Part shown: positions 1 through 64,000 of the stretch, piece by piece | How positions within the stretch are numbered: position 1 is the stretch's first letter | How the letters are laid out: every line of letters begins with the position of its first letter | Source of the DNA: Prochlorococcus sp. AG-355-N16 | GTDB lineage: Bacteria; Cyanobacteriota; Cyanobacteriia; PCC-6307; Cyanobiaceae | NCBI GenBank assembly: GCA_003278545.1 | Contig: QCEF01000002.1 | Coordinates: forward strand, 62,001-126,000 | Reading direction: 5' to 3' | Length of the DNA stretch: 64,000 bases | Position numbers and translations under genes: made by a program | The notes under the pieces: model-generated | What the model was told of the DNA's origin: nothing | Seen by the model: only the letters and a program-made list of their open reading frames with translations | Database searches by the model: none

Positions 1-1
1 A

Positions 2-265
2 GGCTTATCTCAAATGAGAGATTCCATTTCAAATACTGCAGAGTATGGAGATTATGTAAGTGGTAAAAGACTTATCAATAGTGATACAAAGAAAGAAATG
101 CAGAGAATTCTAAAAGATATTCAGGATGGAACTTTTGCTAAGAATTTTGTGGAAGAATGCGATAAAAACAAACCCTTAATGACAAAATTAAGAGAAGAGA
201 ACTCAAAACATGAAATTGAGAAAGTAGGTAAAGGTCTGCGCTCGATGTTCAGTTGGCTGAAATAA
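2..265 (+). CDS. ilvC: Ketol-acid reductoisomerase, C-terminal fragment
   Basis: The open frame runs in from the left edge, so only about the last 87 codons are visible. The segment [13 protein letters not shown] and the following region match the C-terminal helical domain of class I ketol-acid reductoisomerase, which makes 2,3-dihydroxy-isovalerate in valine and leucine synthesis using NADPH. The Rossmann domain and most metal-binding residues lie outside the window. Its stop overlaps the predicted TTG start of cobD by 13 nt, suggesting co-transcription. Confidence 0.9.
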
Positions 266-1278
266 ATTTATTTTTAATATTTCTAGGATCGATTGGTTTT
301 GATTTATTGATTGGCGATCCAAGATTCTTAATACACCCTGTTCAAGTAATTGGCTTTTACATAAAAAAAATATCTGATTACCTAATAAATAATTTTGGGG
401 AAAATAAAAATTTATTGTTTTGGGGTGGTTTGTTCTTAGCTATATCCACTATTGGAATGAGTTTTGGTTTAGGAAAATTGATAGAACTAAGTTATGTGCA
501 ATCAAGAAATCATTTTTTTATTGGATTATTAATTTTTTTTGGGCTTTCAAGTTGTATTGCGACAAAGGGACTTATTTCAAGTGTTAAAGAGATTGCAGAG
601 CTAATAAAACGCAAGGAAATTAATAACCAAAATAAGAAAATAATTATAGATAGGGTCCAAAGAATAGTTAGTAGGGATGTAAGGTCATCTTCTATAAAAC
701 ATCTCTTGAGATCAAGTACCGAGAGCCTTACCGAAAATTCTGTTGATGGAATATTTGGGCCATTATTTTGGATTTTTATTGGAATTATTTTTATGAAGTA
801 TTCAATTTTTCTACCAGGACCTGTGTCACTTGGTTTTTCTTATAAAGCCATTAGTACTTTAGATTCAATGATAGGTTACAAATATGATTATTTTAGATAT
901 TTGGGTTTTTTCAGTGCAAAAATCGAAGATATTTTTACGTTTGTTCCTTCAAGATTAGTTTTAATCACCTTACCTTTAGTTAGCTCCAAAGTTAATGAGT
1001 ATGTAACAATCATAAAAAAAAGTTATCTTGATGGTAAAAAATATGATTCGCCTAATGCTGGGATTTCAGAAGCTATATTTGCCTATATTTCCGGAACTAA
1101 ATTAGGAGGTAAAAGTAAATATAAAAATGAAATTATTGAAAAGCCAATAATTAATGAGACTGGAGATAACTGCACTGAAGAAAAAATCACATTAATTTGT
1201 CAATTAATTTTGAGATTACTATTTTTATGGATAATAATTTTTATCTTAATTTTTTTTATAATTTCGACCTTAATTTAA
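253..1278 (+). CDS. cobD: Adenosylcobinamide-phosphate synthase (CobD/CbiB)
   Basis: A 341-residue membrane protein, normal length for CobD/CbiB, which attaches the aminopropanol arm to adenosylcobyric acid in cobalamin synthesis. Family signatures are the N-terminal [17 protein letters not shown], the central [16 protein letters not shown] (about residues 157-172), and the later [10 protein letters not shown] and [10 protein letters not shown] segments. Several hydrophobic helices run through it, including one at the extreme C terminus. The start is TTG at 253, inside the last codons of ilvC. The family call is firm; the start is less so. Confidence 0.93.
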
Positions 1279-1321
1279 TAATAAATTAGTTTTAAAATTA
1301 CTAGAATGAGTCCAAAACCCC

Positions 1322-1567
1322 ATGCAAAAAAACGGCTCTTCAATTGAAAATAAAAATGATGATTTTACTAAAACCTCATCAACTGATAATGAATACTCAA
1401 AATGGGTAGACAATCAGGGAGATAAAGTAGAGAATGTTTTTGGATTTAATAGCAGTGCTGAACTTGTAAATGGTAGAGCAGCAATGATCGGATTTTTAAT
1501 GCTCATATTAACCGAGTTAGTTTTTAGCGGCAGACCTGTAACTTCTTCTATTTTTGGTATTAATTAA
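1322..1567 (+). CDS. hli: High-light-inducible protein (Hli/Scp), single-helix type
   Basis: 81 residues. A hydrophilic N-terminal half is followed by one chlorophyll-binding-like helix starting ELVNGRAAMIGFLMLI, the LHC/ELIP-type helix of cyanobacterial Hli proteins, which bind chlorophyll and carotenoid and protect photosystems under excess light. The C-terminal tail (LVFSGRPVTSSIFG) differs from the TTGQIIPG tail of the hli genes near 60-61 kb, so it belongs to another Hli subgroup. It lies 43 nt after cobD and 1 nt before the next small gene. Confidence 0.88.
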   Translation: MQKNGSSIENKNDDFTKTSSTDNEYSKWVDNQGDKVENVFGFNSSAELVNGRAAMIGFLMLILTELVFSGRPVTSSIFGIN

Positions 1568-1568
1568 A

Positions 1569-1781
1569 ATGGAAGAAAAAAAATCTAACCCAATTAAAGT
1601 ATTCTTATACATATCTGTATGGGTAATTATTTGGGGAACTATAGGATCTTTAGTCGATTTTCCTCTATATAAAAATAAAATATACTTAGAAGGAAGCATA
1701 TATCAATATCTTACTTTCACAGTTACAGCGATTATTTCTATTATTTCTGCAAAGTTTTTTTATAAGAAAATTGATTTATAA
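1569..1781 (+). CDS. Small membrane protein, unknown function
   Basis: 70 residues from ATG 1569. An upstream TTG at 1554 would overlap hli and is less likely. There are two hydrophobic segments (about residues 10-28 and 45-62) separated by a short loop with FPLYKNKIYLEG. It starts directly after hli, so the two are probably one transcript and it may act with the Hli protein; that is inference. No family recognised. Confidence 0.65.
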   Translation: MEEKKSNPIKVFLYISVWVIIWGTIGSLVDFPLYKNKIYLEGSIYQYLTFTVTAIISIISAKFFYKKIDL

Positions 1782-2033
1782 AAACTTGTACCTAAATTTC
1801 TTAATAATTTTTGCTGGTTCTTTACTTTCATTTGACTCATAAAGTATCCACTGATGTGTCTCAGTATCATGATCACAACCATAATTTCCAGATAGGTTAT
1901 CGTAATCTGAAAGATATGAATGACAATTTTGATCTGCCTCAAAAGCAGAGTCATAACCTGTTAGAAAATATATCAAAAATAAAACAGTTATTAACAAAAA
2001 AAATACTTGAAAAACTAAATTAACTATCTTCAT
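1776..2033 (-). CDS. Small membrane-anchored protein, unknown
   Basis: 85 residues. An N-terminal hydrophobic segment (about residues 4-26) could be an uncleaved signal or anchor. The polar remainder has two cysteines (QNCHSY and YGCDHD) that could form a disulfide outside the cytoplasm. It overlaps the end of the plus-strand membrane gene by 6 nt, tail to tail. No family recognised. Confidence 0.55.
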   Translation of the reverse strand: MKIVNLVFQVFFLLITVLFLIYFLTGYDSAFEADQNCHSYLSDYDNLSGNYGCDHDTETHQWILYESNESKEPAKIIKKFRYKFL

Positions 2034-2089
2034 GAAAATTTCTAAAACTTAAATATATCATTTAAAAAAATTTTTCGATCTAAAAATAT

Positions 2090-2335
2090 TTAGCGACCAA
2101 CATTAAAAATAAAGTCATGGAATTCTTGATTCTTTAAATAAAGGATTACTAGCAATATTAAAATCAAATTTAAGCCTAATACTATTGATCCAAAAATATT
2201 TATTTGTTTTTTACCCGGTAAAGTATAAGTAAATTTCTTGCCTTTAAGAAAAGCTGCTAAACCCTTTTTTTCTCGTTTCGATTCTTTTAGTTCAGCATCA
2301 TTTCTAACTTCATCATCAGAGAAACCTTTTACCAT
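2090..2335 (-). CDS. Small single-helix membrane protein, unknown
   Basis: 81 residues. A charged N-terminal half rich in Lys and Glu is followed by one strong transmembrane helix (about residues 47-67, IFGSIVLGLNLILILLVILY). The starting MVKGFSDDEV is a plausible soluble lead. No family recognised; coding character is supported by the amphipathic layout and the clean ATG. Confidence 0.6.
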   Translation of the reverse strand: MVKGFSDDEVRNDAELKESKREKKGLAAFLKGKKFTYTLPGKKQINIFGSIVLGLNLILILLVILYLKNQEFHDFIFNVGR

Positions 2336-2389
2336 TAAAACTTAAAATCCAAATTTATAATATTCCAAAAAAATAAAATTTTTTAATAA

Positions 2390-2701
2390 TTAACAATTTT
2401 TAATCACATATGGGATCATAAATGAAATTCTCTGATTTGAGAAATTTTTTAAAAAATAAGCTTCAATAATTGCCGATTGCATCCCCAATAAACTTGATTG
2501 ACATTTGAATCTATTTTGGTCAAATGCAACTAATTGAAGTTTTTCTATTTCAGAAACTAGCTCTTTACAAACTTGGGTTTGAGAATATTTAATACAATCA
2601 CTAGATTCTTTTAAAATCTTGGATTTTGTTGGTATGGTTTCTGCAATAACAAAATTTGATAAAAACAGGAATTTTAGGAATAAAAAAGTTAAACACTTCA
2701 T
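2390..2701 (-). CDS. Putative secreted small protein
   Basis: 103 residues. The N terminus has a typical signal peptide with a hydrophobic core (LTFLFLKFLFLSNFVIAE) and probable cleavage after VIA near residue 20. The mature part carries four cysteines (SDCIKY, TQVCKE, RFKCQS and the C-terminal NC), compatible with two disulfides in the periplasm or lumen. No family recognised. Confidence 0.6.
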   Translation of the reverse strand: MKCLTFLFLKFLFLSNFVIAETIPTKSKILKESSDCIKYSQTQVCKELVSEIEKLQLVAFDQNRFKCQSSLLGMQSAIIEAYFLKNFSNQRISFMIPYVIKNC

Positions 2702-2780
2702 TACTTTTTAAGACTTCAAAATTTGAGGAGCCTTTTTAAGAATTTTGGTCATTGAGCTAATAGCATCTTATTGAAATTAA

Positions 2781-2804
2781 AAAAAAAGATGCTCTGAAAG
2801 AGCA
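2781..2804 (-). terminator. Intrinsic terminator of the HU gene
   Basis: Read on the minus strand, TGCTCT-TTC-AGAGCA forms a 6-bp hairpin followed after 2 nt by an unbroken T run (A run at 2781-2787 on the plus strand). It lies about 35 nt past the HU stop. Confidence 0.8.
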
Positions 2805-2838
2805 CCTAGGTATTAAGGGAAGAGATAGATTAAAAAGA

Positions 2839-3114
2839 TTACCCTTGAACTCTATCCTTAAAAAGTTTACCTGCAGAAAATGTTGGAACTCTTTTAGCAG
2901 GTATTGCTATTTTTTCGCCTGTCTTAGGGTTTAATCCCTGTCTTGCAGAACGATCTCTTGGCTCAAAAGAACCAAATCCTAGTAAGGAGACTTTTTTGCC
3001 TTCCACTACTGAGTCAACAATAGTTTCAATAGCTGCATCAACAACTAAAGAAACATCCGTTTTTGTGAGCTCTGTACGAGCAGCCACAAGATTTACTAAA
3101 TCAGCTTTGTTCAT
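2839..3114 (-). CDS. hup: DNA-binding protein HU
   Basis: 91 residues from ATG at 3114 (MNKADLVNLVAARTEL), the normal HU length. A longer frame from 3147 adds 11 atypical residues and is rejected. Visible are the dimerising helices, the VSLLGFGSFEPRDRSAR region, the NPKTGEKIAIPAKRVPTFSAG arm and the closing KLFKDRV. HU bends and compacts DNA in the nucleoid. A clear terminator follows. Confidence 0.95.
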   Translation of the reverse strand: MNKADLVNLVAARTELTKTDVSLVVDAAIETIVDSVVEGKKVSLLGFGSFEPRDRSARQGLNPKTGEKIAIPAKRVPTFSAGKLFKDRVQG

Positions 3115-3188
3115 TGAATTGTTTGTAAAGCAGAGATTTAGAGGCAAGTGTTTTAATCAAGCCTAAAAACCTCGAACTTGCACATCAT

Positions 3189-3317
3189 ATGGAGCAAATA
3201 CAAATACGGCAACCGAAAATGCCGGCGGCGCAAAGCTTTATACAAATCTTAGGAACATTATTAGCTACATTATTTATTTTTATAGCTACATATTTTTCTT
3301 ATAAAGAATTAGCCTAA
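3189..3317 (+). CDS. 42-residue single-helix membrane protein
   Basis: An ATG ORF encoding a short basic lead (MEQIQIRQPKMPAAQ), one hydrophobic helix (about residues 17-36) and a short KELA tail. It is divergent from HU with a 74-nt gap. The compact form resembles small thylakoid or plasma membrane subunits, but I recognise no family. Confidence 0.55.
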   Translation: MEQIQIRQPKMPAAQSFIQILGTLLATLFIFIATYFSYKELA

Positions 3318-3395
3318 TTAACTATAAAACATTCAAAATCACTGATATGACTAGATTTATTCCTAAAAAATCTAACTTCATATGTTAAAGAAAAA

Positions 3396-3479
3396 ATGTC
3401 AAAGAGAAATAAAGTTAAGAATTTGAGCTATTTATTATGTTTTATTAATTTTCAGATATATTTCCTTCTCATCACATGA
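3396..3479 (+). CDS. Tiny ORF (27 residues), doubtful
   Basis: ATG at 3396, basic start (MSKRNKVKN) then a hydrophobic run (LSYLLCFINFQIYFLLIT). The stop overlaps the next ATG as ATGA, the arrangement of translationally coupled genes. This is the only support; it could be chance. Confidence 0.25.
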   Translation: MSKRNKVKNLSYLLCFINFQIYFLLIT

Positions 3480-3583
3480 AAAAGCAAAATTTGTATTTTG
3501 AAATCAAGAAAAATCTAACTTTATCATTATTAGACTTTCTCTTTAAATCGTTGGATTTACTGAGTAGAGAGATGGATGGATAG
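3476..3583 (+). CDS. Tiny ORF (35 residues), doubtful
   Basis: Begins in the ATGA overlap with the preceding ORF and encodes an amphipathic peptide (MKKQNLYFEIKKN, then LLDFLFKSLDLLSREMDG). No family recognised. Confidence 0.3.
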   Translation: MKKQNLYFEIKKNLTLSLLDFLFKSLDLLSREMDG

Positions 3584-3738
3584 CGATAATTTTAAAAATT
3601 AATATTTTCCAAGATTTAATAAAGTTGATTAGTGAAACCTTAAATTTTAGTTTTTTTCTTGATTTTGTATCTATTATTCTAATATCAATAATTTAAATAA
3701 ATTATCTCAATATTTAATTAATCAATGATAAAGAGAAA

Positions 3739-5772
3739 GTGACTCATATCAATAGAGGTAAACCATTTCCCTTAGGAAGTTCTCTAACTTCACAAGGGGT
3801 TAATTTTTCACTAGTAGCCACAAATGCAGAATATGTAGAAATCTTATTGTTTGAGGAAGAGGGCTCTATTTCCCCAAAAGTTATATTGAAACTAGATCAG
3901 AATCATAATACAGGTCCCTACTGGCATGCAGAGGTAAAAAATCTAAATGAAGGTTGTATTTATGCTTTTAGAGTAAAACAAAAAAATAACGCTATCAATA
4001 ATAACTATGAAAAAAAAGTATTACTCGATCCATGTTCGAGGGGTATTACTGGGTGGGGATCTTATAAAAGAGAAAATGCATTAAAAACGAAAGAAAATAC
4101 TAATTCTTGTCTTAAAAGCGTTGTTTGCGATAGAAAATTATTTAATTTTAAGGATTTTCCAAGACCGAAACATTCTTGGGAAGAAACAATTATTTATGAA
4201 CTCCATATCAAATCCTTCACTGAATCAACAGACAAAACTGAAAGTTGTTTCAAGAAATTTTTAAAAAAAATTCCATATCTCAAAGAACTGGGAATTACCT
4301 CTATCGAATTACTTCCAATTTTTTGTTTTGATCCAACTGATGCTCCAAAAGGTTTAGAGAATTTTTGGGGTTATAGTCCAATTAATTGGTTTACTCCGCA
4401 TTTTGAATACCTTTCGAATGAATCAGCTGAAAATAATAGAGAGGAATTTAGAAGATTTGTAGAGGAATGTCATAAAGCAGACATTGAAGTCATCTTAGAT
4501 GTTGTATACAATCATACTTGCGAAGGTGATTCAAAAGGGCCAGCCATATCTTGGAAAGGTATAGATGAAAATCTTTATTACTTTATTGGAAAAGATAAAA
4601 ATTATCAGGACGTCTCCGGATGTGGTAATACTATTGCAGCAAATAGAGGATTAGTTAGAAAACTAATAATTGAATCTCTAAAATGTTGGGCGAGTGAATT
4701 AGGAGTTGATGGTTTTAGATTTGATTTAGGAATTGCCCTATCAAGAGGAGAAAATCTTTCACCGCTTGATAATCCTCCAATTTTTGAAGATATAGAATGT
4801 GAACCAGAACTTATCGATATCAAGTTCATAAGTGAGCCATGGGATTGTGGCGGTTTATATAAATTAGGTGATTTCCCATCTAAGAATACTTTCACTTGGA
4901 ATGGTCATTTTAGAGATGACTTAAGGAGATTTTGGAAGGGGGATAAAGATACAGCTTGGAATATGAGTGATAAAATAAAAGGGACGACATCTATTTATAA
5001 AGAAGATAATATTTTTCCAAAGTCTATAAATTTTATTACTTCACATGATGGATTCACTCTAAAAGACTTGGTAACTTTCAATAGAAAACATAATTTTGCC
5101 AATAGAGAACAAAATAGAGATGGGGATAATCATAACAATTCTTGGAATCATGGTACTGAGGGACCAACTACGAACTTATTAATCAATGATTTAAGAAAAA
5201 GACAACAAAAAAATCTTATTCTTAGTTTATTTATCTCCAAAGGTGTTCCAATGATACTTATGGGTGATGAGATAGGCAGATCACAAGGCGGTAACAATAA
5301 TTCTTGGTGCCAAAATAATTTATTGGGCTGGATGAATTGGGAACATGGTCAACAAGATTTGGAATTATTAGAATATTTTAAATACGTCATAAAAATCCGA
5401 AAAAAATTAATAAACATTTTCAATCCATCATTCTTCCCTAATAATCAAACAAATGAAAATATTCCAACATATCATTGGCATGGAACAAAGTTAGATAGCC
5501 CTGATTGGAGTAGTTGGTCTCACACAGTCGCTTTTAGTATTAACAAAGACAATACAAGTCCGCTGGTCTGGATAGGTTTAAATGCGTATTCAAAAAATAT
5601 CGATTTCCCCTTGCCTAAAAGTAAATATAATTGGTTAAAAGTTATTGATACTAGCATGTCTGAGATTTTTGAACCCTTAACTATTAATGAAAATTCTGTT
5701 TCAATAAAGAGTAGAAGCTCTTTACTAATAATTTCGGAAGAAGTATTTGGAGCAAAAAATAATTTATTCTAA
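3739..5772 (+). CDS. glgX: Glycogen debranching enzyme / isoamylase-type GH13
   Basis: 677 residues, GTG start. The N-terminal CBM48-like domain (about 1-130) begins RGKPFPLGSSLTSQGVNFS. The GH13 barrel shows the four conserved regions: DVVYNHT (D254), GFRFDLG (nucleophile D329), SEPWD (acid E366) and TSHDGF (H436-D437). It hydrolyses alpha-1,6 branches of glycogen, feeding carbohydrate use at night. All catalytic residues are present. Whether it acts as GlgX or as plant-type isoamylase cannot be decided here. A sugar-type symporter gene lies just downstream, past a tRNA on the other strand. Confidence 0.92.
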   Translation: MTHINRGKPFPLGSSLTSQGVNFSLVATNAEYVEILLFEEEGSISPKVILKLDQNHNTGPYWHAEVKNLNEGCIYAFRVKQKNNAINNNYEKKVLLDPCSRGITGWGSYKRENALKTKENTNSCLKSVVCDRKLFNFKDFPRPKHSWEETIIYELHIKSFTESTDKTESCFKKFLKKIPYLKELGITSIELLPIFCFDPTDAPKGLENFWGYSPINWFTPHFEYLSNESAENNREEFRRFVEECHKADIEVILDVVYNHTCEGDSKGPAISWKGIDENLYYFIGKDKNYQDVSGCGNTIAANRGLVRKLIIESLKCWASELGVDGFRFDLGIALSRGENLSPLDNPPIFEDIECEPELIDIKFISEPWDCGGLYKLGDFPSKNTFTWNGHFRDDLRRFWKGDKDTAWNMSDKIKGTTSIYKEDNIFPKSINFITSHDGFTLKDLVTFNRKHNFANREQNRDGDNHNNSWNHGTEGPTTNLLINDLRKRQQKNLILSLFISKGVPMILMGDEIGRSQGGNNNSWCQNNLLGWMNWEHGQQDLELLEYFKYVIKIRKKLINIFNPSFFPNNQTNENIPTYHWHGTKLDSPDWSSWSHTVAFSINKDNTSPLVWIGLNAYSKNIDFPLPKSKYNWLKVIDTSMSEIFEPLTINENSVSIKSRSSLLIISEEVFGAKNNLF

Positions 5773-5773
5773 A

Positions 5774-5844
5774 AGCGGGCGGCGGGAATCGAACCCGCAT
5801 CTTCAGCTTGGAAGGCTGAGGTTTTACCACTAAACCACGCCCGC
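5774..5844 (-). tRNA. trnG: tRNA-Gly (anticodon TCC)
   Basis: The minus strand folds as a full cloverleaf. The acceptor stem is GCGGGCG/CGCCCGC, the D arm contains AGTGG, the anticodon stem TCAGC/GCTGA encloses loop CTTCCAA with anticodon TCC, and the T arm contains GGTTCGATTCC. CCA is not encoded. About 71 nt including the discriminator. Confidence 0.97.
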
Positions 5845-5905
5845 ATTAAGTAATAGAATTACCATTGCAATAATACATTATCAAACAATAAACAAAGTTA
5901 AAAGA

Positions 5906-7303
5906 TTGGAAAATTCACACTCGAAAAAAAATATTTCTAGATCAACAACAAGATTAATGTTCTCTTATGGGTTAGGAGATGCAGGGACAGGTTTAGTCGC
6001 GACACAATTTGGTTTTTTTCTTTTCAAATTCTTTATTTCTGCTGGTTTACCGGTAATAATTGCAGGATCATTATTAATGTTAATAAAGATATGGGATGCA
6101 GTAAATGATCCGTTAATTGGATGGTTAAGTGATCGTACTAAATCAAGATGGGGGCCAAGAATCCCTTGGATGGTAGCAGCATCTGTTCCCCTTGGTTTCT
6201 CTTTAGCTGCGATATGGTGGACGCCCACTGGTTCAGTGCTAACCAAGACTATTTACTATGCCTTAATTTCTATAATCGTAATGACTGCTTATACAAGTAT
6301 TAATCTTCCTTTTGCAGCTCTTTCTACTGAAATTTCTGAAAAAACAGCAATAAGAACAAGACTAAACGCGTCTAGATTTACTGGCTCAATAATCGCAGGA
6401 CTAACTGGTTTAATAATTGCTGGAGTTGTATTAGGTTCCGAAGGATCAGCAAATAATGAATATTTTTTAATGGGTAAAATAAGCGGATGTATTGCAGTTG
6501 CTGCAACATTACTTTCTTGTTGGGGATTAGCTCCATTCGCAAAAAAAGCAAGAAGGCCTTCAGGGAAAGTTGAAGCCATAACACTTCAATTCAAAAGAAT
6601 CTTCAGAAATAAAAAATTTCTAAAAGTTATTACGCTCTATATTCTCCTCTGGTGCGCCTTACAATTGATGCAAACAGTAGCGTTAATATATGTCGAGGAT
6701 GTACTGAATGTACCAACATATATTGCAAAGTGGATCCCGATACCTTTCCAAATTAGCGCTTTAGTGGGTTTACAAATATGGACCAGAGTATCAAATAAAT
6801 TGAACAGGATTTCAGCGTTAAACTATGGAGCGATTATGTGGATTATTTCATGCACAGCAGCTTTATTTTTGCCTTCATTATCAAAAATTTCAGGAGCTGG
6901 AGATAGTTTATTCCTAAATTCCAGCAACATATTTCTGTTCATTCTTTTAATTTTCATAATCTGCCTTATTGGCATTGGAGCTTCAACCGCTTTTCTTATC
7001 CCTTGGTCACTACTTCCTGATGCGATAGACGAAGACCCAGAGAAACCAGCAGGATTATATACTGCTTGGATGGTACTTATTCAGAAGATTGGTATCGCGT
7101 TTAGTGTTCAATTATTGGGATTTTTATTGTATTTATCAGGTTATCAATCATGCTTTGTTGATAACGATAGCCTAAATATTATCGAACAATGCTACTCAGC
7201 ACAATTAACTATTAGATTATGTATTGGTTTTATACCCTCAATATTGGTAATAATTGGTCTTTTAATCATGAGAAAATGGGATCGAACATTAATTACAAAC
7301 TAA
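5906..7303 (+). CDS. GPH-family (MelB-like) sugar:cation symporter
   Basis: 465 residues, TTG start at 5906; an in-frame ATG at 5957 would shorten it by 17. About twelve hydrophobic segments. The loop KIWDAVNDPLIGWLSDRT followed by RWGPRIPWM is the hallmark of glycoside-pentoside-hexuronide:cation symporters of the MFS, in which the Asp residues bind cation. The substrate cannot be read from sequence. A short gap to the next gene (9 nt) suggests an operon with the MlaE-like permease. Confidence 0.85.
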   Translation: MENSHSKKNISRSTTRLMFSYGLGDAGTGLVATQFGFFLFKFFISAGLPVIIAGSLLMLIKIWDAVNDPLIGWLSDRTKSRWGPRIPWMVAASVPLGFSLAAIWWTPTGSVLTKTIYYALISIIVMTAYTSINLPFAALSTEISEKTAIRTRLNASRFTGSIIAGLTGLIIAGVVLGSEGSANNEYFLMGKISGCIAVAATLLSCWGLAPFAKKARRPSGKVEAITLQFKRIFRNKKFLKVITLYILLWCALQLMQTVALIYVEDVLNVPTYIAKWIPIPFQISALVGLQIWTRVSNKLNRISALNYGAIMWIISCTAALFLPSLSKISGAGDSLFLNSSNIFLFILLIFIICLIGIGASTAFLIPWSLLPDAIDEDPEKPAGLYTAWMVLIQKIGIAFSVQLLGFLLYLSGYQSCFVDNDSLNIIEQCYSAQLTIRLCIGFIPSILVIIGLLIMRKWDRTLITN

Positions 7304-7312
7304 TATAAAGAT

Positions 7313-8068
7313 ATGTATTACCTTGATTTTTTCAAAAGACTTCTAAGCAGCCTAGTCATTGGCGGGCAAGCAATTAATTTTATCTTTAAGGGTAAAATTT
7401 CCAAAAATGATCTCTTTGAGCAACTTATGGAGTCAGGTCCTGGCAGTTTGTTAATTGTATTAATTACAGGAATTGCCGCAGGTACAGTTTTTAATATTCA
7501 AGTTGCATCACAACTTACAAGTATGGGGGTTTCAAGTGAAATTGGAGGTCTATTAGCAGTAGGCATGGCAAGAGAAATGGCTCCTCTTCTAACTGCTACT
7601 TTAATGACTGGAAAGGTTGCAACTGCCTATGCTGCTCAACTGGGCACTATGAAAGTCACAGAACAAATTGAGGCAATAACCATGTTAAGGACCGAACCAG
7701 TCCAATATTTGGTAGTCCCAAGGTTACTTTCGATGGTAATAATGTCTCCGATACAGTGTCTTTTGTTTTTATCTGTAGCTTTATGGAGTGGACAAATTTG
7801 GAGCACAATTTTTTATAAAGTACCTCCAATAGTTTTTTGGACATCTGTAAGATCAGGCAATGTGAGTTTAACGAGTGCAGACTTAACTTCAATGTTAATA
7901 AAATCCGTAGTGTTCGGATTACTTATTTCAATCATTGCTTGTGGATATGGACTTACAACCAAAGGAGGTCCAAAAGAAGTTGGAACAAGTACAACAGGTG
8001 CGGTTGTAATGACTCTCGTTACTGTATCTTTAATGGATGTATTACTAACGCAAATTTTATTTGGATGA
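7313..8068 (+). CDS. mlaE: MlaE-family ABC transporter permease
   Basis: 251 residues with about five membrane segments. The family motif around residues 80-115 (EIGGLLAVGMAREMAPLL, then MKVTEQIEAITMLRTEP) is that of MlaE/YrbE permeases, which move phospholipid between inner and outer membranes. Near the C terminus is the usual GYGLTTKGGPKEVG segment. The partner ATPase and MCE-domain protein are not in this window, so they must be elsewhere. The stop lies 4 nt before the next start. Confidence 0.88.
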   Translation: MYYLDFFKRLLSSLVIGGQAINFIFKGKISKNDLFEQLMESGPGSLLIVLITGIAAGTVFNIQVASQLTSMGVSSEIGGLLAVGMAREMAPLLTATLMTGKVATAYAAQLGTMKVTEQIEAITMLRTEPVQYLVVPRLLSMVIMSPIQCLLFLSVALWSGQIWSTIFYKVPPIVFWTSVRSGNVSLTSADLTSMLIKSVVFGLLISIIACGYGLTTKGGPKEVGTSTTGAVVMTLVTVSLMDVLLTQILFG

Positions 8069-8072
8069 TCCT

Positions 8073-8477
8073 ATGTTTAATACTAAATCAAAAAAAGATG
8101 AGCCAGTAATAATATCCCCTTCATTTCAGTTGCCAATCATTCTAATAGTTTTAAGTTTTATGCTTTTGTTTTTGAATATTGGTTCTTTGCCAACAATAGT
8201 TTTTGCTTCTTTTAGCCTTTTTTTATTACTTCAGTCATTCACCTTAAGAATAAAAATAACAAATGATGATTTTATCGTTTTACAATTAGGGAAAGAGATT
8301 AGAACTTTTCCATTCAAGAACTGGATATCATGGAAATTCTTTTTCCCTATAATCCCAGGTATTTTTTATTTTAGAGAAAAGTCCAGTCCTCATTTATTAC
8401 CAATTTTATTTAATCCAAAGCAATTAAAAGATGAGCTCATAAAAAAAGTTGACTCCCTAGAAATTAAAAATTCTTAA
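8073..8477 (+). CDS. DUF3119 family membrane protein
   Basis: 134 residues from ATG 8073; a TTG at 8061 overlaps mlaE and adds four residues. Two adjacent hydrophobic segments near the N terminus are followed by a beta-rich part with ITNDDFIVLQLGKEIRTFPF and a FPIIPGIFYFRE segment, the pattern of cyanobacterial and plastid DUF3119 proteins. The role is unknown. Placement after an MlaE permease hints at membrane maintenance (inference). Confidence 0.75.
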   Translation: MFNTKSKKDEPVIISPSFQLPIILIVLSFMLLFLNIGSLPTIVFASFSLFLLLQSFTLRIKITNDDFIVLQLGKEIRTFPFKNWISWKFFFPIIPGIFYFREKSSPHLLPILFNPKQLKDELIKKVDSLEIKNS

Positions 8478-8512
8478 AATTCAGACTTTGCCTAATCATC
8501 AAAATTATTTAA

Positions 8513-9523
8513 ATGACCAATACAGAAATTTCCGACAAAAATCCTGAAAAGGAATTTAAAATAGATAAGTCAATTTCAGATGATAAAACAGAACAAATTA
8601 GTAAGAAAAATACAACTCAAAATAAAAAAATTACACCGAAAAACGATAAATCAACTAAATCTTTTGATGAAATTTCTAATGAAATTCTTAGAGATCTCTT
8701 TTCAAAAAAAGATTCTTTAGTTAAAGAAATAAAAGAGTTAGAAACAAAAAAAATTGAAATAGAAAAAGATATTGAGTCTAATTTTAAAGGACAGTCAGAT
8801 AATATTGCTAAAAGAGTTAAAGGCTTTCAAGAGTACTTAACTGGAGCTTTGCAGAATCTTTCACAAAACGTTGAGAAACTTGAATTAGTTTCTCAACCAA
8901 TAATCGTAAAGCCTTCTCCCCTTGATGAGAAAAAGCAAGACAATAGCACAAATAATGTGGTTAATGTTCCTGCTCTTTCAGAGACATTTAAGCCAGATGA
9001 AGAGATTATAAAAAGTTGCTTTTCAAGTTTCACAGAACAACCCGACTTTTATGCAGAACCTTGGAAATTAAGACGGAGTCTTGATTCCTCAGATATAGAA
9101 ATTATGGATGATTGGTTCTTTAACATGGGCGGGAGAGGTTCTCTTGAAAGTAGAGGATCTCGACAAAAAAATGCCTTGTTATCAGCTGGCTTAATATCTA
9201 TTCTTGGCGAATTATATGGAGATCAATTTCAGACTCTTATTTTAGCTTCGCAGCCTGAACGATTAGGTGAATGGAGAAGAATTCTTCAAGATTCACTTGG
9301 TCTAACAAGGGATGACTTTGGACCTAATAGTGGGATTGTTTTGTTTGAAAGGCCTGAAGGTGTCATCGAGAGAGCTGATAGATTAGAAGCCAATGAAGAA
9401 TTGCCTTTTATTATCATTGATGCTGCAGAAACTTCTGTTGAAATTCCAATACTTCAATTCCCATTATGGGTTGCATTTGCTGGCTCAGATAATGAAATTT
9501 ACGATGATCTTGAACTAAACTAA
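8513..9523 (+). CDS. DUF3086 family protein with coiled coil
   Basis: 336 residues. Residues 1-55 are low-complexity Lys/Ser/Thr/Asn. Residues 60-125 form a heptad-rich coiled coil ([20 protein letters not shown]). The C-terminal 170 residues ([39 protein letters not shown]) are the conserved DUF3086 domain found in cyanobacteria. Function unknown; it sits 6 nt before plsY. Confidence 0.78.
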
Positions 9524-9528
9524 GGTTT

Positions 9529-10122
9529 ATGAATATCCTAATAATTTTTACAAGTTATCTTTTAGGATCACTTCCAACAGGTTTTTTAATTGGAAAATAT
9601 CTCAAAAATATAGATCTAAGAACTATGGGTTCTGGATCTACAGGTGCCACAAATGTCTTAAGAAATATTGGGAAATGGCCAGCACTTTTTGTGTTTATCA
9701 TTGACGTTGGGAAAGGCCTTATTGCAGTAAAAATTGCTCAAAATTATACAGATCAAGGCTTAATTGAGGTAATAGCAGGGATATCCGCTATCTCAGGACA
9801 TATTTGGCCAATATGGCTTAAAGGTAAAGGAGGGAAAGCTGTTGCAACTGGATTAGGTATGTTTTTAGCTCTTTCTTGGAAAGTTGGACTCGCATCTCTT
9901 GGCATTTTTTTAATAGTCCTAACAAAAACTAAATTTGTTTCTTTATCTAGTATTTCAGCTGCAATCTTACTTCCTATTTTTATGTTTTTTTACCTAGGTA
10001 AATTTATGCACTCTTACTTTTTTATAAGTTTAATTGTGGCATTATTAGTAATCTGGAAACATAGAACAAATATAACAAGATTGCTTAAGGGAGAAGAATC
10101 CAAAATTAATCAGAATCAATAG
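9529..10122 (+). CDS. plsY: Acyl-phosphate:glycerol-3-phosphate acyltransferase
   Basis: 197 residues with about five membrane helices. The three PlsY loops are clear: [23 protein letters not shown] and [12 protein letters not shown]. It starts phospholipid synthesis by acylating glycerol-3-phosphate with acyl-phosphate at the plasma membrane. The 3' end overlaps convergent pyrF by 17 nt. Confidence 0.95.
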
Positions 10123-10837
10123 ATTTAAATATTTCTATTAGAGCTTTATTAGGGTCTATAGCTTTTGAAATTGATCTGCCAATGACTAATTTAGAAGCGC
10201 CATTATCTATAGCTTCATAGGGAGTCATAATTCTATTTTGATCATCTTTATTGTCAATATTTAATCTGATACCTGGTGTAATAAGTTCAAAATTATTCTT
10301 ATAATTAGATCTCAACATTTTTACCTCCCAAGGGGAACAAACACATCCATCCAATCCGGCATCAAAAGACAACTTTGCAAGTCTCAATACATTTTCTTCA
10401 ATTGAATTATTTCTATCAAGATCAGTTTGAAAATCTTTAAGAGAAAAGCTTGTTAAAACAGTTATTCCTACAACCAATGGAGGTTTTAAACTGACTGAGG
10501 TGGCTCCTTCTAAAGATGCTTTTTTTGAATCCTTAAGAGCTTTTAAACCTGCTGAAGCATGAATAGAAATTATATCAACCCCTAATTTTGAAACTTGGAA
10601 ACATGCTGCACGCATGGTATTTGGAATATCATGAAATTTTAAGTCTAAAAATATTTTTTTATTTAAACCTTTTAATATTTCAATAACCCTTGGACCTTCC
10701 CTAACAAAAAGTTCTAAACCAACTTTCACCCACTTAATATTGGGACATTTTTCCAAAAGTAATTTTGCTTGACTTACGTCTAATCCATCAATTGCCAATA
10801 TTATTTTATCCTCCGAATTAAATCTATTTTTCATCAA
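10106..10837 (-). CDS. pyrF: Orotidine 5'-phosphate decarboxylase
   Basis: 243 residues of normal length. The catalytic segment [12 protein letters not shown] holds the Asp-Lys-Asp network; the C-terminal phosphate-binding region reads KLVIGRSIS. It converts OMP to UMP, the last step of de novo pyrimidine synthesis. It lies 3 nt after tyrS on the same strand, so the two are probably co-transcribed. Confidence 0.95.
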
Positions 10838-10840
10838 TTT

Positions 10841-12079
10841 TCAATTTTCAAACCTCTTAATTATTTTTTTCCCAATTTGCAAAATTTTTCCTTCCAAATC
10901 ATTTTTTGAATTAAAAACTAAATCAGGATTTATTACTTTTTGACTATCAATTTTTACACCCCCACCTTTAATAGATCTTTTTGATTCACTGCTAGATTTG
11001 AAAAGTTTTAGAGCACTTAATAAATAGAAAAACTTTACTGGGAAAACTACTTCTTGTAAAGAAATCTCTGGAATTTCTCCAACTTTTTCTTTGTGTCCAA
11101 GGAATAATTTTTCACAGTTTGATTGCGCCTTTAATGCTTCTTCGGCCCCATGGAATAAAGTAGTAACATCTAAAGCCATTCTTCTCTGTAATTCACGGGG
11201 ATTTGAGTTTTCCAGAAAACTTAAATCTAATTCAGTAAGTAATTCAAAATAGGTGGGTATTATATTATCGGGTACTTTTTCTAATTTTGAATACATTGAA
11301 AGAGGATCTTCAGTTAAACCGACGGTGTTAAATTCAGATTTACTCATCTTTTTAATTCCATCTAAACCTGTCAAAATTGGCAGCAGAACACCAAATTGAG
11401 GGTCTTGTTTAAAATGCCTTTGAAGGTCTCTTCCTATTGCAATATTAAATTTCTGGTCTGTGCCACCAAGCTCAATATCTGATTGAACAACTACCGAATC
11501 GTACCCTTGTAATAGTGGATATAAGAATTCATGCAAAGCAATTGGGACTTGCGAAGTGTACCTTTTATTAAATTCCTCCTTAGCTAGCATTTGACTAACT
11601 GTTGCACTCCCCATTAAATCAATTATCGAATTAAGATTTAATCCTTTTAACCATTCACTGTTATATCTAATTTCTATTCTATCTTTTGAATCAAAATCTA
11701 AAATAGATTCATTGGCTGGCTTTCCCATCCCTAGTTGGGTTAAGTATGTTTTTGCATTATCCTTAACTTGTTTTTCCGATAACTGAACTCTTGTTTTGTT
11801 TTTTCCAGTTGGATCTCCAATCTGAGCAGTAAAATCGCCAATAATTAAAACTGCAATATGTCCATTATCTTGGAATGCCCTAAGTTTTTTAAATAATATG
11901 CTGTGCCCAAGATGAATATCGGTTCCAGTTGGATCGATGCCGAGTTTAACTCTTAATTTTTTATTATTTTTTTTCGCATGATCAATTATCTCCGAAAAGG
12001 TTTGATCTGTTCCCTTAATTGGAAAATATTCTTCTATTCCTCTTGACAGCCATGATGGCAATTTTAAATTATCTGTCAT
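10841..12079 (-). CDS. tyrS: Tyrosyl-tRNA synthetase
   Basis: 412 residues. A class I aminoacyl-tRNA synthetase with the HIGH motif as HLGHS (H56) and the KMSKS motif at K244-S248. The C-terminal 70 residues ([20 protein letters not shown]) are the S4-like RNA-binding domain. The start [20 protein letters not shown] is well placed 19 nt after the DUF1825 gene. Confidence 0.96.
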
Positions 12080-12098
12080 GAAGCTTTAACCGTTAACT

Positions 12099-12422
12099 TT
12101 AAGAAGTTTTATCAAGTTCATCCTTCATTCTTATTAAGGTTTTATTCATTTGATCGAACATTTGATCAGGAGTAATCCCAAATTGACTTAACTGTGTCTT
12201 TAATTGTTCTACTGTCATTTTTGCTTGAAAATCTTCAGACAATTCAAATCTCTTCATAAAAACCTTATAACGATCCATAAGAGATTCCATTTTTTTTATA
12301 AACATTTTTTTCCCTTCTCTATCAAATTTTCCATAATCAGAGCCAAGTTTCATAAGTTCTTGGTAATCTGTAAAAAGCTTTTTAGCTTCTTCTTGAACGA
12401 TGTCTGACTCAAAGAATCCCAT
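12099..12422 (-). CDS. DUF1825 family protein
   Basis: 107 residues from ATG 12422 (MGFFESDIVQEEAKKLF), preferred over an upstream frame start at 12455 that adds unconserved residues. It is all-helical and charged, with repeated Met-Lys motifs near FIKKMESLMDRYKVFMKRF. DUF1825 is conserved across cyanobacteria with no known function. Probable operon tyrS-pyrF downstream. Confidence 0.82.
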   Translation of the reverse strand: MGFFESDIVQEEAKKLFTDYQELMKLGSDYGKFDREGKKMFIKKMESLMDRYKVFMKRFELSEDFQAKMTVEQLKTQLSQFGITPDQMFDQMNKTLIRMKDELDKTS

Positions 12423-12572
12423 TTCTATTTTTTTACTTCGCAGATTAAGGCTCAATTACAAGATAACAAGAATCTTTTAAATTGATTAGAAGATTAATAA
12501 ATTTTAGTTTATAAATATTTCTTTGATTTATATTTTTTCAGAATTAAATTTAGTAGACATCTTTCACAAATA

Positions 12573-13184
12573 TTGGAAAAATTTAACGTAAATAATATTT
12601 CAAACCAAAATAGACAATTCGAATTATTTGGTTCAAATGTAAATACATCGATTAATTTTCAACACTCAAATAATCTTAAAATCAAAGGCGAAATCCTAAC
12701 TGAATGGAGGGATAGAATATATAATCACCAATTCAAAATTTCAAAAGATACTCACAATAAAACTTTGCACCAAACAAGTCTTCTTATAAATACAATTTCC
12801 GATGAAAGAAAAATTGATCCGTTTTCCTTGCAGCCATTATCATTGAACTTTTGGAGAACCAATCAATATATACACAATGGGCCAGCAATGTATTTTGTAA
12901 TTGACTCGATGGAGAGTTCTAAAATAATCCTTTATATAGGAGAAACAAATTCAGCAAATAAAAGATGGAAGGGAGATCATGACTGTAAAAATTACCTCAT
13001 GAACTATAAAGAAGCCCTAGCTCATAACAAACTCTCAAGTCACCAAGATATTCGTTTCTTCTTAGATGTACCTAAAGAAGTAAAATTAAGACGTAAATTA
13101 GAACAGCAACTGATATATTTATGGTTACCACCTTTTAATAAAGAAACTCGAGATAGGTGGGCGACTACTTTCACAAACAATTAA
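12573..13184 (+). CDS. GIY-YIG nuclease-like protein
   Basis: 203 residues, TTG start. The central core reads AMYFVIDS, then IILYIGETNSANKRW (GIY-YIG-like beta strand, then R), with a later KLRRKLEQQLIYLWLPPFNKE carrying Glu and Asn near the end, matching the GIY-YIG nuclease layout. The N-terminal 90 residues are specific. Canonical catalytic Tyr, Arg and Glu appear present, but activity is inferred only. It precedes pepA by 24 nt. Confidence 0.65.
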   Translation: MEKFNVNNISNQNRQFELFGSNVNTSINFQHSNNLKIKGEILTEWRDRIYNHQFKISKDTHNKTLHQTSLLINTISDERKIDPFSLQPLSLNFWRTNQYIHNGPAMYFVIDSMESSKIILYIGETNSANKRWKGDHDCKNYLMNYKEALAHNKLSSHQDIRFFLDVPKEVKLRRKLEQQLIYLWLPPFNKETRDRWATTFTNN

Positions 13185-13208
13185 AAGTTAATTAAATCCA
13201 TTTTACAA

Positions 13209-14681
13209 ATGCAATTTTCCACATTCCAAAAAAATCTAGATAACTGGCAAGGTGCTTCACTAATTTTTGGAGTTTTAGAGGAAGAAATTGCAGCCCAACT
13301 TGAAAACATAAAATTTGTTATTGATCCAAAATTATTACTAAAAAAAGTTACTCAAAAAAAATTTAAAGGAGAAAAAGGAAAAACTTTAAGCTTTGAATTT
13401 TTAGATCAAAAATTAGAAACTTTATTCATAGTTGGTCTTGGCAAATCAAAAGACCTAAATAAAAATGATATAGAAAACTCTATAGGAAATCTAGTTAGGA
13501 AAACTGTTGATAAAAATGAAAAAATGAGCATCTTGCTTCCTTGGGAATTTATAAATTCACAACTAGAAATAAATCAACTAGCAGAGTCAGTCAGATTATC
13601 TGCCTATAAAGACAATAGATTCAATAAGAAAAAAGATGAAAAGAAAGTTCTTAAAGAAATAGAGTTTTTGAATTTGAAAAAATTTGAAAATATTAGCTTT
13701 GAAGAGACAGCACAAATATGTGAAGGTGTAGAACTGGCAAGAAGACTTGTAGCCGCCCCTCCAAATAGCCTTACTCCTCAGGAAATGGCTATACAAGCTT
13801 CTCAAATAGCTAAAGATCATGGCTTGGGAGTACAAATTTTAGAGGCAAAAGATTGTGAAGATTTAGGGATGGGTGCATATTTAGCTGTAGCAAAAGGGTC
13901 TGATCTTGATCCTAAATTTATACATCTTACTTTAAAGTCAGAGGGGCCTATAAAAGAAAAGATTGCGCTTGTTGGGAAGGGTTTAACCTTTGATTCGGGA
14001 GGATACAATCTGAAAGTGGGAGCCTCTCAAATTGAAATGATGAAATATGATATGGGCGGAAGCGCTGCAGTTTTAGGAGCAGCAAAAGCACTTGGAGCAA
14101 TAAAACCAAAGGGATTAGAAATTCATTTTATTGTGGCATCTTGCGAAAACATGATAAATGGATCTGCAGTACATCCTGGGGATGTAGTTAAAGCATCTAA
14201 TGGTAAGACAATTGAAATAAATAACACTGATGCAGAGGGTAGACTCACACTAGCGGATGCTTTAACTTACGCATCAAATTTAAAACCGGATTCAATAATA
14301 GATCTCGCCACTTTAACAGGAGCTATTGTTGTTGCATTAGGGAATGATGTAGCTGGATTCTGGAGCAATAATGATGATCTAGCAAATGACCTAAAAGCTG
14401 CATCAGCCCAGTCTGGAGAAGAATTATGGCAAATGCCTTTACAAAAATCTTATAAAGAAGGTTTAAAGTCTCATATAGCTGACATGAAAAATACAGGTCC
14501 TAGAGCAGGTGGGTCAATAACTGCTGCTTTGTTTTTAGAGGAATTCTTTGATAAAGAGATTAAATGGGCTCATATTGATATTGCTGGGACTTGTTGGACT
14601 GATAAGAATAAGGGAATAAACCCATCAGGTGCAACCGGTTTTGGAGTTAAAACTCTCGTTCAATGGATTAAAAATAAATAA
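13209..14681 (+). CDS. pepA: Leucyl aminopeptidase (M17)
   Basis: 490 residues. The catalytic C-terminal domain has [11 protein letters not shown] (K257, D262) and the signature NTDAEGRL (N339-L346), the dizinc-binding motif of M17 peptidases. The N-terminal domain is the usual regulatory alpha/beta part. It cleaves N-terminal residues from peptides in the cytoplasm. Start ATG follows the GIY-YIG gene closely. Confidence 0.95.
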
Positions 14682-14693
14682 CTATATTTAAAA

Positions 14694-15296
14694 TCATTCA
14701 TCCCAAAGATTTATTGATCTAGAGTTATCACCCCATAATTTATCCAACCTCTGATCTCTCCCACATGAGAATCTATAGAACTTATATTTTAATTCATTTC
14801 TATCAGCAAAATCCTGATGATATTCTTCAGCCAACCAAAATTTACCTTTTGATTTTAGTTCTACAGATATTTTTTCTAATGGCACTCGCAATTCATTAGA
14901 GGCTGAAAGAATTGCATTTTTTGCATTACTTTCCTCAGTTTCATCTTTAAAAAAGATCACTGGCCTATAAGAATCTCCACGATCACAAAATTGACCCTTG
15001 CCGTCTAGAGGATCAATATTTCTCAAATAGAGCCTAAGTATCTCGGGTAAAGTTACCAATTTGGAATCATAGTCCACCAAAACTACTTCCTGATGTCCTT
15101 CATGATTTTCGTAAGTCGGATTTTGCAAATCTCCACCTGAATAGCCACTCTGTACAAAATTTATCCCCTTTAATGATTCTAAATCATGTTCTAAACACCA
15201 AAAACAACCTCCTGCAAGAATCAATTCCTCTGCAAAAGCGTTTACAGGATTAATAAATATTGAGAGAGCAATTATTAGAGGTAAGAAATATTTCAT
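14694..15296 (-). CDS. msrA: Peptide methionine sulfoxide reductase A, exported
   Basis: 200 residues. An N-terminal signal peptide (about 1-21, LIIALSIFINPVNAFA) precedes the MsrA core, whose active site is GGCFWCLEHD with nucleophilic Cys in GCFW. Later YSGGDLQNPTYENH and EEYHQDF are family motifs, and a further Cys (FSCGRDQ) may act as recycling cysteine. The signal indicates repair of oxidised methionine in periplasm or lumen. It follows lpxB by 16 nt. Confidence 0.92.
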   Translation of the reverse strand: MKYFLPLIIALSIFINPVNAFAEELILAGGCFWCLEHDLESLKGINFVQSGYSGGDLQNPTYENHEGHQEVVLVDYDSKLVTLPEILRLYLRNIDPLDGKGQFCDRGDSYRPVIFFKDETEESNAKNAILSASNELRVPLEKISVELKSKGKFWLAEEYHQDFADRNELKYKFYRFSCGRDQRLDKLWGDNSRSINLWDE

Positions 15297-15312
15297 TTTT
15301 TTATTATAAAGT

Positions 15313-16491
15313 TCAAATAATAGAATTAATAATCTCCTTAGCAGCTCTCTGGACCACTCCCTCTTCTCCTAATTCTTTTTTTAGAAAAGCATAACCTTTT
15401 TTAATTTTTATTTTTTCTGACTTTCCATCAAGAATCCTACAAGATTTGTAAAAAATTTTCTTTTCGTCAAAATCTCTCTGCACAAATTCAGGGATTATTA
15501 ATTTATTAACTAACAAATTTACAGGAGAAATAAATTTTACTTTAAAATTAAGAATTTTTTTTGCAATAAAAGCAGTTACCCTACTTACTCTATAACCAAC
15601 AATCTGTGGGATTCCATATAAAGCTAATTCCATATTAACTGTCCCAGATTTACAAAGAGCAATCTTAGTGAGGGAATAAATATAAGGCTTTAATTTTGTA
15701 CAATCTTTTTGAGAAACAACAAGTCCTTTAACTTGATATTTTCTAAATGCTTTTTTGAATATTTCATCAAAAGCCATTCGACAGGAGGGAATATAGACAA
15801 CCAAACTTGGATATTTTTGTTGTAATTTTTTAGCCGCCAGCATAAAAGTAGGTAATAAATATCGCAATTCTTGAGGTCTTGATGCAGGCATTAAAAGTAG
15901 AATATTTTGATCTGGGCGCAGGCTTAGAATAGTTCGAGCATCTTTCTTTAGCGGAAGTTTTTTTGTGAAATCAATCATTGGATGCCCAACCCACAAAACA
16001 TTTCCACCTCTCTTTTTATAAAATGCTGCTTCTTTCTTAAAAATCGCGAATATTTTATCAGAAAAATTTATTAAATTTGTTGTACTATTATTTCCAACCC
16101 TCCAAGCCCATTCTTGAGGTGCAATATAGTAAAAAATTGGAATTTTAGTCTTCGATTTTTTTAATTTTGTTCCAATTTTTATATTTGGACCCATATAGTC
16201 AATCAAAATTAAGCAATCTGGAGGATATTTTTTTAATAATTTATAAAATCTTCTTTGAATTATTAATGTTGGAATAATAAGAGGTAAAGCCTCCCAAATT
16301 CCTATTGCACTAATTGATGTAGTATCTTGAAGAATTTTTACACCTTCTTTCCTCATCCTTTCCCCGCCTAATCCGGAAATTTCTAAATCTATAGATTTTT
16401 TTTTAGCTTCATCTAATAATGCTTTTGATAACAAACTTCCGTGCAAATCTCCAGAGACTTCTCCAGTACTTATAAAGATCTTTTTGTTCAT
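15313..16491 (-). CDS. lpxB: Lipid-A-disaccharide synthase
   Basis: 392 residues, GT19 family. The N-terminal FISTGEVSGDLHGSLL and the C-terminal ALCKSGTVNMELALYGIPQI are typical LpxB motifs. It joins UDP-2,3-diacylglucosamine and lipid X to give the lipid A disaccharide. The start overlaps the lpxA stop by 4 nt, so the genes are coupled. Confidence 0.95.
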   Translation of the reverse strand: MNKKIFISTGEVSGDLHGSLLSKALLDEAKKKSIDLEISGLGGERMRKEGVKILQDTTSISAIGIWEALPLIIPTLIIQRRFYKLLKKYPPDCLILIDYMGPNIKIGTKLKKSKTKIPIFYYIAPQEWAWRVGNNSTTNLINFSDKIFAIFKKEAAFYKKRGGNVLWVGHPMIDFTKKLPLKKDARTILSLRPDQNILLLMPASRPQELRYLLPTFMLAAKKLQQKYPSLVVYIPSCRMAFDEIFKKAFRKYQVKGLVVSQKDCTKLKPYIYSLTKIALCKSGTVNMELALYGIPQIVGYRVSRVTAFIAKKILNFKVKFISPVNLLVNKLIIPEFVQRDFDEKKIFYKSCRILDGKSEKIKIKKGYAFLKKELGEEGVVQRAAKEIINSII

Positions 16492-17342
16492 ACATTCAAT
16501 ACAGGCATTGGTCCCCTTCTTTCTCTAGATATTGATTCTTTTAAAAAACTACATAATCTTGAAGATGAAATATCTAATTCCTCTTTCATTATTTTTTCTA
16601 AAGAATTTGAAATCGCATCATTAGATTTAAAAAGTAGATTCCAAGTACTTTGAAGTAATTTTACGTCAAAATCTTTATTTTCCATTAAACCACTTCTCTT
16701 AATTCCAATCCTATTTAAACCTCTTAATCTTCCGGGATGCCCTTCAGCCAAGCAGAAAGGAGGTACATCTCTATCTACTCTAGTCATCCCTCCAATCATT
16801 GCTAAATATCCAATATGTACAAACTGATGAATACCTAAACAACCGCCAATAATAGCTTTATCTTCAATCTTCACATGGCCTGCAACTTGAACACTATTTG
16901 ATAAAACTATCCTATTACCAAGTTCACAATTATGGCCGATATGAGTGTAAGCCATCAACAAATTATTATTTCCAATAATTGTTTTTTCGCCTTCATCAGT
17001 TGCCTTATTAATAGTTACACATTCTCTGAAAGTATTATTATCTCCAATAATTACTTCAGTATGGGCCCCTTTATATTTAAGGTCCTGGGGATCAAGACCT
17101 ATAAAAACACTTGGGAAAACTTTATTGTTAATACCAATTTGAGTTTTTCCTGAAATAACAGCATTCGGGCCTATTTCTGTTCCTTTCCCGATAGTCACAT
17201 CAGGACCGATAATAGCTCCTTGAGAGACAATAACCCCATCATGTAATTCAGCACTTGGATCAACAAAAGCATTTGGGTGCACTTTTACGCCACTAAATCT
17301 TGAGTTAAATTCGTTATTTTTATGATCCATATCCCTAGTCAA
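16488..17342 (-). CDS. lpxA: UDP-N-acetylglucosamine acyltransferase
   Basis: 284 residues. A left-handed beta-helix of hexapeptide repeats ([34 protein letters not shown]) contains the catalytic His in HIGHNC. The family segment [12 protein letters not shown] follows, then a C-terminal helical cap. It performs the first step of lipid A synthesis. It overlaps fabZ by 8 nt and lpxB by 4 nt. Confidence 0.96.
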
Positions 17343-17793
17343 CTAATGAAAACATTAATTCTCCAGCACAAACCAACTTCCCATCAACGTGCGCCTCACC
17401 TTTAACCTTCCCAAATCTTTGTCTTTTAATAGACAATAACTCACAAGAAATTATCAATTGATCTCCTGGCACAACTGGTTTTCTGAATTTAACGTTATTG
17501 ATCCCAGCAAAGACGAAAAGTCCTTTAGGAAGATCAGGCATTTGCGTTACAATTATTCCACCAACTTGAGCCATTGATTCAACAATAAGAACCCCAGGCA
17601 TCAAGGGTCTCTCAGGAAAATGTCCCTGAAATTGAGGCTCATTTATAGTTACATTTTTTACTGCAACTGCTTTCTCTCCAGGAATGTGCTCTATGACTTT
17701 GTCCACAAGTGCGAAAGGATATCTGTGAGGTAACAAACCTAGTATGTGCTCAGAGGAAAGTTGATTATTTTCACTGGATAATTTCTTTTCCAA
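17335..17793 (-). CDS. fabZ: (3R)-hydroxyacyl-ACP dehydratase
   Basis: 152 residues. The hot-dog fold signature [14 protein letters not shown] carries the catalytic His, and [20 protein letters not shown] carries the catalytic Glu. It dehydrates hydroxyacyl-ACP in fatty acid synthesis and competes with LpxA for the same pool, which explains its place between lpxC and lpxA. Confidence 0.96.
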
Positions 17794-17810
17794 AACAATT
17801 AAAGATAAAG

Positions 17811-18647
17811 TTAATTTTTTAGCGATGAGGCCAATAAAGCATTTAAAGAATGTGATCCTTTATAGACTAAAATTTGAGCCTTAGGTAACCCTACCAAAGC
17901 TAAGTCCCCAATTAGGTCTAAAATTTTATGTCTTATTGGTTCATTATCAAATCTTAATGGTGGATTAACCCATTTATCACCGTCACAAACAAGGGCATTT
18001 TCCAAACTTCCACCTTTTATTAATCCAAGTTCACTTAACTCTTGAAATTGATCTTTAAAACCAAATGTTCTAGCAGGAGCAATCATTTCAACAAAATTTT
18101 TTGGATTTAAGTCAATCACAAAAGTTTGATTTCCAATTGCTTTATAGGCAAAATTTATTGTGGATATGATTGTAGTTTTTTTAGAAGGTGTTGCTGCTAT
18201 TACTGAGCCTTCTTTATTTAAAATTATTGATTTATTAATCTCTTGAAAGAAATTATATGGTCTAGGTGCTTTTTTTATACCTACTTCTTCAAAATCTTTA
18301 ACCCACTGGATTGCTGATCCATCTAAAAGTGGAATTTCTTTCCCATCAACCTCAATATGAATATAACTTAACCCACACCCAGCCATTGATGATAGTAAAT
18401 GCTCAATAGTATATAAATTTCGCCCTCCCAATTTAACTGCCGTACAAAGCATGGTATTTCCAATTAAATCCTGAGTTAACTTAAAAATCTCGCCAGGTTT
18501 ATCCTTGAAAGAGACATAATATCCTTCTTTTTCATAAGGAGAAATTGTAACTCTTGTTTTTTCTCCACTATGAAGGCCTATACCTTCTCTGGAGATAACA
18601 CCAGCCAAGGTATAGCAAAAATCATAATTAGTAGGCCAAGAAAACAC
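17811..18647 (-). CDS. lpxC: UDP-3-O-acyl-GlcNAc deacetylase
   Basis: 278 residues, slightly shorter than the E. coli enzyme. Zinc and active-site residues are visible: [11 protein letters not shown] (first zinc His), [15 protein letters not shown] (zinc His and Asp) and GSHSLNALL (catalytic His). The first committed step of lipid A synthesis. Its start abuts the bamA stop, so translation is probably coupled. Confidence 0.95.
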
Positions 18648-20780
18648 TTAAAACTTCCATCCAACTCCAAGTGTATATCTCCAATCTCCACTTAGGTCCT
18701 TACTAGCGACATCTAATCTTAATGGCCCAATTGGCGTTTTTACTCCAACCCCTCCTCCAAGCGAATAACCAGAACCAGATTTCTGTAATAATTTGCCTGG
18801 TTTCCCTGGAACATCATTTTGAGATCCTAAGTCACTTCCTGCATCAACAAATAAAGCTCCTGATATCATTCTCCAAACAGGAAATCTATATTCTGCAGTA
18901 CCTTCAACAAAACTTTTACTTACAGCTAAATCACATGATCCCCACCCTCTAACTGATGATGTTCCTCCCATACAAAATGATTCATAAGGAGGCAGTTCCC
19001 CAAGAATAGTTCCAGCCTTAAATTGAAAACCAATAGCTTGAGGACAATCTTCACTAGTAGCTTTACTAGATTTACATGCTTTGGTTAAATTGATCAGTTT
19101 TGTGGGTATAAAATAAGAATATAATGCTCTCATTCTATTAAAAGTTGGAGAATTTTTTCCCATTGAAACAAATTGTTCACTACCAAAAGTAAATTTATTT
19201 CCTGCAGTTGGGTTAATGGAACTGTTCAAATTATTTCTAGAAGTACTCGCGATAACACTCACTAATATATTTTCTTCAGGGCATGAACCATCATTTGGAG
19301 TAAATCCAATACAGATAATATCATTTATATTTCCTGTTGTTGGAGTCTTATCACCATAAGGTTTTTTATTACCATCACCATCAATCATCTTTACTTTCTT
19401 AAAGTTCATTCCTGCATGAACTCTCCATTTAGCGACCTTAAATGGATCTCCACCATTCAATGGCCTTGAGAAAGAAAATCCACCTCCTGTTTTTTCTAAA
19501 ACTATTGACGAAAAAGTATCAGAGGTTGAAGTACTTGTATCATCTACTGCGTATATGCGCCCATTATTTTTACTTTTAAATTCTTGTGGATAATCTCTGC
19601 TTAAAAAAAGATTTGTTCTAAAAGATGTTTTATGTTTATCTCCTTTAATCCATGGATCAGATAATGAAAAATTATAGGTGGTTGAATATTCTCCAAAATT
19701 TAGATTCAAATTTGTAGACCATGCTCTTCCAAGAGTATTTGTTTCCTGCAAACCAATTGAGGCGAAGATACCTGAACCATTGCTATATCCTAGACCACCG
19801 GTCAATGATCCTGTTTTTTGTTCGCTCAAGTCTAAAAAAATTATGACTTGACCAGGATTTAAATTGTCAGGACCAAGAGAAACTTTTACATCATCAAATA
19901 ATGATGTGGAATATAGTCTACCGATATCAGCTTCTAAAATTTTTCTATTAAAAATGGTGCCAGGTTGTGTTTTTAATTCTCTCTTTATGACCCAATCTTT
20001 TGTTTTCCCTTTTCTAGGTTTTTCATCAATAACAAATTCACCATCAGAATCGGAGAATCTTATTTTTACGTCAGATATAATACCCTCAGAAACTTCTAGT
20101 GTTACTACTCCGTTTTCAGAGATTCTATCGGGGCCACTAATTCTAACTAAAGAATAACCCTCTTTTTCATAACGTTTTTTTATTATTTCTATCTTATTTT
20201 GAAATTCATTTAAGTTCAGAGTTGTCCCATAAAAATTATTAAAAATATCATCTATATATTTATTAGAGATTATAGAGTTTTTTGGTTTAAGTTCAACTTT
20301 TTTCAAAATTGGATTAGGCACTACATTTACTATTAGCCTCACACCTAGTGGCCCATCTTGAGATTTTATTTTAACTCCTGAAAACCAACCACTAGCATAA
20401 ATTGCGTTGAGGTCTTGATTTAAAATTCGATTATCAACAATACTTCCAGGCTTTATGCTCATAGAATCATATGCAGCTAATTCAAGTTTTCTACCCTCAG
20501 GATGATTTTCCCAACCTTCGATAATTATTTCTGAGATAACAACACTTTCTTCATTAATTTCATTATTATTTTCAGCAAGAAGAAATTCCTTCTCTTTTTT
20601 GAAATCATTAACTTGAAAAAAAACATTATTAATGTTTGCTATTTCTAAGTTTTTTATTGATTGATCAAATTCACTTGGCAAATACTTAGCAGCCAGTTCT
20701 GAATTATTTGATATTAAAATCAATGGAGTGCAGGCAACATTTGTGAAAACCTTTCCAAATTTTAAAAAATGTTTTTGCAT
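18648..20780 (-). CDS. bamA: BamA/Omp85 outer-membrane assembly protein
   Basis: 710 residues. An N-terminal hydrophobic segment (about 14-30) serves as signal. About three POTRA domains follow (roughly 80-330), then a 16-strand beta-barrel with TGGLGYSNGSG, the MGGTSSVRGWG lid-lock-type motif (VRGW) and a C-terminal aromatic signal ending GVGWKF. It inserts beta-barrel proteins into the outer membrane. Its place in front of lpxC links protein and lipid assembly of the outer membrane. Confidence 0.93.
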   Translation of the reverse strand: MQKHFLKFGKVFTNVACTPLILISNNSELAAKYLPSEFDQSIKNLEIANINNVFFQVNDFKKEKEFLLAENNNEINEESVVISEIIIEGWENHPEGRKLELAAYDSMSIKPGSIVDNRILNQDLNAIYASGWFSGVKIKSQDGPLGVRLIVNVVPNPILKKVELKPKNSIISNKYIDDIFNNFYGTTLNLNEFQNKIEIIKKRYEKEGYSLVRISGPDRISENGVVTLEVSEGIISDVKIRFSDSDGEFVIDEKPRKGKTKDWVIKRELKTQPGTIFNRKILEADIGRLYSTSLFDDVKVSLGPDNLNPGQVIIFLDLSEQKTGSLTGGLGYSNGSGIFASIGLQETNTLGRAWSTNLNLNFGEYSTTYNFSLSDPWIKGDKHKTSFRTNLFLSRDYPQEFKSKNNGRIYAVDDTSTSTSDTFSSIVLEKTGGGFSFSRPLNGGDPFKVAKWRVHAGMNFKKVKMIDGDGNKKPYGDKTPTTGNINDIICIGFTPNDGSCPEENILVSVIASTSRNNLNSSINPTAGNKFTFGSEQFVSMGKNSPTFNRMRALYSYFIPTKLINLTKACKSSKATSEDCPQAIGFQFKAGTILGELPPYESFCMGGTSSVRGWGSCDLAVSKSFVEGTAEYRFPVWRMISGALFVDAGSDLGSQNDVPGKPGKLLQKSGSGYSLGGGVGVKTPIGPLRLDVASKDLSGDWRYTLGVGWKF

Positions 20781-20816
20781 AGTATTTTTGATTAAGATTA
20801 ATAAGTCATTTTTTAT

Positions 20817-21554
20817 TCAATTAGGTAAAAGATAATCGTTAATTCTTCGGTTAATTTCACTATAAGCTTCAATTAAACCACCTAAATCATGCCTAAATCT
20901 ATCTTTGTCTAGGCTTACAATTGTATCATTTTTTTGGTTTAGATCCCACAATCTACAATTATCAGGACTTATTTCATCTCCTAGAAGAATATTATTTTTA
21001 AAATCATAACCAAATTCCAATTTGAAATCCACAAGTTGAAGTTGAATATTTTTAAAAAAACTTTTCAGGATTTTATTAACTTTTAAAGTTAAATTAATTA
21101 TCAGCCCTAAATCATCTGAGCTTAATATGTGCATTAATTCAATTCTATCTTTTGTAATAAGGGGATCATTAAGTTCATCATTTTTAAGATAGATATCAAT
21201 TAATGGTTTTGATAGGGAAGTTCCAGGTTTGATAGTAGTTTGTTTACACAAAGAACCATAAGCAATATTTCTAAGGACAATTTCTAATGGAATTACTTTT
21301 ATTTTTTTTGCAATCATTGTATTTTCATTTTCAAGTTCAATAAAATGAGTTGGAATATTCTCCTTAATGAGAATCTCAAAAATTCTTGCACTTATTAAGC
21401 AATTAAGTTTGCCTTTACCTTCAAATTTTTCTTTTTTCAATGCATTAAAAGCTGTAGCATCATCCTTGAATTCAATTCTTACTTTTTCTACATCTTCATG
21501 AGTAAATACTTTTTTTGCTTTGCCTTCATAAATCAACTCATATTTATTATTCAT
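20817..21554 (-). CDS. purC: SAICAR synthetase
   Basis: 245 residues. It begins KYELIYEGKAKKVF, with RNIAYGSLCKQ and the signature LVDFKLEFGYD followed by LLGDEISPDNCRLWD. It ligates aspartate to CAIR in purine synthesis. It is divergent from purD with a 133-nt shared promoter region, and upstream of bamA by 36 nt. Confidence 0.96.
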   Translation of the reverse strand: MNNKYELIYEGKAKKVFTHEDVEKVRIEFKDDATAFNALKKEKFEGKGKLNCLISARIFEILIKENIPTHFIELENENTMIAKKIKVIPLEIVLRNIAYGSLCKQTTIKPGTSLSKPLIDIYLKNDELNDPLITKDRIELMHILSSDDLGLIINLTLKVNKILKSFFKNIQLQLVDFKLEFGYDFKNNILLGDEISPDNCRLWDLNQKNDTIVSLDKDRFRHDLGGLIEAYSEINRRINDYLLPN

Positions 21555-21687
21555 TAACTTAATACCTCATTATTATTACTAAAGTACTTTTTATAATTAA
21601 CATATTTATTAGAGATCAACTTCAAATGATTTTATTTCATTTTAACTGATTATTCATCGAAACCTCATAACCTTAAAAAACAAATAT

Positions 21688-23019
21688 ATGGGAATTCATT
21701 CACCTAGTTCTAGGAACTTTATTAGATTAGAAAATATTTTAATAATTGGGAATGGCGGGAGAGAAAACTCTTTGGCTTGGGCTATTCAAAAAAATGAATT
21801 AGTTAAAAAAGTTTATTTAATACCTGGTAATGCTGGTTCAGAAAGAATAAATAAATGTGAAAGAATAAAAATTGATATAAATAATCAAAATGAACTAGTC
21901 GAGAAGCTTGATTTTTTTAAGATAGATTTAGTCGTTATTGGACCAGAAATACCTTTGGCAAATGGATTAGCTGATTTTCTTCGAAAAAAGGGTTTTAAAG
22001 TGTTTGGTCCTAATAAAGATGGAGCAAAACTAGAATTTAGCAAATCTTGGGCGAAGGAATTTATGCAAGACGCAAATATTCCAACTGCAAACTTTTGGAA
22101 AGTCAATTCTCTAGAAGAAGCCAAAAAAATTATTAATTCATCATCAATTCCACTTGTAGTAAAAGCTGATGGTCTAGCTTCAGGTAAAGGTGTTTTTATT
22201 CCTAATTCAAAAGATGAATGTTTTAAAGCAGCAGAGACAATTTTTAATGGAAAATTTGGCAACTCTGGGAATGTAGTTGTTCTAGAAGAAAAAATTCAAG
22301 GGCCAGAAGTTTCAGTTTTTGCTTTATGCGATGGAAAGAAATATACATTACTTCCTACCGCCCAAGATCACAAACGACTTGATGAAAAAGATAAAGGTCC
22401 AAATACAGGAGGTATGGGGGCTTATTCTCCTGCCCCATTATTAACAGAGGATTACCTTGATGGAATTATCAAAGAGATAATTGAACCTACAATAAATGAG
22501 CTAAATAAAAGAAATATTGACTATAGAGGCGTAATTTATTTTGGATTAATGATCACAAAATCTGGACCCAAGGTTATAGAATATAATTGTAGGTTTGGTG
22601 ATCCAGAATGCCAAACAATAATGCCCTTGATGGATCAAAATTTTGTATTTCTTTTAGAAAAATGCTCGATGGGAAGTTTAACTGGTGACGAAAAAATTAA
22701 TACTCCTGATAAAGTTAGTGGTTGCGTTATAGCCACCTCCAAAGGTTATCCTCACGAATATAAAACTGGCTATCAAATAAAAATTGGTAAGATTGATTCA
22801 AATGATTGTCAAATTTTTGATTCAGGTACTTCTTTTAGTGAAAGTGGGAAATTATTAACTGCTGGAGGAAGAGTTTTAAGTATTGTCTGTCAAGATAAAG
22901 ACTTTGATACAGTTTTTGAAAAAGCCTACAAAAATTTAAACGAAATTCATTTTGAGGGTATTTACTTTAGAAATGACATAGGTCATCAAGTTAGAAAAAA
23001 CTTTTCTAAGGAGAATTAA
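21688..23019 (+). CDS. purD: Phosphoribosylamine-glycine ligase
   Basis: 443 residues from ATG 21688. The conserved N-terminal NILIIGNGGRENSLAW starts near residue 16, so a few leading residues may be untranslated or variable. ATP-grasp motifs include VVKADGLASGKGVF and FGDPECQ. Second step of de novo purine synthesis. nblS starts 4 nt after its stop. Confidence 0.95.
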   Translation: MGIHSPSSRNFIRLENILIIGNGGRENSLAWAIQKNELVKKVYLIPGNAGSERINKCERIKIDINNQNELVEKLDFFKIDLVVIGPEIPLANGLADFLRKKGFKVFGPNKDGAKLEFSKSWAKEFMQDANIPTANFWKVNSLEEAKKIINSSSIPLVVKADGLASGKGVFIPNSKDECFKAAETIFNGKFGNSGNVVVLEEKIQGPEVSVFALCDGKKYTLLPTAQDHKRLDEKDKGPNTGGMGAYSPAPLLTEDYLDGIIKEIIEPTINELNKRNIDYRGVIYFGLMITKSGPKVIEYNCRFGDPECQTIMPLMDQNFVFLLEKCSMGSLTGDEKINTPDKVSGCVIATSKGYPHEYKTGYQIKIGKIDSNDCQIFDSGTSFSESGKLLTAGGRVLSIVCQDKDFDTVFEKAYKNLNEIHFEGIYFRNDIGHQVRKNFSKEN

Positions 23020-23023
23020 GCTT

Positions 23024-25090
23024 ATGGTGGATACCAATAATCGAGAAAGTAGAAAATATAACATCACTGATAATGCAGATATGAGTACTAACTATTGGAT
23101 TAGTGGACTTCTCGCTTGGTGGAGTGGTTTCAGTTTAAGAACAAAGTTATTAGCCATAGCAACTCTTGTCGTAAGCCTCCTAATGACAGGAATAACTTTT
23201 TTTGCATTAAATAGTATTCAAAGAGATGCAGGTATGAATGATACTAGATATGCTCGAGATCTTGGCTTATTGTTATCTGGGAATGTTACAGAATTAGTCG
23301 CTAATAACCAAAAAAAAGAAATTTCAAATGTAGCTGAAAAGTTTTGGAGATCAAGTCGAAACCTGCGATATATATTTTTTACTGATGCTGAAGATATTGT
23401 TCAACTTGGGATACCCATCAGTGCAACACCAACAAGCTCAGACAGTCAGTTTCAGCTCACTCGAAAATTAAAACTACCTTCAGAATTGAAGAAGAGACCA
23501 CAATTTCCATTAGTTAGGCAGCATGCCACACCTCAAGGTCAAGTAACCGATGTATTTGTTCCAATGTTGTGGAAAGGCAAATATCTTGGAACTTTAGCTT
23601 TAGGAGTCACACCTAATAAAAAAGCACTAGCCAGTGCTGCCTTAACTAGAGAAGTAACCATTGCAGTTTTTATCTCCATTTGGGTTTTAGTAATACTTGG
23701 AGCTGTATTTAATGCACTTACAATTACAAGACCAGTCAGAGAATTAGTAAGAGGTGTTAGAGAAATTTCAAGAGGAAATTTTAAATCCAGAATTTCTTTA
23801 CCCATGACAGGTGATCTTGGAGAACTCTTAAATGGTTTTAACCGAATGGCAACACAGTTGGAAAATTATGATGAAGCTAATATAGAAGAACTAAAAGCGG
23901 CGCAAATCAAGCAACAATCATTAATAGCTACAATGGCTGATGGTGCAATATTATTAGACTCACAAGGCAAGATTGTACTTACCAATCCAACAGCGAAGAG
24001 ATTATTTCGTTGGGAAGGAAGATTCCTAGAAGGTAAACAATTTTTAAATGAAATCCCCGAAATTTTATCCAACGACTTACATACAAATATAGAATCTATT
24101 TTAAACAGGGAAAAGGAGAAGGACGATTTAAGATTCAGTTTAGGAGAACCAGCAAGAACCTTAAGAATTGTCTTGCAATCAGTCTTAGATACAAATAAAG
24201 TTGAATTAAAAGGTATTGCTGTTACAATCCAAGATTTAACTAGAGAAGTTGAACTTAACGCGGCACAAAATAGATTCATAAGCAATGTATCGCATGAATT
24301 AAGGACACCTCTTTTTAATATCAAAAGTTATGTAGAGACCTTACATGATTTAAAAGATCAGCTGTCTGATGAAGAACAAATAGAATTTTTGGGAATTGCA
24401 AATTCAGAAACTGATAGGTTAACAAGACTTGTAAATGATGTTTTAGATTTATCTAGATTGGAGTCTGGAAAAATTGTTCAGCTAGAGCAAATGGACATAA
24501 AACCAGCAATAGAACAGACTCTTAGAAATTACAGACTTAATGCTTCAGAAAAAAATGTTTCATTAGCTCATGACATAGAGGAAACTGTTCCTCCAATTCT
24601 TGGAAATTTTGATTTAATTTTACAGGTTTTTGATAATTTACTAGGAAACGGATTGAAATTTAGTCCAAAAAACAGCACCCTCATTATAAGAGCTTATACT
24701 TGGCCAGATTCCTGTCCTGCTTTCCCTCCAAGTATTAAAAATGATGCAGCCCCTCAATGTGAATTAGTTTCACCACTTCCAAAAGTAAGAATTGAAATTG
24801 CTGATACTGGCTCAGGAATATCTCAGGCTGATCAAGAAAAGATATTTGATCGTTTTTATAGAGTAGAGAATTCTGTTCATACTGAGCAAGGAACTGGTTT
24901 AGGTTTATCTATAGTGCGGGGAATAATTGAAAAACATGGTGGGGAGATTCGTATGGCTAGTGAATTAGGAGTAGGAACAACGTTTTGGTTTGATTTAGCC
25001 TTGGCACAATCTGATAAAGATGAATTATTGACAAAAGCTATTAATAATTCAAATTCTTTTCCAGGATCTGAAATTAACGAAATTATCTAA
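23024..25090 (+). CDS. nblS: NblS/Hik33-type sensor histidine kinase
   Basis: 688 residues, GTG or nearby start after purD. TM1 near 43-65 and TM2 near 210-232 flank an extracytoplasmic sensor loop. Then HAMP (about 235-285), PAS (about 295-400), HisKA with FISNVSHELRTP (phosphorylated H424), and HATPase with NLLGNGLKFSP, ADTGSGIS and GTGLGLSIV. In cyanobacteria NblS works with RpaB to control high-light genes including hli genes, some of which occur in this window. Its end overlaps convergent kaiC by 4 nt. Confidence 0.93.
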   Translation: MVDTNNRESRKYNITDNADMSTNYWISGLLAWWSGFSLRTKLLAIATLVVSLLMTGITFFALNSIQRDAGMNDTRYARDLGLLLSGNVTELVANNQKKEISNVAEKFWRSSRNLRYIFFTDAEDIVQLGIPISATPTSSDSQFQLTRKLKLPSELKKRPQFPLVRQHATPQGQVTDVFVPMLWKGKYLGTLALGVTPNKKALASAALTREVTIAVFISIWVLVILGAVFNALTITRPVRELVRGVREISRGNFKSRISLPMTGDLGELLNGFNRMATQLENYDEANIEELKAAQIKQQSLIATMADGAILLDSQGKIVLTNPTAKRLFRWEGRFLEGKQFLNEIPEILSNDLHTNIESILNREKEKDDLRFSLGEPARTLRIVLQSVLDTNKVELKGIAVTIQDLTREVELNAAQNRFISNVSHELRTPLFNIKSYVETLHDLKDQLSDEEQIEFLGIANSETDRLTRLVNDVLDLSRLESGKIVQLEQMDIKPAIEQTLRNYRLNASEKNVSLAHDIEETVPPILGNFDLILQVFDNLLGNGLKFSPKNSTLIIRAYTWPDSCPAFPPSIKNDAAPQCELVSPLPKVRIEIADTGSGISQADQEKIFDRFYRVENSVHTEQGTGLGLSIVRGIIEKHGGEIRMASELGVGTTFWFDLALAQSDKDELLTKAINNSNSFPGSEINEII

Positions 25091-26616
25091 TTATTATCTA
25101 TTCCTCTAAAAACATTTTGAACATTTTGATCAGGCACAACTCTGTGAGGGGCACCACTAAATATTTGTTCAAAATTAGAAAAAGAATCCCTTATTTCTGG
25201 GCCACTATTTGTAATGATAAATTCTCTTATTCGTTTATCATGCCATGATCCCCGCATTTTAAAAACATTTAATGCTCGTGCCATCTCACCTTTTATTTCT
25301 ACATATTGAAGCAACAATATGGTGTCTGTAATTGTTGAGATATGAGAATCAGTTATAGAATGACTTCCCATAAATTCTTCCGCAGTATTAGTAAAAAAGC
25401 CTGCTATTTCCTCTTGCTTTGTATAACCGGTAACAGCAATTACAAACTGCCTAAATGCATTCAAACTTACGCCTCTGGCTAATGCAGAGAGAGAATCAAT
25501 TGCCATTCTTTTTGGTTTAAATTGATTAATTTGCGTTTTTATAATTTGTAAGTGATCCTCTAAACCAGTTGATTCAGGATATGCACAAATAATTTTTAGT
25601 AATCCATCACTTTCCATTTTTTCAAAATCTATACCCCAGCTAGTAGCATTTCTAAGCAATTGAGCTCTAGATTCTTCATATGCAAAAAGTATTGCTCTTT
25701 CATTATTGTTATAAGAATCTTCAACAAATTTTGATACAAGCATTGTTTTGCCCGTACCAGTAGCTCCAGTGGCGAGAATAATGGAATCTTGAAAATATCC
25801 TCCACCACACATATCATCAAGATCTTTAACTCCCGAGCTAATCCTAATATTTGAGGATCTCTGCGTTAATCTCATTGCTCCTAAGGCGAACACACTTATT
25901 CCATCCATTCCCATAGTAAATGGATATTCACCTTTCATATGTACAGTACCTCTTAACTTCAGAACTTCTAGAGTTCTTCTTCTCTTCTCTGATTCGAGAA
26001 CATTTCTTAATAAGACTACATTATCAGATACAAATTCTTCTACTCCATATCTAGCAATTGGTCCGTAATCATCCACTCTTTCTGTAGTCATCACGGTTGT
26101 GACACCTATTTCTTTTAATCTTGCTATCAATCTAAATATTTCCCTTCTAACAACGTAAATAGCATCATACTGTTGAAAGACAGCAGTTATTGAATCTATT
26201 GCAACTCTTTTAGCTTTATATTTTCTAATTGCATAACTAATTCTCTCAATAAGACCAGACAAGTCAAAGTTACCCGCCACATCCTGACCATCAGGATCAG
26301 GAGATGCGTCCAAAATAAAAAGTTTATTTTGATCAATTAATTCTTGTAAATCCCAACCAAAACTTGCAGCATTTCTAATAATATCTAAAGGTGATTCCTC
26401 AAATGTTACAAAGATTCCAGGCTCATCAAAATTACAAATTCCATGATGTAAATATTGCAGAGAGAAAACAGTTTTACCAGTTCCTGAGGTACCACTTACG
26501 AGTGTACTTCGAGATACAGGCAACCCACCTCTACAAACATCATCAAAACCTTCTATTCCAGTTGGTAATTTTTGTACTTGCATTTTATTTGATTTGCCAA
26601 ATTTCTTATCATTCAT
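25087..26616 (-). CDS. kaiC: Circadian clock ATPase/kinase KaiC
   Basis: 509 residues, two RecA-like domains. CI Walker A GTSGTGKT has K48 and catalytic glutamates E73/E74. CII has GATGTGKT and FAYEESRAQ. Autophosphorylation residues fall at S427/T428 in HISTITDT, offset by four from S431/T432 of S. elongatus. The segment FSNFEQIFSGAP leads to a short tail; the tail is where KaiA binds in other species, and no kaiA is present here. It lies downstream of kaiB on the same strand. Confidence 0.97.
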   Translation of the reverse strand: MNDKKFGKSNKMQVQKLPTGIEGFDDVCRGGLPVSRSTLVSGTSGTGKTVFSLQYLHHGICNFDEPGIFVTFEESPLDIIRNAASFGWDLQELIDQNKLFILDASPDPDGQDVAGNFDLSGLIERISYAIRKYKAKRVAIDSITAVFQQYDAIYVVRREIFRLIARLKEIGVTTVMTTERVDDYGPIARYGVEEFVSDNVVLLRNVLESEKRRRTLEVLKLRGTVHMKGEYPFTMGMDGISVFALGAMRLTQRSSNIRISSGVKDLDDMCGGGYFQDSIILATGATGTGKTMLVSKFVEDSYNNNERAILFAYEESRAQLLRNATSWGIDFEKMESDGLLKIICAYPESTGLEDHLQIIKTQINQFKPKRMAIDSLSALARGVSLNAFRQFVIAVTGYTKQEEIAGFFTNTAEEFMGSHSITDSHISTITDTILLLQYVEIKGEMARALNVFKMRGSWHDKRIREFIITNSGPEIRDSFSNFEQIFSGAPHRVVPDQNVQNVFRGIDNN

Positions 26617-26686
26617 AGTTTTATGCTAATTAAACAAAATTAAAATAAATTTTGAAATTATTTTAAATTTAAAAATTTTATATGTA

Positions 26687-27004
26687 TTATTTATCTCCAC
26701 TATATTCAGTTTCAGTTAATTCATCAAAAAGAAGATCTAAACCAATTAAAACTTTTTCTCTATCTGAAAGATCACCTATTATTTTTCTAACTGGTGGCGG
26801 TAAAATTTTAGCTAACGTAGGAGTTGCTAAAATTTTATCTTCTTCTGCAAGTTGTGGTTGCTTAAGCACATCGATAACCTTTAAAGCATAAACTCCCTTG
26901 AATTCATTATCTAAAATTTCTCTTAAGGTATTTAAAGCTCTCATCGAATTAGGTGTATTTCCAGCAACATAGAGTTTTAAAATATATGTTTTCCTTGCTG
27001 CCAT
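26687..27004 (-). CDS. kaiB: Circadian clock protein KaiB
   Basis: 105 residues, thioredoxin-like fold. It begins [19 protein letters not shown] and has [24 protein letters not shown], the fold-switching region of KaiB, which binds KaiC CI at night. It is divergent from rplU with 143 nt between; no kaiA or recognisable kaiA fragment lies there. Confidence 0.96.
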
Positions 27005-27147
27005 AGTTATTGTTCCTTAATAGATATAAAAGATTTAAAACAACCCTTGACTTATTACACTACAAAATAAGAAAATAAACAAATTATTATGATTGTTTAT
27101 TGGGCTTAATCAAATTATTAATTTGAGCCTAATAGCGTCTTTAAGAT

Positions 27148-27576
27148 ATGACAAATTCTAAAAACTCCACAAACAATTCTTCTAAAAGTAATGAATTGTA
27201 TGCAATAGCAGAAACTTCAGGGCAACAATTTTGGTTCGAAGTTGATAGATACTATGACATAGACAGGTTAAATGCAAAAGAAAAAGACAAGATAACACTG
27301 GAAAAAGTTTTACTTTTAAAGGACAATGATTCTATAACTATTGGTAAACCTTACGTTAAAGAAGCCAAAATTGAATTAGAAGTTGTCTCTCATAAAAGAG
27401 ATAAGAAGATTCTTGTATACAAGATGCGTCCAAAGAAAAAGACAAGAAGGAAGATGGGTCACAGACAAGAACTTACAAGAGTTATGGTAAAATCTATTAA
27501 GATAGGCAAGAATGCTCCTAAGTCTTCTTCTAAAAAGGAAGAAACTGTTAAAAAGGAAACTAAACCAAAATCCTAA
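27148..27576 (+). CDS. rplU: 50S ribosomal protein L21
   Basis: 142 residues, longer than the usual about 103. The core (YAIAETSGQQFWFEVDRYYD, then KMRPKKKTRRKMGHRQ) is flanked by a 15-residue Asn/Ser-rich N-terminal extension and a Lys/Ser-rich C-terminal extension. It pairs with rpmA downstream at 24 nt, the standard ribosomal operon. Confidence 0.93.
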   Translation: MTNSKNSTNNSSKSNELYAIAETSGQQFWFEVDRYYDIDRLNAKEKDKITLEKVLLLKDNDSITIGKPYVKEAKIELEVVSHKRDKKILVYKMRPKKKTRRKMGHRQELTRVMVKSIKIGKNAPKSSSKKEETVKKETKPKS

Positions 27577-27600
27577 AAATCTACAAATTAAACACTTCTA

Positions 27601-27861
27601 ATGGCACATAAAAAAGGAACAGGTTCTACTAGAAACGGAAGGGATTCAAATTCCAAAAGATTGGGTGTGAAAGCTTATGGAGGAGAAAAAGTAACTGCTG
27701 GATCAATTCTAATTCGCCAAAGAGGTACATCTTTTTTGCCTGGGATCAATGTGGGAAAAGGTAAAGACGACACCCTTTTTGCACTTAAAGAAGGGACAGT
27801 GAGTTTCGAAAGCATTAAAAGAAATTTAAGAAATAGAAAAAGAGTTAATATAGTTATCTAA
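27601..27861 (+). CDS. rpmA: 50S ribosomal protein L27
   Basis: 86 residues. [20 protein letters not shown] is the L27 N terminus near the peptidyl-transferase centre, followed by [17 protein letters not shown]. The 3' end overlaps the convergent methyltransferase gene by 8 nt. Confidence 0.97.
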
Positions 27862-28594
27862 TTTTCTTATATGCTCTTGTAGTTATAAGAATTGGATGAA
27901 ATACTTCTAAAAAATTTGATTGAAGAGTCTTAAAAAACTTTTCAACAATTTGAATGTCGTCGATATGAAACGGATATTCATTCTTATCCCCTTTGTAAAA
28001 ATACCAATTAAATAGAGCAATAGAATTACTATCCATAATCTCACGGAAATTATTAATTTGAGAAGTTGGATCTGAAAGATGTTCCAAAACATCAAGACAA
28101 ACTATCGTATCAAATTTCAATATTTTTGTATCTTGAATTGTCTTGCAGAAAGTAAGTTTTTTTTCGACTCCTAATTTCTTAGCCCTGTATTCAACAAAAT
28201 TTCTATTTGTTTGATTAATATCTACAAAAAAAACATGCTCAACTTTTGGAGACATAGCGTTAGCTAAGGCATGCGTACCAATGCCTCCCCCAAAATCTAA
28301 AACCAAATCTCTAGAAAATCTCTGCTGAAGTTTTAATGTATCAGCGATGTAGTCCTTACTTGTGATATGCCAAGCAGCTAAATCAGCTACATGCCTATCT
28401 CCTACAATTTCAGTATAAAAATCTGAAACATCATTCAAAGCATCTCCAGGATGTGAATTTGCCAAATTCGTCTTTGCATTTGCAAGGAATCCATCTAAAT
28501 CACATTCTCTAATAGATAAGTATTCCATTAAATGTGATTTCAAATTAAAAGCATTGTCTAAAAACTCTTTTACAATAAAATTATTGTTTTTCAA
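27854..28594 (-). CDS. Class I SAM-dependent methyltransferase
   Basis: 246 residues. Motif [14 protein letters not shown] and a later [12 protein letters not shown] mark a class I Rossmann methyltransferase. The N-terminal 90 residues are helical. The substrate is unknown; nothing in the neighbourhood (ribosomal proteins, truB) fixes its role. Confidence 0.75.
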
Positions 28595-28670
28595 TTTCTT
28601 ACTCTAAATTTCCGGTACCAAAATCATAGGATGGTTATAAATCTTTCTCAAAGTATTCTTAATATTAAAA

Positions 28671-29594
28671 ATGGAAACTAAACATGGATTCTTAGTTATT
28701 AATAAAGATAAAGGATGTACCTCACATGATTGTGTTAAACAAATAAGAATTTTACTAAATACAAAGAAGGTCGGTCACACAGGAACTCTTGACCCAGAAG
28801 TTATAGGAACATTACCAATCGCTATAGGCAGTGCAACAAGATTTATTCAATATCTCCCTCAGGATAAAACTTACATAGGACAAATTAAATTAGGGATAAG
28901 AACTAACACTGATGATATTCACGGGGAAATTATTAACCAAAAAAGTTGGCCTAAAATCAGTGCTGAAAAATTAGATCAATACTTAAACAGATTTAGAGGA
29001 ATTATTAAACAAATTCCGCCGAAAGTATCTAGTGTGCACGTTAATGGTGAAAGAGCTTATAAAAAATCTTTGAGGAATGAAAATTTTGAATTATCCCCAA
29101 GAAAAGTAAAAATAGAAGAACTTACTTTAATGAAATGGGACCAAATAAACGGAATCATAGAAATAAAAATCAAATGTTCAGCTGGCACATATATAAGAGC
29201 AATTGCAAGAGATTTAGGAGAAATTCTTAATTCCGAAGGTTGCCTTCTACAACTTAAAAGAATTTCAGCTTGTGGCTTTGATGAACAAAACTCGGTAAAA
29301 ATATCTGATATCGAAAAAGAAAAAGGGGAAATAAGTTCTAAAAATTTTATTATTCCAACAATTTCTGCGCTTAGTCACATTTCAACATTTATCTTAAATA
29401 ATGAAGAACAAATCAATTTTTGGCAAACAGGAAGAGCAATTGGAATTGATATTAATAACTTTAAGAAAAGCAAGTCTTTTGATTGTAAAAAACCCATAAA
29501 AGTAATAGATAAAAAACAAAATCTACTCGGGATTGGGTTCTTAAATAAGGATCTATCTTATATAAATCCAAAATTAGTCCTTAATGCTAAATAA
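28671..29594 (+). CDS. truB: tRNA pseudouridine-55 synthase
   Basis: 307 residues. The catalytic Asp is D41 in [18 protein letters not shown], a slightly divergent form of the usual [14 protein letters not shown]. Later [19 protein letters not shown] is the second family motif. It modifies U55 in the T-loop of tRNA. The C-terminal part is less conserved. Confidence 0.94.
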
Positions 29595-29597
29595 CTT

Positions 29598-30773
29598 CTA
29601 TAGGTAATCTTTTCTAAAAGGTTTAATCTGAACACCCCTATAAAAATACTTTAATATTCTTTCAGCTTTTTGGCCTCTAGACGCCATATATTTTGCACCC
29701 CATTGACTCATTCCTACTCCATGACCTGATCCCTGACCAAAAACTATCAAACCTTTTTTTATAGGAAATTTATTGTTTAATTCTTCCTCAAAAAATTTAA
29801 ATCTCACAAAATTACTGTTGAGGCCTAATCTTTTTCTTAAAGCTACCCCAGACATTTGATCAGAACCATAAGCCCCAAAAAGTTTTACATTTTTTACCCT
29901 CCCAGTACTAGTAATATCCAGGATCTCTATATTTTTTAAACCTCCAATCTTGGGAAATAAATTTATTAATTCATTACTCGAAATTTTTTTTTGCCATCTA
30001 AATTTTGGATTATTTTTATCAAAATCTTTCACACTTGATAAATATGGATATTTATTCTTCCATACATCTTGACTATTTTCCGTCATTCCACCTGAACTGC
30101 TATGAAACAAAGAATTAATTAATTTATTTTTATACGTTAAAACTAAAGATCTTGTACTTTTGACGGCTCTAATAGTTTTATAAGTTCTTGACTCCAAGCC
30201 ATTATAGACTTGATTTTTCTGGGTTGAATCTATATCAAATAAATTATTTCCCTTTTGCTTTAAAGCATAAGTTCTAGAGGCAATTGCTTGTGCTTTTAAT
30301 GCTTCAATGGGCCATTTTGTTGGCATTTCTGAGCCTACCACACTACTTAGGTATTTTTCTATTCCCAAAACATTTACTACCAATATTTCAGAATCAAATA
30401 CAAAAAGGTTAAGCTTACCAGAAAATCTCTTCTGACCTACCCATATCCCTCTCCCATCAGAAGATCTAATTTGAAATTGTTGATTATTTTTTAAGTTATA
30501 TTTTTTTTGTTTATTTCTATCAAAATAGAAAATTTTTTTATTTTTCTCATTTTTCAAAGTTAAGCCTTTTATTTTTTTACTTGAAAAAAATTCTCCATCT
30601 ATTGTTAAAGGAATTGATCTATCTGATCTGATCCTTAAATTGTTATTTTTTGATATCAAAACTCTAATTATGGGCTCTCTAGATGCAAAAGCACTTTCGC
30701 CCTGAAAAACACAAATAAATAAAATACTAATCAGGCAATATTTACTATATATATTTTTAAATTTAAGTATCAC
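29598..30773 (-). CDS. SpoIID/LytB domain protein
   Basis: 391 residues with an N-terminal signal or anchor (ISILFICVFQGESAFA). The SpoIID core includes YLSSVVGSEMPTKWPIEALK, AQAIASRTYALKQKG and the C-terminal GSGHGVGMSQWGAKYMA. In Bacillus SpoIID is a lytic transglycosylase; the cyanobacterial homologues probably trim peptidoglycan, but this is an inference. Confidence 0.85.
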   Translation of the reverse strand: MILKFKNIYSKYCLISILFICVFQGESAFASREPIIRVLISKNNNLRIRSDRSIPLTIDGEFFSSKKIKGLTLKNEKNKKIFYFDRNKQKKYNLKNNQQFQIRSSDGRGIWVGQKRFSGKLNLFVFDSEILVVNVLGIEKYLSSVVGSEMPTKWPIEALKAQAIASRTYALKQKGNNLFDIDSTQKNQVYNGLESRTYKTIRAVKSTRSLVLTYKNKLINSLFHSSSGGMTENSQDVWKNKYPYLSSVKDFDKNNPKFRWQKKISSNELINLFPKIGGLKNIEILDITSTGRVKNVKLFGAYGSDQMSGVALRKRLGLNSNFVRFKFFEEELNNKFPIKKGLIVFGQGSGHGVGMSQWGAKYMASRGQKAERILKYFYRGVQIKPFRKDYL

Positions 30774-30862
30774 TTTGTTTAAAAAACAAATGCTTAATTT
30801 GCCTAAGTTTGACTAAAAGTCTAGATTTAATCCAGATATAAAAATAAAAATATCATAAATAA

Positions 30863-31801
30863 GTGAATATCACCTTCTTAGGAACAAGCTCAGGGGTCCC
30901 ATCCTTAACAAGAAATGTTTCTTCACTAGCACTTAAATTATCACAGTCATCAGAGGTTTGGCTTTTTGATTGTGGAGAGGGAACTCAACATCAAATAATG
31001 AAAAGCAATATTAAATCTTCACAAATCAAGAAAATATTTATTACACATATGCATGGTGATCATATATATGGTTTGCCTGGACTTTTGGCTACCTTAGGTT
31101 TATCAGGCAATAGTGAGGGTATTGAAATTTACGGTCCTTCAGAGTTGCAAAGTTTTATAAATTCAGCACTTAAAAGTAGTTTTTGCAAATTGTCATTCCC
31201 ATTACATTTTGTGGAAGTTGAAAATTTTGCATCAAAAAATAAAATTTTATTTGAAAACAACAAAATAAAAGTAAATTGCGCCTGCCTTAAACATAAAATA
31301 CCTGCTTATGGTTACAGGGTGAGTGAAAAAGATAAGCCAGGTATATTTGATATCAAAAAAGCAGAGTCTCTAAAAATAGCGCCTGGGCCAATTTATTCAG
31401 AACTGCAACAAGGTAAAAAAGTCGTATTAGCGGATGGTAGGGCATTTGATGGGAAAGAATTCTGCGGACCACCTAGAAAGGGAGAAAGTTTTGTTTATTG
31501 CACAGATACAGTCTTTAGCGAATCAGCTGTTTCACTATCGAAAAATGCCGATTTACTTGTACATGAATCAACATTTTCTCAAGAGGATGAGTGTATGGCC
31601 TATGAAAAATTACATTCCACAACAATCATGGCAGCTAAAACAGCATTATTATCTAATACAAAAAAATTAATTATTACTCATTTAAGTCCAAGATACACTA
31701 ATAAAAATTCAATCACACCAAGCGATTTGCTTAAAGAGGCGCAAAAAGTTTTTCCAAATACTCACCTTGCCAAAGATTTTCTAACTGCAGAAATAAAATA
31801 A
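30863..31801 (+). CDS. rnz: Ribonuclease Z
   Basis: 312 residues, GTG start. The metallo-beta-lactamase motif THMHGDHIYGLPG has H62, H64, D66 and H67. Also FLGTSSGVPSLTRN, YCTDT and ITHLSPRY. It cleaves the 3' trailer of tRNA precursors, important here because at least the two tRNA genes in this window do not encode CCA. Confidence 0.95.
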   Translation: MNITFLGTSSGVPSLTRNVSSLALKLSQSSEVWLFDCGEGTQHQIMKSNIKSSQIKKIFITHMHGDHIYGLPGLLATLGLSGNSEGIEIYGPSELQSFINSALKSSFCKLSFPLHFVEVENFASKNKILFENNKIKVNCACLKHKIPAYGYRVSEKDKPGIFDIKKAESLKIAPGPIYSELQQGKKVVLADGRAFDGKEFCGPPRKGESFVYCTDTVFSESAVSLSKNADLLVHESTFSQEDECMAYEKLHSTTIMAAKTALLSNTKKLIITHLSPRYTNKNSITPSDLLKEAQKVFPNTHLAKDFLTAEIK

Positions 31802-31875
31802 ACTGCAACAGTTCGTTAGCAGGAGCGTTGTAAATGACCAACCCATGAAATAATAGTCATAGGTTTTTCTATTTG

Positions 31876-32436
31876 ATGTCGATCGAAATGGTCTCTATTT
31901 TTTCATCATTACATAAGTCTTGTAAAAGACTATTTATTTTTCTTCCATTAATTATTGGGTTACTTATTAATCCAATATCTGCAAATGCACTCTATCCTAG
32001 TGATCCTTCATCAGTTGACGTTCTAAAAGATGATCTTCACGGTGCTGACCTTCATAATACTGAATATGTTAAATATGATTTATCAAATCAAGATTTAGGA
32101 GAAGCTAATCTTCAAGGCGCATATATGAGTGTAACTACAGCAAAAAACTCTAGTTTTAAAGGAGCCAATATGACAGACCTCATTGCATATGCAACACGCT
32201 TTGATAATGCTGACTTTACTGATGCAAATCTTACCAATGGTGAGCTAATGAAAAGTGTTTTTGATGGAGCAATTATTGATGGGGCAGACTTTACGGATGC
32301 AAATCTTGATCTTTCTCAGAGAAAATCATTATGTGAAAGAGCTAGTGGAACTAACTCACAAACTGGAGTTAATACAATTGATAGTCTTGAATGTACTGGA
32401 TTAAAAGGTTACATGCCTCCAAAGCCAAAAGCATAA
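31876..32436 (+). CDS. Pentapeptide repeat protein, probably lumenal
   Basis: 186 residues from ATG 31876 (TTG 31873 and a later ATG are alternatives). A signal peptide (about 15-40, ending PISANA) precedes pentapeptide repeats of the A(D/N)Lxx type (LHGADLHNTEY, LGEANLQGAYM, NADFTDANLTNGEL). The C-terminal part has two Cys (SLCERA, LECTGL). Similar proteins occur in the thylakoid lumen. Function unknown. Confidence 0.85.
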   Translation: MSIEMVSIFSSLHKSCKRLFIFLPLIIGLLINPISANALYPSDPSSVDVLKDDLHGADLHNTEYVKYDLSNQDLGEANLQGAYMSVTTAKNSSFKGANMTDLIAYATRFDNADFTDANLTNGELMKSVFDGAIIDGADFTDANLDLSQRKSLCERASGTNSQTGVNTIDSLECTGLKGYMPPKPKA

Positions 32437-32439
32437 TAT

Positions 32440-32814
32440 TTAAAGATAACCGATTCCAGAAGGAAAGATATTACCAGGCTCTTTTGAGCCTGGTTTTTTG
32501 CTATACCACCATTCTTGTATATCAGAAGAAAATTTCTTTGAAAAAAGAGTTATAACTGTCACAACAGGTTTAGATCCAGGCTCCAAAATCTGAACTGAGT
32601 AAGATGGGCATTTTCTTGAAGCCATATCAGCAACGAATCTAGACCCTATTCTTCTCCAACTAGGCTCCTTACTTCTCCAAGCAAGCCTTGAGCAGGGCCA
32701 AGGTAACTCTTCTCTATCATAAAGTCTGCAACATGGCCCAATCACCTTATAACTGTACTGACCGCCATAACTTGATTGAACACTGCCAGTCTTGAAAAAT
32801 TCAAATTTATCCAT
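32440..32814 (-). CDS. Conserved Cys/Trp-rich protein, unknown
   Basis: 124 residues, notably rich in aromatics and Arg. Distinct features are GPCCRLYDREELPWPCSRL, SWRRIGSRF and ASRKCPSYSV. The layout looks like a compact cytoplasmic cyanobacterial protein; no function known to me. Its last codons (KKPGSKEPG) are formed by a hairpin that also looks like a plus-strand terminator. Confidence 0.7.
   Translation of the reverse strand: MDKFEFFKTGSVQSSYGGQYSYKVIGPCCRLYDREELPWPCSRLAWRSKEPSWRRIGSRFVADMASRKCPSYSVQILEPGSKPVVTVITLFSKKFSSDIQEWWYSKKPGSKEPGNIFPSGIGYL
32474..32499 (+). terminator. Intrinsic terminator of the pentapeptide gene
   Basis: CCAGGCTC-TTTT-GAGCCTGG is a perfect 8-bp stem followed directly by TTTTTT on the plus strand, about 38 nt after the pentapeptide-gene stop. 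It lies inside the coding sequence of the minus-strand gene. Confidence 0.8.
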
Positions 32815-32816
32815 TT

Positions 32817-32848
32817 ACAAAAAAAAAGCCACCTTCATAGAGGGTGGC
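32817..32848 (-). terminator. Intrinsic terminator of petF
   Basis: On the minus strand GCCACC and GGTGGC form a 6-bp GC-rich stem with a 9-nt loop, followed by a long T tract (A run 32817-32827 on the plus strand). It stands about 46 nt after the ferredoxin stop. Confidence 0.82.
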
Positions 32849-32893
32849 AGAGAAATAATCAATAATCAACTTAGTAAAGTTAAATTTTTATAA

Positions 32894-33193
32894 TTAGTAC
32901 AATTCTTCCTCAGCATGAGTTGTAATTGTTACGTCAGATGTTGGATAAGCAACACAAGTAAGTACAAAACCAGCTTCTAGTTGGTCGTCATCCAAGAAAC
33001 TTTGATCTGATTGATCAACACTACCTGAAGTAACTTTTCCAGCACATGTTGAACATGCTCCAGCTCTACAGGAATAAGGAAGGTCGATACCTTGTTCTTC
33101 AGCAGCATCTAGGATGTATTGGTCATCAGGTACTTCAATAGTTGAATTGAGACCTTCACCTTCGTTGATGAGTGTAACTTTGTAAGAAGCCAT
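32894..33193 (-). CDS. petF: Plant-type [2Fe-2S] ferredoxin
   Basis: 99 residues. Cluster ligands are C42, C47 and C50 in [13 protein letters not shown] and C80 in LTCVAYP. The acidic surface and the EEELY end are typical. It accepts electrons from photosystem I and passes them to FNR and other reductases. It is monocistronic: a terminator follows, and about 134 nt of AT-rich leader separate it from prmA. Confidence 0.96.
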
Positions 33194-33327
33194 TTAAAAA
33201 AAAAATTGTTGGTAATTAGTACCTATTAAATACATTTTTAACATCGATTAGGTCGATATGTGAGATTTTGAAGTAAAAAATGACACAATAAAATGTATGA
33301 AAGAGTATCTATAAGAAAAACTTATAT

Positions 33328-34251
33328 TTAGATTGGATCACTGGTTTTTTGAGCGGAAATGCATGCCCAATCTTTTCTAGTTGATACATCCAATAATTTC
33401 AAGTCGTTCTGAATTAATATTTTTATAATTTCATCCTTTTGCGAAATCAGAATTCCACTGAAAATGACTTCCCCATTGTTTCTCAAGCACTTATAAATAT
33501 TTGGAATCATTTCTTTTATTACTTCAGCAAGAATATTGCATAAAACAAAATCAAATTGTTTGAATTGATTTTTTAAAATTACCTCATTAAAAGATCCCAA
33601 ATATGTATTTAAGTTGTTTAAATTACCGAAATTTAGTTGGAAATTAGATTTAGTTGAATTTATAGCTAAATAATCATTATCAACTGCACAAACCTCTTTA
33701 GCACCAAGCAATCTTGCGGCGACACTCAAAATCCCGCTACCACTGCCAATATCTAATATCTTTTTTTTAGAAAATAAAATATTCTCCATTTTTTCCAGGC
33801 AAAGATAAGTCGAAGGGTGACTTCCTGTACCAAAGGCGGCTCCAGGATCAATTTTTATGATTTTTTTATCTTTAAATTTTTCATCTAGATTTATCCAACA
33901 AGGCAATATTAAAAAATGATTTCCTACTAATTCAGGCGCCCAATATTTCTTCCAGCTTGTCAACCAATCCTCCTCTTTAATGAGACTCCAGTCAAAAAAT
34001 TGATTCTTAGGAGCATAAATATTTAGAAGTTTGATAATTATTTTTTCAAACCCACACCTAGAACTCTCGCCCCAATCATCGACTGGGAGCCATATGTTCA
34101 CCTCTTTTTTATGTTCATTTTTAATTAAATATTCAAATGAAAAACTAAATATTCCCAGCTCATTTAATTTCCAAATAATAATTTCTTCTGAATCACTATC
34201 AATCAGAAAAGTAAGTTTATACCAATCTTTAGTTTCCATTAACGAGGACAA
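33328..34251 (-). CDS. prmA: Ribosomal protein L11 methyltransferase
   Basis: 307 residues. The N-terminal substrate-binding part is followed by a class I methyltransferase core with [30 protein letters not shown] and [10 protein letters not shown]. It methylates L11. It starts 6 nt after the serA stop. Confidence 0.92.
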
Positions 34252-34257
34252 GTCTCT

Positions 34258-35844
34258 TCATAAAGTTACTGGATTAGCGTGGGTAATTCCCTCTACTTCA
34301 ATAATGGTGTCAAGCAACTTATTAGGAATTGGATCATCAATACTTAGAACCATAACAGCTTCTCCTCTAACAATTTTGCGCCCAACTTGCATTGAGGCAA
34401 TATTTACATTGTTGCTACCCAATAAAGAACCAAGCTTACCGATAATACCAGGCATGTCCCTGTGCCTTGTAACTAGCATGTATCTACTTGGCGATACATT
34501 AACAGGATATTGATCAATACTAATAATTCGTAATTCTCCATCAGCAAAAATGCTTCCTGCCACGCTATGGTCTCCATTATCTCCATAAGTGGTTAACTGG
34601 AGCGATCCACTAGCAAATTCAGGTCTTGCCTCATCTTTACTCTCGACTACTGAAATGCCTCTTGAATCTGCTTCTAAAGAAGCATTAACATAATTGATCC
34701 TATCTCCCAAAGCTTTACTTAGAAGCCCTTTTAGACTAGCTATTATTAATGGCTGGGACGGATGTTGAACAAATTCGCCTTGCAGCTTAACCTCAAGTTT
34801 CTGTATCTGTCCACCTGAAAGCTGGCTTATAAGCAGACCCATCGTTTCAGCTAACTGCAAATGAGGTTTTAGACTATCCATAATATCCGGGCTCAAACCT
34901 GGTATGTTTACTGCAGTTCTCGCAGATAAGCCAAGCAAGACATCTCTGATTTGTTCTGCAACGTCTACAGCTACATTTTCTTGTGCTTCCCTGGTAGATG
35001 CTCCTAAGTGAGGGGTGAGAATAAGATTCTTCTCAACCTTCAAAAGTGGTGAATTAGATTCCAAAGGTTCTTTTGAAAAGACATCTATTGCAGCCCCTCC
35101 AATCAATGATTTATTTAAAGCTTCTGCTAATGCTTCTTCGTCAATCAAGCCTCCTCGAGCACAATTAATTAATTTTGCGCTACTTTTCATACTTTTAAGG
35201 ACCTCCATATTTACTAAATTCTCTGTCTCTGGTGTGCGTGGCAAATGCAAAGTTACATAATCGGATTGTTGGAATAAATCTTCTAGATCAGATAGTTTAA
35301 CTTGGATTTGTTGAGCTCTTTCAGTTGAAACAAAGGGATCATATCCGCAAACTTCCATTCCTAATGCATTAGCAACTTTCGCTACATGAGCACCAATTTT
35401 CCCTAAACCTACTACACCTAATTTTTTCTTATAAAGCTCATTCCCAACAAATTTCTTTCTCTCCCATTTACCTAACAGAGTACTACTATTAGCAATTGGA
35501 ATATGTCTAGATAATGCCAACATCATAGCTATAGTATGTTCAGCCGCAGCTATTGTGTTACCCCCTGGAGAATTAACAACAAGGACTCCTTTTTGCGTAG
35601 CAGTCTTAACATCTACATTATCGACTCCAACTCCTGCTCTCCCAATGATTCTCAGTTTACTTGAAGAGTTAATAATCTTTTCAGTCACTTGAGTACCAGA
35701 GCGAATCATTAAAGCATCATAATCTTTGATAATGGAAGCTAACTCAGAGTCTGAGATTCCGATCTTCTGATCAACCTGAGCAACTTGTGAAAGAATATCG
35801 ATTCCTGTTTGATCAATTGGATCTGTAATGAGAACTTTTGTCAT
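34258..35844 (-). CDS. serA: D-3-phosphoglycerate dehydrogenase
   Basis: 528 residues, the long form with a C-terminal ACT domain. The NAD-binding GVVGLGKIGAHVA, INCARGGLIDEEAL and LTPHLGASTREAQ are clear. An intervening domain precedes the ACT segment RHRDMPGIIGKLGSLLG. First step of serine synthesis; the ACT domain is the serine-feedback site in relatives. Confidence 0.96.
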   Translation of the reverse strand: MTKVLITDPIDQTGIDILSQVAQVDQKIGISDSELASIIKDYDALMIRSGTQVTEKIINSSSKLRIIGRAGVGVDNVDVKTATQKGVLVVNSPGGNTIAAAEHTIAMMLALSRHIPIANSSTLLGKWERKKFVGNELYKKKLGVVGLGKIGAHVAKVANALGMEVCGYDPFVSTERAQQIQVKLSDLEDLFQQSDYVTLHLPRTPETENLVNMEVLKSMKSSAKLINCARGGLIDEEALAEALNKSLIGGAAIDVFSKEPLESNSPLLKVEKNLILTPHLGASTREAQENVAVDVAEQIRDVLLGLSARTAVNIPGLSPDIMDSLKPHLQLAETMGLLISQLSGGQIQKLEVKLQGEFVQHPSQPLIIASLKGLLSKALGDRINYVNASLEADSRGISVVESKDEARPEFASGSLQLTTYGDNGDHSVAGSIFADGELRIISIDQYPVNVSPSRYMLVTRHRDMPGIIGKLGSLLGSNNVNIASMQVGRKIVRGEAVMVLSIDDPIPNKLLDTIIEVEGITHANPVTL

Positions 35845-35943
35845 TTAAGATTGGTTCTTTAATCTTTTACTTTAACTTAATCTATAGTGTATGTATCTTA
35901 TTTTATTAATTTGAATAACACACAAACATTTGAGGATTGAAAT

Positions 35944-36510
35944 TTGACTAAAAGTATTGTGATATTTGAAGACATTGATAAATGTATCCAACTATTTGAA
36001 GTTTTCAAAGAAAAATCAATAATGCTCTCTGAAGCTATTTTGATCCCACCAATAAGTGAGAAAATATCATCAGATGAAACAGAATTGCTAAATGCGAAAG
36101 CAAATATCTTATTCAAATCTCAGAATTTTGAAGATATAAGAATTTTAAATCCTAAACTTGATAGAAAGATTAGGCAAAAAGAAATGAGTAGATGGCTAAT
36201 GCCATTTGGTTTTATAGCTGGAATAGCTTTTTCTAATATGACAAATTTATCTACTTTCAGTTTTCTTGGTTTGAATAACATCGGTGAATCCTTAATTGGA
36301 GGTCTTTTAGGAATGGGGTCAGGATATTTAGGTAGTGCCGTTTCTTCTGCAAGTATCAACATCAATAGGAATAAAGAGTTGAGATCAATTATTAACTTTC
36401 ATAAAGAGGGTAAATGGCTTGTTCTGCTTGAAAATCAAATTGGAGCTGAATTACCATGGGTTTTGATCAAACAATCAGAAGCAAAAGATATAATTTTTTT
36501 AGAAGGCTAA
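35944..36510 (+). CDS. Membrane-associated protein, unknown
   Basis: 188 residues, TTG start. Soluble N-terminal half, then two close hydrophobic segments (WLMPFGFIAGIAFSNM and IGGLLGMGSGYLGSAVSS, about 90-140), and a C-terminal soluble tail. It runs into the next gene with no gap (stop TAA then ATG), so it is likely co-transcribed with the PSII S4-domain gene. Confidence 0.65.
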   Translation: MTKSIVIFEDIDKCIQLFEVFKEKSIMLSEAILIPPISEKISSDETELLNAKANILFKSQNFEDIRILNPKLDRKIRQKEMSRWLMPFGFIAGIAFSNMTNLSTFSFLGLNNIGESLIGGLLGMGSGYLGSAVSSASININRNKELRSIINFHKEGKWLVLLENQIGAELPWVLIKQSEAKDIIFLEG

Positions 36511-37302
36511 ATGATTGACTTAAAAGAAATCTTAATAAATTCAAACTACCAAAAAGAAACTGAAGAATTAATAAATATTGCTAACTTAGCCTACAAACAC
36601 TGGGAAACTTATTGGACTGGGTTTAATTCAACATATGTTTGCGAAGAGATTTTAAAAGATTTTGAAAATTTAAATGATTTCAAATTTTTTATTTATGGAG
36701 GATTCTCCTCTTCTCAAAGATCTAGGATAGCTTGCTTTAGAGGAGATAATATTCCTGAAGAGGATTCGCTAAAAAGTAATTTTCCAGCTCAAGGAATAAA
36801 AATTAATGGCAATTTTTTATTTGATAATGCTACACAAGACGACTTTAGATCCCTTTTAATTGAAAATGGAGTAAATCAAATAAAAGTTGGAGATATATGG
36901 ACTATTGGCGATAGGGGAGCACAAGGGATAATTGATAATTTAGATATAAAGTATCTAGATGAAAAGATTTTTTATTTGAGAGACGTAAAAGTAAAAATTA
37001 ATGTAGTAGGTATAGATGAATTACAAATACCTTCTGGAAGATCAAAAAAAATTGTCAATACAGTAGAAGCTTCAACAAGATTAGATGCTATAGCTTCAGC
37101 AGGATTTAGGATATCACGAACCAAAATTATTGAAAGGATTGAAAATGGAATGCTCAGATTAAATGGAAACAAAGTTAATAAGCCAACTATTAGTCTAAAA
37201 ATTGGCGACAAACTAGAACTTGAAAATAAAGGATTTATCGAAATTCTAAATTTAGAAATAACCAAAAGAGAACGATGGAAAGTTAAATTACTTAGAAAAT
37301 GA
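36511..37302 (+). CDS. Photosystem II S4-domain protein
   Basis: 263 residues. The C-terminal 70 residues form an S4 RNA-binding domain (STRLDAIASAGFRISRTKI, NGNKVNKPTISLKIGD). The N-terminal part with FFIYGGFSSSQRSRIACF is the YlmH-like domain. Cyanobacterial members are called photosystem II S4 domain proteins, but molecular function is not settled. Confidence 0.82.
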   Translation: MIDLKEILINSNYQKETEELINIANLAYKHWETYWTGFNSTYVCEEILKDFENLNDFKFFIYGGFSSSQRSRIACFRGDNIPEEDSLKSNFPAQGIKINGNFLFDNATQDDFRSLLIENGVNQIKVGDIWTIGDRGAQGIIDNLDIKYLDEKIFYLRDVKVKINVVGIDELQIPSGRSKKIVNTVEASTRLDAIASAGFRISRTKIIERIENGMLRLNGNKVNKPTISLKIGDKLELENKGFIEILNLEITKRERWKVKLLRK

Positions 37303-37351
37303 AACTTAACCTGCTATTTTCTTATAAGGGGGATTAAAAATTCTCCAATTT

Positions 37352-37423
37352 GGGCGATTAGCTCAGTGGTAGAGCACTACCTCGACACGGTAGTGGCCAC
37401 TGGTTCGAATCCAGTATCGCCCA
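37352..37423 (+). tRNA. trnV: tRNA-Val (anticodon GAC)
   Basis: Cloverleaf with acceptor GGGCGAT/ATCGCCC, D arm AGCTCAGTGGTAGAGC, anticodon stem CTACC/GGTAG around loop TCGACAC (anticodon GAC), and T arm TGGTTCGAATCCA. 72 nt with discriminator; CCA not encoded. Confidence 0.97.
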
Positions 37424-37491
37424 TTAAAACTTTTGACGAACTAGTTTATATCCACAGAAAATTATTTCATTTTTTAGATTATTAAAAAAAA

Positions 37492-38109
37492 ATGAAACTT
37501 AATCAAATAATTAATCTACATAAGGGGCTCACTGCATTTGTAGTGATAGGTCTTATGATTTTTTTTGATAATTTTACGATCGCTCCCTACGTTTATTTAG
37601 CTCTGCATGGTACTTATGGATTACTTTGGCTTCTAAAAGAAAAGATATTCCCGGATCCTTATTTTAAAGAAAAAATCAATTTTTTAACTTCAGTTACTGG
37701 TTTTATTTTCCTTGGAAGTTACTGGGTAGCTCCCTACATTCTTATCTCATCTCAGAAATCTGTTCCAAATATCGTAATAGCTGCATCTGTATCTATAAAT
37801 ATAATTGGAGTGTTTCTACATTTTGCTAGTGATGCCCAAAAATATTTTTCTCTTAAATTAAAAAAAGATCTAATTAAAGAAGGATTTTTCAAAAATATAA
37901 GGAATACAAATTATCTAGGAGAAATACTAATTTATCTATCATTCGCCATCCTTTCAATGAGTTTCATTCCATTAGTAATTCTTGCAATATTTTTCTCTAT
38001 AGTTTTTCTTCCGAGAATGATAAAAAAAGATAAATCGCTCTCAAAATATGATGCATTCGAAGAATACAAAAAGAAAAGTGGTCTTATATTGCCTAAATTA
38101 AATGCCTGA
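37492..38109 (+). CDS. ICMT/DUF1295-like membrane methyltransferase-fold protein
   Basis: 205 residues with five or so membrane helices. The C-terminal signature NTNYLGEILIYLSFA followed by KDKSLSKYDAFEEYKKKSG is that of the isoprenylcysteine-methyltransferase / DUF1295 group. The substrate is unknown. Its stop overlaps the next gene's start by 8 nt. Confidence 0.7.
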   Translation: MKLNQIINLHKGLTAFVVIGLMIFFDNFTIAPYVYLALHGTYGLLWLLKEKIFPDPYFKEKINFLTSVTGFIFLGSYWVAPYILISSQKSVPNIVIAASVSINIIGVFLHFASDAQKYFSLKLKKDLIKEGFFKNIRNTNYLGEILIYLSFAILSMSFIPLVILAIFFSIVFLPRMIKKDKSLSKYDAFEEYKKKSGLILPKLNA

Positions 38110-38653
38110 TAACAACTTACCCAGTTGGAGGCAAGATTTAAAATCTTCTAGAAAAAAAGAGGGCAAATCACCCTCTAATAGATGGATACAGCTTGCAACG
38201 GTCAGCGAAGAAAATGAGCCAAGATTAAGAACAGTTGTTTTCAGAGGATGGAATAAAAATAGTTCAATGATTATTTTTACAGATAGAAGAAGTGAAAAAA
38301 TTGGGCATTTAAAATCTAACCCTAATGCAGAAATATTATGGTTCTTTTTGAAAACCAAATCACAATATAGATTCAAAGGAAAAATACTTGAATTAAGTGA
38401 TAACAAAAATTATTGGAATTTATTATCAGAAAAATCAAAGTCTTCTTGGTTTTGGGAATCTCCAGGAAAGAAAGTAAACCCAAAAGTGCAATCTGCTAAT
38501 AAAATATCATCTAATCTACCCAAGTCAGATAATTTTGTAGTTTTAAATTTTGAAATCGATTCAGTAGATCTTCTTAAATTAGAACAGCCTATTCATAAAA
38601 GATATCTTTGGGAAAAGATTAATAAATGGGAAAAAGTTGAAATTAATCCTTAA
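38102..38653 (+). CDS. PNPOx-like FMN-binding protein (Alr4036 type)
   Basis: 183 residues. RWIQLATVSEENEPRLRTVVF, IIFTDRRSEKIGHL and the C-terminal RYLWEKINKWEKVEINP match the pyridoxamine-5'-phosphate-oxidase-like split-barrel family. It probably binds FMN; activity on PNP is not proven and many relatives are not true PdxH. Confidence 0.78.
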   Translation: MPDNNLPSWRQDLKSSRKKEGKSPSNRWIQLATVSEENEPRLRTVVFRGWNKNSSMIIFTDRRSEKIGHLKSNPNAEILWFFLKTKSQYRFKGKILELSDNKNYWNLLSEKSKSSWFWESPGKKVNPKVQSANKISSNLPKSDNFVVLNFEIDSVDLLKLEQPIHKRYLWEKINKWEKVEINP

Positions 38654-38727
38654 ATATTTCTAAATTGTATATTTAGGTTGAAAAACATATTGTGATCAGT
38701 CAGTTTTAAAAAAGAAGTATTATTCAT

Positions 38728-38901
38728 ATGAATTTCTCAGAAATTCCAGAAAACCCTTTTATTTTTTTATCTTGGGTGACTGCTATAGGACTGTTTATAA
38801 GTCTTTCTGAAGCAACGATTAAGATAAAACTTGAGAAGAGAAACAGTTATCGGAAAAGGTTAGAGCTAATAAATAGTCTCTATCCTAAAAAGTTAGCTTG
38901 A
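38728..38901 (+). CDS. 57-residue membrane protein
   Basis: An ATG ORF with one helix (IFLSWVTAIGLFISL) near the N terminus and a basic tail. Its stop overlaps the convergent DoxX gene by 9 nt. No family recognised. Confidence 0.55.
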   Translation: MNFSEIPENPFIFLSWVTAIGLFISLSEATIKIKLEKRNSYRKRLELINSLYPKKLA

Positions 38902-39444
38902 AGTATCTGAGAGTATATTCGCTTGCAGAAATTGAAATAAACCACCTTTGCTTGCTTCTTCTTTAACTTCTAATTGCTTGGAAGATTTTGTTTTTGTTGA
39001 AGGTATAATTTCCTCCTCATCTTCCGATTTCAAAATTCTGATAATGACTTCATCTAAGGAGAAATTACCGGGACCAGTTAAGGCAATAGAAGTTGCTGAA
39101 GCGAAGTATAAAAGTAAAAGCTCTAGTAAGAAAATATTAAAACCTGAAGTAACAAGTGCATGATATATAGCGACAGAAATTGTTCCAACAATTGCCAAAG
39201 CTCCGAATCTTGTAGCTAAGCCGATAATTAGTAACCAACTACCACCTATTTCTGAAAATGCCGCTATGTATGATAAAAATATTGGGAATGGGAGATGTAA
39301 TGGTCTAACGAAAGCATCAGCAAAGTTTTCTATGTTAGCTAATTTCTCATAGCCGTGATGAATCAAAACAGTACCAGTAATAACCCTAAGAATTAATAAA
39401 GCAGTATCTTTGCTAAACGACTTGGTAAGAATTGTTGAAAGCAC
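38893..39444 (-). CDS. DoxX family membrane protein
   Basis: 183 residues. ILRVITGTVLIHHGYEKL is the DoxX signature, followed by three or more hydrophobic helices with FSEIGGSWLLIIGLATRFGA. The C-terminal 50 residues are a charged, disordered tail. Role unknown in cyanobacteria. Confidence 0.85.
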   Translation of the reverse strand: MLSTILTKSFSKDTALLILRVITGTVLIHHGYEKLANIENFADAFVRPLHLPFPIFLSYIAAFSEIGGSWLLIIGLATRFGALAIVGTISVAIYHALVTSGFNIFLLELLLLYFASATSIALTGPGNFSLDEVIIRILKSEDEEEIIPSTKTKSSKQLEVKEEASKGGLFQFLQANILSDTSS

Positions 39445-39579
39445 TATAAAAAAATTGTCCTTAAGTAAAAATAACTAGTCACAGTATCCATCGTGGATTA
39501 AAGAGCAAAAGTCGCACCTAAATAAGTATTTATACTTACTTACCAAAAAGGTTATTTTCTGATCAGGAATCTAACTAAG

Positions 39580-40734
39580 TTAAAAATTATTTTTTGGAAA
39601 ATTTTCTAATATTCTCTGATTTATTTTTGGAATATTTTCTTTAAATTTGAAAAACCCTTTTTTAGCAAATTTCCAAGCAAATAAATCTTCATCCCTCACA
39701 AGATTAAAAATTTTTTTATGGTGTAAATTTTTAAACTCAGTTATAAAATCATAATTTTCTCCCACTCCAGGATAAATAATGTCTATTTCGTTGGTATTTT
39801 TAAAAGTATTTTCCAGTGAATAAGGATCAATCTGTTCAATATTATCAAATTGCTCTACAAATTCAGAAACCAAATCTTGTTTAAATTTCAAAACAGATTC
39901 AGACAATTTAATTTGTCTTTGTTCATTTTTTAAAAGTATAATAAATACTTTTTTATAGCTTGGAAGTAAATTTTTAAGGGTTGCAAGGTGCAGATCATTT
40001 TCAAACATAATCAGATTATCTGATTTAGGATCCATATCATTTTTATAAATCTCATCTTCAAATGGTATTTGATTAGATTCTTCAAGAAAAATTTGTTGAT
40101 TACTTATTTTTTCCACATTAAATCTATTATTTGAAAACTTTCTGAGATTTGATGATGAAAAAAGATATTGTTTTCCCTTCGTTTGCAATCCTCCGACCCA
40201 TCTCCAACTAAGGAGATTAGAGGAGGCATCTCCATCAAAAAGATATTTAAAGAAAAACTTTGCTCCCAATTGCCATGGGAGGCCTAAATTAAATATCCAA
40301 GTACTCGCAAACCACATTCTTGTATGGTTATGCAAATAGTTGTACTCCTTTAATTCATGGACCCAAGAATTAAAAAAATCTAATTCTGTATTACCATTAA
40401 TTGCACTTTCATATAGCTCATAATCAAAATCTAGATTTTTTTCTGAAATAAAATTTCTCCAAACTTTAGGTCTATTTTCCATCCACCCTTTCCAGTAAAC
40501 TCTCCAAAATATTTCTTCAACAAATTTAGTTGAATTTTTGATTTTGTACTTACTTTTAATATCATGGATCAGATCATATTCCGATAATATTCGATGAGTA
40601 ATGAAAGGCGATAATTTAGAAACTGAACTTTCGTTATTTGGCCCAAAATCAAAATTTCTTAATTTTGCATAATCATTAATTTTGTATTTCGCAAAATTTT
40701 CCCAGGTATTTTGAGCTTTTAATAAAAAAGACAT
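39580..40734 (-). CDS. Photolyase/cryptochrome-like protein, apparently with permuted domains
   Basis: 384 residues. Residues 1-206 resemble the C-terminal FAD-binding domain of photolyases: EEIFWRVYWKGWMENRP (about 73-89), YNYLHNHTRMWFASTW (131-146), FDGDASSNLLSWRWVGG (166-182). No N-terminal antenna domain precedes them. Instead, residues 239-376 form a second alpha/beta part: NLIMFENDLHL recalls the FRxDLRL strand that opens normal photolyases, and DEDLFAWKFAKKGFFKFKEN recalls the end of that domain. Order is thus FAD domain then antenna-like domain. DNA repair or light sensing is inferred only. The neighbour on the other side is a LigA-like gene. Confidence 0.72.
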   Translation of the reverse strand: MSFLLKAQNTWENFAKYKINDYAKLRNFDFGPNNESSVSKLSPFITHRILSEYDLIHDIKSKYKIKNSTKFVEEIFWRVYWKGWMENRPKVWRNFISEKNLDFDYELYESAINGNTELDFFNSWVHELKEYNYLHNHTRMWFASTWIFNLGLPWQLGAKFFFKYLFDGDASSNLLSWRWVGGLQTKGKQYLFSSSNLRKFSNNRFNVEKISNQQIFLEESNQIPFEDEIYKNDMDPKSDNLIMFENDLHLATLKNLLPSYKKVFIILLKNEQRQIKLSESVLKFKQDLVSEFVEQFDNIEQIDPYSLENTFKNTNEIDIIYPGVGENYDFITEFKNLHHKKIFNLVRDEDLFAWKFAKKGFFKFKENIPKINQRILENFPKNNF

Positions 40735-41010
40735 TTTCTCATAACTTTAAAAAATTTTTCTTTGTATTGATAGAAATCTCAAAAATTTGACTGCAAATTA
40801 ATCCTTAAAATTTTCTATTTCACTTTCAAGTAAATATGTTTGATTGAAGTATTTAATTTAAACACTTGATAAGTACATTTTATACTCTTAAATCGCTCTC
40901 TTCGTAGGAGGATATTTAGTAGACAATTACTTTTAGATCTAATTTTAATTTTCAAATCTTTATTTAAATGATTTTTTCTAAAAGATTTTTAAATATTTAT
41001 CAAAATTAAT

Positions 41011-41760
41011 ATGAATAATTTATTAGTGAGAGATGTTAAGTATCTTGATGAACAATACAGAATAGGTGAAGGCATAATTTCGGATGATGCATTTAAGCAA
41101 CTTGAAAAGCTCTTTATTCCTTTTGATCCAGAGCCTGACTTCTTTAATCAAAAAAAAAATAAACTTTTGCCAAAATTAGCCAAAGAAACCTATAAAGAAT
41201 TTTTGGAAAGTTTATTAACAAAAACAAGATTAAGCATTCAACCAAAAATTGATGGCTGTGCTATTGCTATTAGATATATAGATGGCAAGTTTAATAAAGC
41301 TATTACAAAAAAAGGATTTGATGTCTCAAGCAAAATTAAACAAATTAAAAATGTCCCCGATTGTATTCCTATCAAACGAGATTTTCAAATTAGAGGTGAA
41401 CTATATGCTACAAACCAAGTTGCCGGCATTTCCAAAAGAATTACAAGAAAATACCTCATTGATAAGAAAGGGATTGGAGAAAGTCTCCGCTTTTGCTGTT
41501 TCCAAATACTTAATGGAAGACTTAATCAATACGAAACCCTTAACTATCTTAAAAAATGTGGCTTCAGCACCCCTGACAGTTACTTCACAAATCATACAAG
41601 CGAAATCCAAATATATAAAAAAAATTGGTTAGAGAAAAAAATATTTGCGAAATATCCAACTAATGGGATAGTTATAAAAATAAATAGTAGGAAATTACAG
41701 TTACTGAGAGAGCAAAGTTTATCTCAAAATAACGAATGGCAATATGCAATTGAAAAATAA
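41011..41760 (+). CDS. Truncated LigA-like NAD-dependent ligase (adenylation domain only)
   Basis: 249 residues, against about 670 for a full LigA. It keeps a reduced Ia-like helix pair (EGIISDDAFKQLEKLF, 25-40), the nucleotidyl-transferase motif I KIDGCAIAIRY (lysine K79), RGELY (R128-Y132) and motif IV-like GIVIKINS (G219-S226). It stops just past WQYA near motif V. OB fold, zinc finger, HhH and BRCT domains are absent. It could act with partner proteins or on RNA or another acceptor; this is inference. Divergent from the photolyase-like gene over 276 nt. Confidence 0.7.
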   Translation: MNNLLVRDVKYLDEQYRIGEGIISDDAFKQLEKLFIPFDPEPDFFNQKKNKLLPKLAKETYKEFLESLLTKTRLSIQPKIDGCAIAIRYIDGKFNKAITKKGFDVSSKIKQIKNVPDCIPIKRDFQIRGELYATNQVAGISKRITRKYLIDKKGIGESLRFCCFQILNGRLNQYETLNYLKKCGFSTPDSYFTNHTSEIQIYKKNWLEKKIFAKYPTNGIVIKINSRKLQLLREQSLSQNNEWQYAIEK

Positions 41761-41867
41761 TATTAAATAGTACCTTCAAAAGAGCTCACGATACTGACTT
41801 CCGGTATTTACAGTGGAAAAGTAATTAAATTTTGGTTAAATTCCAAAGCAATTTGCAGGATTACTAA

Positions 41868-42797
41868 ATGACTTCCACTATTTCTAGACCTAAAATCTCT
41901 AACTGGGAAACATCTAATATTCCAAACCTTACAGGCAAAACAGCGCTAATTACAGGTGCGAATAGTGGTCTTGGTTACTACACTGCAAAGGCCTTTGCAG
42001 AAAAAAATGCTCATGTTGTTATAGCTTGTAGATCGCTTGAAAAAGCTAATCAAACTATCAAAAAACTCAAAGGTCTTAATCCTGAAGGGTTATTTACACC
42101 TTTAGAATTAGATTTGTCAGATTTAAAAAATATTGTTGAAGTTCAGTCCAAAATTTTTGATAATTTTGAAAATTTGGATTTACTAATCAATAATGCAGGC
42201 ATTATGCATCCGCCTAAAACTCTTAGTGCCCAGGGATATGAAATACAATTTGCAGTTAATCATCTAGCTCACATGCTTTTGACCCTGAAGCTACTTCCAA
42301 TTATTGAAAAAAAAGAAGGATCTAGAATAGTGACGGTTACTTCTGGAGCACAATTTTTTGGCAAAGTTGGTTGGAAGAATCTTAAAGCTGAGAACTATTA
42401 CAACAAATGGGAATCTTACTCCAATAGCAAATTGGCAAATGTAATGTTTGCTTTGGAACTAAATGAAAACTTAAAGCACAAAAATATACTTTCTTTAGCT
42501 GCTCACCCAGGAATTGCAAAAACAAATCTCTTTACTGCTCAAAAACCTAACCCTAGTCCATTAGAAATTTTCTCATTGGAATTATTTAGCCCTATTTTTC
42601 AAACTGCTGAGATGGGTGCTTTACCTCAACTTTTTGCAGCTACTTCACCAGATGCAAAAGGCGGTGACCATTATGGTCCTAGATTTAATTTCAGAGGTCA
42701 TCCAAAACTATCCCCTACTTCTCCTTTCGCTATGAATAAAAAAGAAAGAAAAAATTTATGGGAAAAAAGCCTTGAAATAATTAGTAACTTCTTATAA
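41868..42797 (+). CDS. Short-chain dehydrogenase/reductase
   Basis: 309 residues. ALITGANSGLGYYTAKAFA (NADP site), LLINNAGIMHPP and the active-site YSNSK (YxxxK) are clear; the upstream Ser lies in TVTSGAQFFG. Overall it is like retinol-dehydrogenase / protochlorophyllide-reductase type SDRs, but the substrate is not decided. It ends 6 nt into the next, convergent gene. Confidence 0.85.
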   Translation: MTSTISRPKISNWETSNIPNLTGKTALITGANSGLGYYTAKAFAEKNAHVVIACRSLEKANQTIKKLKGLNPEGLFTPLELDLSDLKNIVEVQSKIFDNFENLDLLINNAGIMHPPKTLSAQGYEIQFAVNHLAHMLLTLKLLPIIEKKEGSRIVTVTSGAQFFGKVGWKNLKAENYYNKWESYSNSKLANVMFALELNENLKHKNILSLAAHPGIAKTNLFTAQKPNPSPLEIFSLELFSPIFQTAEMGALPQLFAATSPDAKGGDHYGPRFNFRGHPKLSPTSPFAMNKKERKNLWEKSLEIISNFL

Positions 42798-43058
42798 ATT
42801 TTTCATTTTTACTAACTTTAGGAAATACTTCAAGATATGTAATTCACTCTCTGAGAGTTTCATAAATTCTGTTAAGGCATCATAATTTTTTTCATCAATT
42901 TTTTTTGACAATTTAATAAAACTATCATGGTTTTCATTCACAAAGCGCTCAGCAATCTGAGACGGAGTTAAACCCTGTTCAATTAATTCACCTGGAGCAT
43001 TTTTCTCCCACTTTTCATAAAACCAGGAGAACCAATATTTTGCAGTATTTTCTTCCAT
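42792..43058 (-). CDS. Small helical protein, paralogue of 53501-53815
   Basis: 88 residues, charged, helical. It starts with aromatic YWFSWFYEKWEK, then SQIAERFVNENHDSF, and ends LTEFMKLSESELHILKYF. The same order of features occurs in the gene at 53501 (VAEDFISRN, LDQFLKLTECEMHVFRIL), so the two are diverged copies. Function unknown. Confidence 0.65.
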   Translation of the reverse strand: MEENTAKYWFSWFYEKWEKNAPGELIEQGLTPSQIAERFVNENHDSFIKLSKKIDEKNYDALTEFMKLSESELHILKYFLKLVKMKNL

Positions 43059-43158
43059 TAATTAACTTTTCTTTGGCAAATACTATAAATACTGAAGTAA
43101 GATCTCATGATTGAATTACCCCTTAAACACAATTAATATAGATGCAATTATTAATTTA

Positions 43159-44550
43159 ATGATAGATAATCATTTTAGTAAAGGAAATATTAATCTTGTA
43201 ATTGGATTAGGTAAATCTGGATTTTGGGCTGCCAAGTATTTGAGAAGTATCAATAAGAGAGTAATTGTTTGGGAAAGTCAAGATGGGATAGAATTCTTAG
43301 AAAGAAAAACAGAATTAGAAGAGCTTAATATACTAGTTTCTCTGAATAAAGAATTTGTATTTGAAGAAATTCAACCTTTTGTGAAAAAGATCGAATCTGT
43401 TGTTGTAAGTCCATCAATACCTTATGACCATATAACTATTATTGAATTACAAAAAAAGGGAATTAAAGTAATTGGAGAAATTAATGTTGCATGGGAAATT
43501 TTAAAAGACACAAATTGGATAGGTATTACTGGCACTAATGGCAAGACTACTGTTACTCATCTATTAAGCCATATACTCTGTGATACTGGATTATATGCTC
43601 CTTTTGCTGGAAATATTGGTACACCTTTATGTAAATATGCTCACTCCAAAAAAAATGAAAAAATTGATTGGGTTGTAGCTGAATTAAGCAGTTATCAAAT
43701 AGAAATATCTCCAGAAGTAAAACCTAATATTGGAATATGGACAACCTTCACAGAAGATCATCTTGAAAGACATAAAACACTTGAAAACTATTTCAACATT
43801 AAGAAAAGCTTGCTAGAAAAATCTGATTTTAGAATTTATAATTATGACGATAAAAACCTAAGAAATCACTACAGTTCGCTATCAAAAGGGGTTTGGATAA
43901 CAACTAGTTTCGATAAAGCAAATTTTATTCAATGCGATTATTGGATAGATGACGAAGCATACATTGTTGAGAGAGGAAAGAAATTATTCAAACTTGAACA
44001 TTTTTCTTTAAAAGGAATGCATAATCTGCAAAATCTTTTATTGGTAATTGCAGCAGCAAGAAAAGTTGGATTATCTGGGAAGAAGATTAAAGATTCTTTA
44101 TCAAATTACAAACAATTACCCCATAGGATGGAAACAATTTATAAAAATGATGATCTGGAAATAATTAATGATAGTAAAGCTACAAATTTTGACTCATCTA
44201 TTGCAGGAATAAATTCAATTGAAGGTCAAATAATAATCATTGCTGGGGGTAGATTAAAAGGGAATGAATATAGTGAATGGATAAAAGTTTTAAAGAAAAA
44301 AGTTAAATGTGTTTTCCTTTTTGGAGAAAGCTCAAAAGTCCTAAAAATGGCACTTATTAATGAAGGATTTAAAAAAAATATTTTTGAATTTTCAGAACTA
44401 AAAGAGCTTTTAAATTTTGTTTTCCATTATTTACAAAATAATAAGGTTGGAACATTATTATTCTCACCTTCATGCTCTAGTTTTGATCAATTTAAAAATT
44501 ATGAAGAGCGTGGAGATTATTTCAAGAAACTAATAAGTGAAAAATTATAG
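43159..44550 (+). CDS. murD: UDP-N-acetylmuramoylalanine-D-glutamate ligase
   Basis: 463 residues from ATG 43159. A TTG at 43111 would add 16 residues not typical of Mur[14 protein letters not shown] opens the first domain; the ATP site is [26 protein letters not shown] and [16 protein letters not shown] follow. It adds D-glutamate to the peptidoglycan precursor. Confidence 0.94.
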
Positions 44551-44589
44551 GTTAATAAATCAATTTCTGTTCAAGTATCATTTCGTAAT

Positions 44590-44631
44590 TTTCAGGTCGG
44601 TCATCACAACCGTCTCCCCTCTAGCAAATAT
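44590..44631. other. GC-rich patch with short hairpin
   Basis: A roughly 35-nt stretch around CAGGTCGGTCATCACAACCG and TCTCCCCTC is well over half G+C in an otherwise very AT-rich intergenic region. CGGT and ACCG can pair over a 7-nt loop. It may belong to a small RNA or be a regulatory element ahead of the gene at 44675. Confidence 0.3.
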
Positions 44632-44674
44632 TCACTTATTTAGTTAGATTTTTACTATAAATAAACTACTAGAA

Positions 44675-44989
44675 ATGAGTGAATCTAACAATTTACCTCA
44701 AGCAATAAGTCATAAAAAATTAAGTTACCTGATGCTTAAAGCACAAAAGGATTCTCATTTTTCTGACGAATTAGCAGAAATAGAAAGCCCCGAAAAAAGA
44801 GAATTTGAAGAGTTAATTAACAATTGGGAAACTTCAACTAAGAAGGTAGTTAATGAGTTATCAAAAAGAAAAGAGAATTTACTAAAAGATAAATCACCAA
44901 ATTCCTTAATTGCTCTTGGTGCTATGGAAGTTCACCTTAACATGGCTTTGCAAGCCTTAAATGCATTTAATAAAGGAATTGATGGCTAA
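44675..44989 (+). CDS. Small conserved helical protein, unknown
   Basis: 104 residues, soluble and mostly helical, with charged ELINNWETSTKKVVNELSKR followed by a C-terminal LIALGAMEVHLNMALQAL helix. No membrane segment. No family recognised. It is preceded by the GC-rich patch. Confidence 0.6.
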   Translation: MSESNNLPQAISHKKLSYLMLKAQKDSHFSDELAEIESPEKREFEELINNWETSTKKVVNELSKRKENLLKDKSPNSLIALGAMEVHLNMALQALNAFNKGIDG

Positions 44990-45003
44990 AATTAACATAT
45001 AAT

Positions 45004-45735
45004 TTACAAGTAAGGCATCGAAAATAAGAGGAAATCTAGGTCTTTTTCAGTATCTATAGAGACATCATCATAATAATCAACTTCAAAACCCAATCCATCT
45101 CCAGATCCGAGACATATATTTAGATTAGAGTCTTTACTTTTTAATAAAAGATTACCTTCTATTATTTGTATCCAATTGTATTTATCGATTTTTAATGGCA
45201 ATTTTTTTTCTTTAATTGGCTTATATTTACAACGCCATAAAGAGATACTTTGATTTAGAAAAAGCTTATTATTTTTACCGTCTTTGTAATTAAAAATAAG
45301 ATTATCCCACAACTTTTCGTTTAATGAAATTTGATCATATCGGGGTTTGATATTTTCTTTTTGAGGGTATATCCAAATCTGGAACAACTTACAGGCCTCA
45401 TTTTCTTCATTCTTCTCGCTATGAGAGATTCCAGTACCTGCAGACATAACTTGTACTTCATCTTTGTGAATTTTTCCAAGATTATCTAACGAGTCTCTAT
45501 GAGTTATTGCTCCTTTTGTTACGACAGTAATTATTTCCATATTTGCATGAGAATGTGTATTAAATCCTGCATTTGGAGAAATAATATCTTCGTTTATAAC
45601 TCTAATTTTCCCAAAATTATCCCATTTTGGATCTCTATGCTCTGCGAAAGAAAATGAATGCATCGAATTTAGCCATTCTCTAGTCGATCTAAATCTTTCG
45701 TGAGATTTCCTTATTTTAATTATTTTCAAAGACAT
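45004..45735 (-). CDS. Pirin family protein
   Basis: 243 residues. The bicupin starts with RSTREWLNSMHSFSFAEH, and the metal-binding motif GFNTHSHANMEIITVV is that of pirins. Some pirins are quercetinases; here function is unknown. Confidence 0.88.
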   Translation of the reverse strand: MSLKIIKIRKSHERFRSTREWLNSMHSFSFAEHRDPKWDNFGKIRVINEDIISPNAGFNTHSHANMEIITVVTKGAITHRDSLDNLGKIHKDEVQVMSAGTGISHSEKNEENEACKLFQIWIYPQKENIKPRYDQISLNEKLWDNLIFNYKDGKNNKLFLNQSISLWRCKYKPIKEKKLPLKIDKYNWIQIIEGNLLLKSKDSNLNICLGSGDGLGFEVDYYDDVSIDTEKDLDFLLFSMPYL

Positions 45736-45820
45736 TAATACTAAGAGATAAATATGGTGTATTTGTGTAAATTAAATATTTTTGAAAATTATAAATTATT
45801 AATAAGTGAAATTTTTTTAT

Positions 45821-45949
45821 TTATTTGTTAATTTTGCTTTGTGCTTTATTTGCTTTATTAATTATTTTTTTTGCTTCTTCTCTTGTCGAACATTTTTCTG
45901 CCTCAACGTTTAAGTTTTTTAGTTTATTTAATTGCTTTGAAATTTTCAT
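45821..45949 (-). CDS. 42-residue basic helical peptide
   Basis: An ATG ORF coding for a highly charged peptide (KISKQLNKLKNLNVEAEKC, then STREEAKKIINKANKAQ), consistent with a helix or coiled coil. No family recognised. Placed between pirin and DUF1643 genes. Confidence 0.5.
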   Translation of the reverse strand: MKISKQLNKLKNLNVEAEKCSTREEAKKIINKANKAQSKINK

Positions 45950-46032
45950 ACAAGTTTAAATCACCAAGTAGAAATTAACACATATTTAATGGAATAGCTA
46001 AAAATATTAGGTTTGCATTTGAACCTTAGTAC

Positions 46033-46569
46033 CTAAAAATAAGATTGGAGGATGGAATTATCTGAACAATATAAAGGATGTATTGGATTATCTTTGATTG
46101 TTTTTTTAATAAAAAGTGGTCCAAGAGGGTTATCAAAATTATTTTTCCTAATAAAATTATATTGCATTATTTTTTTTGCTATTTTTTTATTTCTATTTAG
46201 AAATTTCCCTTTGTTTCCCCAACCTAACCATAAATCACAATTTTTATCTTCAGACCAGTGTTTTAAGTTTTTATAAATATGATTGTTGTTTAGATAACCC
46301 ACAGGGTTTTTGTGATTAAAAAGTTTCTCTGGTTTGCTTGAAATAAGAGCAAATAGATTGATTAATTTTACTTTGCCGTAATTATTATTTTTCGAAATTT
46401 TGATTATCTTTTTTGTTGTATTATCTAAGAAAACTTCATCCGATAATGAGGGATTTAAACCAATAAAAATAATTTCCTTTGTAGATTTAGAAATCTTATA
46501 ACTTAAACTCCATCTATATATTTTGTTAGAACTTATTAAACAATTTCTTTCTAGAAATAAATTTTTCAA
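46033..46569 (-). CDS. DUF1643 family protein
   Basis: 178 residues. The signature IIFIGLNPSLSDE, then KVKLINLFALISSKPE and LWLGWGNKGKF, match DUF1643, a uracil-DNA-glycosylase-fold-like family of unknown activity. The start overlaps the preceding gene's stop by 4 nt. Confidence 0.8.
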   Translation of the reverse strand: MKNLFLERNCLISSNKIYRWSLSYKISKSTKEIIFIGLNPSLSDEVFLDNTTKKIIKISKNNNYGKVKLINLFALISSKPEKLFNHKNPVGYLNNNHIYKNLKHWSEDKNCDLWLGWGNKGKFLNRNKKIAKKIMQYNFIRKNNFDNPLGPLFIKKTIKDNPIHPLYCSDNSILQSYF

Positions 46570-47057
46570 CCTAAACCTATACCTCTAGCCATGAGAGTGG
46601 CAAAAAAGGGTATTGTTGCAAAGCCTACTAATTCAGTAGTAATGATGAGTCTGAACCTCTTAACTAGATTCTCAGATATTTCAGGTAATTTATTCTTACT
46701 TAATGGAATAGCCCATAAGATATATGTTGTTGTTGGGTATAAAGAAAGTAATCCCACCAGAATGTAAAGAGAAACCTTTATCCAAAACACAGGATTACCT
46801 GTATAGAAATCACCTCCTTGACCAAAATACTTTACACGCAAAATCCCAGTAACTAATATTGCGACTCCTGCCAAACCATAAACCACATCTGCAATTATCA
46901 TTGAGATCGTCTCATTTCTATTAAGACCCACTTTGAGAGTCAATCTTTCAAACAATAGAGAACCGAAACACAAAATAATTCCTAAATAATGAACATATGC
47001 TACTAATGCACTTTTAGCAATTTCACCTGTTAATAAAGTTCCTAATAACATGTTCAA
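46566..47057 (-). CDS. DUF2214 family membrane protein
   Basis: 163 residues with four membrane helices. VAYVHYLGIILCFGSLLFE, then DVVYGLAGVAILVTGILR and TYILWAIPLSKNKLPEIS are typical of DUF2214. Role unknown. It is translationally coupled to the DUF1643 gene. Confidence 0.8.
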   Translation of the reverse strand: MNMLLGTLLTGEIAKSALVAYVHYLGIILCFGSLLFERLTLKVGLNRNETISMIIADVVYGLAGVAILVTGILRVKYFGQGGDFYTGNPVFWIKVSLYILVGLLSLYPTTTYILWAIPLSKNKLPEISENLVKRFRLIITTELVGFATIPFFATLMARGIGLG

Positions 47058-47138
47058 GTCAAAATTTATATAATCCTAACCACCAAATGAAGAATTTGTT
47101 TAGAAATAAATTAATAACTTAAAAACAAGGTATTAGAT

Positions 47139-47888
47139 CTAAGACTCTAAATACCTTTTCTGGCCATCTTCAAAAAAATCCTTTTTGTTCCATACTTCGA
47201 TTACATCTGGGAAGTGTTTTTCCATACAATTATCACAAACCCCATGACTGAATCTAATATCACTAATTTTCGAAAGATATTTTTCTAAATGCATCCAATC
47301 GCCCTCCTTATTTTTCACTTCTCTGCAATATGAACATACAGATAAAATTCCATCCTGTTTATGCAAATTAGACAATGCATCTAGCAAATTTAATGACTTT
47401 TTTCTAAGCTCTAAAAATGAAACTATTTGCTTGGATAATAATTCCATAATATTAAATTGTTGTGTAGTTAGATTTCCTGGCTTTCTATCTATTACACAAA
47501 GAGTTCCAAGCTTATTACCATCACTATTTCTAAGGGGAAAACCTGCATAAAAACGAATCTTTGGGTCTCCAGTTACCAATGGATTATTTATAAATCTTTC
47601 ATCTTGGAAAGCATCATGAATAATTAACGGACTATTTTCTTTTATTGCATGTGTACAAAAAGACCAATCTCTTCTAGTTTCTGATATTTGAAGTCCTATT
47701 TTGGATTTAAACCATTGTTTATCTTTGTCTACCAAAGTCATTAAAGAAATAGGCACATTACAGGTTGTAGCAGCAATTTTTGTAATATCGTCATAACATG
47801 ATTCTGGCTTGGTTCCCAAAATCCTATATTCTGCTAAAGCTTTTAATCTTCTTTCCTCTTCTTCTTTTTTTGATACAAGATTCTGCAT
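47139..47888 (-). CDS. GAF-domain protein with C-terminal Cys motif
   Basis: 249 residues. The GAF domain (about 10-165) has ISLMTLVDKDKQWFKSK, RDWSFCTHAI and RFYAGFPLRNSDG. The C-terminal part carries SVCSYCREVKNKEGDWMHLE and HGVCDNCMEKHFPD, two CxxC pairs that may bind a metal. No output domain is seen, so it may be a small-molecule or redox sensor working with another protein. Confidence 0.8.
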   Translation of the reverse strand: MQNLVSKKEEEERRLKALAEYRILGTKPESCYDDITKIAATTCNVPISLMTLVDKDKQWFKSKIGLQISETRRDWSFCTHAIKENSPLIIHDAFQDERFINNPLVTGDPKIRFYAGFPLRNSDGNKLGTLCVIDRKPGNLTTQQFNIMELLSKQIVSFLELRKKSLNLLDALSNLHKQDGILSVCSYCREVKNKEGDWMHLEKYLSKISDIRFSHGVCDNCMEKHFPDVIEVWNKKDFFEDGQKRYLES

Positions 47889-48004
47889 TAATCTTCACCA
47901 TTAATTAAAACTTTAAAATTAAAGTTTCATCAAAAAACTTTTTCCTTCTAATACTTAATAAAAAAAAGATAAACTTATTGATTTGTTACTTATTGATTAG
48001 TTAC

Positions 48005-49237
48005 TTAATATTTTAACTTTGAGACTGCCATCCCAGCGATCCATCCACTTGTCCAACAATGTTGAAAATTAAATCCACCTGTGATCCCATCAACATCTAA
48101 AACTTCTCCAGAAAAAAATAATCCTGGACAAATTAAGCTCTCCATACTTTTAAAATTGACTTCATTAATTTTTACGCCTCCAGAAGTAACAAATTCCTCT
48201 CCAAATGGTCCTTTTCCCGAAATTATATATTGGTCCTTCATGAGAATATTTATCATTTTCTCTCTTTCATCCGCTAGTAAATCAGCCCACTTTCTCTCTT
48301 TATTAATACCTATTTTATTTAATAAAAAAATCCATAATCTTTTTGTTAATAGTGGAACAGGTCTACTGTTAATTAGATTCACCTTGCCTTTATTTAATCT
48401 TAAATATTTAATTTTTTCTTTTAACTCCTCATAACTTAAAGCAGACCATTTAATGATTAGATTAAATTTATATTTTTGGCTATAAAGTTCCCTTGCTGCA
48501 ATTGATGAAAGTTTTAATACTGCTGGTCCACTAAAACCCCAATGAGTTATTAGTAAATCGCCTCTATTTTGAAAATTCTTATTGTTTAATTCAATTTCTA
48601 TATCTATGTCCTTTATCGATACCCCACTACATTCATCCAAATTTGGTTCTTTTGTAGAAAAAGTAAAAAGCGATGGCACAGGTTTAACAATATTATGTCC
48701 AAGATTTTGAGCTAATTTATATCCGCTTGGATTACCTCCAGTTGAAAGAATAATATTTTTTGAAGCTACCTTTGCTTTTTTAAGACTAAAAATATTGAAT
48801 ATATTATCTGGAGTTTTTGAAATTTCTTTTACAAAAAATTTTGTTAATATCTCTACGTTTTTTGATAAAGCACTTTTTCTCAAACAATCAATAACATCTG
48901 AAGAAGAATTAGACACTGGGAATACTCTTAGATCTTCCTCAATTTTTAATTTTAACCCTTTTTTCTCAAACCAATCGTATACATCTCCAGCAGCAAAACG
49001 ATTAAATGATTCCAAGAGCTGAATTCCACCTCTGGGGTAATTCTCAATTAGTTCATTCGGTATCCATGTCGCATTAGTTACGTTACATCTTCCCCCTCCA
49101 CTAATCCTTACTTTCTCCATTAGTTTTGAAGTACCTTCAAGAATTATTATTCTTTTAACTCCATTTTCAGCAGCAGTTATTGCTGTCATAAAACCGGCTG
49201 CACCGCCTCCAACAACTGCCAAATCAAAAGGTTCCAA
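48005..49237 (-). CDS. FAD-dependent oxidoreductase, HI0933/YhiN family
   Basis: 410 residues. FAD-binding VVGGGAAGFMTAITAAENG, EKVRISGGGRCNVTNA and the C-terminal GEVLDVDGITGGFNFQHCW are characteristic. Its true substrate is unknown. Confidence 0.88.
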   Translation of the reverse strand: MEPFDLAVVGGGAAGFMTAITAAENGVKRIIILEGTSKLMEKVRISGGGRCNVTNATWIPNELIENYPRGGIQLLESFNRFAAGDVYDWFEKKGLKLKIEEDLRVFPVSNSSSDVIDCLRKSALSKNVEILTKFFVKEISKTPDNIFNIFSLKKAKVASKNIILSTGGNPSGYKLAQNLGHNIVKPVPSLFTFSTKEPNLDECSGVSIKDIDIEIELNNKNFQNRGDLLITHWGFSGPAVLKLSSIAARELYSQKYKFNLIIKWSALSYEELKEKIKYLRLNKGKVNLINSRPVPLLTKRLWIFLLNKIGINKERKWADLLADEREKMINILMKDQYIISGKGPFGEEFVTSGGVKINEVNFKSMESLICPGLFFSGEVLDVDGITGGFNFQHCWTSGWIAGMAVSKLKY

Positions 49238-49423
49238 AAACTTATTACTGAATATGCTTCAATCTGATAATAGCAAGGAGTTACAACGAAAAATTACTCC
49301 AAAAACCATAAAAAATAAATAAAAAAACTTAAAAAAATGCAAAATAGATAGCTGCAATTCACTAATTTTTAAATTTCTAAAAAAATCAACACAGTCGATA
49401 TTTTTATGCTTTAACTTGATTAT

Positions 49424-49660
49424 ATGAGTCTAATATTTTCTTACGTTAAATATTCTGAGGCCAGTTTTCCTATGACTGGTCAATATACTGCTCTTCTTTT
49501 AATAACTTCTGTTATTTGGGTTCTACTTTGGTTTGGATATAGACAAAATAAGATAAATGATGAGAGCAAGAAAAAAGAAAAAGAAGAAAGAATTAATGCG
49601 AAAGTTCAAAGAAGAAAGAAGTTAGAGAGTTTGTACCCTACTAATAAAAAAACTGTTTAA
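49424..49660 (+). CDS. Small membrane protein with coiled-coil tail
   Basis: 78 residues. A single helix (ALLLITSVIWVLLWFGY, about 22-38) is followed by a strongly charged tail (ESKKKEKEERINAKVQRRKK). No family recognised. First of a run of micro-proteins. Confidence 0.62.
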   Translation: MSLIFSYVKYSEASFPMTGQYTALLLITSVIWVLLWFGYRQNKINDESKKKEKEERINAKVQRRKKLESLYPTNKKTV

Positions 49661-49680
49661 AAAAGATTATTTTAGAAAAT

Positions 49681-49779
49681 ATGAAAAAAAATAATTTCAA
49701 ATCACTAATTCAGTACTTACCGGGAATTTTGATTCTCATTTATGTATTCTTTTTAGCATTTACTCAATTTATAAAATAA
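49681..49779 (+). CDS. 32-residue membrane peptide
   Basis: ATG ORF 20 nt after the previous gene, with a basic lead (MKKNNFK) and one helix (LPGILILIYVFFLAF). No family recognised; short, so moderate confidence. Confidence 0.5.
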   Translation: MKKNNFKSLIQYLPGILILIYVFFLAFTQFIK

Positions 49780-49799
49780 ATTTTTAAAAATTATTCGTT

Positions 49800-50672
49800 T
49801 TGATTGGAATCCTTTCTGCTTTTGGAGCTGCTACATCTTGGACATATGCGTGCTTTATTTGGCGCTCGCAAACTCAAAAATATAAATCAATAGATATTAA
49901 TTTAATAAAAAATATAATAGCTTTTTTAATTTTTATACCTGCTTTTATCAATCTAAGTTCTACAACTGAATTAAAAAACATATTTATCCTACTAATTAGT
50001 GGAATAATAGGTATTGGTTTAGGTGATACTTTCTATTTAAAGTCACTACAAATAATTGGCACAAGAAAAACTTTATCTATAGAAACTCTTTCTCCGTTAA
50101 TGGCAGCTTTGTCAGGGAAATTTTTTATTAATGAAAATTTAACAACTAAATCATGGGTTGGAATAATTATAGTAACGATTTCGCTATTCATAATTCTCAG
50201 AAAAGGTAACGATTTTAAAGAGGAAAACTCCTCTTTCTCAGAAAAAAATAACTTTAAGATTTTTGCTTTTCCTTTTTTATCAGTTTTATGTGCTGTTCTT
50301 GGAGGTCTTTTATCAAGGATAGTTTTCCTTCAAAGCAATTTATCTCCTTTCCTTACAACTGAAATAAGATTATTAGGTGCAATAATTTTTTTGATTAGTC
50401 TAAAAGGATTTAAGATTAATTTTTTCTTAAAAAACATAGACAAAAAACAACAAAAAAAATTTTTTATTTCAATACTTCTTGGAACAAATATAGGAATATT
50501 TCTACAACAAGTTGTGTTTAAAACCCTTCCCATAGGAGTAGGTTGGGCTTTATTAAGCACATCTCCAGTAATTTCCTTATTTTTTGCTAAGAATGAGGAA
50601 AGAGAAATTACCAAAAAAATAATATTTTTTACTTGTTTTTTATTTTTTGGCTTGACGTTAATAATTCTTTAA
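49800..50672 (+). CDS. DMT-superfamily (EamA) transporter
   Basis: 290 residues with about ten hydrophobic helices in two EamA repeats. TTG start. Motifs include IGIGLGDTFYLKSLQIIGTR and the second-repeat KTLPIGVGWALLSTSPVI. Probably a metabolite exporter; the substrate is unknown. Confidence 0.8.
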   Translation: MIGILSAFGAATSWTYACFIWRSQTQKYKSIDINLIKNIIAFLIFIPAFINLSSTTELKNIFILLISGIIGIGLGDTFYLKSLQIIGTRKTLSIETLSPLMAALSGKFFINENLTTKSWVGIIIVTISLFIILRKGNDFKEENSSFSEKNNFKIFAFPFLSVLCAVLGGLLSRIVFLQSNLSPFLTTEIRLLGAIIFLISLKGFKINFFLKNIDKKQQKKFFISILLGTNIGIFLQQVVFKTLPIGVGWALLSTSPVISLFFAKNEEREITKKIIFFTCFLFFGLTLIIL

Positions 50673-50749
50673 TCTCTGAGTTAATGTAAAAAATACTCAT
50701 GTAAATTAAATTCAAATTAAATAAAATTACCCTATAAATACTCAAAACA

Positions 50750-50872
50750 ATGAAAACATTAAAGAAAAAAAGACTCGGCACATTGGAAGTTTATGTTATT
50801 TTCTTAAGCTGCATTTATGCAGGTTTTATAGGTTATAAATCTCTATTAAATATTTTATTTACTTGGAATTAA
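50750..50872 (+). CDS. 40-residue membrane peptide
   Basis: ATG ORF with basic lead (MKTLKKKRLGTLEV) and one helix (VIFLSCIYAGFIGY). Tail-to-tail 4-nt overlap with the next minus-strand micro-ORF. No family recognised. Confidence 0.5.
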   Translation: MKTLKKKRLGTLEVYVIFLSCIYAGFIGYKSLLNILFTWN

Positions 50873-51003
50873 TTAATTTTTTCTAATGATTTAATCAACT
50901 TACCTCCATCTTGGTCATCATCATCATTGGAAGCGAAAAATAAAAAAAATATTCCTAGAGAAGCTATAGATAGCGAAATTGACAATACAGAAAGCTCATC
51001 CAT
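50869..51003 (-). CDS. 44-residue membrane protein with acidic tail
   Basis: One helix (LSISLSIASLGIFFLFF), then NDDDDQDGGKLIKSL. The acidic QDGG segment after a membrane helix also occurs in the 60-residue protein at 52140, so they may form one family. Confidence 0.55.
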   Translation of the reverse strand: MDELSVLSISLSIASLGIFFLFFASNDDDDQDGGKLIKSLEKIN

Positions 51004-51122
51004 AAATTAGAAATTTTTACTATGATAAACGAAAAAAAATAAATGACAGTAAAGAAATAAACATTCTCGAAAATAAATATTTTTTTTATTTGTAAAATGA
51101 AAAAATACATCCGAAATATTTC

Positions 51123-51398
51123 GTGAAAGTTCTAATATCTTCACCCTGTAGTGCAAGCGTAATAATTCAGTATGGAATAAAAAGTTGGCCTATTTGGGAA
51201 TGTGAGCCAAGCAAATTTCAATGGAATTACCATGATAAGGAAATTTGCTTAATTATTGAAGGTCAAGCGAAAATAAGTACCCAAAACGGTGACATTTACG
51301 TTATTAAAGCTGGAGATTTAGTTGAGTTTCCTGCTGGACTTAACTGCGAATGGGAAGTAACCAAAAGTATTAAAAAACATTATCGATTGGGTAGCTAA
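51123..51398 (+). CDS. Cupin (DUF861-like) protein
   Basis: 91 residues, GTG start. SWPIWECEPSKFQWNYHDKE then CLIIEGQAKISTQNG and IKAGDLVEFPAG match small single-domain cupins of the cupin_3 type. Ligand unknown. Confidence 0.85.
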   Translation: MKVLISSPCSASVIIQYGIKSWPIWECEPSKFQWNYHDKEICLIIEGQAKISTQNGDIYVIKAGDLVEFPAGLNCEWEVTKSIKKHYRLGS

Positions 51399-51489
51399 AT
51401 TTAAGAAAAAAGATTTTTTCTTCTTTACTGTTAAGTCAATGTCGATAAAATATGGTTAATAAATAATTTTCAAGAAGGAAACAAATATT

Positions 51490-51660
51490 ATGCCTTTTAC
51501 TGATCAAGAATATTTTGAGGTTATTGAAAAAAACGAAATAGTAAAAAAGGCCTTTGAAAATATTAAGCAAATTTGCATTGATTTACAAAAACAAACAAAT
51601 TGTCCTGAAGAGGATCTAAAAGATTTTCTTGAATTTATTTCTAAACAATGGAATAAGTAA
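51490..51660 (+). CDS. 56-residue helical protein
   Basis: ATG with upstream AAGAAGGAAA-type purine stretch. Soluble and acidic (MPFTDQEYFEVIEKNEIVKK, then CPEEDLKDFLEFISKQWNK). No family recognised. Confidence 0.55.
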   Translation: MPFTDQEYFEVIEKNEIVKKAFENIKQICIDLQKQTNCPEEDLKDFLEFISKQWNK

Positions 51661-51724
51661 TAATTAACAAGCCTTTTAAATACTAAATTTAAAATTTCAA
51701 TTTAGTTTTCTGACACAATAAGTT

Positions 51725-51856
51725 CTAATCTAATTCCTTTTTTGGTTTTGTATTTATACTGGAAGTCCCTTTAGCAGCAGAAACGAAGAAAAAGAAGCCT
51801 ACAATTCCTGATATACCAAATATCGCAGCCAAAGGATCAAAAGTGAAAGAAAACAT
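51725..51856 (-). CDS. 43-residue membrane protein
   Basis: From ATG 51856 (a longer frame starts at 51907). One helix (LAAIFGISGIVGFFFFVSAA) and a short basic tail (NTKPKKELD). No family recognised. Confidence 0.5.
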   Translation of the reverse strand: MFSFTFDPLAAIFGISGIVGFFFFVSAAKGTSSINTKPKKELD

Positions 51857-52139
51857 AGAATTAATAAAATCAAGATAAATAATAGTTTTTGAATCAAAAT
51901 TGTACAATTATTGTTAAGTATAAAAAATAACAATCGCGCGATTCATTATGTCATTATTAGTTTCTCAGTAGGTTCAAGAAAATTATTATTCAAATTGATT
52001 TTAAGAATAAAAATATCAATACATACCAAAGACCTATTCGTAAGCAAGAGAAAATTTTTAAAAATATTTGTGGAAATATTGAATAAAACACCCACCCAGA
52101 GGATCCACAATTGCAGTTTCTTTTGATTATTATCGTTTT

Positions 52140-52322
52140 ATGACAGAATTCTACTCAGCTTCTTCCTCGGTAAGTCCTTTTACAGCGATTTTATGGTGCC
52201 TTTATCCAGTAGCTGTACTTGTAATTATTGAATTACTTCTGGGGGGCGGATTTGATGACGACAACAACGATGACCAAGATGGTGGAATGCTAATACCTGC
52301 TTACTCTAGTTCAGACGTTTGA
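52140..52322 (+). CDS. 60-residue membrane protein with acidic tail
   Basis: One helix (ILWCLYPVAVLVIIELLLGG) followed by FDDDNNDDQDGGMLIPAY. The acidic QDGG motif recalls the minus-strand ORF at 50869-51003. Likely membrane-anchored with an acidic cytosolic or lumenal tail that could bind cations (inference). Confidence 0.62.
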   Translation: MTEFYSASSSVSPFTAILWCLYPVAVLVIIELLLGGGFDDDNNDDQDGGMLIPAYSSSDV

Positions 52323-52359
52323 ATTTTTGAATTAAATACTCATAAAGAATTTAATTAAA

Positions 52360-52500
52360 TTGGTTAATAATATTGATAAAACTCATATTTCTCTTATAAC
52401 ACTTACCATCCTAATGATTTCCTCTCTAACCTGGCTCGTCTTAAGAACCCTTAAAGAAGGTAGAAAAGCTCTAACAGAAATAAATAAGGATAGATCTTGA
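52360..52500 (+). CDS. 46-residue membrane protein
   Basis: TTG start. One helix (ISLITLTILMISSLTWLVL) then a basic tail (RTLKEGRKALTEINKDRS). No family recognised. Confidence 0.5.
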   Translation: MVNNIDKTHISLITLTILMISSLTWLVLRTLKEGRKALTEINKDRS

Positions 52501-52742
52501 AATACAATAAAGATTCAAAAATGCAGAATTTGATTAGATTTATAAAACTCTTAGATTTATAATTTTTACTAAATAGATATTTTCCAAAAATTTAAAAACT
52601 TTTCCTTCTCAAAGTTTAGGAAAAGCATAAAAAACTTGAAGAAATACTAGAATTAATTCGATTGCTAAGTCAAAAAATTACCAATCTGTTGAAATCCCAT
52701 TTTTATGAAATGACCTCTTTGTTATTAGTTTTATAAATTAAA

Positions 52743-52838
52743 ATGCATCTAAATTCTTTACTTTATATTTGTTCTATATCTTTATTCATTTATATAATGG
52801 CGCTTTTTTGGAGAGACTTGCCAAATCAAAAAAAGTAA
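52743..52838 (+). CDS. 31-residue membrane peptide, PsbT-like size
   Basis: ATG ORF of one helix (LLYICSISLFIYIMALF) and a short tail WRDLPNQKK. Length and tail distantly recall PsbT, but identity is too low to claim it. Confidence 0.45.
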   Translation: MHLNSLLYICSISLFIYIMALFWRDLPNQKK

Positions 52839-52920
52839 ATAAATAATTAATATTAATTTTGTTGCTTATCAAAATAAATTGAGTTATTAATTTAATATTG
52901 GATTTAATTTTTTTATATAA

Positions 52921-53085
52921 ATGTTGAAAGAATCTTCAAATAACAATAACAAAAACATATTCTCAAAAACTAACAGTATTGCAAAAGAAAAGATGATTTG
53001 CAAAGACGGATTCTGTTCATTACCAAATCAAGATGAGATTTCAAAACAAGATTCAAATGATATGAATTTATTTGATCCTATTTAG
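52921..53085 (+). CDS. 54-residue Asn-rich protein with two Cys
   Basis: ATG ORF, soluble. The centre reads SIAKEKMICKDGFCSLPNQ with CxxxxC, flanked by Asn/Ser-rich and acidic ends. No family recognised; the Cys pair could bind metal or form a disulfide. Confidence 0.5.
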   Translation: MLKESSNNNNKNIFSKTNSIAKEKMICKDGFCSLPNQDEISKQDSNDMNLFDPI

Positions 53086-53153
53086 TAAATAAATAATATT
53101 TTGATAAATTAAAGATTAAATTGATAATGTTAGATTCTCTGATTTTTTAATTT

Positions 53154-53489
53154 ATGTTTAATGGCTTTTTTAACGCATATAAAGAGTTTTGGATTAAAGC
53201 TACAGACTTCAAAGGATTCACATCTCGATCGGACTGGTGGTTAGTTCAACTAGCGAATCTTATAATTTCTTTCCTAACTATCCCAATATTTTTAAAAACT
53301 TTTGGTTTCAATGTTTATGGCATAGTTTGTATCATTCCTCAAATAGCTATTGATGTGAGAAGAATCAAAGATTTTGGAAAAGATTGGAAATGGATCTTTA
53401 TTAATTTAATACCTATCTTAGGATGGATCTTGTGGTTCATCTGGCTAGGCTTTGGTAAAACTGGTAATGGAAAAAATAAACTTATATAG
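53154..53489 (+). CDS. DUF805 membrane protein
   Basis: 111 residues. FTSRSDWWLVQLANLIISF, DVRRIKDFGKDWKW and WFIWLGFGKTGNGKN are DUF805 motifs with three or four helices. Function unknown. Confidence 0.85.
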   Translation: MFNGFFNAYKEFWIKATDFKGFTSRSDWWLVQLANLIISFLTIPIFLKTFGFNVYGIVCIIPQIAIDVRRIKDFGKDWKWIFINLIPILGWILWFIWLGFGKTGNGKNKLI

Positions 53490-53500
53490 AAATTAACTCC

Positions 53501-53815
53501 TCATTTTTTTCTTTTTTTAAAATCTACAAATCTAACCTTTTTTCTTAACTCTATTTGTTTTTCAAGAATTCTAAAAACATGCATCTCGCATTCGGTTAAC
53601 TTAAGAAACTGATCAAGTGTATCTTTATCTTCTTCATCAAAATCCTCAAAAACTTCTGAAATAGCAGTACTATTTCTAGAAATAAAATCCTCTGCTACAT
53701 TTAATGGATTCTTGCCTGATTCGAAATCCTGAAAAGCTTCATAAGAATTAAGTTCTCTTGTTAACCATTTAAACCATGGTTCATTTTTATTTTTTTTATT
53801 TATGATCTTCTTCAT
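53501..53815 (-). CDS. Small helical protein, paralogue of 42792-43058
   Basis: 104 residues. PWFKWLTRELNSYEAFQDFE, VAEDFISRN and LDQFLKLTECEMHVFRIL line up with the gene at 42792. Longer because of Lys-rich ends. Function unknown. Confidence 0.62.
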   Translation of the reverse strand: MKKIINKKNKNEPWFKWLTRELNSYEAFQDFESGKNPLNVAEDFISRNSTAISEVFEDFDEEDKDTLDQFLKLTECEMHVFRILEKQIELRKKVRFVDFKKRKK

Positions 53816-54022
53816 GAAAAAATTTTTACTAGTTTAATCATTATTAGTTATTTATTCTTTGACAGCTGTACAAATACTTATTTTAAAAAACAAATTAAAG
53901 ATTAAACTTATTTTTTTTACAAAATAACTAGCATAATTACCATAAAACTTTTTAAAGAATAAGTATTTATTACTCATTTTTTTGTATATGAGATAGCTAA
54001 AATTTATTTTTAGTAAAGTACA

Positions 54023-54241
54023 TTGTCAATTCCATTTTACGACTTTCCTTCATCTCCAATTTTAATAATTGGTGCTCTTGGCATTGCAGTAGCGATAGCA
54101 GTTTTTTTTGTCTCTTACCAAAAATATTTCAATTCTCCATTGAACAAAGAGCTTGCAGAAAAGAAAAAAGCCTTAATTAAGGAACAAAAAGAATTAAATG
54201 AAAGATTAGAAAAAATAGAACAAGATTTAAAAAATTTATAA
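54023..54241 (+). CDS. Single-helix protein with coiled-coil tail
   Basis: 72 residues, TTG start. One N-terminal helix (ILIIGALGIAVAIAVFFVSY) then a heptad-rich tail (ELAEKKKALIKEQKELNERL). Layout as in the gene at 49424; no family recognised. Confidence 0.6.
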   Translation: MSIPFYDFPSSPILIIGALGIAVAIAVFFVSYQKYFNSPLNKELAEKKKALIKEQKELNERLEKIEQDLKNL

Positions 54242-54327
54242 AAAATTACTTTTAAATAGAGATGAGTTAATGATCTCGGATTCAAGACCTTAATTTTTTT
54301 AACAGGAATTTTGGTCTATAAGGAGAT

Positions 54328-54483
54328 ATGGATAAAGATCATCTTATTGAGTTAATTTCTAATAGTCTTCTTTACGAGAGTAAAAATTCTGACTCTAATA
54401 GGAATCTTAGTGATTTTAAAAATTACCTAGAAAGATTAAATCTAGATCAATTGAGAACTATGTCTAAAGAATTTATTCTTTAG
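54328..54483 (+). CDS. 51-residue soluble helical protein
   Basis: ATG preceded by a clear AAGGAG ribosome site. It encodes MDKDHLIELISNSLLYESK, then LSDFKNYLERLNLDQLRTM. No family recognised. The ribosome site gives fair coding support. Confidence 0.6.
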   Translation: MDKDHLIELISNSLLYESKNSDSNRNLSDFKNYLERLNLDQLRTMSKEFIL

Positions 54484-54560
54484 TATGTTTTTAGGATATT
54501 TTTTTTATTAAATAATCAATACTTTTTAAAAATTGTTAGTATCAAAAAAATAATAGAAAT

Positions 54561-55667
54561 ATGCTTAAAGTAAATAGAGGCGATTTTTTAATAAAACCTT
54601 TTTTAAAAAGAAATAATATTAGAGCTTCTTATCAAATTATTTCTACCATCCTACCAATCTTTTCTTTTTGGTTAATCGTCCACCAAATAATAAATCAACC
54701 TTTTTCATTATTGATCAAAAGCTTTCTATTGATACCTTTTTTAGTTCTTCTAACTCTATTCTCTTCTCGAACGTTCTCATTAATGCATGATTGCGGTCAT
54801 AATTCTCTTTTTACAAAACGGAAATTAAACCGCTTTTTTGGATTTTTACTTGGATTGGTTAATGGTATACCCCAGAAGTCATGGTCAATTGATCATGCAT
54901 TTCATCATAGAAATAATGGAAATTGGGAAATTTACAAAGGGCCTATAGATGTTTTAAGTCTTGAAGATTATGAATCTCTTCCAAAAAGAGAGCAAATATT
55001 TTATAAAGTAAGTCGAAACTGGATGATGCTTTTCCCTGGCGGTTTTTTTTACTTAGTTTTAAAACCTAGATTAGGTCTTGTCATTATTATTTTTAATTTC
55101 ATTAAAGATATATTGGAAGAGACTTTTATCAAAATAAAAAGAAGAGAAATTTCTCAACTTTTAGCTATTAATTCAAGAATCAAACCACCTTTTTCTGATT
55201 ATGGAGATAATTTTAGTGAACTTTGTGAATTAATAATCAATAACATAGTAGTGATAATAGGTTGGATTTTTATGTGTAAATGGTTGGGGTTAGTTTTTTT
55301 CTTATCATTTTATTCCATTGTATTAACCTTATCAGCAGCAATTTTAATATGTGTTTTTTTCGTACAACATAACTATGAGAATGCATATGCTAAAAACACA
55401 AAGAATTGGGATCTCATCGATGGAGCTATTCTAGGTAGTAGCAATTTAGATATCCCTAACTGGCTAAATTGGTTTTTAGCAGACATCTCATTCCACAGCA
55501 TTCATCATCTCTCTGAGAGAATACCAAATTACAACTTAAGAGCTTGTCATAAAGCAAACATTCATTTGCTACAACAATCAAAGTTCTTAAAATTGAGAGA
55601 TTTTTCAAAATGCTTCAAATATATTATTTGGGATAATAAAAATGAAAAATTAATTCCAATAAATTAA
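54561..55667 (+). CDS. Fatty acid desaturase-family protein
   Basis: 368 residues, membrane-bound di-iron type. The three His boxes are HDCGH (H76, H80), HAFHH (H112, H115, H116) and HSIHH (H312, H315, H316). Several helices surround them. Family could be acyl-lipid desaturase or a related hydroxylase; substrate is not decided. A second, more DesA-like gene lies 1.7 kb away. Confidence 0.82.
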   Translation: MLKVNRGDFLIKPFLKRNNIRASYQIISTILPIFSFWLIVHQIINQPFSLLIKSFLLIPFLVLLTLFSSRTFSLMHDCGHNSLFTKRKLNRFFGFLLGLVNGIPQKSWSIDHAFHHRNNGNWEIYKGPIDVLSLEDYESLPKREQIFYKVSRNWMMLFPGGFFYLVLKPRLGLVIIIFNFIKDILEETFIKIKRREISQLLAINSRIKPPFSDYGDNFSELCELIINNIVVIIGWIFMCKWLGLVFFLSFYSIVLTLSAAILICVFFVQHNYENAYAKNTKNWDLIDGAILGSSNLDIPNWLNWFLADISFHSIHHLSERIPNYNLRACHKANIHLLQQSKFLKLRDFSKCFKYIIWDNKNEKLIPIN

Positions 55668-55670
55668 TAC

Positions 55671-55823
55671 CTAATTCAACCTTCTTCTCAATTTTCTTTT
55701 TAGTGGAATACTGCTATATGCATGAGTACCAATGGATGGAGGCAAGTCATTCTTAAAAGGATGCATAAAAGCATTTGCCATACTCTCTAACATTTTCGAA
55801 AGCCAATTAATTGCTGATTTCAT
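55671..55823 (-). CDS. 50-residue basic protein
   Basis: ATG ORF, minus strand. Amphipathic N terminus (MKSAINWLSKMLESMANAF) then NDLPPSIGTHAYSSIPLKRK. Begins right after the desaturase, convergent. No family recognised. Confidence 0.5.
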   Translation of the reverse strand: MKSAINWLSKMLESMANAFMHPFKNDLPPSIGTHAYSSIPLKRKLRRRLN

Positions 55824-56105
55824 TTGAAAATCTAAAAGTGTACTTTTTTTATCATCTAATTAAATTACCTAAAAGTAAATCAGTCTTTATGCTGATTTTT
55901 CAAGAAGATTACTTTATAAATTAACAATAAATAATCAAAATTATTTTTTACTTTTATGTTTCAAAAGAAGGATATTACTTCTAAAGTAAACCAGTTGCAA
56001 AGAAATTTAGTAAATAATACTTATTTTTTCTGATTTACTTAATAAATTAAATTATTGAACATAAATTCGTGCTATATCTCTTTTCCAAATAAATCCAACA
56101 ATATT
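55824..56105. other. Intergenic with a short stem-loop
   Basis: 282 nt without a confident gene. AAATCAG and CTGATTT (55877-55898) form a 7-bp stem followed by T-rich sequence, a weak plus-strand terminator. A 25-residue ORF at 55956-56033 is probably chance. Confidence 0.35.
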
Positions 56106-56264
56106 ATGAATGATTCATTTGTTTCTACCAACCAGAATACAGAAATAGATTCTATTAATTCATATTTCGAGTGTATTACTGAATGCAGTATTGTGGATGG
56201 TCATCAAGAATGTATTACTCGTTGTTTAGAAGTTCATTTAAAGGGAGGTGATCAAAATGAATAA
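56106..56264 (+). CDS. Twin-CX3C small protein
   Basis: 52 residues from ATG 56106 (an upstream in-frame start at 56055 is less likely). The core reads FECITECSIVDGHQECITRC: two CX3C motifs separated by 9 residues, like a helical-hairpin disulfide (CHCH-like) fold. Soluble. Function unknown. It overlaps the next ORF by 8 nt. Confidence 0.6.
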   Translation: MNDSFVSTNQNTEIDSINSYFECITECSIVDGHQECITRCLEVHLKGGDQNE

Positions 56265-56409
56265 AAAAAATTCACCTCAAAGGAAAACAACTTTAAAATG
56301 GAACTCGAATGGAGAGCTTTCCGAAATTGATATGTTAAGAATTTTAGAAAAGATATCATCACATGAACTTAATCAATGCGAATTAACATGCGATTCAGAT
56401 CAATTTTAA
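56257..56409 (+). CDS. 50-residue protein coupled to the twin-CX3C gene
   Basis: ATG 56257 has a strong AAGGGAGGTGAT ribosome site inside the end of the upstream gene. MNKKNSPQRKTTLKWNSNG then EIDMLRILEKISSHE and LNQCELTCDSDQF (CxxxC). Two short cysteine proteins in one transcript suggest a joint role. Family unknown. Confidence 0.58.
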   Translation: MNKKNSPQRKTTLKWNSNGELSEIDMLRILEKISSHELNQCELTCDSDQF

Positions 56410-56666
56410 ATTTATTTATTTCTAGATCTTTTTAAATTTTTAATTACACAAAAAAATTTTGAGGCTAATATCAAAAAAAATATTATTATTGAGCTGTATT
56501 TTAATGATCTTAAGTCAGACTAGATTTAAATTTCTTTTTCAATATTTTTACTAATTCTGCTGATAAAAAAGCAACATAGGAGACTTAGTGATATCACTTT
56601 TTTAATTGATCAGATTTCAATCAGGATTTAGAACATTCCAAAATAACCCTAGGTTTTATCTAAAAA
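56410..56666. other. AT-rich intergenic, no gene seen
   Basis: 257 nt with short stop-riddled frames and no strong hairpin. Confidence 0.4.
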
Positions 56667-56927
56667 TTAATTTTTAGAACTCCTATCTTTTTTTAAGAAT
56701 GTTTTACTAATTTCATTTTTTGTTAGTTGAATCGGTTTTACTAAACCTGAATCACCATGAGTTGGGCAATAATAAGTCATAAGCAACCACTTTTTTTCTT
56801 CATCCATAACTAAGCTTTTTAAATAATGATTAAGTAAATAAGATGAATTATGAAAAAATTGATTTTTTTTAATCTTTTTTTCTTTTTTACTTAATAATTT
56901 ATAAAAATTCTGAATCAATTCCCACAA
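56667..56927 (-). CDS. Small unknown protein
   Basis: 86 residues from TTG 56927. The Lys-rich N-terminal half may be untranslated; a start at the internal Met (MDEEKKWLLMTYYCPTHGDS) would give a 46-residue protein with CPTHGDSGLV that looks like the conserved core. No family recognised. Confidence 0.4.
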   Translation of the reverse strand: MWELIQNFYKLLSKKEKKIKKNQFFHNSSYLLNHYLKSLVMDEEKKWLLMTYYCPTHGDSGLVKPIQLTKNEISKTFLKKDRSSKN

Positions 56928-56994
56928 AATAGATATAAATACGCATGACTTTAGACAAAAATCCTGCTATTTATTAATAAATTCAAAATTATTC

Positions 56995-57126
56995 ATGTCT
57001 TTAGAGTCTATATTGATGGTAGTTGCTCCAATCTGTCTTTTTACAGTAGGAGTTATTGTTTTACCTATCCTAGTAAAGCCACGTAAACAATCCGGTTTAC
57101 CCAAGAGGTATATACGCGGTCTTTAA
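56995..57126 (+). CDS. 43-residue membrane protein
   Basis: ATG ORF with one helix (ILMVVAPICLFTVGVIVLPI) and a basic tail (KPRKQSGLPKRYIRGL). No family recognised. Confidence 0.52.
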   Translation: MSLESILMVVAPICLFTVGVIVLPILVKPRKQSGLPKRYIRGL

Positions 57127-57378
57127 ATTATTTAAACTTTAAATAGAGCAAAGAAAGTCAGGGAAAAAAGAATTAATATAGATATTTAAAAAGATAATTA
57201 AAATGATTGCGATAAAAGAATAAAATAAAAAATGTTTGGCACAAATAATTTTATTTGAAAATTAAATTCGTAAAACTTCACGAAAAAAATTATAAATTCT
57301 TTTAATTATGAGATCCAGTGATGGATAATAGAACATATAAATTCACTTTTATTTAACAAAATTCTTAACCAAAAAAAT

Positions 57379-58545
57379 TTGAGTAATATAAAATTTTCAG
57401 GTCTTAATGGCCAAGCGCTTCTAATAGAGGATAAAGATATCCCAAGCATAAAAGAGTTTCAGGATTTTATCCCAGATCACTACTTTAAGTGCAATACCAA
57501 AACTTCTTTGAGGTATCTTTTACAATCAGCTTTAATTCAATCATTAGTAGTTGCGATAGGGTTATATATTCCATTTACCCCCCAAATGATCCCGATTTGG
57601 ATTATTTATGCACTATTATCAGGTACGACTGCAATGGGATTCTGGGTAATTGCCCATGAATGTGGGCATGGAGCATTCTCTAAAAACAAGACATTGGAAT
57701 CTGTTACTGGTTATTTACTACATTCATTTCTTCTAGTGCCTTATTTTTCTTGGCAGCGTTCCCATGCAGTTCATCATCGATTCACAAATAACATAACCAA
57801 TGGAGAAACTCACGTTCCTTTAGTCATTAAAGGTAATGGAGTTACAGAAAAAGTTGGCGGAGAAAAAGAATTAAATTTTTCAAATGCCCTAGGTAAGAAA
57901 AATTATGGAATTCTTCAACTTGTTTTACATCTAATATTTGGCTGGCCTGCTTATTTACTTACAGGAAGTACAGGAGGTGTTAAATATGGCACTTCAAATC
58001 ATTTTTGGCCAATTAAACCATTTTCTAAAGCATTATGGCCATCAATCTGGGCCAAGAAAGTTTGGATATCAGATATTGGTGTAGGTTTGACATTAGTAGG
58101 CATTATTTGTTTGATTTTCAAGTATGGATTATTTCCAGTAATTGCACTGTATTTTGGCCCTTTATTAGTGGTTAATTGTTGGCTAGTAGTTTATACATGG
58201 CTTCATCATACAGATTCAGATGTACCTCATCTTTCAAATACGGAATTTTCCTTTATGAGAGGCGCATTTCTATCTATTGACAGGCCTTACGGTAGAGTCC
58301 TTAATTTTCTTCACCATAATATAGGTTCGAGCCATGTCGTTCATCATGTATGTCCAACGATCCCTCATTACCATGCAAAAAAGGCGACTGTCTTAATTAA
58401 AAAAGCCTTTAAAAAAGCATATCTTTTTAATCCTGATCCAATTCACAAAGCTCTATGGAATATTGCATGCAACTGCGTTGCTGTTGCATCAGACATCAAG
58501 AGAGGAAGATATATCTGGCAATCTTCATACAAAATTGTGGATTAA
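57379..58545 (+). CDS. desA: DesA-type acyl-lipid desaturase
   Basis: 388 residues, TTG start. His boxes are HECGH (H93, H97), HAVHH (H129, H132, H133) and HVVHH (H319, H322, H323), with the context AHECGHGAFSKNKT and WQRSHAVHHRFTNN as in delta-12/omega-type cyanobacterial desaturases. It inserts a double bond in membrane lipids using ferredoxin (petF is in the window). Exact regiospecificity is not readable. Confidence 0.88.
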   Translation: MSNIKFSGLNGQALLIEDKDIPSIKEFQDFIPDHYFKCNTKTSLRYLLQSALIQSLVVAIGLYIPFTPQMIPIWIIYALLSGTTAMGFWVIAHECGHGAFSKNKTLESVTGYLLHSFLLVPYFSWQRSHAVHHRFTNNITNGETHVPLVIKGNGVTEKVGGEKELNFSNALGKKNYGILQLVLHLIFGWPAYLLTGSTGGVKYGTSNHFWPIKPFSKALWPSIWAKKVWISDIGVGLTLVGIICLIFKYGLFPVIALYFGPLLVVNCWLVVYTWLHHTDSDVPHLSNTEFSFMRGAFLSIDRPYGRVLNFLHHNIGSSHVVHHVCPTIPHYHAKKATVLIKKAFKKAYLFNPDPIHKALWNIACNCVAVASDIKRGRYIWQSSYKIVD

Positions 58546-58662
58546 ACACACAACGATCATCAATTCTTCATCACATTAATTTGCGCAAATCTGAAAAGAA
58601 TATAAAAGAATTAGCAATAACAAATTTTTCATCTTAGAAAATACTTAAATTTTAGTAAATCT

Positions 58663-58824
58663 ATGAGTGGCGACAATTTGCATGGTAAGCAGCCTATTAA
58701 GTTTTATTCGGAAAAAATAACACTTACAAAAGTTGAATTATTAGAAAGGCAGTTGAGTTTGGGCGAAAAAATTTCAGATTTAGATCAAAAGCATAAAGAA
58801 TGGAGCAAAAAACTATCAGGCTGA
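58663..58824 (+). CDS. 53-residue soluble protein
   Basis: ATG ORF. MSGDNLHGKQPIKFYSEK then ITLTKVELLERQLSLGEKIS and a charged end. No family recognised. Confidence 0.52.
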   Translation: MSGDNLHGKQPIKFYSEKITLTKVELLERQLSLGEKISDLDQKHKEWSKKLSG

Positions 58825-58873
58825 TCATTGAATATTATGAATTTTATTTCTGATCGATATTTGTATTTACTTA

Positions 58874-59524
58874 TCAATAAATTTTTCTGTAAATTATTGA
58901 AAAATTATTTGCAGGCATCCTAATAATATCTTCTTGATAAAAACCATTTTTCTTACTCTCATAACAAACTTCCTCAAGATTCCTAATACCCCAAAGATCA
59001 TTTTGCATTTTCAATGAATTATCGAAAAAATAATTACTCTCGCTTATATGCTTATTACAAATTTTGAATGGTCCATACAATATCAAAAATTGTCCATTTT
59101 TAAGTAATTTTCCTGACTCTCTCAAGAGTGCTACAGTACAAGACCACTTTGCTACATGAATCATATTTATAGAGACTATTCCTTGCAAAGAATTAGCTAA
59201 TCTCAATGGAATTTTCCAAGGAATTTTTTCTACATCAATCTCAAGAGGCTGAGGCATTTTCTGAGTTAAGTCTTCATACTCAATCCAAGAACTTATACTT
59301 TTTCTATGCGCTAACTGTGGGTCACTTGTTTGCCAAATTATTTCAGGAAAGCATTTTTGAAAAAACACTGCATGCTCACCGCTCCCACTCCCGATTTCCA
59401 ATACTGAACCTTTTTTTATAATTCTTGTTAGTACATCACTAATGCATTCTCTATTTCTTTGAGTTGCAGGAAAATAAAGTCTATTATCCAAAATTAAAAA
59501 AATTTGGCGCTTCAGTATAAACAA
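58874..59524 (-). CDS. DUF938 methyltransferase-like protein
   Basis: 216 residues. LYFPATQRNRECISDVL, KGSVLEIGSGSGEHAVFFQK and VSINMIHVAKWS match DUF938, a class I methyltransferase fold. Substrate unknown. Confidence 0.8.
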   Translation of the reverse strand: MFILKRQIFLILDNRLYFPATQRNRECISDVLTRIIKKGSVLEIGSGSGEHAVFFQKCFPEIIWQTSDPQLAHRKSISSWIEYEDLTQKMPQPLEIDVEKIPWKIPLRLANSLQGIVSINMIHVAKWSCTVALLRESGKLLKNGQFLILYGPFKICNKHISESNYFFDNSLKMQNDLWGIRNLEEVCYESKKNGFYQEDIIRMPANNFSIIYRKIY

Positions 59525-59542
59525 TAATTCTAAAATCTTGGA

Positions 59543-59653
59543 TTATTTAACCTTTCTCAATTTAGGAGTCTTGAAAAACATTATTTTAAGGCTAAAAAAT
59601 AATATTGAAATTATAAGAGTAGGCAAGATATAAAGTATTAAATCAGAATTCAT
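59543..59653 (-). CDS. 36-residue membrane peptide
   Basis: ATG ORF, minus strand. One helix (LILYILPTLIISILFFSL) and a basic tail (KTPKLRKVK). No family recognised. Confidence 0.45.
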   Translation of the reverse strand: MNSDLILYILPTLIISILFFSLKIMFFKTPKLRKVK

Positions 59654-59791
59654 TAGGGAAGGAATCCATCCAAAAATTAAATGCATGTAGTAAGTCGCAA
59701 ATGACATAAATTCATATATATCTAATTTATTAATAGCAATTATTTGAATTTTACAAACAATTTTTAGTCAAAATCCAAAAATTCTCATAAA

Positions 59792-59825
59792 AAGAGTCAG
59801 CCTGTATCCCTACTAGCTGACTCTT
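59792..59825. terminator. Perfect 10-bp stem-loop
   Basis: AAGAGTCAGC and GCTGACTCTT pair perfectly over a 14-nt loop. On the minus strand the stem ends in five T, so it could stop transcription in that direction or end a small RNA. Confidence 0.5.
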
Positions 59826-60036
59826 CTAATATATTAATTTAAATTACTTCTAAATGAGGATATACCTATAAAAAAACGAGATGAAAAACTTGTATTTTTT
59901 TTCAATATTAAAAAAATCGGAACAAAAATAAAAACAAACATAAGGTATATTTCGACACATATATGTAACAATTTTTAAATTTAGCTGACAAAAAAAGGGA
60001 CTATTCCTAATTTTCTTTACATTTCTAAATAATTAT

Positions 60037-60052
60037 GTTATATTTAGTTACA
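60037..60052 (+). promoter_or_regulatory. HLR1-like site upstream of hli
   Basis: GTTATATTTAGTTACA differs by one base from the HLR1 pattern (G/T)TTACA(T/A)(T/A)NN(G/T)TTACA recognised by RpaB in cyanobacteria. It ends 16 nt before the hli start. Predicted only. Confidence 0.5.
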
Positions 60053-60068
60053 TTATCACAAATTCAAA

Positions 60069-60176
60069 ATGACTCCAGAAGCAGAACGTTTTAACGGTTG
60101 GGCAGCAATGTTAGGTTTTGTTGCAGCAGTTGGTGCCTATGTCACAACAGGCCAGATCATACCAGGTTGGTTCTAA
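60069..60176 (+). CDS. hli: Hli protein, 35-residue form
   Basis: MTPEAERFNGWAAMLGFVAA then GAYVTTGQIIPGWF. The ExxNGxxAMxGF helix is the Hli chlorophyll-binding motif, with almost no lead. The TTGQIIPG tail is the class also seen in cyanophage hli genes. The stop codon overlaps the next ATG (TAATG). Confidence 0.9.
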   Translation: MTPEAERFNGWAAMLGFVAAVGAYVTTGQIIPGWF

Positions 60177-60316
60177 TGAAAAATAACGAACCAAAAATAG
60201 TTGAAAAAGAAAAAATTGTTGCTGAAAAGCTTAACGGTAGATTCGCAATGTTAGGTTTTGTTGCTCTAGTTGGAGCTTATTTAACTACAGGTCAAATCAT
60301 TCCAGGTTTTATCTAA
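60176..60316 (+). CDS. hli: Hli protein, 46-residue form
   Basis: Starts in the TAATG overlap. KIVAEKLNGRFAMLGFVALV then GAYLTTGQIIPGFI. Operon with the previous hli; a terminator follows. The two proteins share nearly the same helix, suggesting tandem duplication. Confidence 0.9.
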   Translation: MKNNEPKIVEKEKIVAEKLNGRFAMLGFVALVGAYLTTGQIIPGFI

Positions 60317-60339
60317 TAAAAATTTTTTTTCATAATAAG

Positions 60340-60371
60340 CTTAATTTGTAATCAAATTAGGTTTTTTTTTT
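60340..60371 (+). terminator. Intrinsic terminator of the hli pair
   Basis: CTTAATTTG and CAAATTAGG form a 9-bp stem (one G-T pair) over a 4-nt loop, followed by ten T. Confidence 0.78.
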
Positions 60372-60435
60372 AATGGTTTTTTTTGATAAAAAATGATCTT
60401 TTTTTAATTGAGGTTTGAATAATCCTATTTGCGAG

Positions 60436-60465
60436 AAAAAAAGTATGCTGCTAAAAATCAGCATA
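60436..60465 (-). terminator. Terminator-like hairpin, minus strand
   Basis: TATGCTG and CAGCATA (60444-60465) pair over an 8-nt loop and on the minus strand lead into a seven-T tract. No minus-strand gene is seen just upstream, so it may end an unannotated transcript. Confidence 0.45.
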
Positions 60466-60526
60466 AAAACTCTATCTCATTTCTAAAACTTAGATTGAAA
60501 TTTTTTTTGGTTTTAAGGAATATATT

Positions 60527-60613
60527 ATGATCCAAGTTGGTTTGAAAAGATTTTCTTGGTTAGTTTATAATCTTTATTCGAAGGCAAGAAATCAAATTAA
60601 GAAGATTTATTAG
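60527..60613 (+). CDS. 28-residue basic peptide, possible
   Basis: ATG with AAGGA seven nt upstream. Encodes MIQVGLKRFSWLVYNLYSKA and a basic tail. Coding is supported only by the ribosome site. Confidence 0.35.
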   Translation: MIQVGLKRFSWLVYNLYSKARNQIKKIY

Positions 60614-60782
60614 CAACAATATGAAAGAACATAATTTTTGTTCCTAGAAAAGCTGAAGAAGGAAAATGATTAATATTAAAAATATTTTAAAAAGAAATAT
60701 TAATTTGATTAATTTTTCTCCTTTAAAACTTAAATTAATTCGTTAATTGATGTTATCTTTATCGAAATAATTCGAGTATTTT

Positions 60783-60911
60783 ATGAGAGTAAAACTTGAA
60801 CCGGATACAGCATTTATTGGCAAAAAGTTCGCATATATATTTCTAGGAATAATATTTAGCTTGAATGCCCTAGTTTTTATTTGGTTTTTCTTATTTTCAA
60901 ATTTAAAATAA
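60783..60911 (+). CDS. 42-residue membrane protein
   Basis: ATG ORF. Soluble lead (MRVKLEPDTAFIGKKF) and one helix (AYIFLGIIFSLNALVFIWFF). No family recognised. Confidence 0.52.
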   Translation: MRVKLEPDTAFIGKKFAYIFLGIIFSLNALVFIWFFLFSNLK

Positions 60912-60985
60912 AATATAGAATTTCGTTTAAAACTTTTAAATGATAAAGCTAAAACTAAAATTTTGTGAAAACTGTTTCTTAGAAA

Positions 60986-61192
60986 TTAAAAAATTCCTGG
61001 AATGATTTGACCAGTTGTTACATATGCACCTAATAATGCGACGAAACCAACCATAGCCCATCTACCGTTTACTTTTTCTGCATTTTGAGGATATCCATCG
61101 TAAGAAACAGTTTCATCAATGTAAGGCCTAGTTTCTGATGGGAACATATTCTGTCTTCCACCTGATTCTGTGGTAACTCCGGATTTTGTCAT
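60986..61192 (-). CDS. hli: Hli protein, 68-residue form
   Basis: A 40-residue polar lead, then AEKVNGRWAMVGFVALLGAY and VTTGQIIPGIF. Same helix and tail as the plus-strand pair. On the opposite strand, with its own HLR1-like site 16 nt upstream. Confidence 0.92.
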   Translation of the reverse strand: MTKSGVTTESGGRQNMFPSETRPYIDETVSYDGYPQNAEKVNGRWAMVGFVALLGAYVTTGQIIPGIF

Positions 61193-61207
61193 TAAAAGTA
61201 AAATAAT

Positions 61208-61223
61208 TGTAAACTAACGTAAC
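61208..61223 (-). promoter_or_regulatory. HLR1-like site upstream of hli
   Basis: On the minus strand GTTACGTTAGTTTACA differs from the HLR1 pattern by one base. Its distance from the start codon matches that of the plus-strand hli site. Confidence 0.5.
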
Positions 61224-61417
61224 ACAAATATTAACTTATGTAAACCAAAATCTTCAATATTTTTCCTCTAAGTACTTTGTTACAAGTTAATATGTGACAT
61301 TTCTGTTTAAAAAAATAACAAGCCATATTTTTTTTAATCAAATCACTTTTTGTTATCAAATTCACAACCAATCATCGTAAATAAGCATTTATACTCACAG
61401 TAAGTAATTTTACTTAG

Positions 61418-61526
61418 TAGAATGCTATTAGCATTTAGGAAGTGCTTAGCTGGTTAAATCAAATGTCTGAATTAACTAGGTCGTCATGAGCTTGCTGGTG
61501 GGATACTTGCAAGCTCTTTCATTTTT
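61418..61526 (+). ncRNA. Candidate small RNA with terminator
   Basis: TAGAAT at 61418 could be a -10 box. AATGC-TATTA-GCATT forms a small 5' hairpin (61421-61435). GAGCTTGC and GCAAGCTC (61488-61516) form a perfect 8-bp stem followed by TTTCATTTTT. No ORF fits between. Expected length about 95 nt. Not matched to a named family. Confidence 0.5.
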
Positions 61527-61650
61527 AAAAACGAGCAAATATACAAAACACACAAATAATTAATTGACCTAATGAAAAAAACTTGGAGATAATCTACTCA
61601 TGTCAAAGGTTTATTTATTTGCTAAATAAAAAATAGACTCAGCAAAATTT

Positions 61651-61749
61651 ATGTCTTTAGATTTTATTCTCATACCATTTTGTATTTTGATTATCCTTTT
61701 CCTTTTAAATCGAGAAAATATGATCTACAAAAAAAAATCAAAAGGTTAA
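61651..61749 (+). CDS. 32-residue membrane peptide
   Basis: ATG ORF with one helix (FILIPFCILIILFLL) and a basic tail (NRENMIYKKKSKG). No family recognised. Confidence 0.45.
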   Translation: MSLDFILIPFCILIILFLLNRENMIYKKKSKG

Positions 61750-62190
61750 ATAATATGATTTTTCCCAAAAAAAGCTCAATACTTAAGATCTAGAGATCTT
61801 ACAACTAATTTTTTCTAAAAATAATATATTTCAAAAAAAATCTTTAATAAAGTTTGCAAACCTTAGAGAATTTAGGAGAGAAACTATACTAAATTTTTTC
61901 TTAAAATTAATTTGTCCCAATATAGTTTTGCATTATTAATTTGATTTAGTTTTTGTTGGCAGTGTATGCAATTACATTCGTATCTGAAAGTTTTATTTTT
62001 CATGATTTAAAGCTTTTTTTTAAAGAAACCAAATTTCTTATTTTATTGCAAGTGTTAATAAATTATTCTTCTAATTTTTTATAGAAATTTAAAGAATTAA
62101 AATAATTTTCTTAACTATCAATTTTATTTTGGTTTCTAAATCATTGATATTTTATAATATTAAAAACGGCAGTAAAAAAATAAATCTCTT
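61750..62190. other. AT-rich intergenic before lptF-like gene
   Basis: 441 nt. A palindrome TAAGATCT-AG-AGATCTTA lies at 61784-61801. A 42-residue TTG-start ORF (61956-62084) is possible but unsupported. Probably carries the promoter of the downstream permease. Confidence 0.4.
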
Positions 62191-63396
62191 TTGAAACTTT
62201 CAAATCAATCACTAATTAAAAAAACTATTAATAAAATAATTTCGCCTTGGTATTTATTTCCCTTAATAGATAGATGGGTATTAGGTCAAATAATACCTCC
62301 TATGATATTTGCAATTTCTGCTTTTACAGTGATTTCATTATCAGTTGGGGTAATGTTTGACCTTATAAGGAAAATAGTTGAATTTGGTTTACCTTTATTT
62401 TTAGCTTTAAAAGTACTTTTTTTTAGTTTACCCAGTTTTTTAGTCTTATCATTCCCTATGGCAGTTTTACTTTCAACATTATTAGCCTATGGAAAATTAT
62501 CAAGCAATTCTGAATTGCTAGCATTGAAATCTTTGGGTATAAAAACTTCAAGAATTATTTCTCCAGCTATTGCTCTTTCAATATTTATGACAGGATTGAC
62601 TTTTTACTTTAACGATAATTTAGTTCCTGCGAGTAATAAATTAGCTGAAACGACATTGAGAGCAGGAATAGGAAGTTCCTTTAGCGCCGAGCAAGGAAAA
62701 GACAATATCATGTTTTCAAGATATGGATCTAGGATAAATGCATCAAATAAAAAACCAACAAAAACCAATACTTATCTCACTCATATATTTTATGCTTCAT
62801 GGTATGAAAACAACATTATGGAGGGAGTTACAGTTTTAGATTTTTCAAGAGAAGATTTTCAACAAATATTAAAGGCAAAGAATGGAAGATTTGACAAAAA
62901 AAGTTCTTCTTGGATATTTTCTGAAGGAAGTATTGTATCAATAGATCCAAGCGGACAAACTACAAATATTCAATTTAATAAATACACATATCCATTTATT
63001 GAAGGTCCTATGGAGCTTGCAAAAGTGCCTAAGAATGCAAATGAAATGACTTTAAAGCAGGCCATGCAAGCAGAAAAGATTTATGAAAAAACTGGAAACT
63101 CGAAGGAGGTAAGAAGAATTAAAGTCCGCATTCAAGAAAAATTCACTCTACCTTTTGCATGTTTGGTCTTTGGTTTAATAGGAAGTAGTCTGGGATGTAA
63201 ATCTAATTTAAGATCTTCAAAAAGTCAGGGATTTGGATTGAGCGTAATTCTTATATTAATTTATTACGTTATGTCATTTGTATTTAGTTCGTTCGGAGTA
63301 AAAGGTGTTTTACCTCCAATTTTTGCTGCATGGTTACCTGTCTTAATTTCTCTTGGAGGGGGAATTTATTTATTAAGAAAATCAAGTTACTTTTAA
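62191..63396 (+). CDS. LptF/LptG (YjgP/YjgQ) family permease
   Basis: 401 residues, TTG start. Membrane segments at about 28-48, 60-100 and near the C terminus flank a large periplasmic beta domain (about 120-290). DRWVLGQIIPPMIFAISAF and FSLPSFLVLSFPMAVLLSTL are typical of this family, which exports LPS to the outer membrane. It complements the lipid A genes at 15-19 kb. F versus G cannot be decided. Confidence 0.85.
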   Translation: MKLSNQSLIKKTINKIISPWYLFPLIDRWVLGQIIPPMIFAISAFTVISLSVGVMFDLIRKIVEFGLPLFLALKVLFFSLPSFLVLSFPMAVLLSTLLAYGKLSSNSELLALKSLGIKTSRIISPAIALSIFMTGLTFYFNDNLVPASNKLAETTLRAGIGSSFSAEQGKDNIMFSRYGSRINASNKKPTKTNTYLTHIFYASWYENNIMEGVTVLDFSREDFQQILKAKNGRFDKKSSSWIFSEGSIVSIDPSGQTTNIQFNKYTYPFIEGPMELAKVPKNANEMTLKQAMQAEKIYEKTGNSKEVRRIKVRIQEKFTLPFACLVFGLIGSSLGCKSNLRSSKSQGFGLSVILILIYYVMSFVFSSFGVKGVLPPIFAAWLPVLISLGGGIYLLRKSSYF

Positions 63397-63793
63397 TACT
63401 ATAGGCACATAAATAAGAATTTAAGCATTTAATAAAATTCTTTTGAGAGTAAAAGATTATTAGATCTTTATTTATCGTCTATTTTTTGATAACCATACCA
63501 ATCATGATAGTTGTTTTCTTGAATAAAATCATTATCTTGAGGTAATTCTATTTGCCAATTAACTATCTTTTATATTTGTTCATAATCATCAAAATTAATT
63601 ATCATTTCAAGAGAAGCAAGATAATTTTTATGCTTTTTTTCAACCTTTTTTGCCTTTCTACCAACCACTACTAAATAAAGAAAAATATTTTCTAATTTTT
63701 TTTACTTTTAATAAATTAAATTTATTATTTCGAATTTACATCAAATCATCAAAAATTACTTTTCATATTATTTCTACTAATCCGGTGATTCAA
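63397..63793. other. Intergenic containing a probable broken ORF
   Basis: 397 nt. No intact gene found; the minus-strand frame described separately (63468-63690) is interrupted by a stop. Confidence 0.4.
63468..63690 (-). pseudogene. Possible decayed gene with in-frame stop
   Basis: One minus-strand frame reads GRKAKKVEKKHKNYLASLEM, then INFDDYEQI, a TAA at 63570-63572, and continues KIVNWQIELPQDNDF with YHDWYGYQKIDDK before a second stop. Both halves look protein-like in composition. No good start codon for either half. Confidence 0.3.
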
Positions 63794-63937
63794 TTAATTA
63801 AACCAACCTTTTTTCTTTTCTTTAACTTTTGGCGAAGTCTGTATCTTAGGAGCCTCGTCTACTCTACCTTTAATAATCATTAAGGGAACTATTGCCCACA
63901 GAGTTAAAAATAAAATCCAGAATAGGTAAATGTTCAT
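63794..63937 (-). CDS. 47-residue membrane protein
   Basis: ATG ORF. One N-terminal helix (IYLFWILFLTLWAIVPLMII) and a basic tail (KGRVDEAPKIQTSPKVKEKK). No family recognised. Confidence 0.52.
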   Translation of the reverse strand: MNIYLFWILFLTLWAIVPLMIIKGRVDEAPKIQTSPKVKEKKKGWFN

Positions 63938-64000
63938 ACTATTAAAATCAATAAAATTATAATAAAAATAATTAAATATGATTCGTGAGTTTCTTTTTAA

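Follow-up and report, generated by a model that had tools for sequence, protein, structure and literature searches.

The minus-strand gene at positions 39580 to 40734 of the window (the whole stretch of 64,000 nucleotides analysed here, from Prochlorococcus sp. AG-355-N16) encodes a photolyase whose domain order is truly reversed, and which is already known as Phr7 and is ordinary for its lineage. Its product is very probably the Prochlorococcus NewPHL-class photolyase of that name, in which a catalytic FAD domain at the N-terminus precedes an antenna-like alpha/beta domain at the C-terminus. The original prediction had known of no described permuted photolyase; in fact, Phr7 and other reversed-order photolyases appear in Haney et al. 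2022 (PMC9426592), a study based on 81 picocyanobacterial genomes, where Phr7 is described for high-light and LLI Prochlorococcus as having an N-terminal FAD domain, a C-terminal Z-domain and no Fe-S cysteines. In every feature tested, phr7 fits that published description. According to the same paper, Phr7 is closest to Phr4 and Phr6 and matches NewPHL, the CPD photolyases for single-stranded DNA from Emmerich et al. 2020, the work to which the inverted NewPHLs date back; the FAD/antenna order is also reversed in Phr4/Phr5 and Phr6, Phr4 and Phr6 have four Fe-S cysteines, and high-light strains carry four photolyase-family genes. NewPHLs are further described as having an inverted topology and as repairing CPDs in single-stranded DNA (PMC13274461). 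The FAD-first photolyase conserved in Prochlorococcus has a domain order that is true, unusual and already in print. The present analysis adds, modestly, a fold-level case for the antenna-like C-terminal domain and a tree with a single reversed-order branch, and it extends the Phr4/Phr5 pair to more cyanobacteria and to a Deinococcus plasmid.

Gene structure and selection

The gene and its parts, in window coordinates, are:
39580..40734, minus strand: phr7 (predicted NewPHL-class photolyase), 384 aa plus stop, ATG start; name from Haney et al. 2022 (PMC9426592)
40117..40734, minus strand: FAD domain, residues 1-206, from Pfam PF03441, PDB matches and alignment with the class I photolyase of the same genome
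40027..40116, minus strand: variable linker, residues 207-236, from alignments and a raised dN/dS in close pairs
39607..40026, minus strand: C-terminal alpha/beta domain ("Z-domain"), residues 237-376, from an AlphaFold model of residues 226-384, VIA-align, and hhalign to NewPHL C-domains (93%)

The prediction had placed FAD-domain motifs in residues 1-206 with no domain in front of them, and this was borne out: the quoted motifs lie in the halves assigned to them, and Pfam matches FAD_binding_7 at residues 71-193 (E 8e-14), while the PF00875 antenna domain was absent from the protein in the Pfam search, the N-terminal position included. In the alignments shown, the region matched by PDB photolyases lies within residues 13-201 or so. 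Since the stop-to-stop frame comprises 388 codons and leaves room for at most four residues upstream of the ATG, an N-terminal domain missed through a wrong start is excluded. Both domains are under purifying selection: across nine pairs, dN/dS is 0.04-0.13 in the FAD domain (residues 1-206) and 0.04-0.19 in the C-terminal one (residues 237-376); the 30-residue linker gave 0.1-1.3, a figure with few changes behind it. Permutation, fission plus fusion, and shuffling are candidate routes by which this order may have arisen.

The order is also kept among orthologues, the other point on which the prediction had proposed a check. In all ten same-genus genomes listed (the source genome, a draft of 1.65 Mb in 23 contigs, included) the match spans at least residues 1-379, with 71-100% identity. 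The homologue search drew 201 genomes, of which 62 gave no match (42 of these lie outside the listing), and most of the best 80 of 581 confirmed loci are 92-98% identical and come from Prochlorococcus records. In group g56, whose genomes we infer to be LLI, phr7 is present in seven of the nine genomes listed (41-43% identity). Across 96 cyanobacterial genomes, the C-domain was reached, among the matches listed, in five genomes, all of them same-genus or g56. Whole-length homologues were found by tblastn on plasmids of Ruegeria, Niveispirillum, Peteryoungia, Asticcacaulis and Novosphingobium, and six alphaproteobacterial proteins can be aligned with Phr7 from end to end; the plasmid homologues are called NewPHL by alignment and published description, the D. 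shibae and M. mesophilicum proteins standing outside the alignment. On the plasmid of Novosphingobium sp. THN1 (L154, 2501-3196), a NewPHL-like frame stops shortly past the FAD domain, matching up to residue 224 of the alphaproteobacterial protein L147, and is possibly broken.

A phage origin of phr7 was considered and rejected, as ten phage records match at just 22-26% identity, mainly in the FAD half. The viral contigs searched for phr7 yielded one 42-residue fragment, and a search with one of the protein alignments (A5) found none; the contig concerned (L115, 1-126) starts inside phr7, with the last 42 residues at 90% identity, and is either a piece of host DNA or the site of an insertion next to phr7.

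Adjoining phr7 is a gene (41011-41760, plus strand) for a stand-alone NAD-ligase adenylation-domain protein of 249 aa, a neighbour kept in 53 of 56 Prochlorococcus loci with full flanks. The draft genome has three short ORFs of this kind (249-259 aa) and no long frame with the domain, and the ligase OB domain was not found in it at E 0.001. Twelve of 13 genomes of the genus match, all listed frames being of 269 aa or less; ATP-ligase (PF01068) matches numbered three.

Fold and ancestry of the C-terminal domain

The prediction that an antenna-like domain follows the FAD domain held for the order, for the alpha/beta nature of the second domain and for its best structural realignment, which is to photolyase N-terminal domains, but not for antenna resemblance by sequence. 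AlphaFold modelled residues 226-384 with a pLDDT of 72 and a pTM of 0.64, as five strands alternating with helices. When this model was submitted to Foldseek, phosphopantetheine adenylyltransferases (PPATs) came out on top (E 2e-3) and photolyases were not found among the best 50 of 1294 rows. VIA-align, run on the best 1000 chains from Foldseek, gave ranks 1-8, and 26 of 50 rows overall, to photolyases or cryptochromes, with unrelated folds at Z 7.0-7.2. Three rows reached Z >= 8, namely 8ijy (Z 8.6, rmsd 2.8, 108 residues) and 4dja and 6dd6 (both Z 8.2), and these correspond to two (6-4) photolyases, 4dja and 6dd6 both being A. tumefaciens PhrB. In 24 of the 26 photolyase/cryptochrome rows, the alignment starts with model residue 12-13 on chain residue 2-5. 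VIA-align thus lends moderate support to an antenna-type fold of the modelled domain, the tool itself advising caution at Z near 8.

Pfam matches in the C-terminal half were at chance level only. Profiles were compared by hhalign, each against 100 column shuffles. With six alphaproteobacterial homologues taken as NewPHL, the Phr7 C-domain matches the NewPHL C-domains at 93.4%, with a score of 48 where no shuffle exceeded 18, and Phr5 matches classical antenna domains at 97.9% (81, with shuffles up to 22). The NewPHL C-domain scored 28 against Phr5 (shuffles up to 18; probability 27%; 1.7% in global mode) and 22.4 against antenna domains (shuffles up to 18.8; probability 5%), on the expected diagonal in both cases; both sets of shuffled antenna columns held one stray maximum each, near 134. 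Compared directly, the Phr7 C-domain gave non-significant results with Phr5 (two of 100 shuffles equal or better, off the diagonal) and with antenna domains (69 of 100 equal or better). Pooling the Prochlorococcus and alphaproteobacterial C-domain rows did not help, 26 and 97 of the 100 shuffles scoring at least equally well. The strand NLIMFENDLHL, which the prediction had likened to FRxDLRL, behaves in the same way: hhalign sets FENDLHL in the right register, but the match is non-significant. Because the links all run through the NewPHL C-domains of alphaproteobacteria and none is direct, descent of the Phr7 C-domain from an antenna domain is indirect and unproven.

These results bear on whether the C-domain might instead be some other Rossmann-like domain, for example a nucleotidyltransferase-like one, joined to an unrelated FAD domain, in which case the enzyme would still be Phr7. 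The PPATs at the head of the Foldseek list, the failure of the direct antenna comparison and the unrelated folds at Z 7.0-7.2 all speak for such a junction; the photolyases and cryptochromes at the top of the VIA-align ranking, with their first strands superposed, and the NewPHL C-domains, which outscore every one of the 100 shuffles when compared with Phr5 and likewise with antenna domains, and do so on the expected diagonal, speak against it. On balance we regard this origin as a tentative possibility, to be taken seriously.

Phr4/Phr5 loci and FAD-domain trees

In all 23 cyanobacterial Phr4-type loci read, which are the best-scoring ones and not a random sample, an antenna-type domain lies behind the Phr4-type gene on the same strand. 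It is fused in two and separate in 11 of 13 loci; in the other ten, an antenna-type ORF is adjacent in nine and 0.8 kb off in one. The latter is L165, whose Phr4 and Phr5 ORFs share a strand but have about 0.8 kb between them, while in the other nine loci they nearly touch or overlap. A plasmid of Deinococcus sp. QL22 (L152, 2360-3651) carries an overlapping gene pair, FAD domain followed by antenna-type domain, like Phr4/Phr5; its second ORF matches a cyanobacterial Phr5 profile, built without the Deinococcus ORF, at E 4e-26. The C-terminal half of a Persicobacter protein (L153), judged Phr5-like by eye, was dropped as a candidate, as the Phr5 profile did not retrieve it within the best 30 rows.

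Two FAD-domain trees were computed, the first from 58 of 59 rows (L140, a copy of L001, being excluded) and the second from 54 rows, with the long branches class_L004, L129, L145 and Persico_L153 also excluded. Both place Phr7 and NewPHL on a common branch, supported at 100/100 and 98/99, respectively, with Phr4/6 elsewhere. In the unrooted 54-row tree, a branch with 99/93 support has all 29 reversed-order rows on the same side, with class_L002 and Deino_L152 still long and the Phr7 rows flagged for odd composition and long-branch joins. In the 58-row tree, the long-branched (6-4)-type row lands among the reversed-order rows; class_L004 stands next to Deino_L152, so that two changes are needed there for the classical rows.

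Taken further, the Z-domain of Phr7 and NewPHL could be a worn antenna domain, inherited with the FAD domain from one FAD-first ancestor common with Phr4/Phr5/Phr6, the order having been reversed once; we hold the chances of this to be evenly balanced. The Phr4-type FAD proteins are probably, on our own assumption, the "SPL" of Xu et al. 2021. If the single-reversal account were true, "short photolyase-like" proteins would be FAD halves with their antenna half in a neighbouring gene, and not antenna-less family ancestors. Xu et al. 2021 described short photolyase-like proteins without the alpha/beta domain and suggested them as ancestors of the family (as cited in PMC9649867).

FAD half and predicted function

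By eye, on the alignment with the class I photolyase of the same genome and against the contact list of Haney et al. (PMC9426592), nine of 13 listed FAD contacts are retained (Y22, S39, L41, S42, R78, N136, D167, D169 and N173) and four are changed (V38, F71, Y133 and S172). The alignments, again by eye, show a Trp dyad, W154/W177, with a residue other than Trp at the third electron-transfer position; the D. shibae NewPHL likewise has a mere Trp dyad (PMC8948257). Phr7 contains no cysteine and hence no Fe-S cluster. The full-length AlphaFold model, made with 21 close relatives, had a mean pLDDT of 47, with blocks across residues 231-350 at 54-84 and the FAD half below 50, and was consequently left unused for that half; Foldseek found no match to it at E 0.001.

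Membership of the NewPHL class makes the light-dependent repair of single-stranded DNA that contains cyclobutane dimers the most likely function, an activity carried over from relatives whose work is known through citing papers. Phr7 would bind FAD, which would be photoreduced via the Trp dyad; on excitation by blue or UV-A light, an electron would pass to a cyclobutane pyrimidine dimer in single-stranded DNA and the dimer would split. Most likely the C-domain covers the FAD site; in the work of Emmerich et al. 2020 the corresponding domain is said to seal it. Being short, the domain is unlikely to hold an antenna pigment. In the cell, Phr7 would serve alongside three other photolyase-family proteins, its genome having four PF03441 genes.

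A cryptochrome-like light sensor, with the FAD domain retained and repair lost, would fit the four altered FAD contacts, and we came across no test of repair by Phr7 from any Prochlorococcus in the literature. Such a role is nevertheless improbable, as tested members of the class repair CPDs (PMC9426592, PMC13274461), the genome holds three further genes of the family, and the genes near phr7 give no hint of signalling. That Phr7 might be an Fe-S photolyase of the Phr4/Phr6 type with a true C-terminal antenna domain, as the same domain order and the shared side of the 99/93 branch could suggest, is scarcely credible given the lack of cysteines against four in Phr4/Phr6 (PMC9426592), the clustering with NewPHL in both trees and the non-significant, off-diagonal comparison with Phr5.

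Comparison with known photolyases

From Phr7 as presented in the text of Haney et al. 2022 we found no difference: the organism group, the N-terminal FAD domain, the short C-terminal domain, the want of Fe-S cysteines and the place as fourth gene of the family are the same. With NewPHL, known here from citing papers, the phr7 product has in common the inverted topology, the Trp dyad and a whole-length alignment to the alphaproteobacterial homologues; it differs in its low identity (32-33% to L147) and in some shorter loops. Phr4/Phr5 and Phr6 resemble Phr7 in that the FAD domain precedes the alpha/beta domain, but have Fe-S cysteines, a clear antenna domain (Phr5, 97.9%) and, in most loci read, two genes. 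The class I CPD photolyase shares a homologous FAD domain with Phr7, whereas its antenna domain is N-terminal and the enzyme of the same genome has, by eye, the third electron-transfer Trp.
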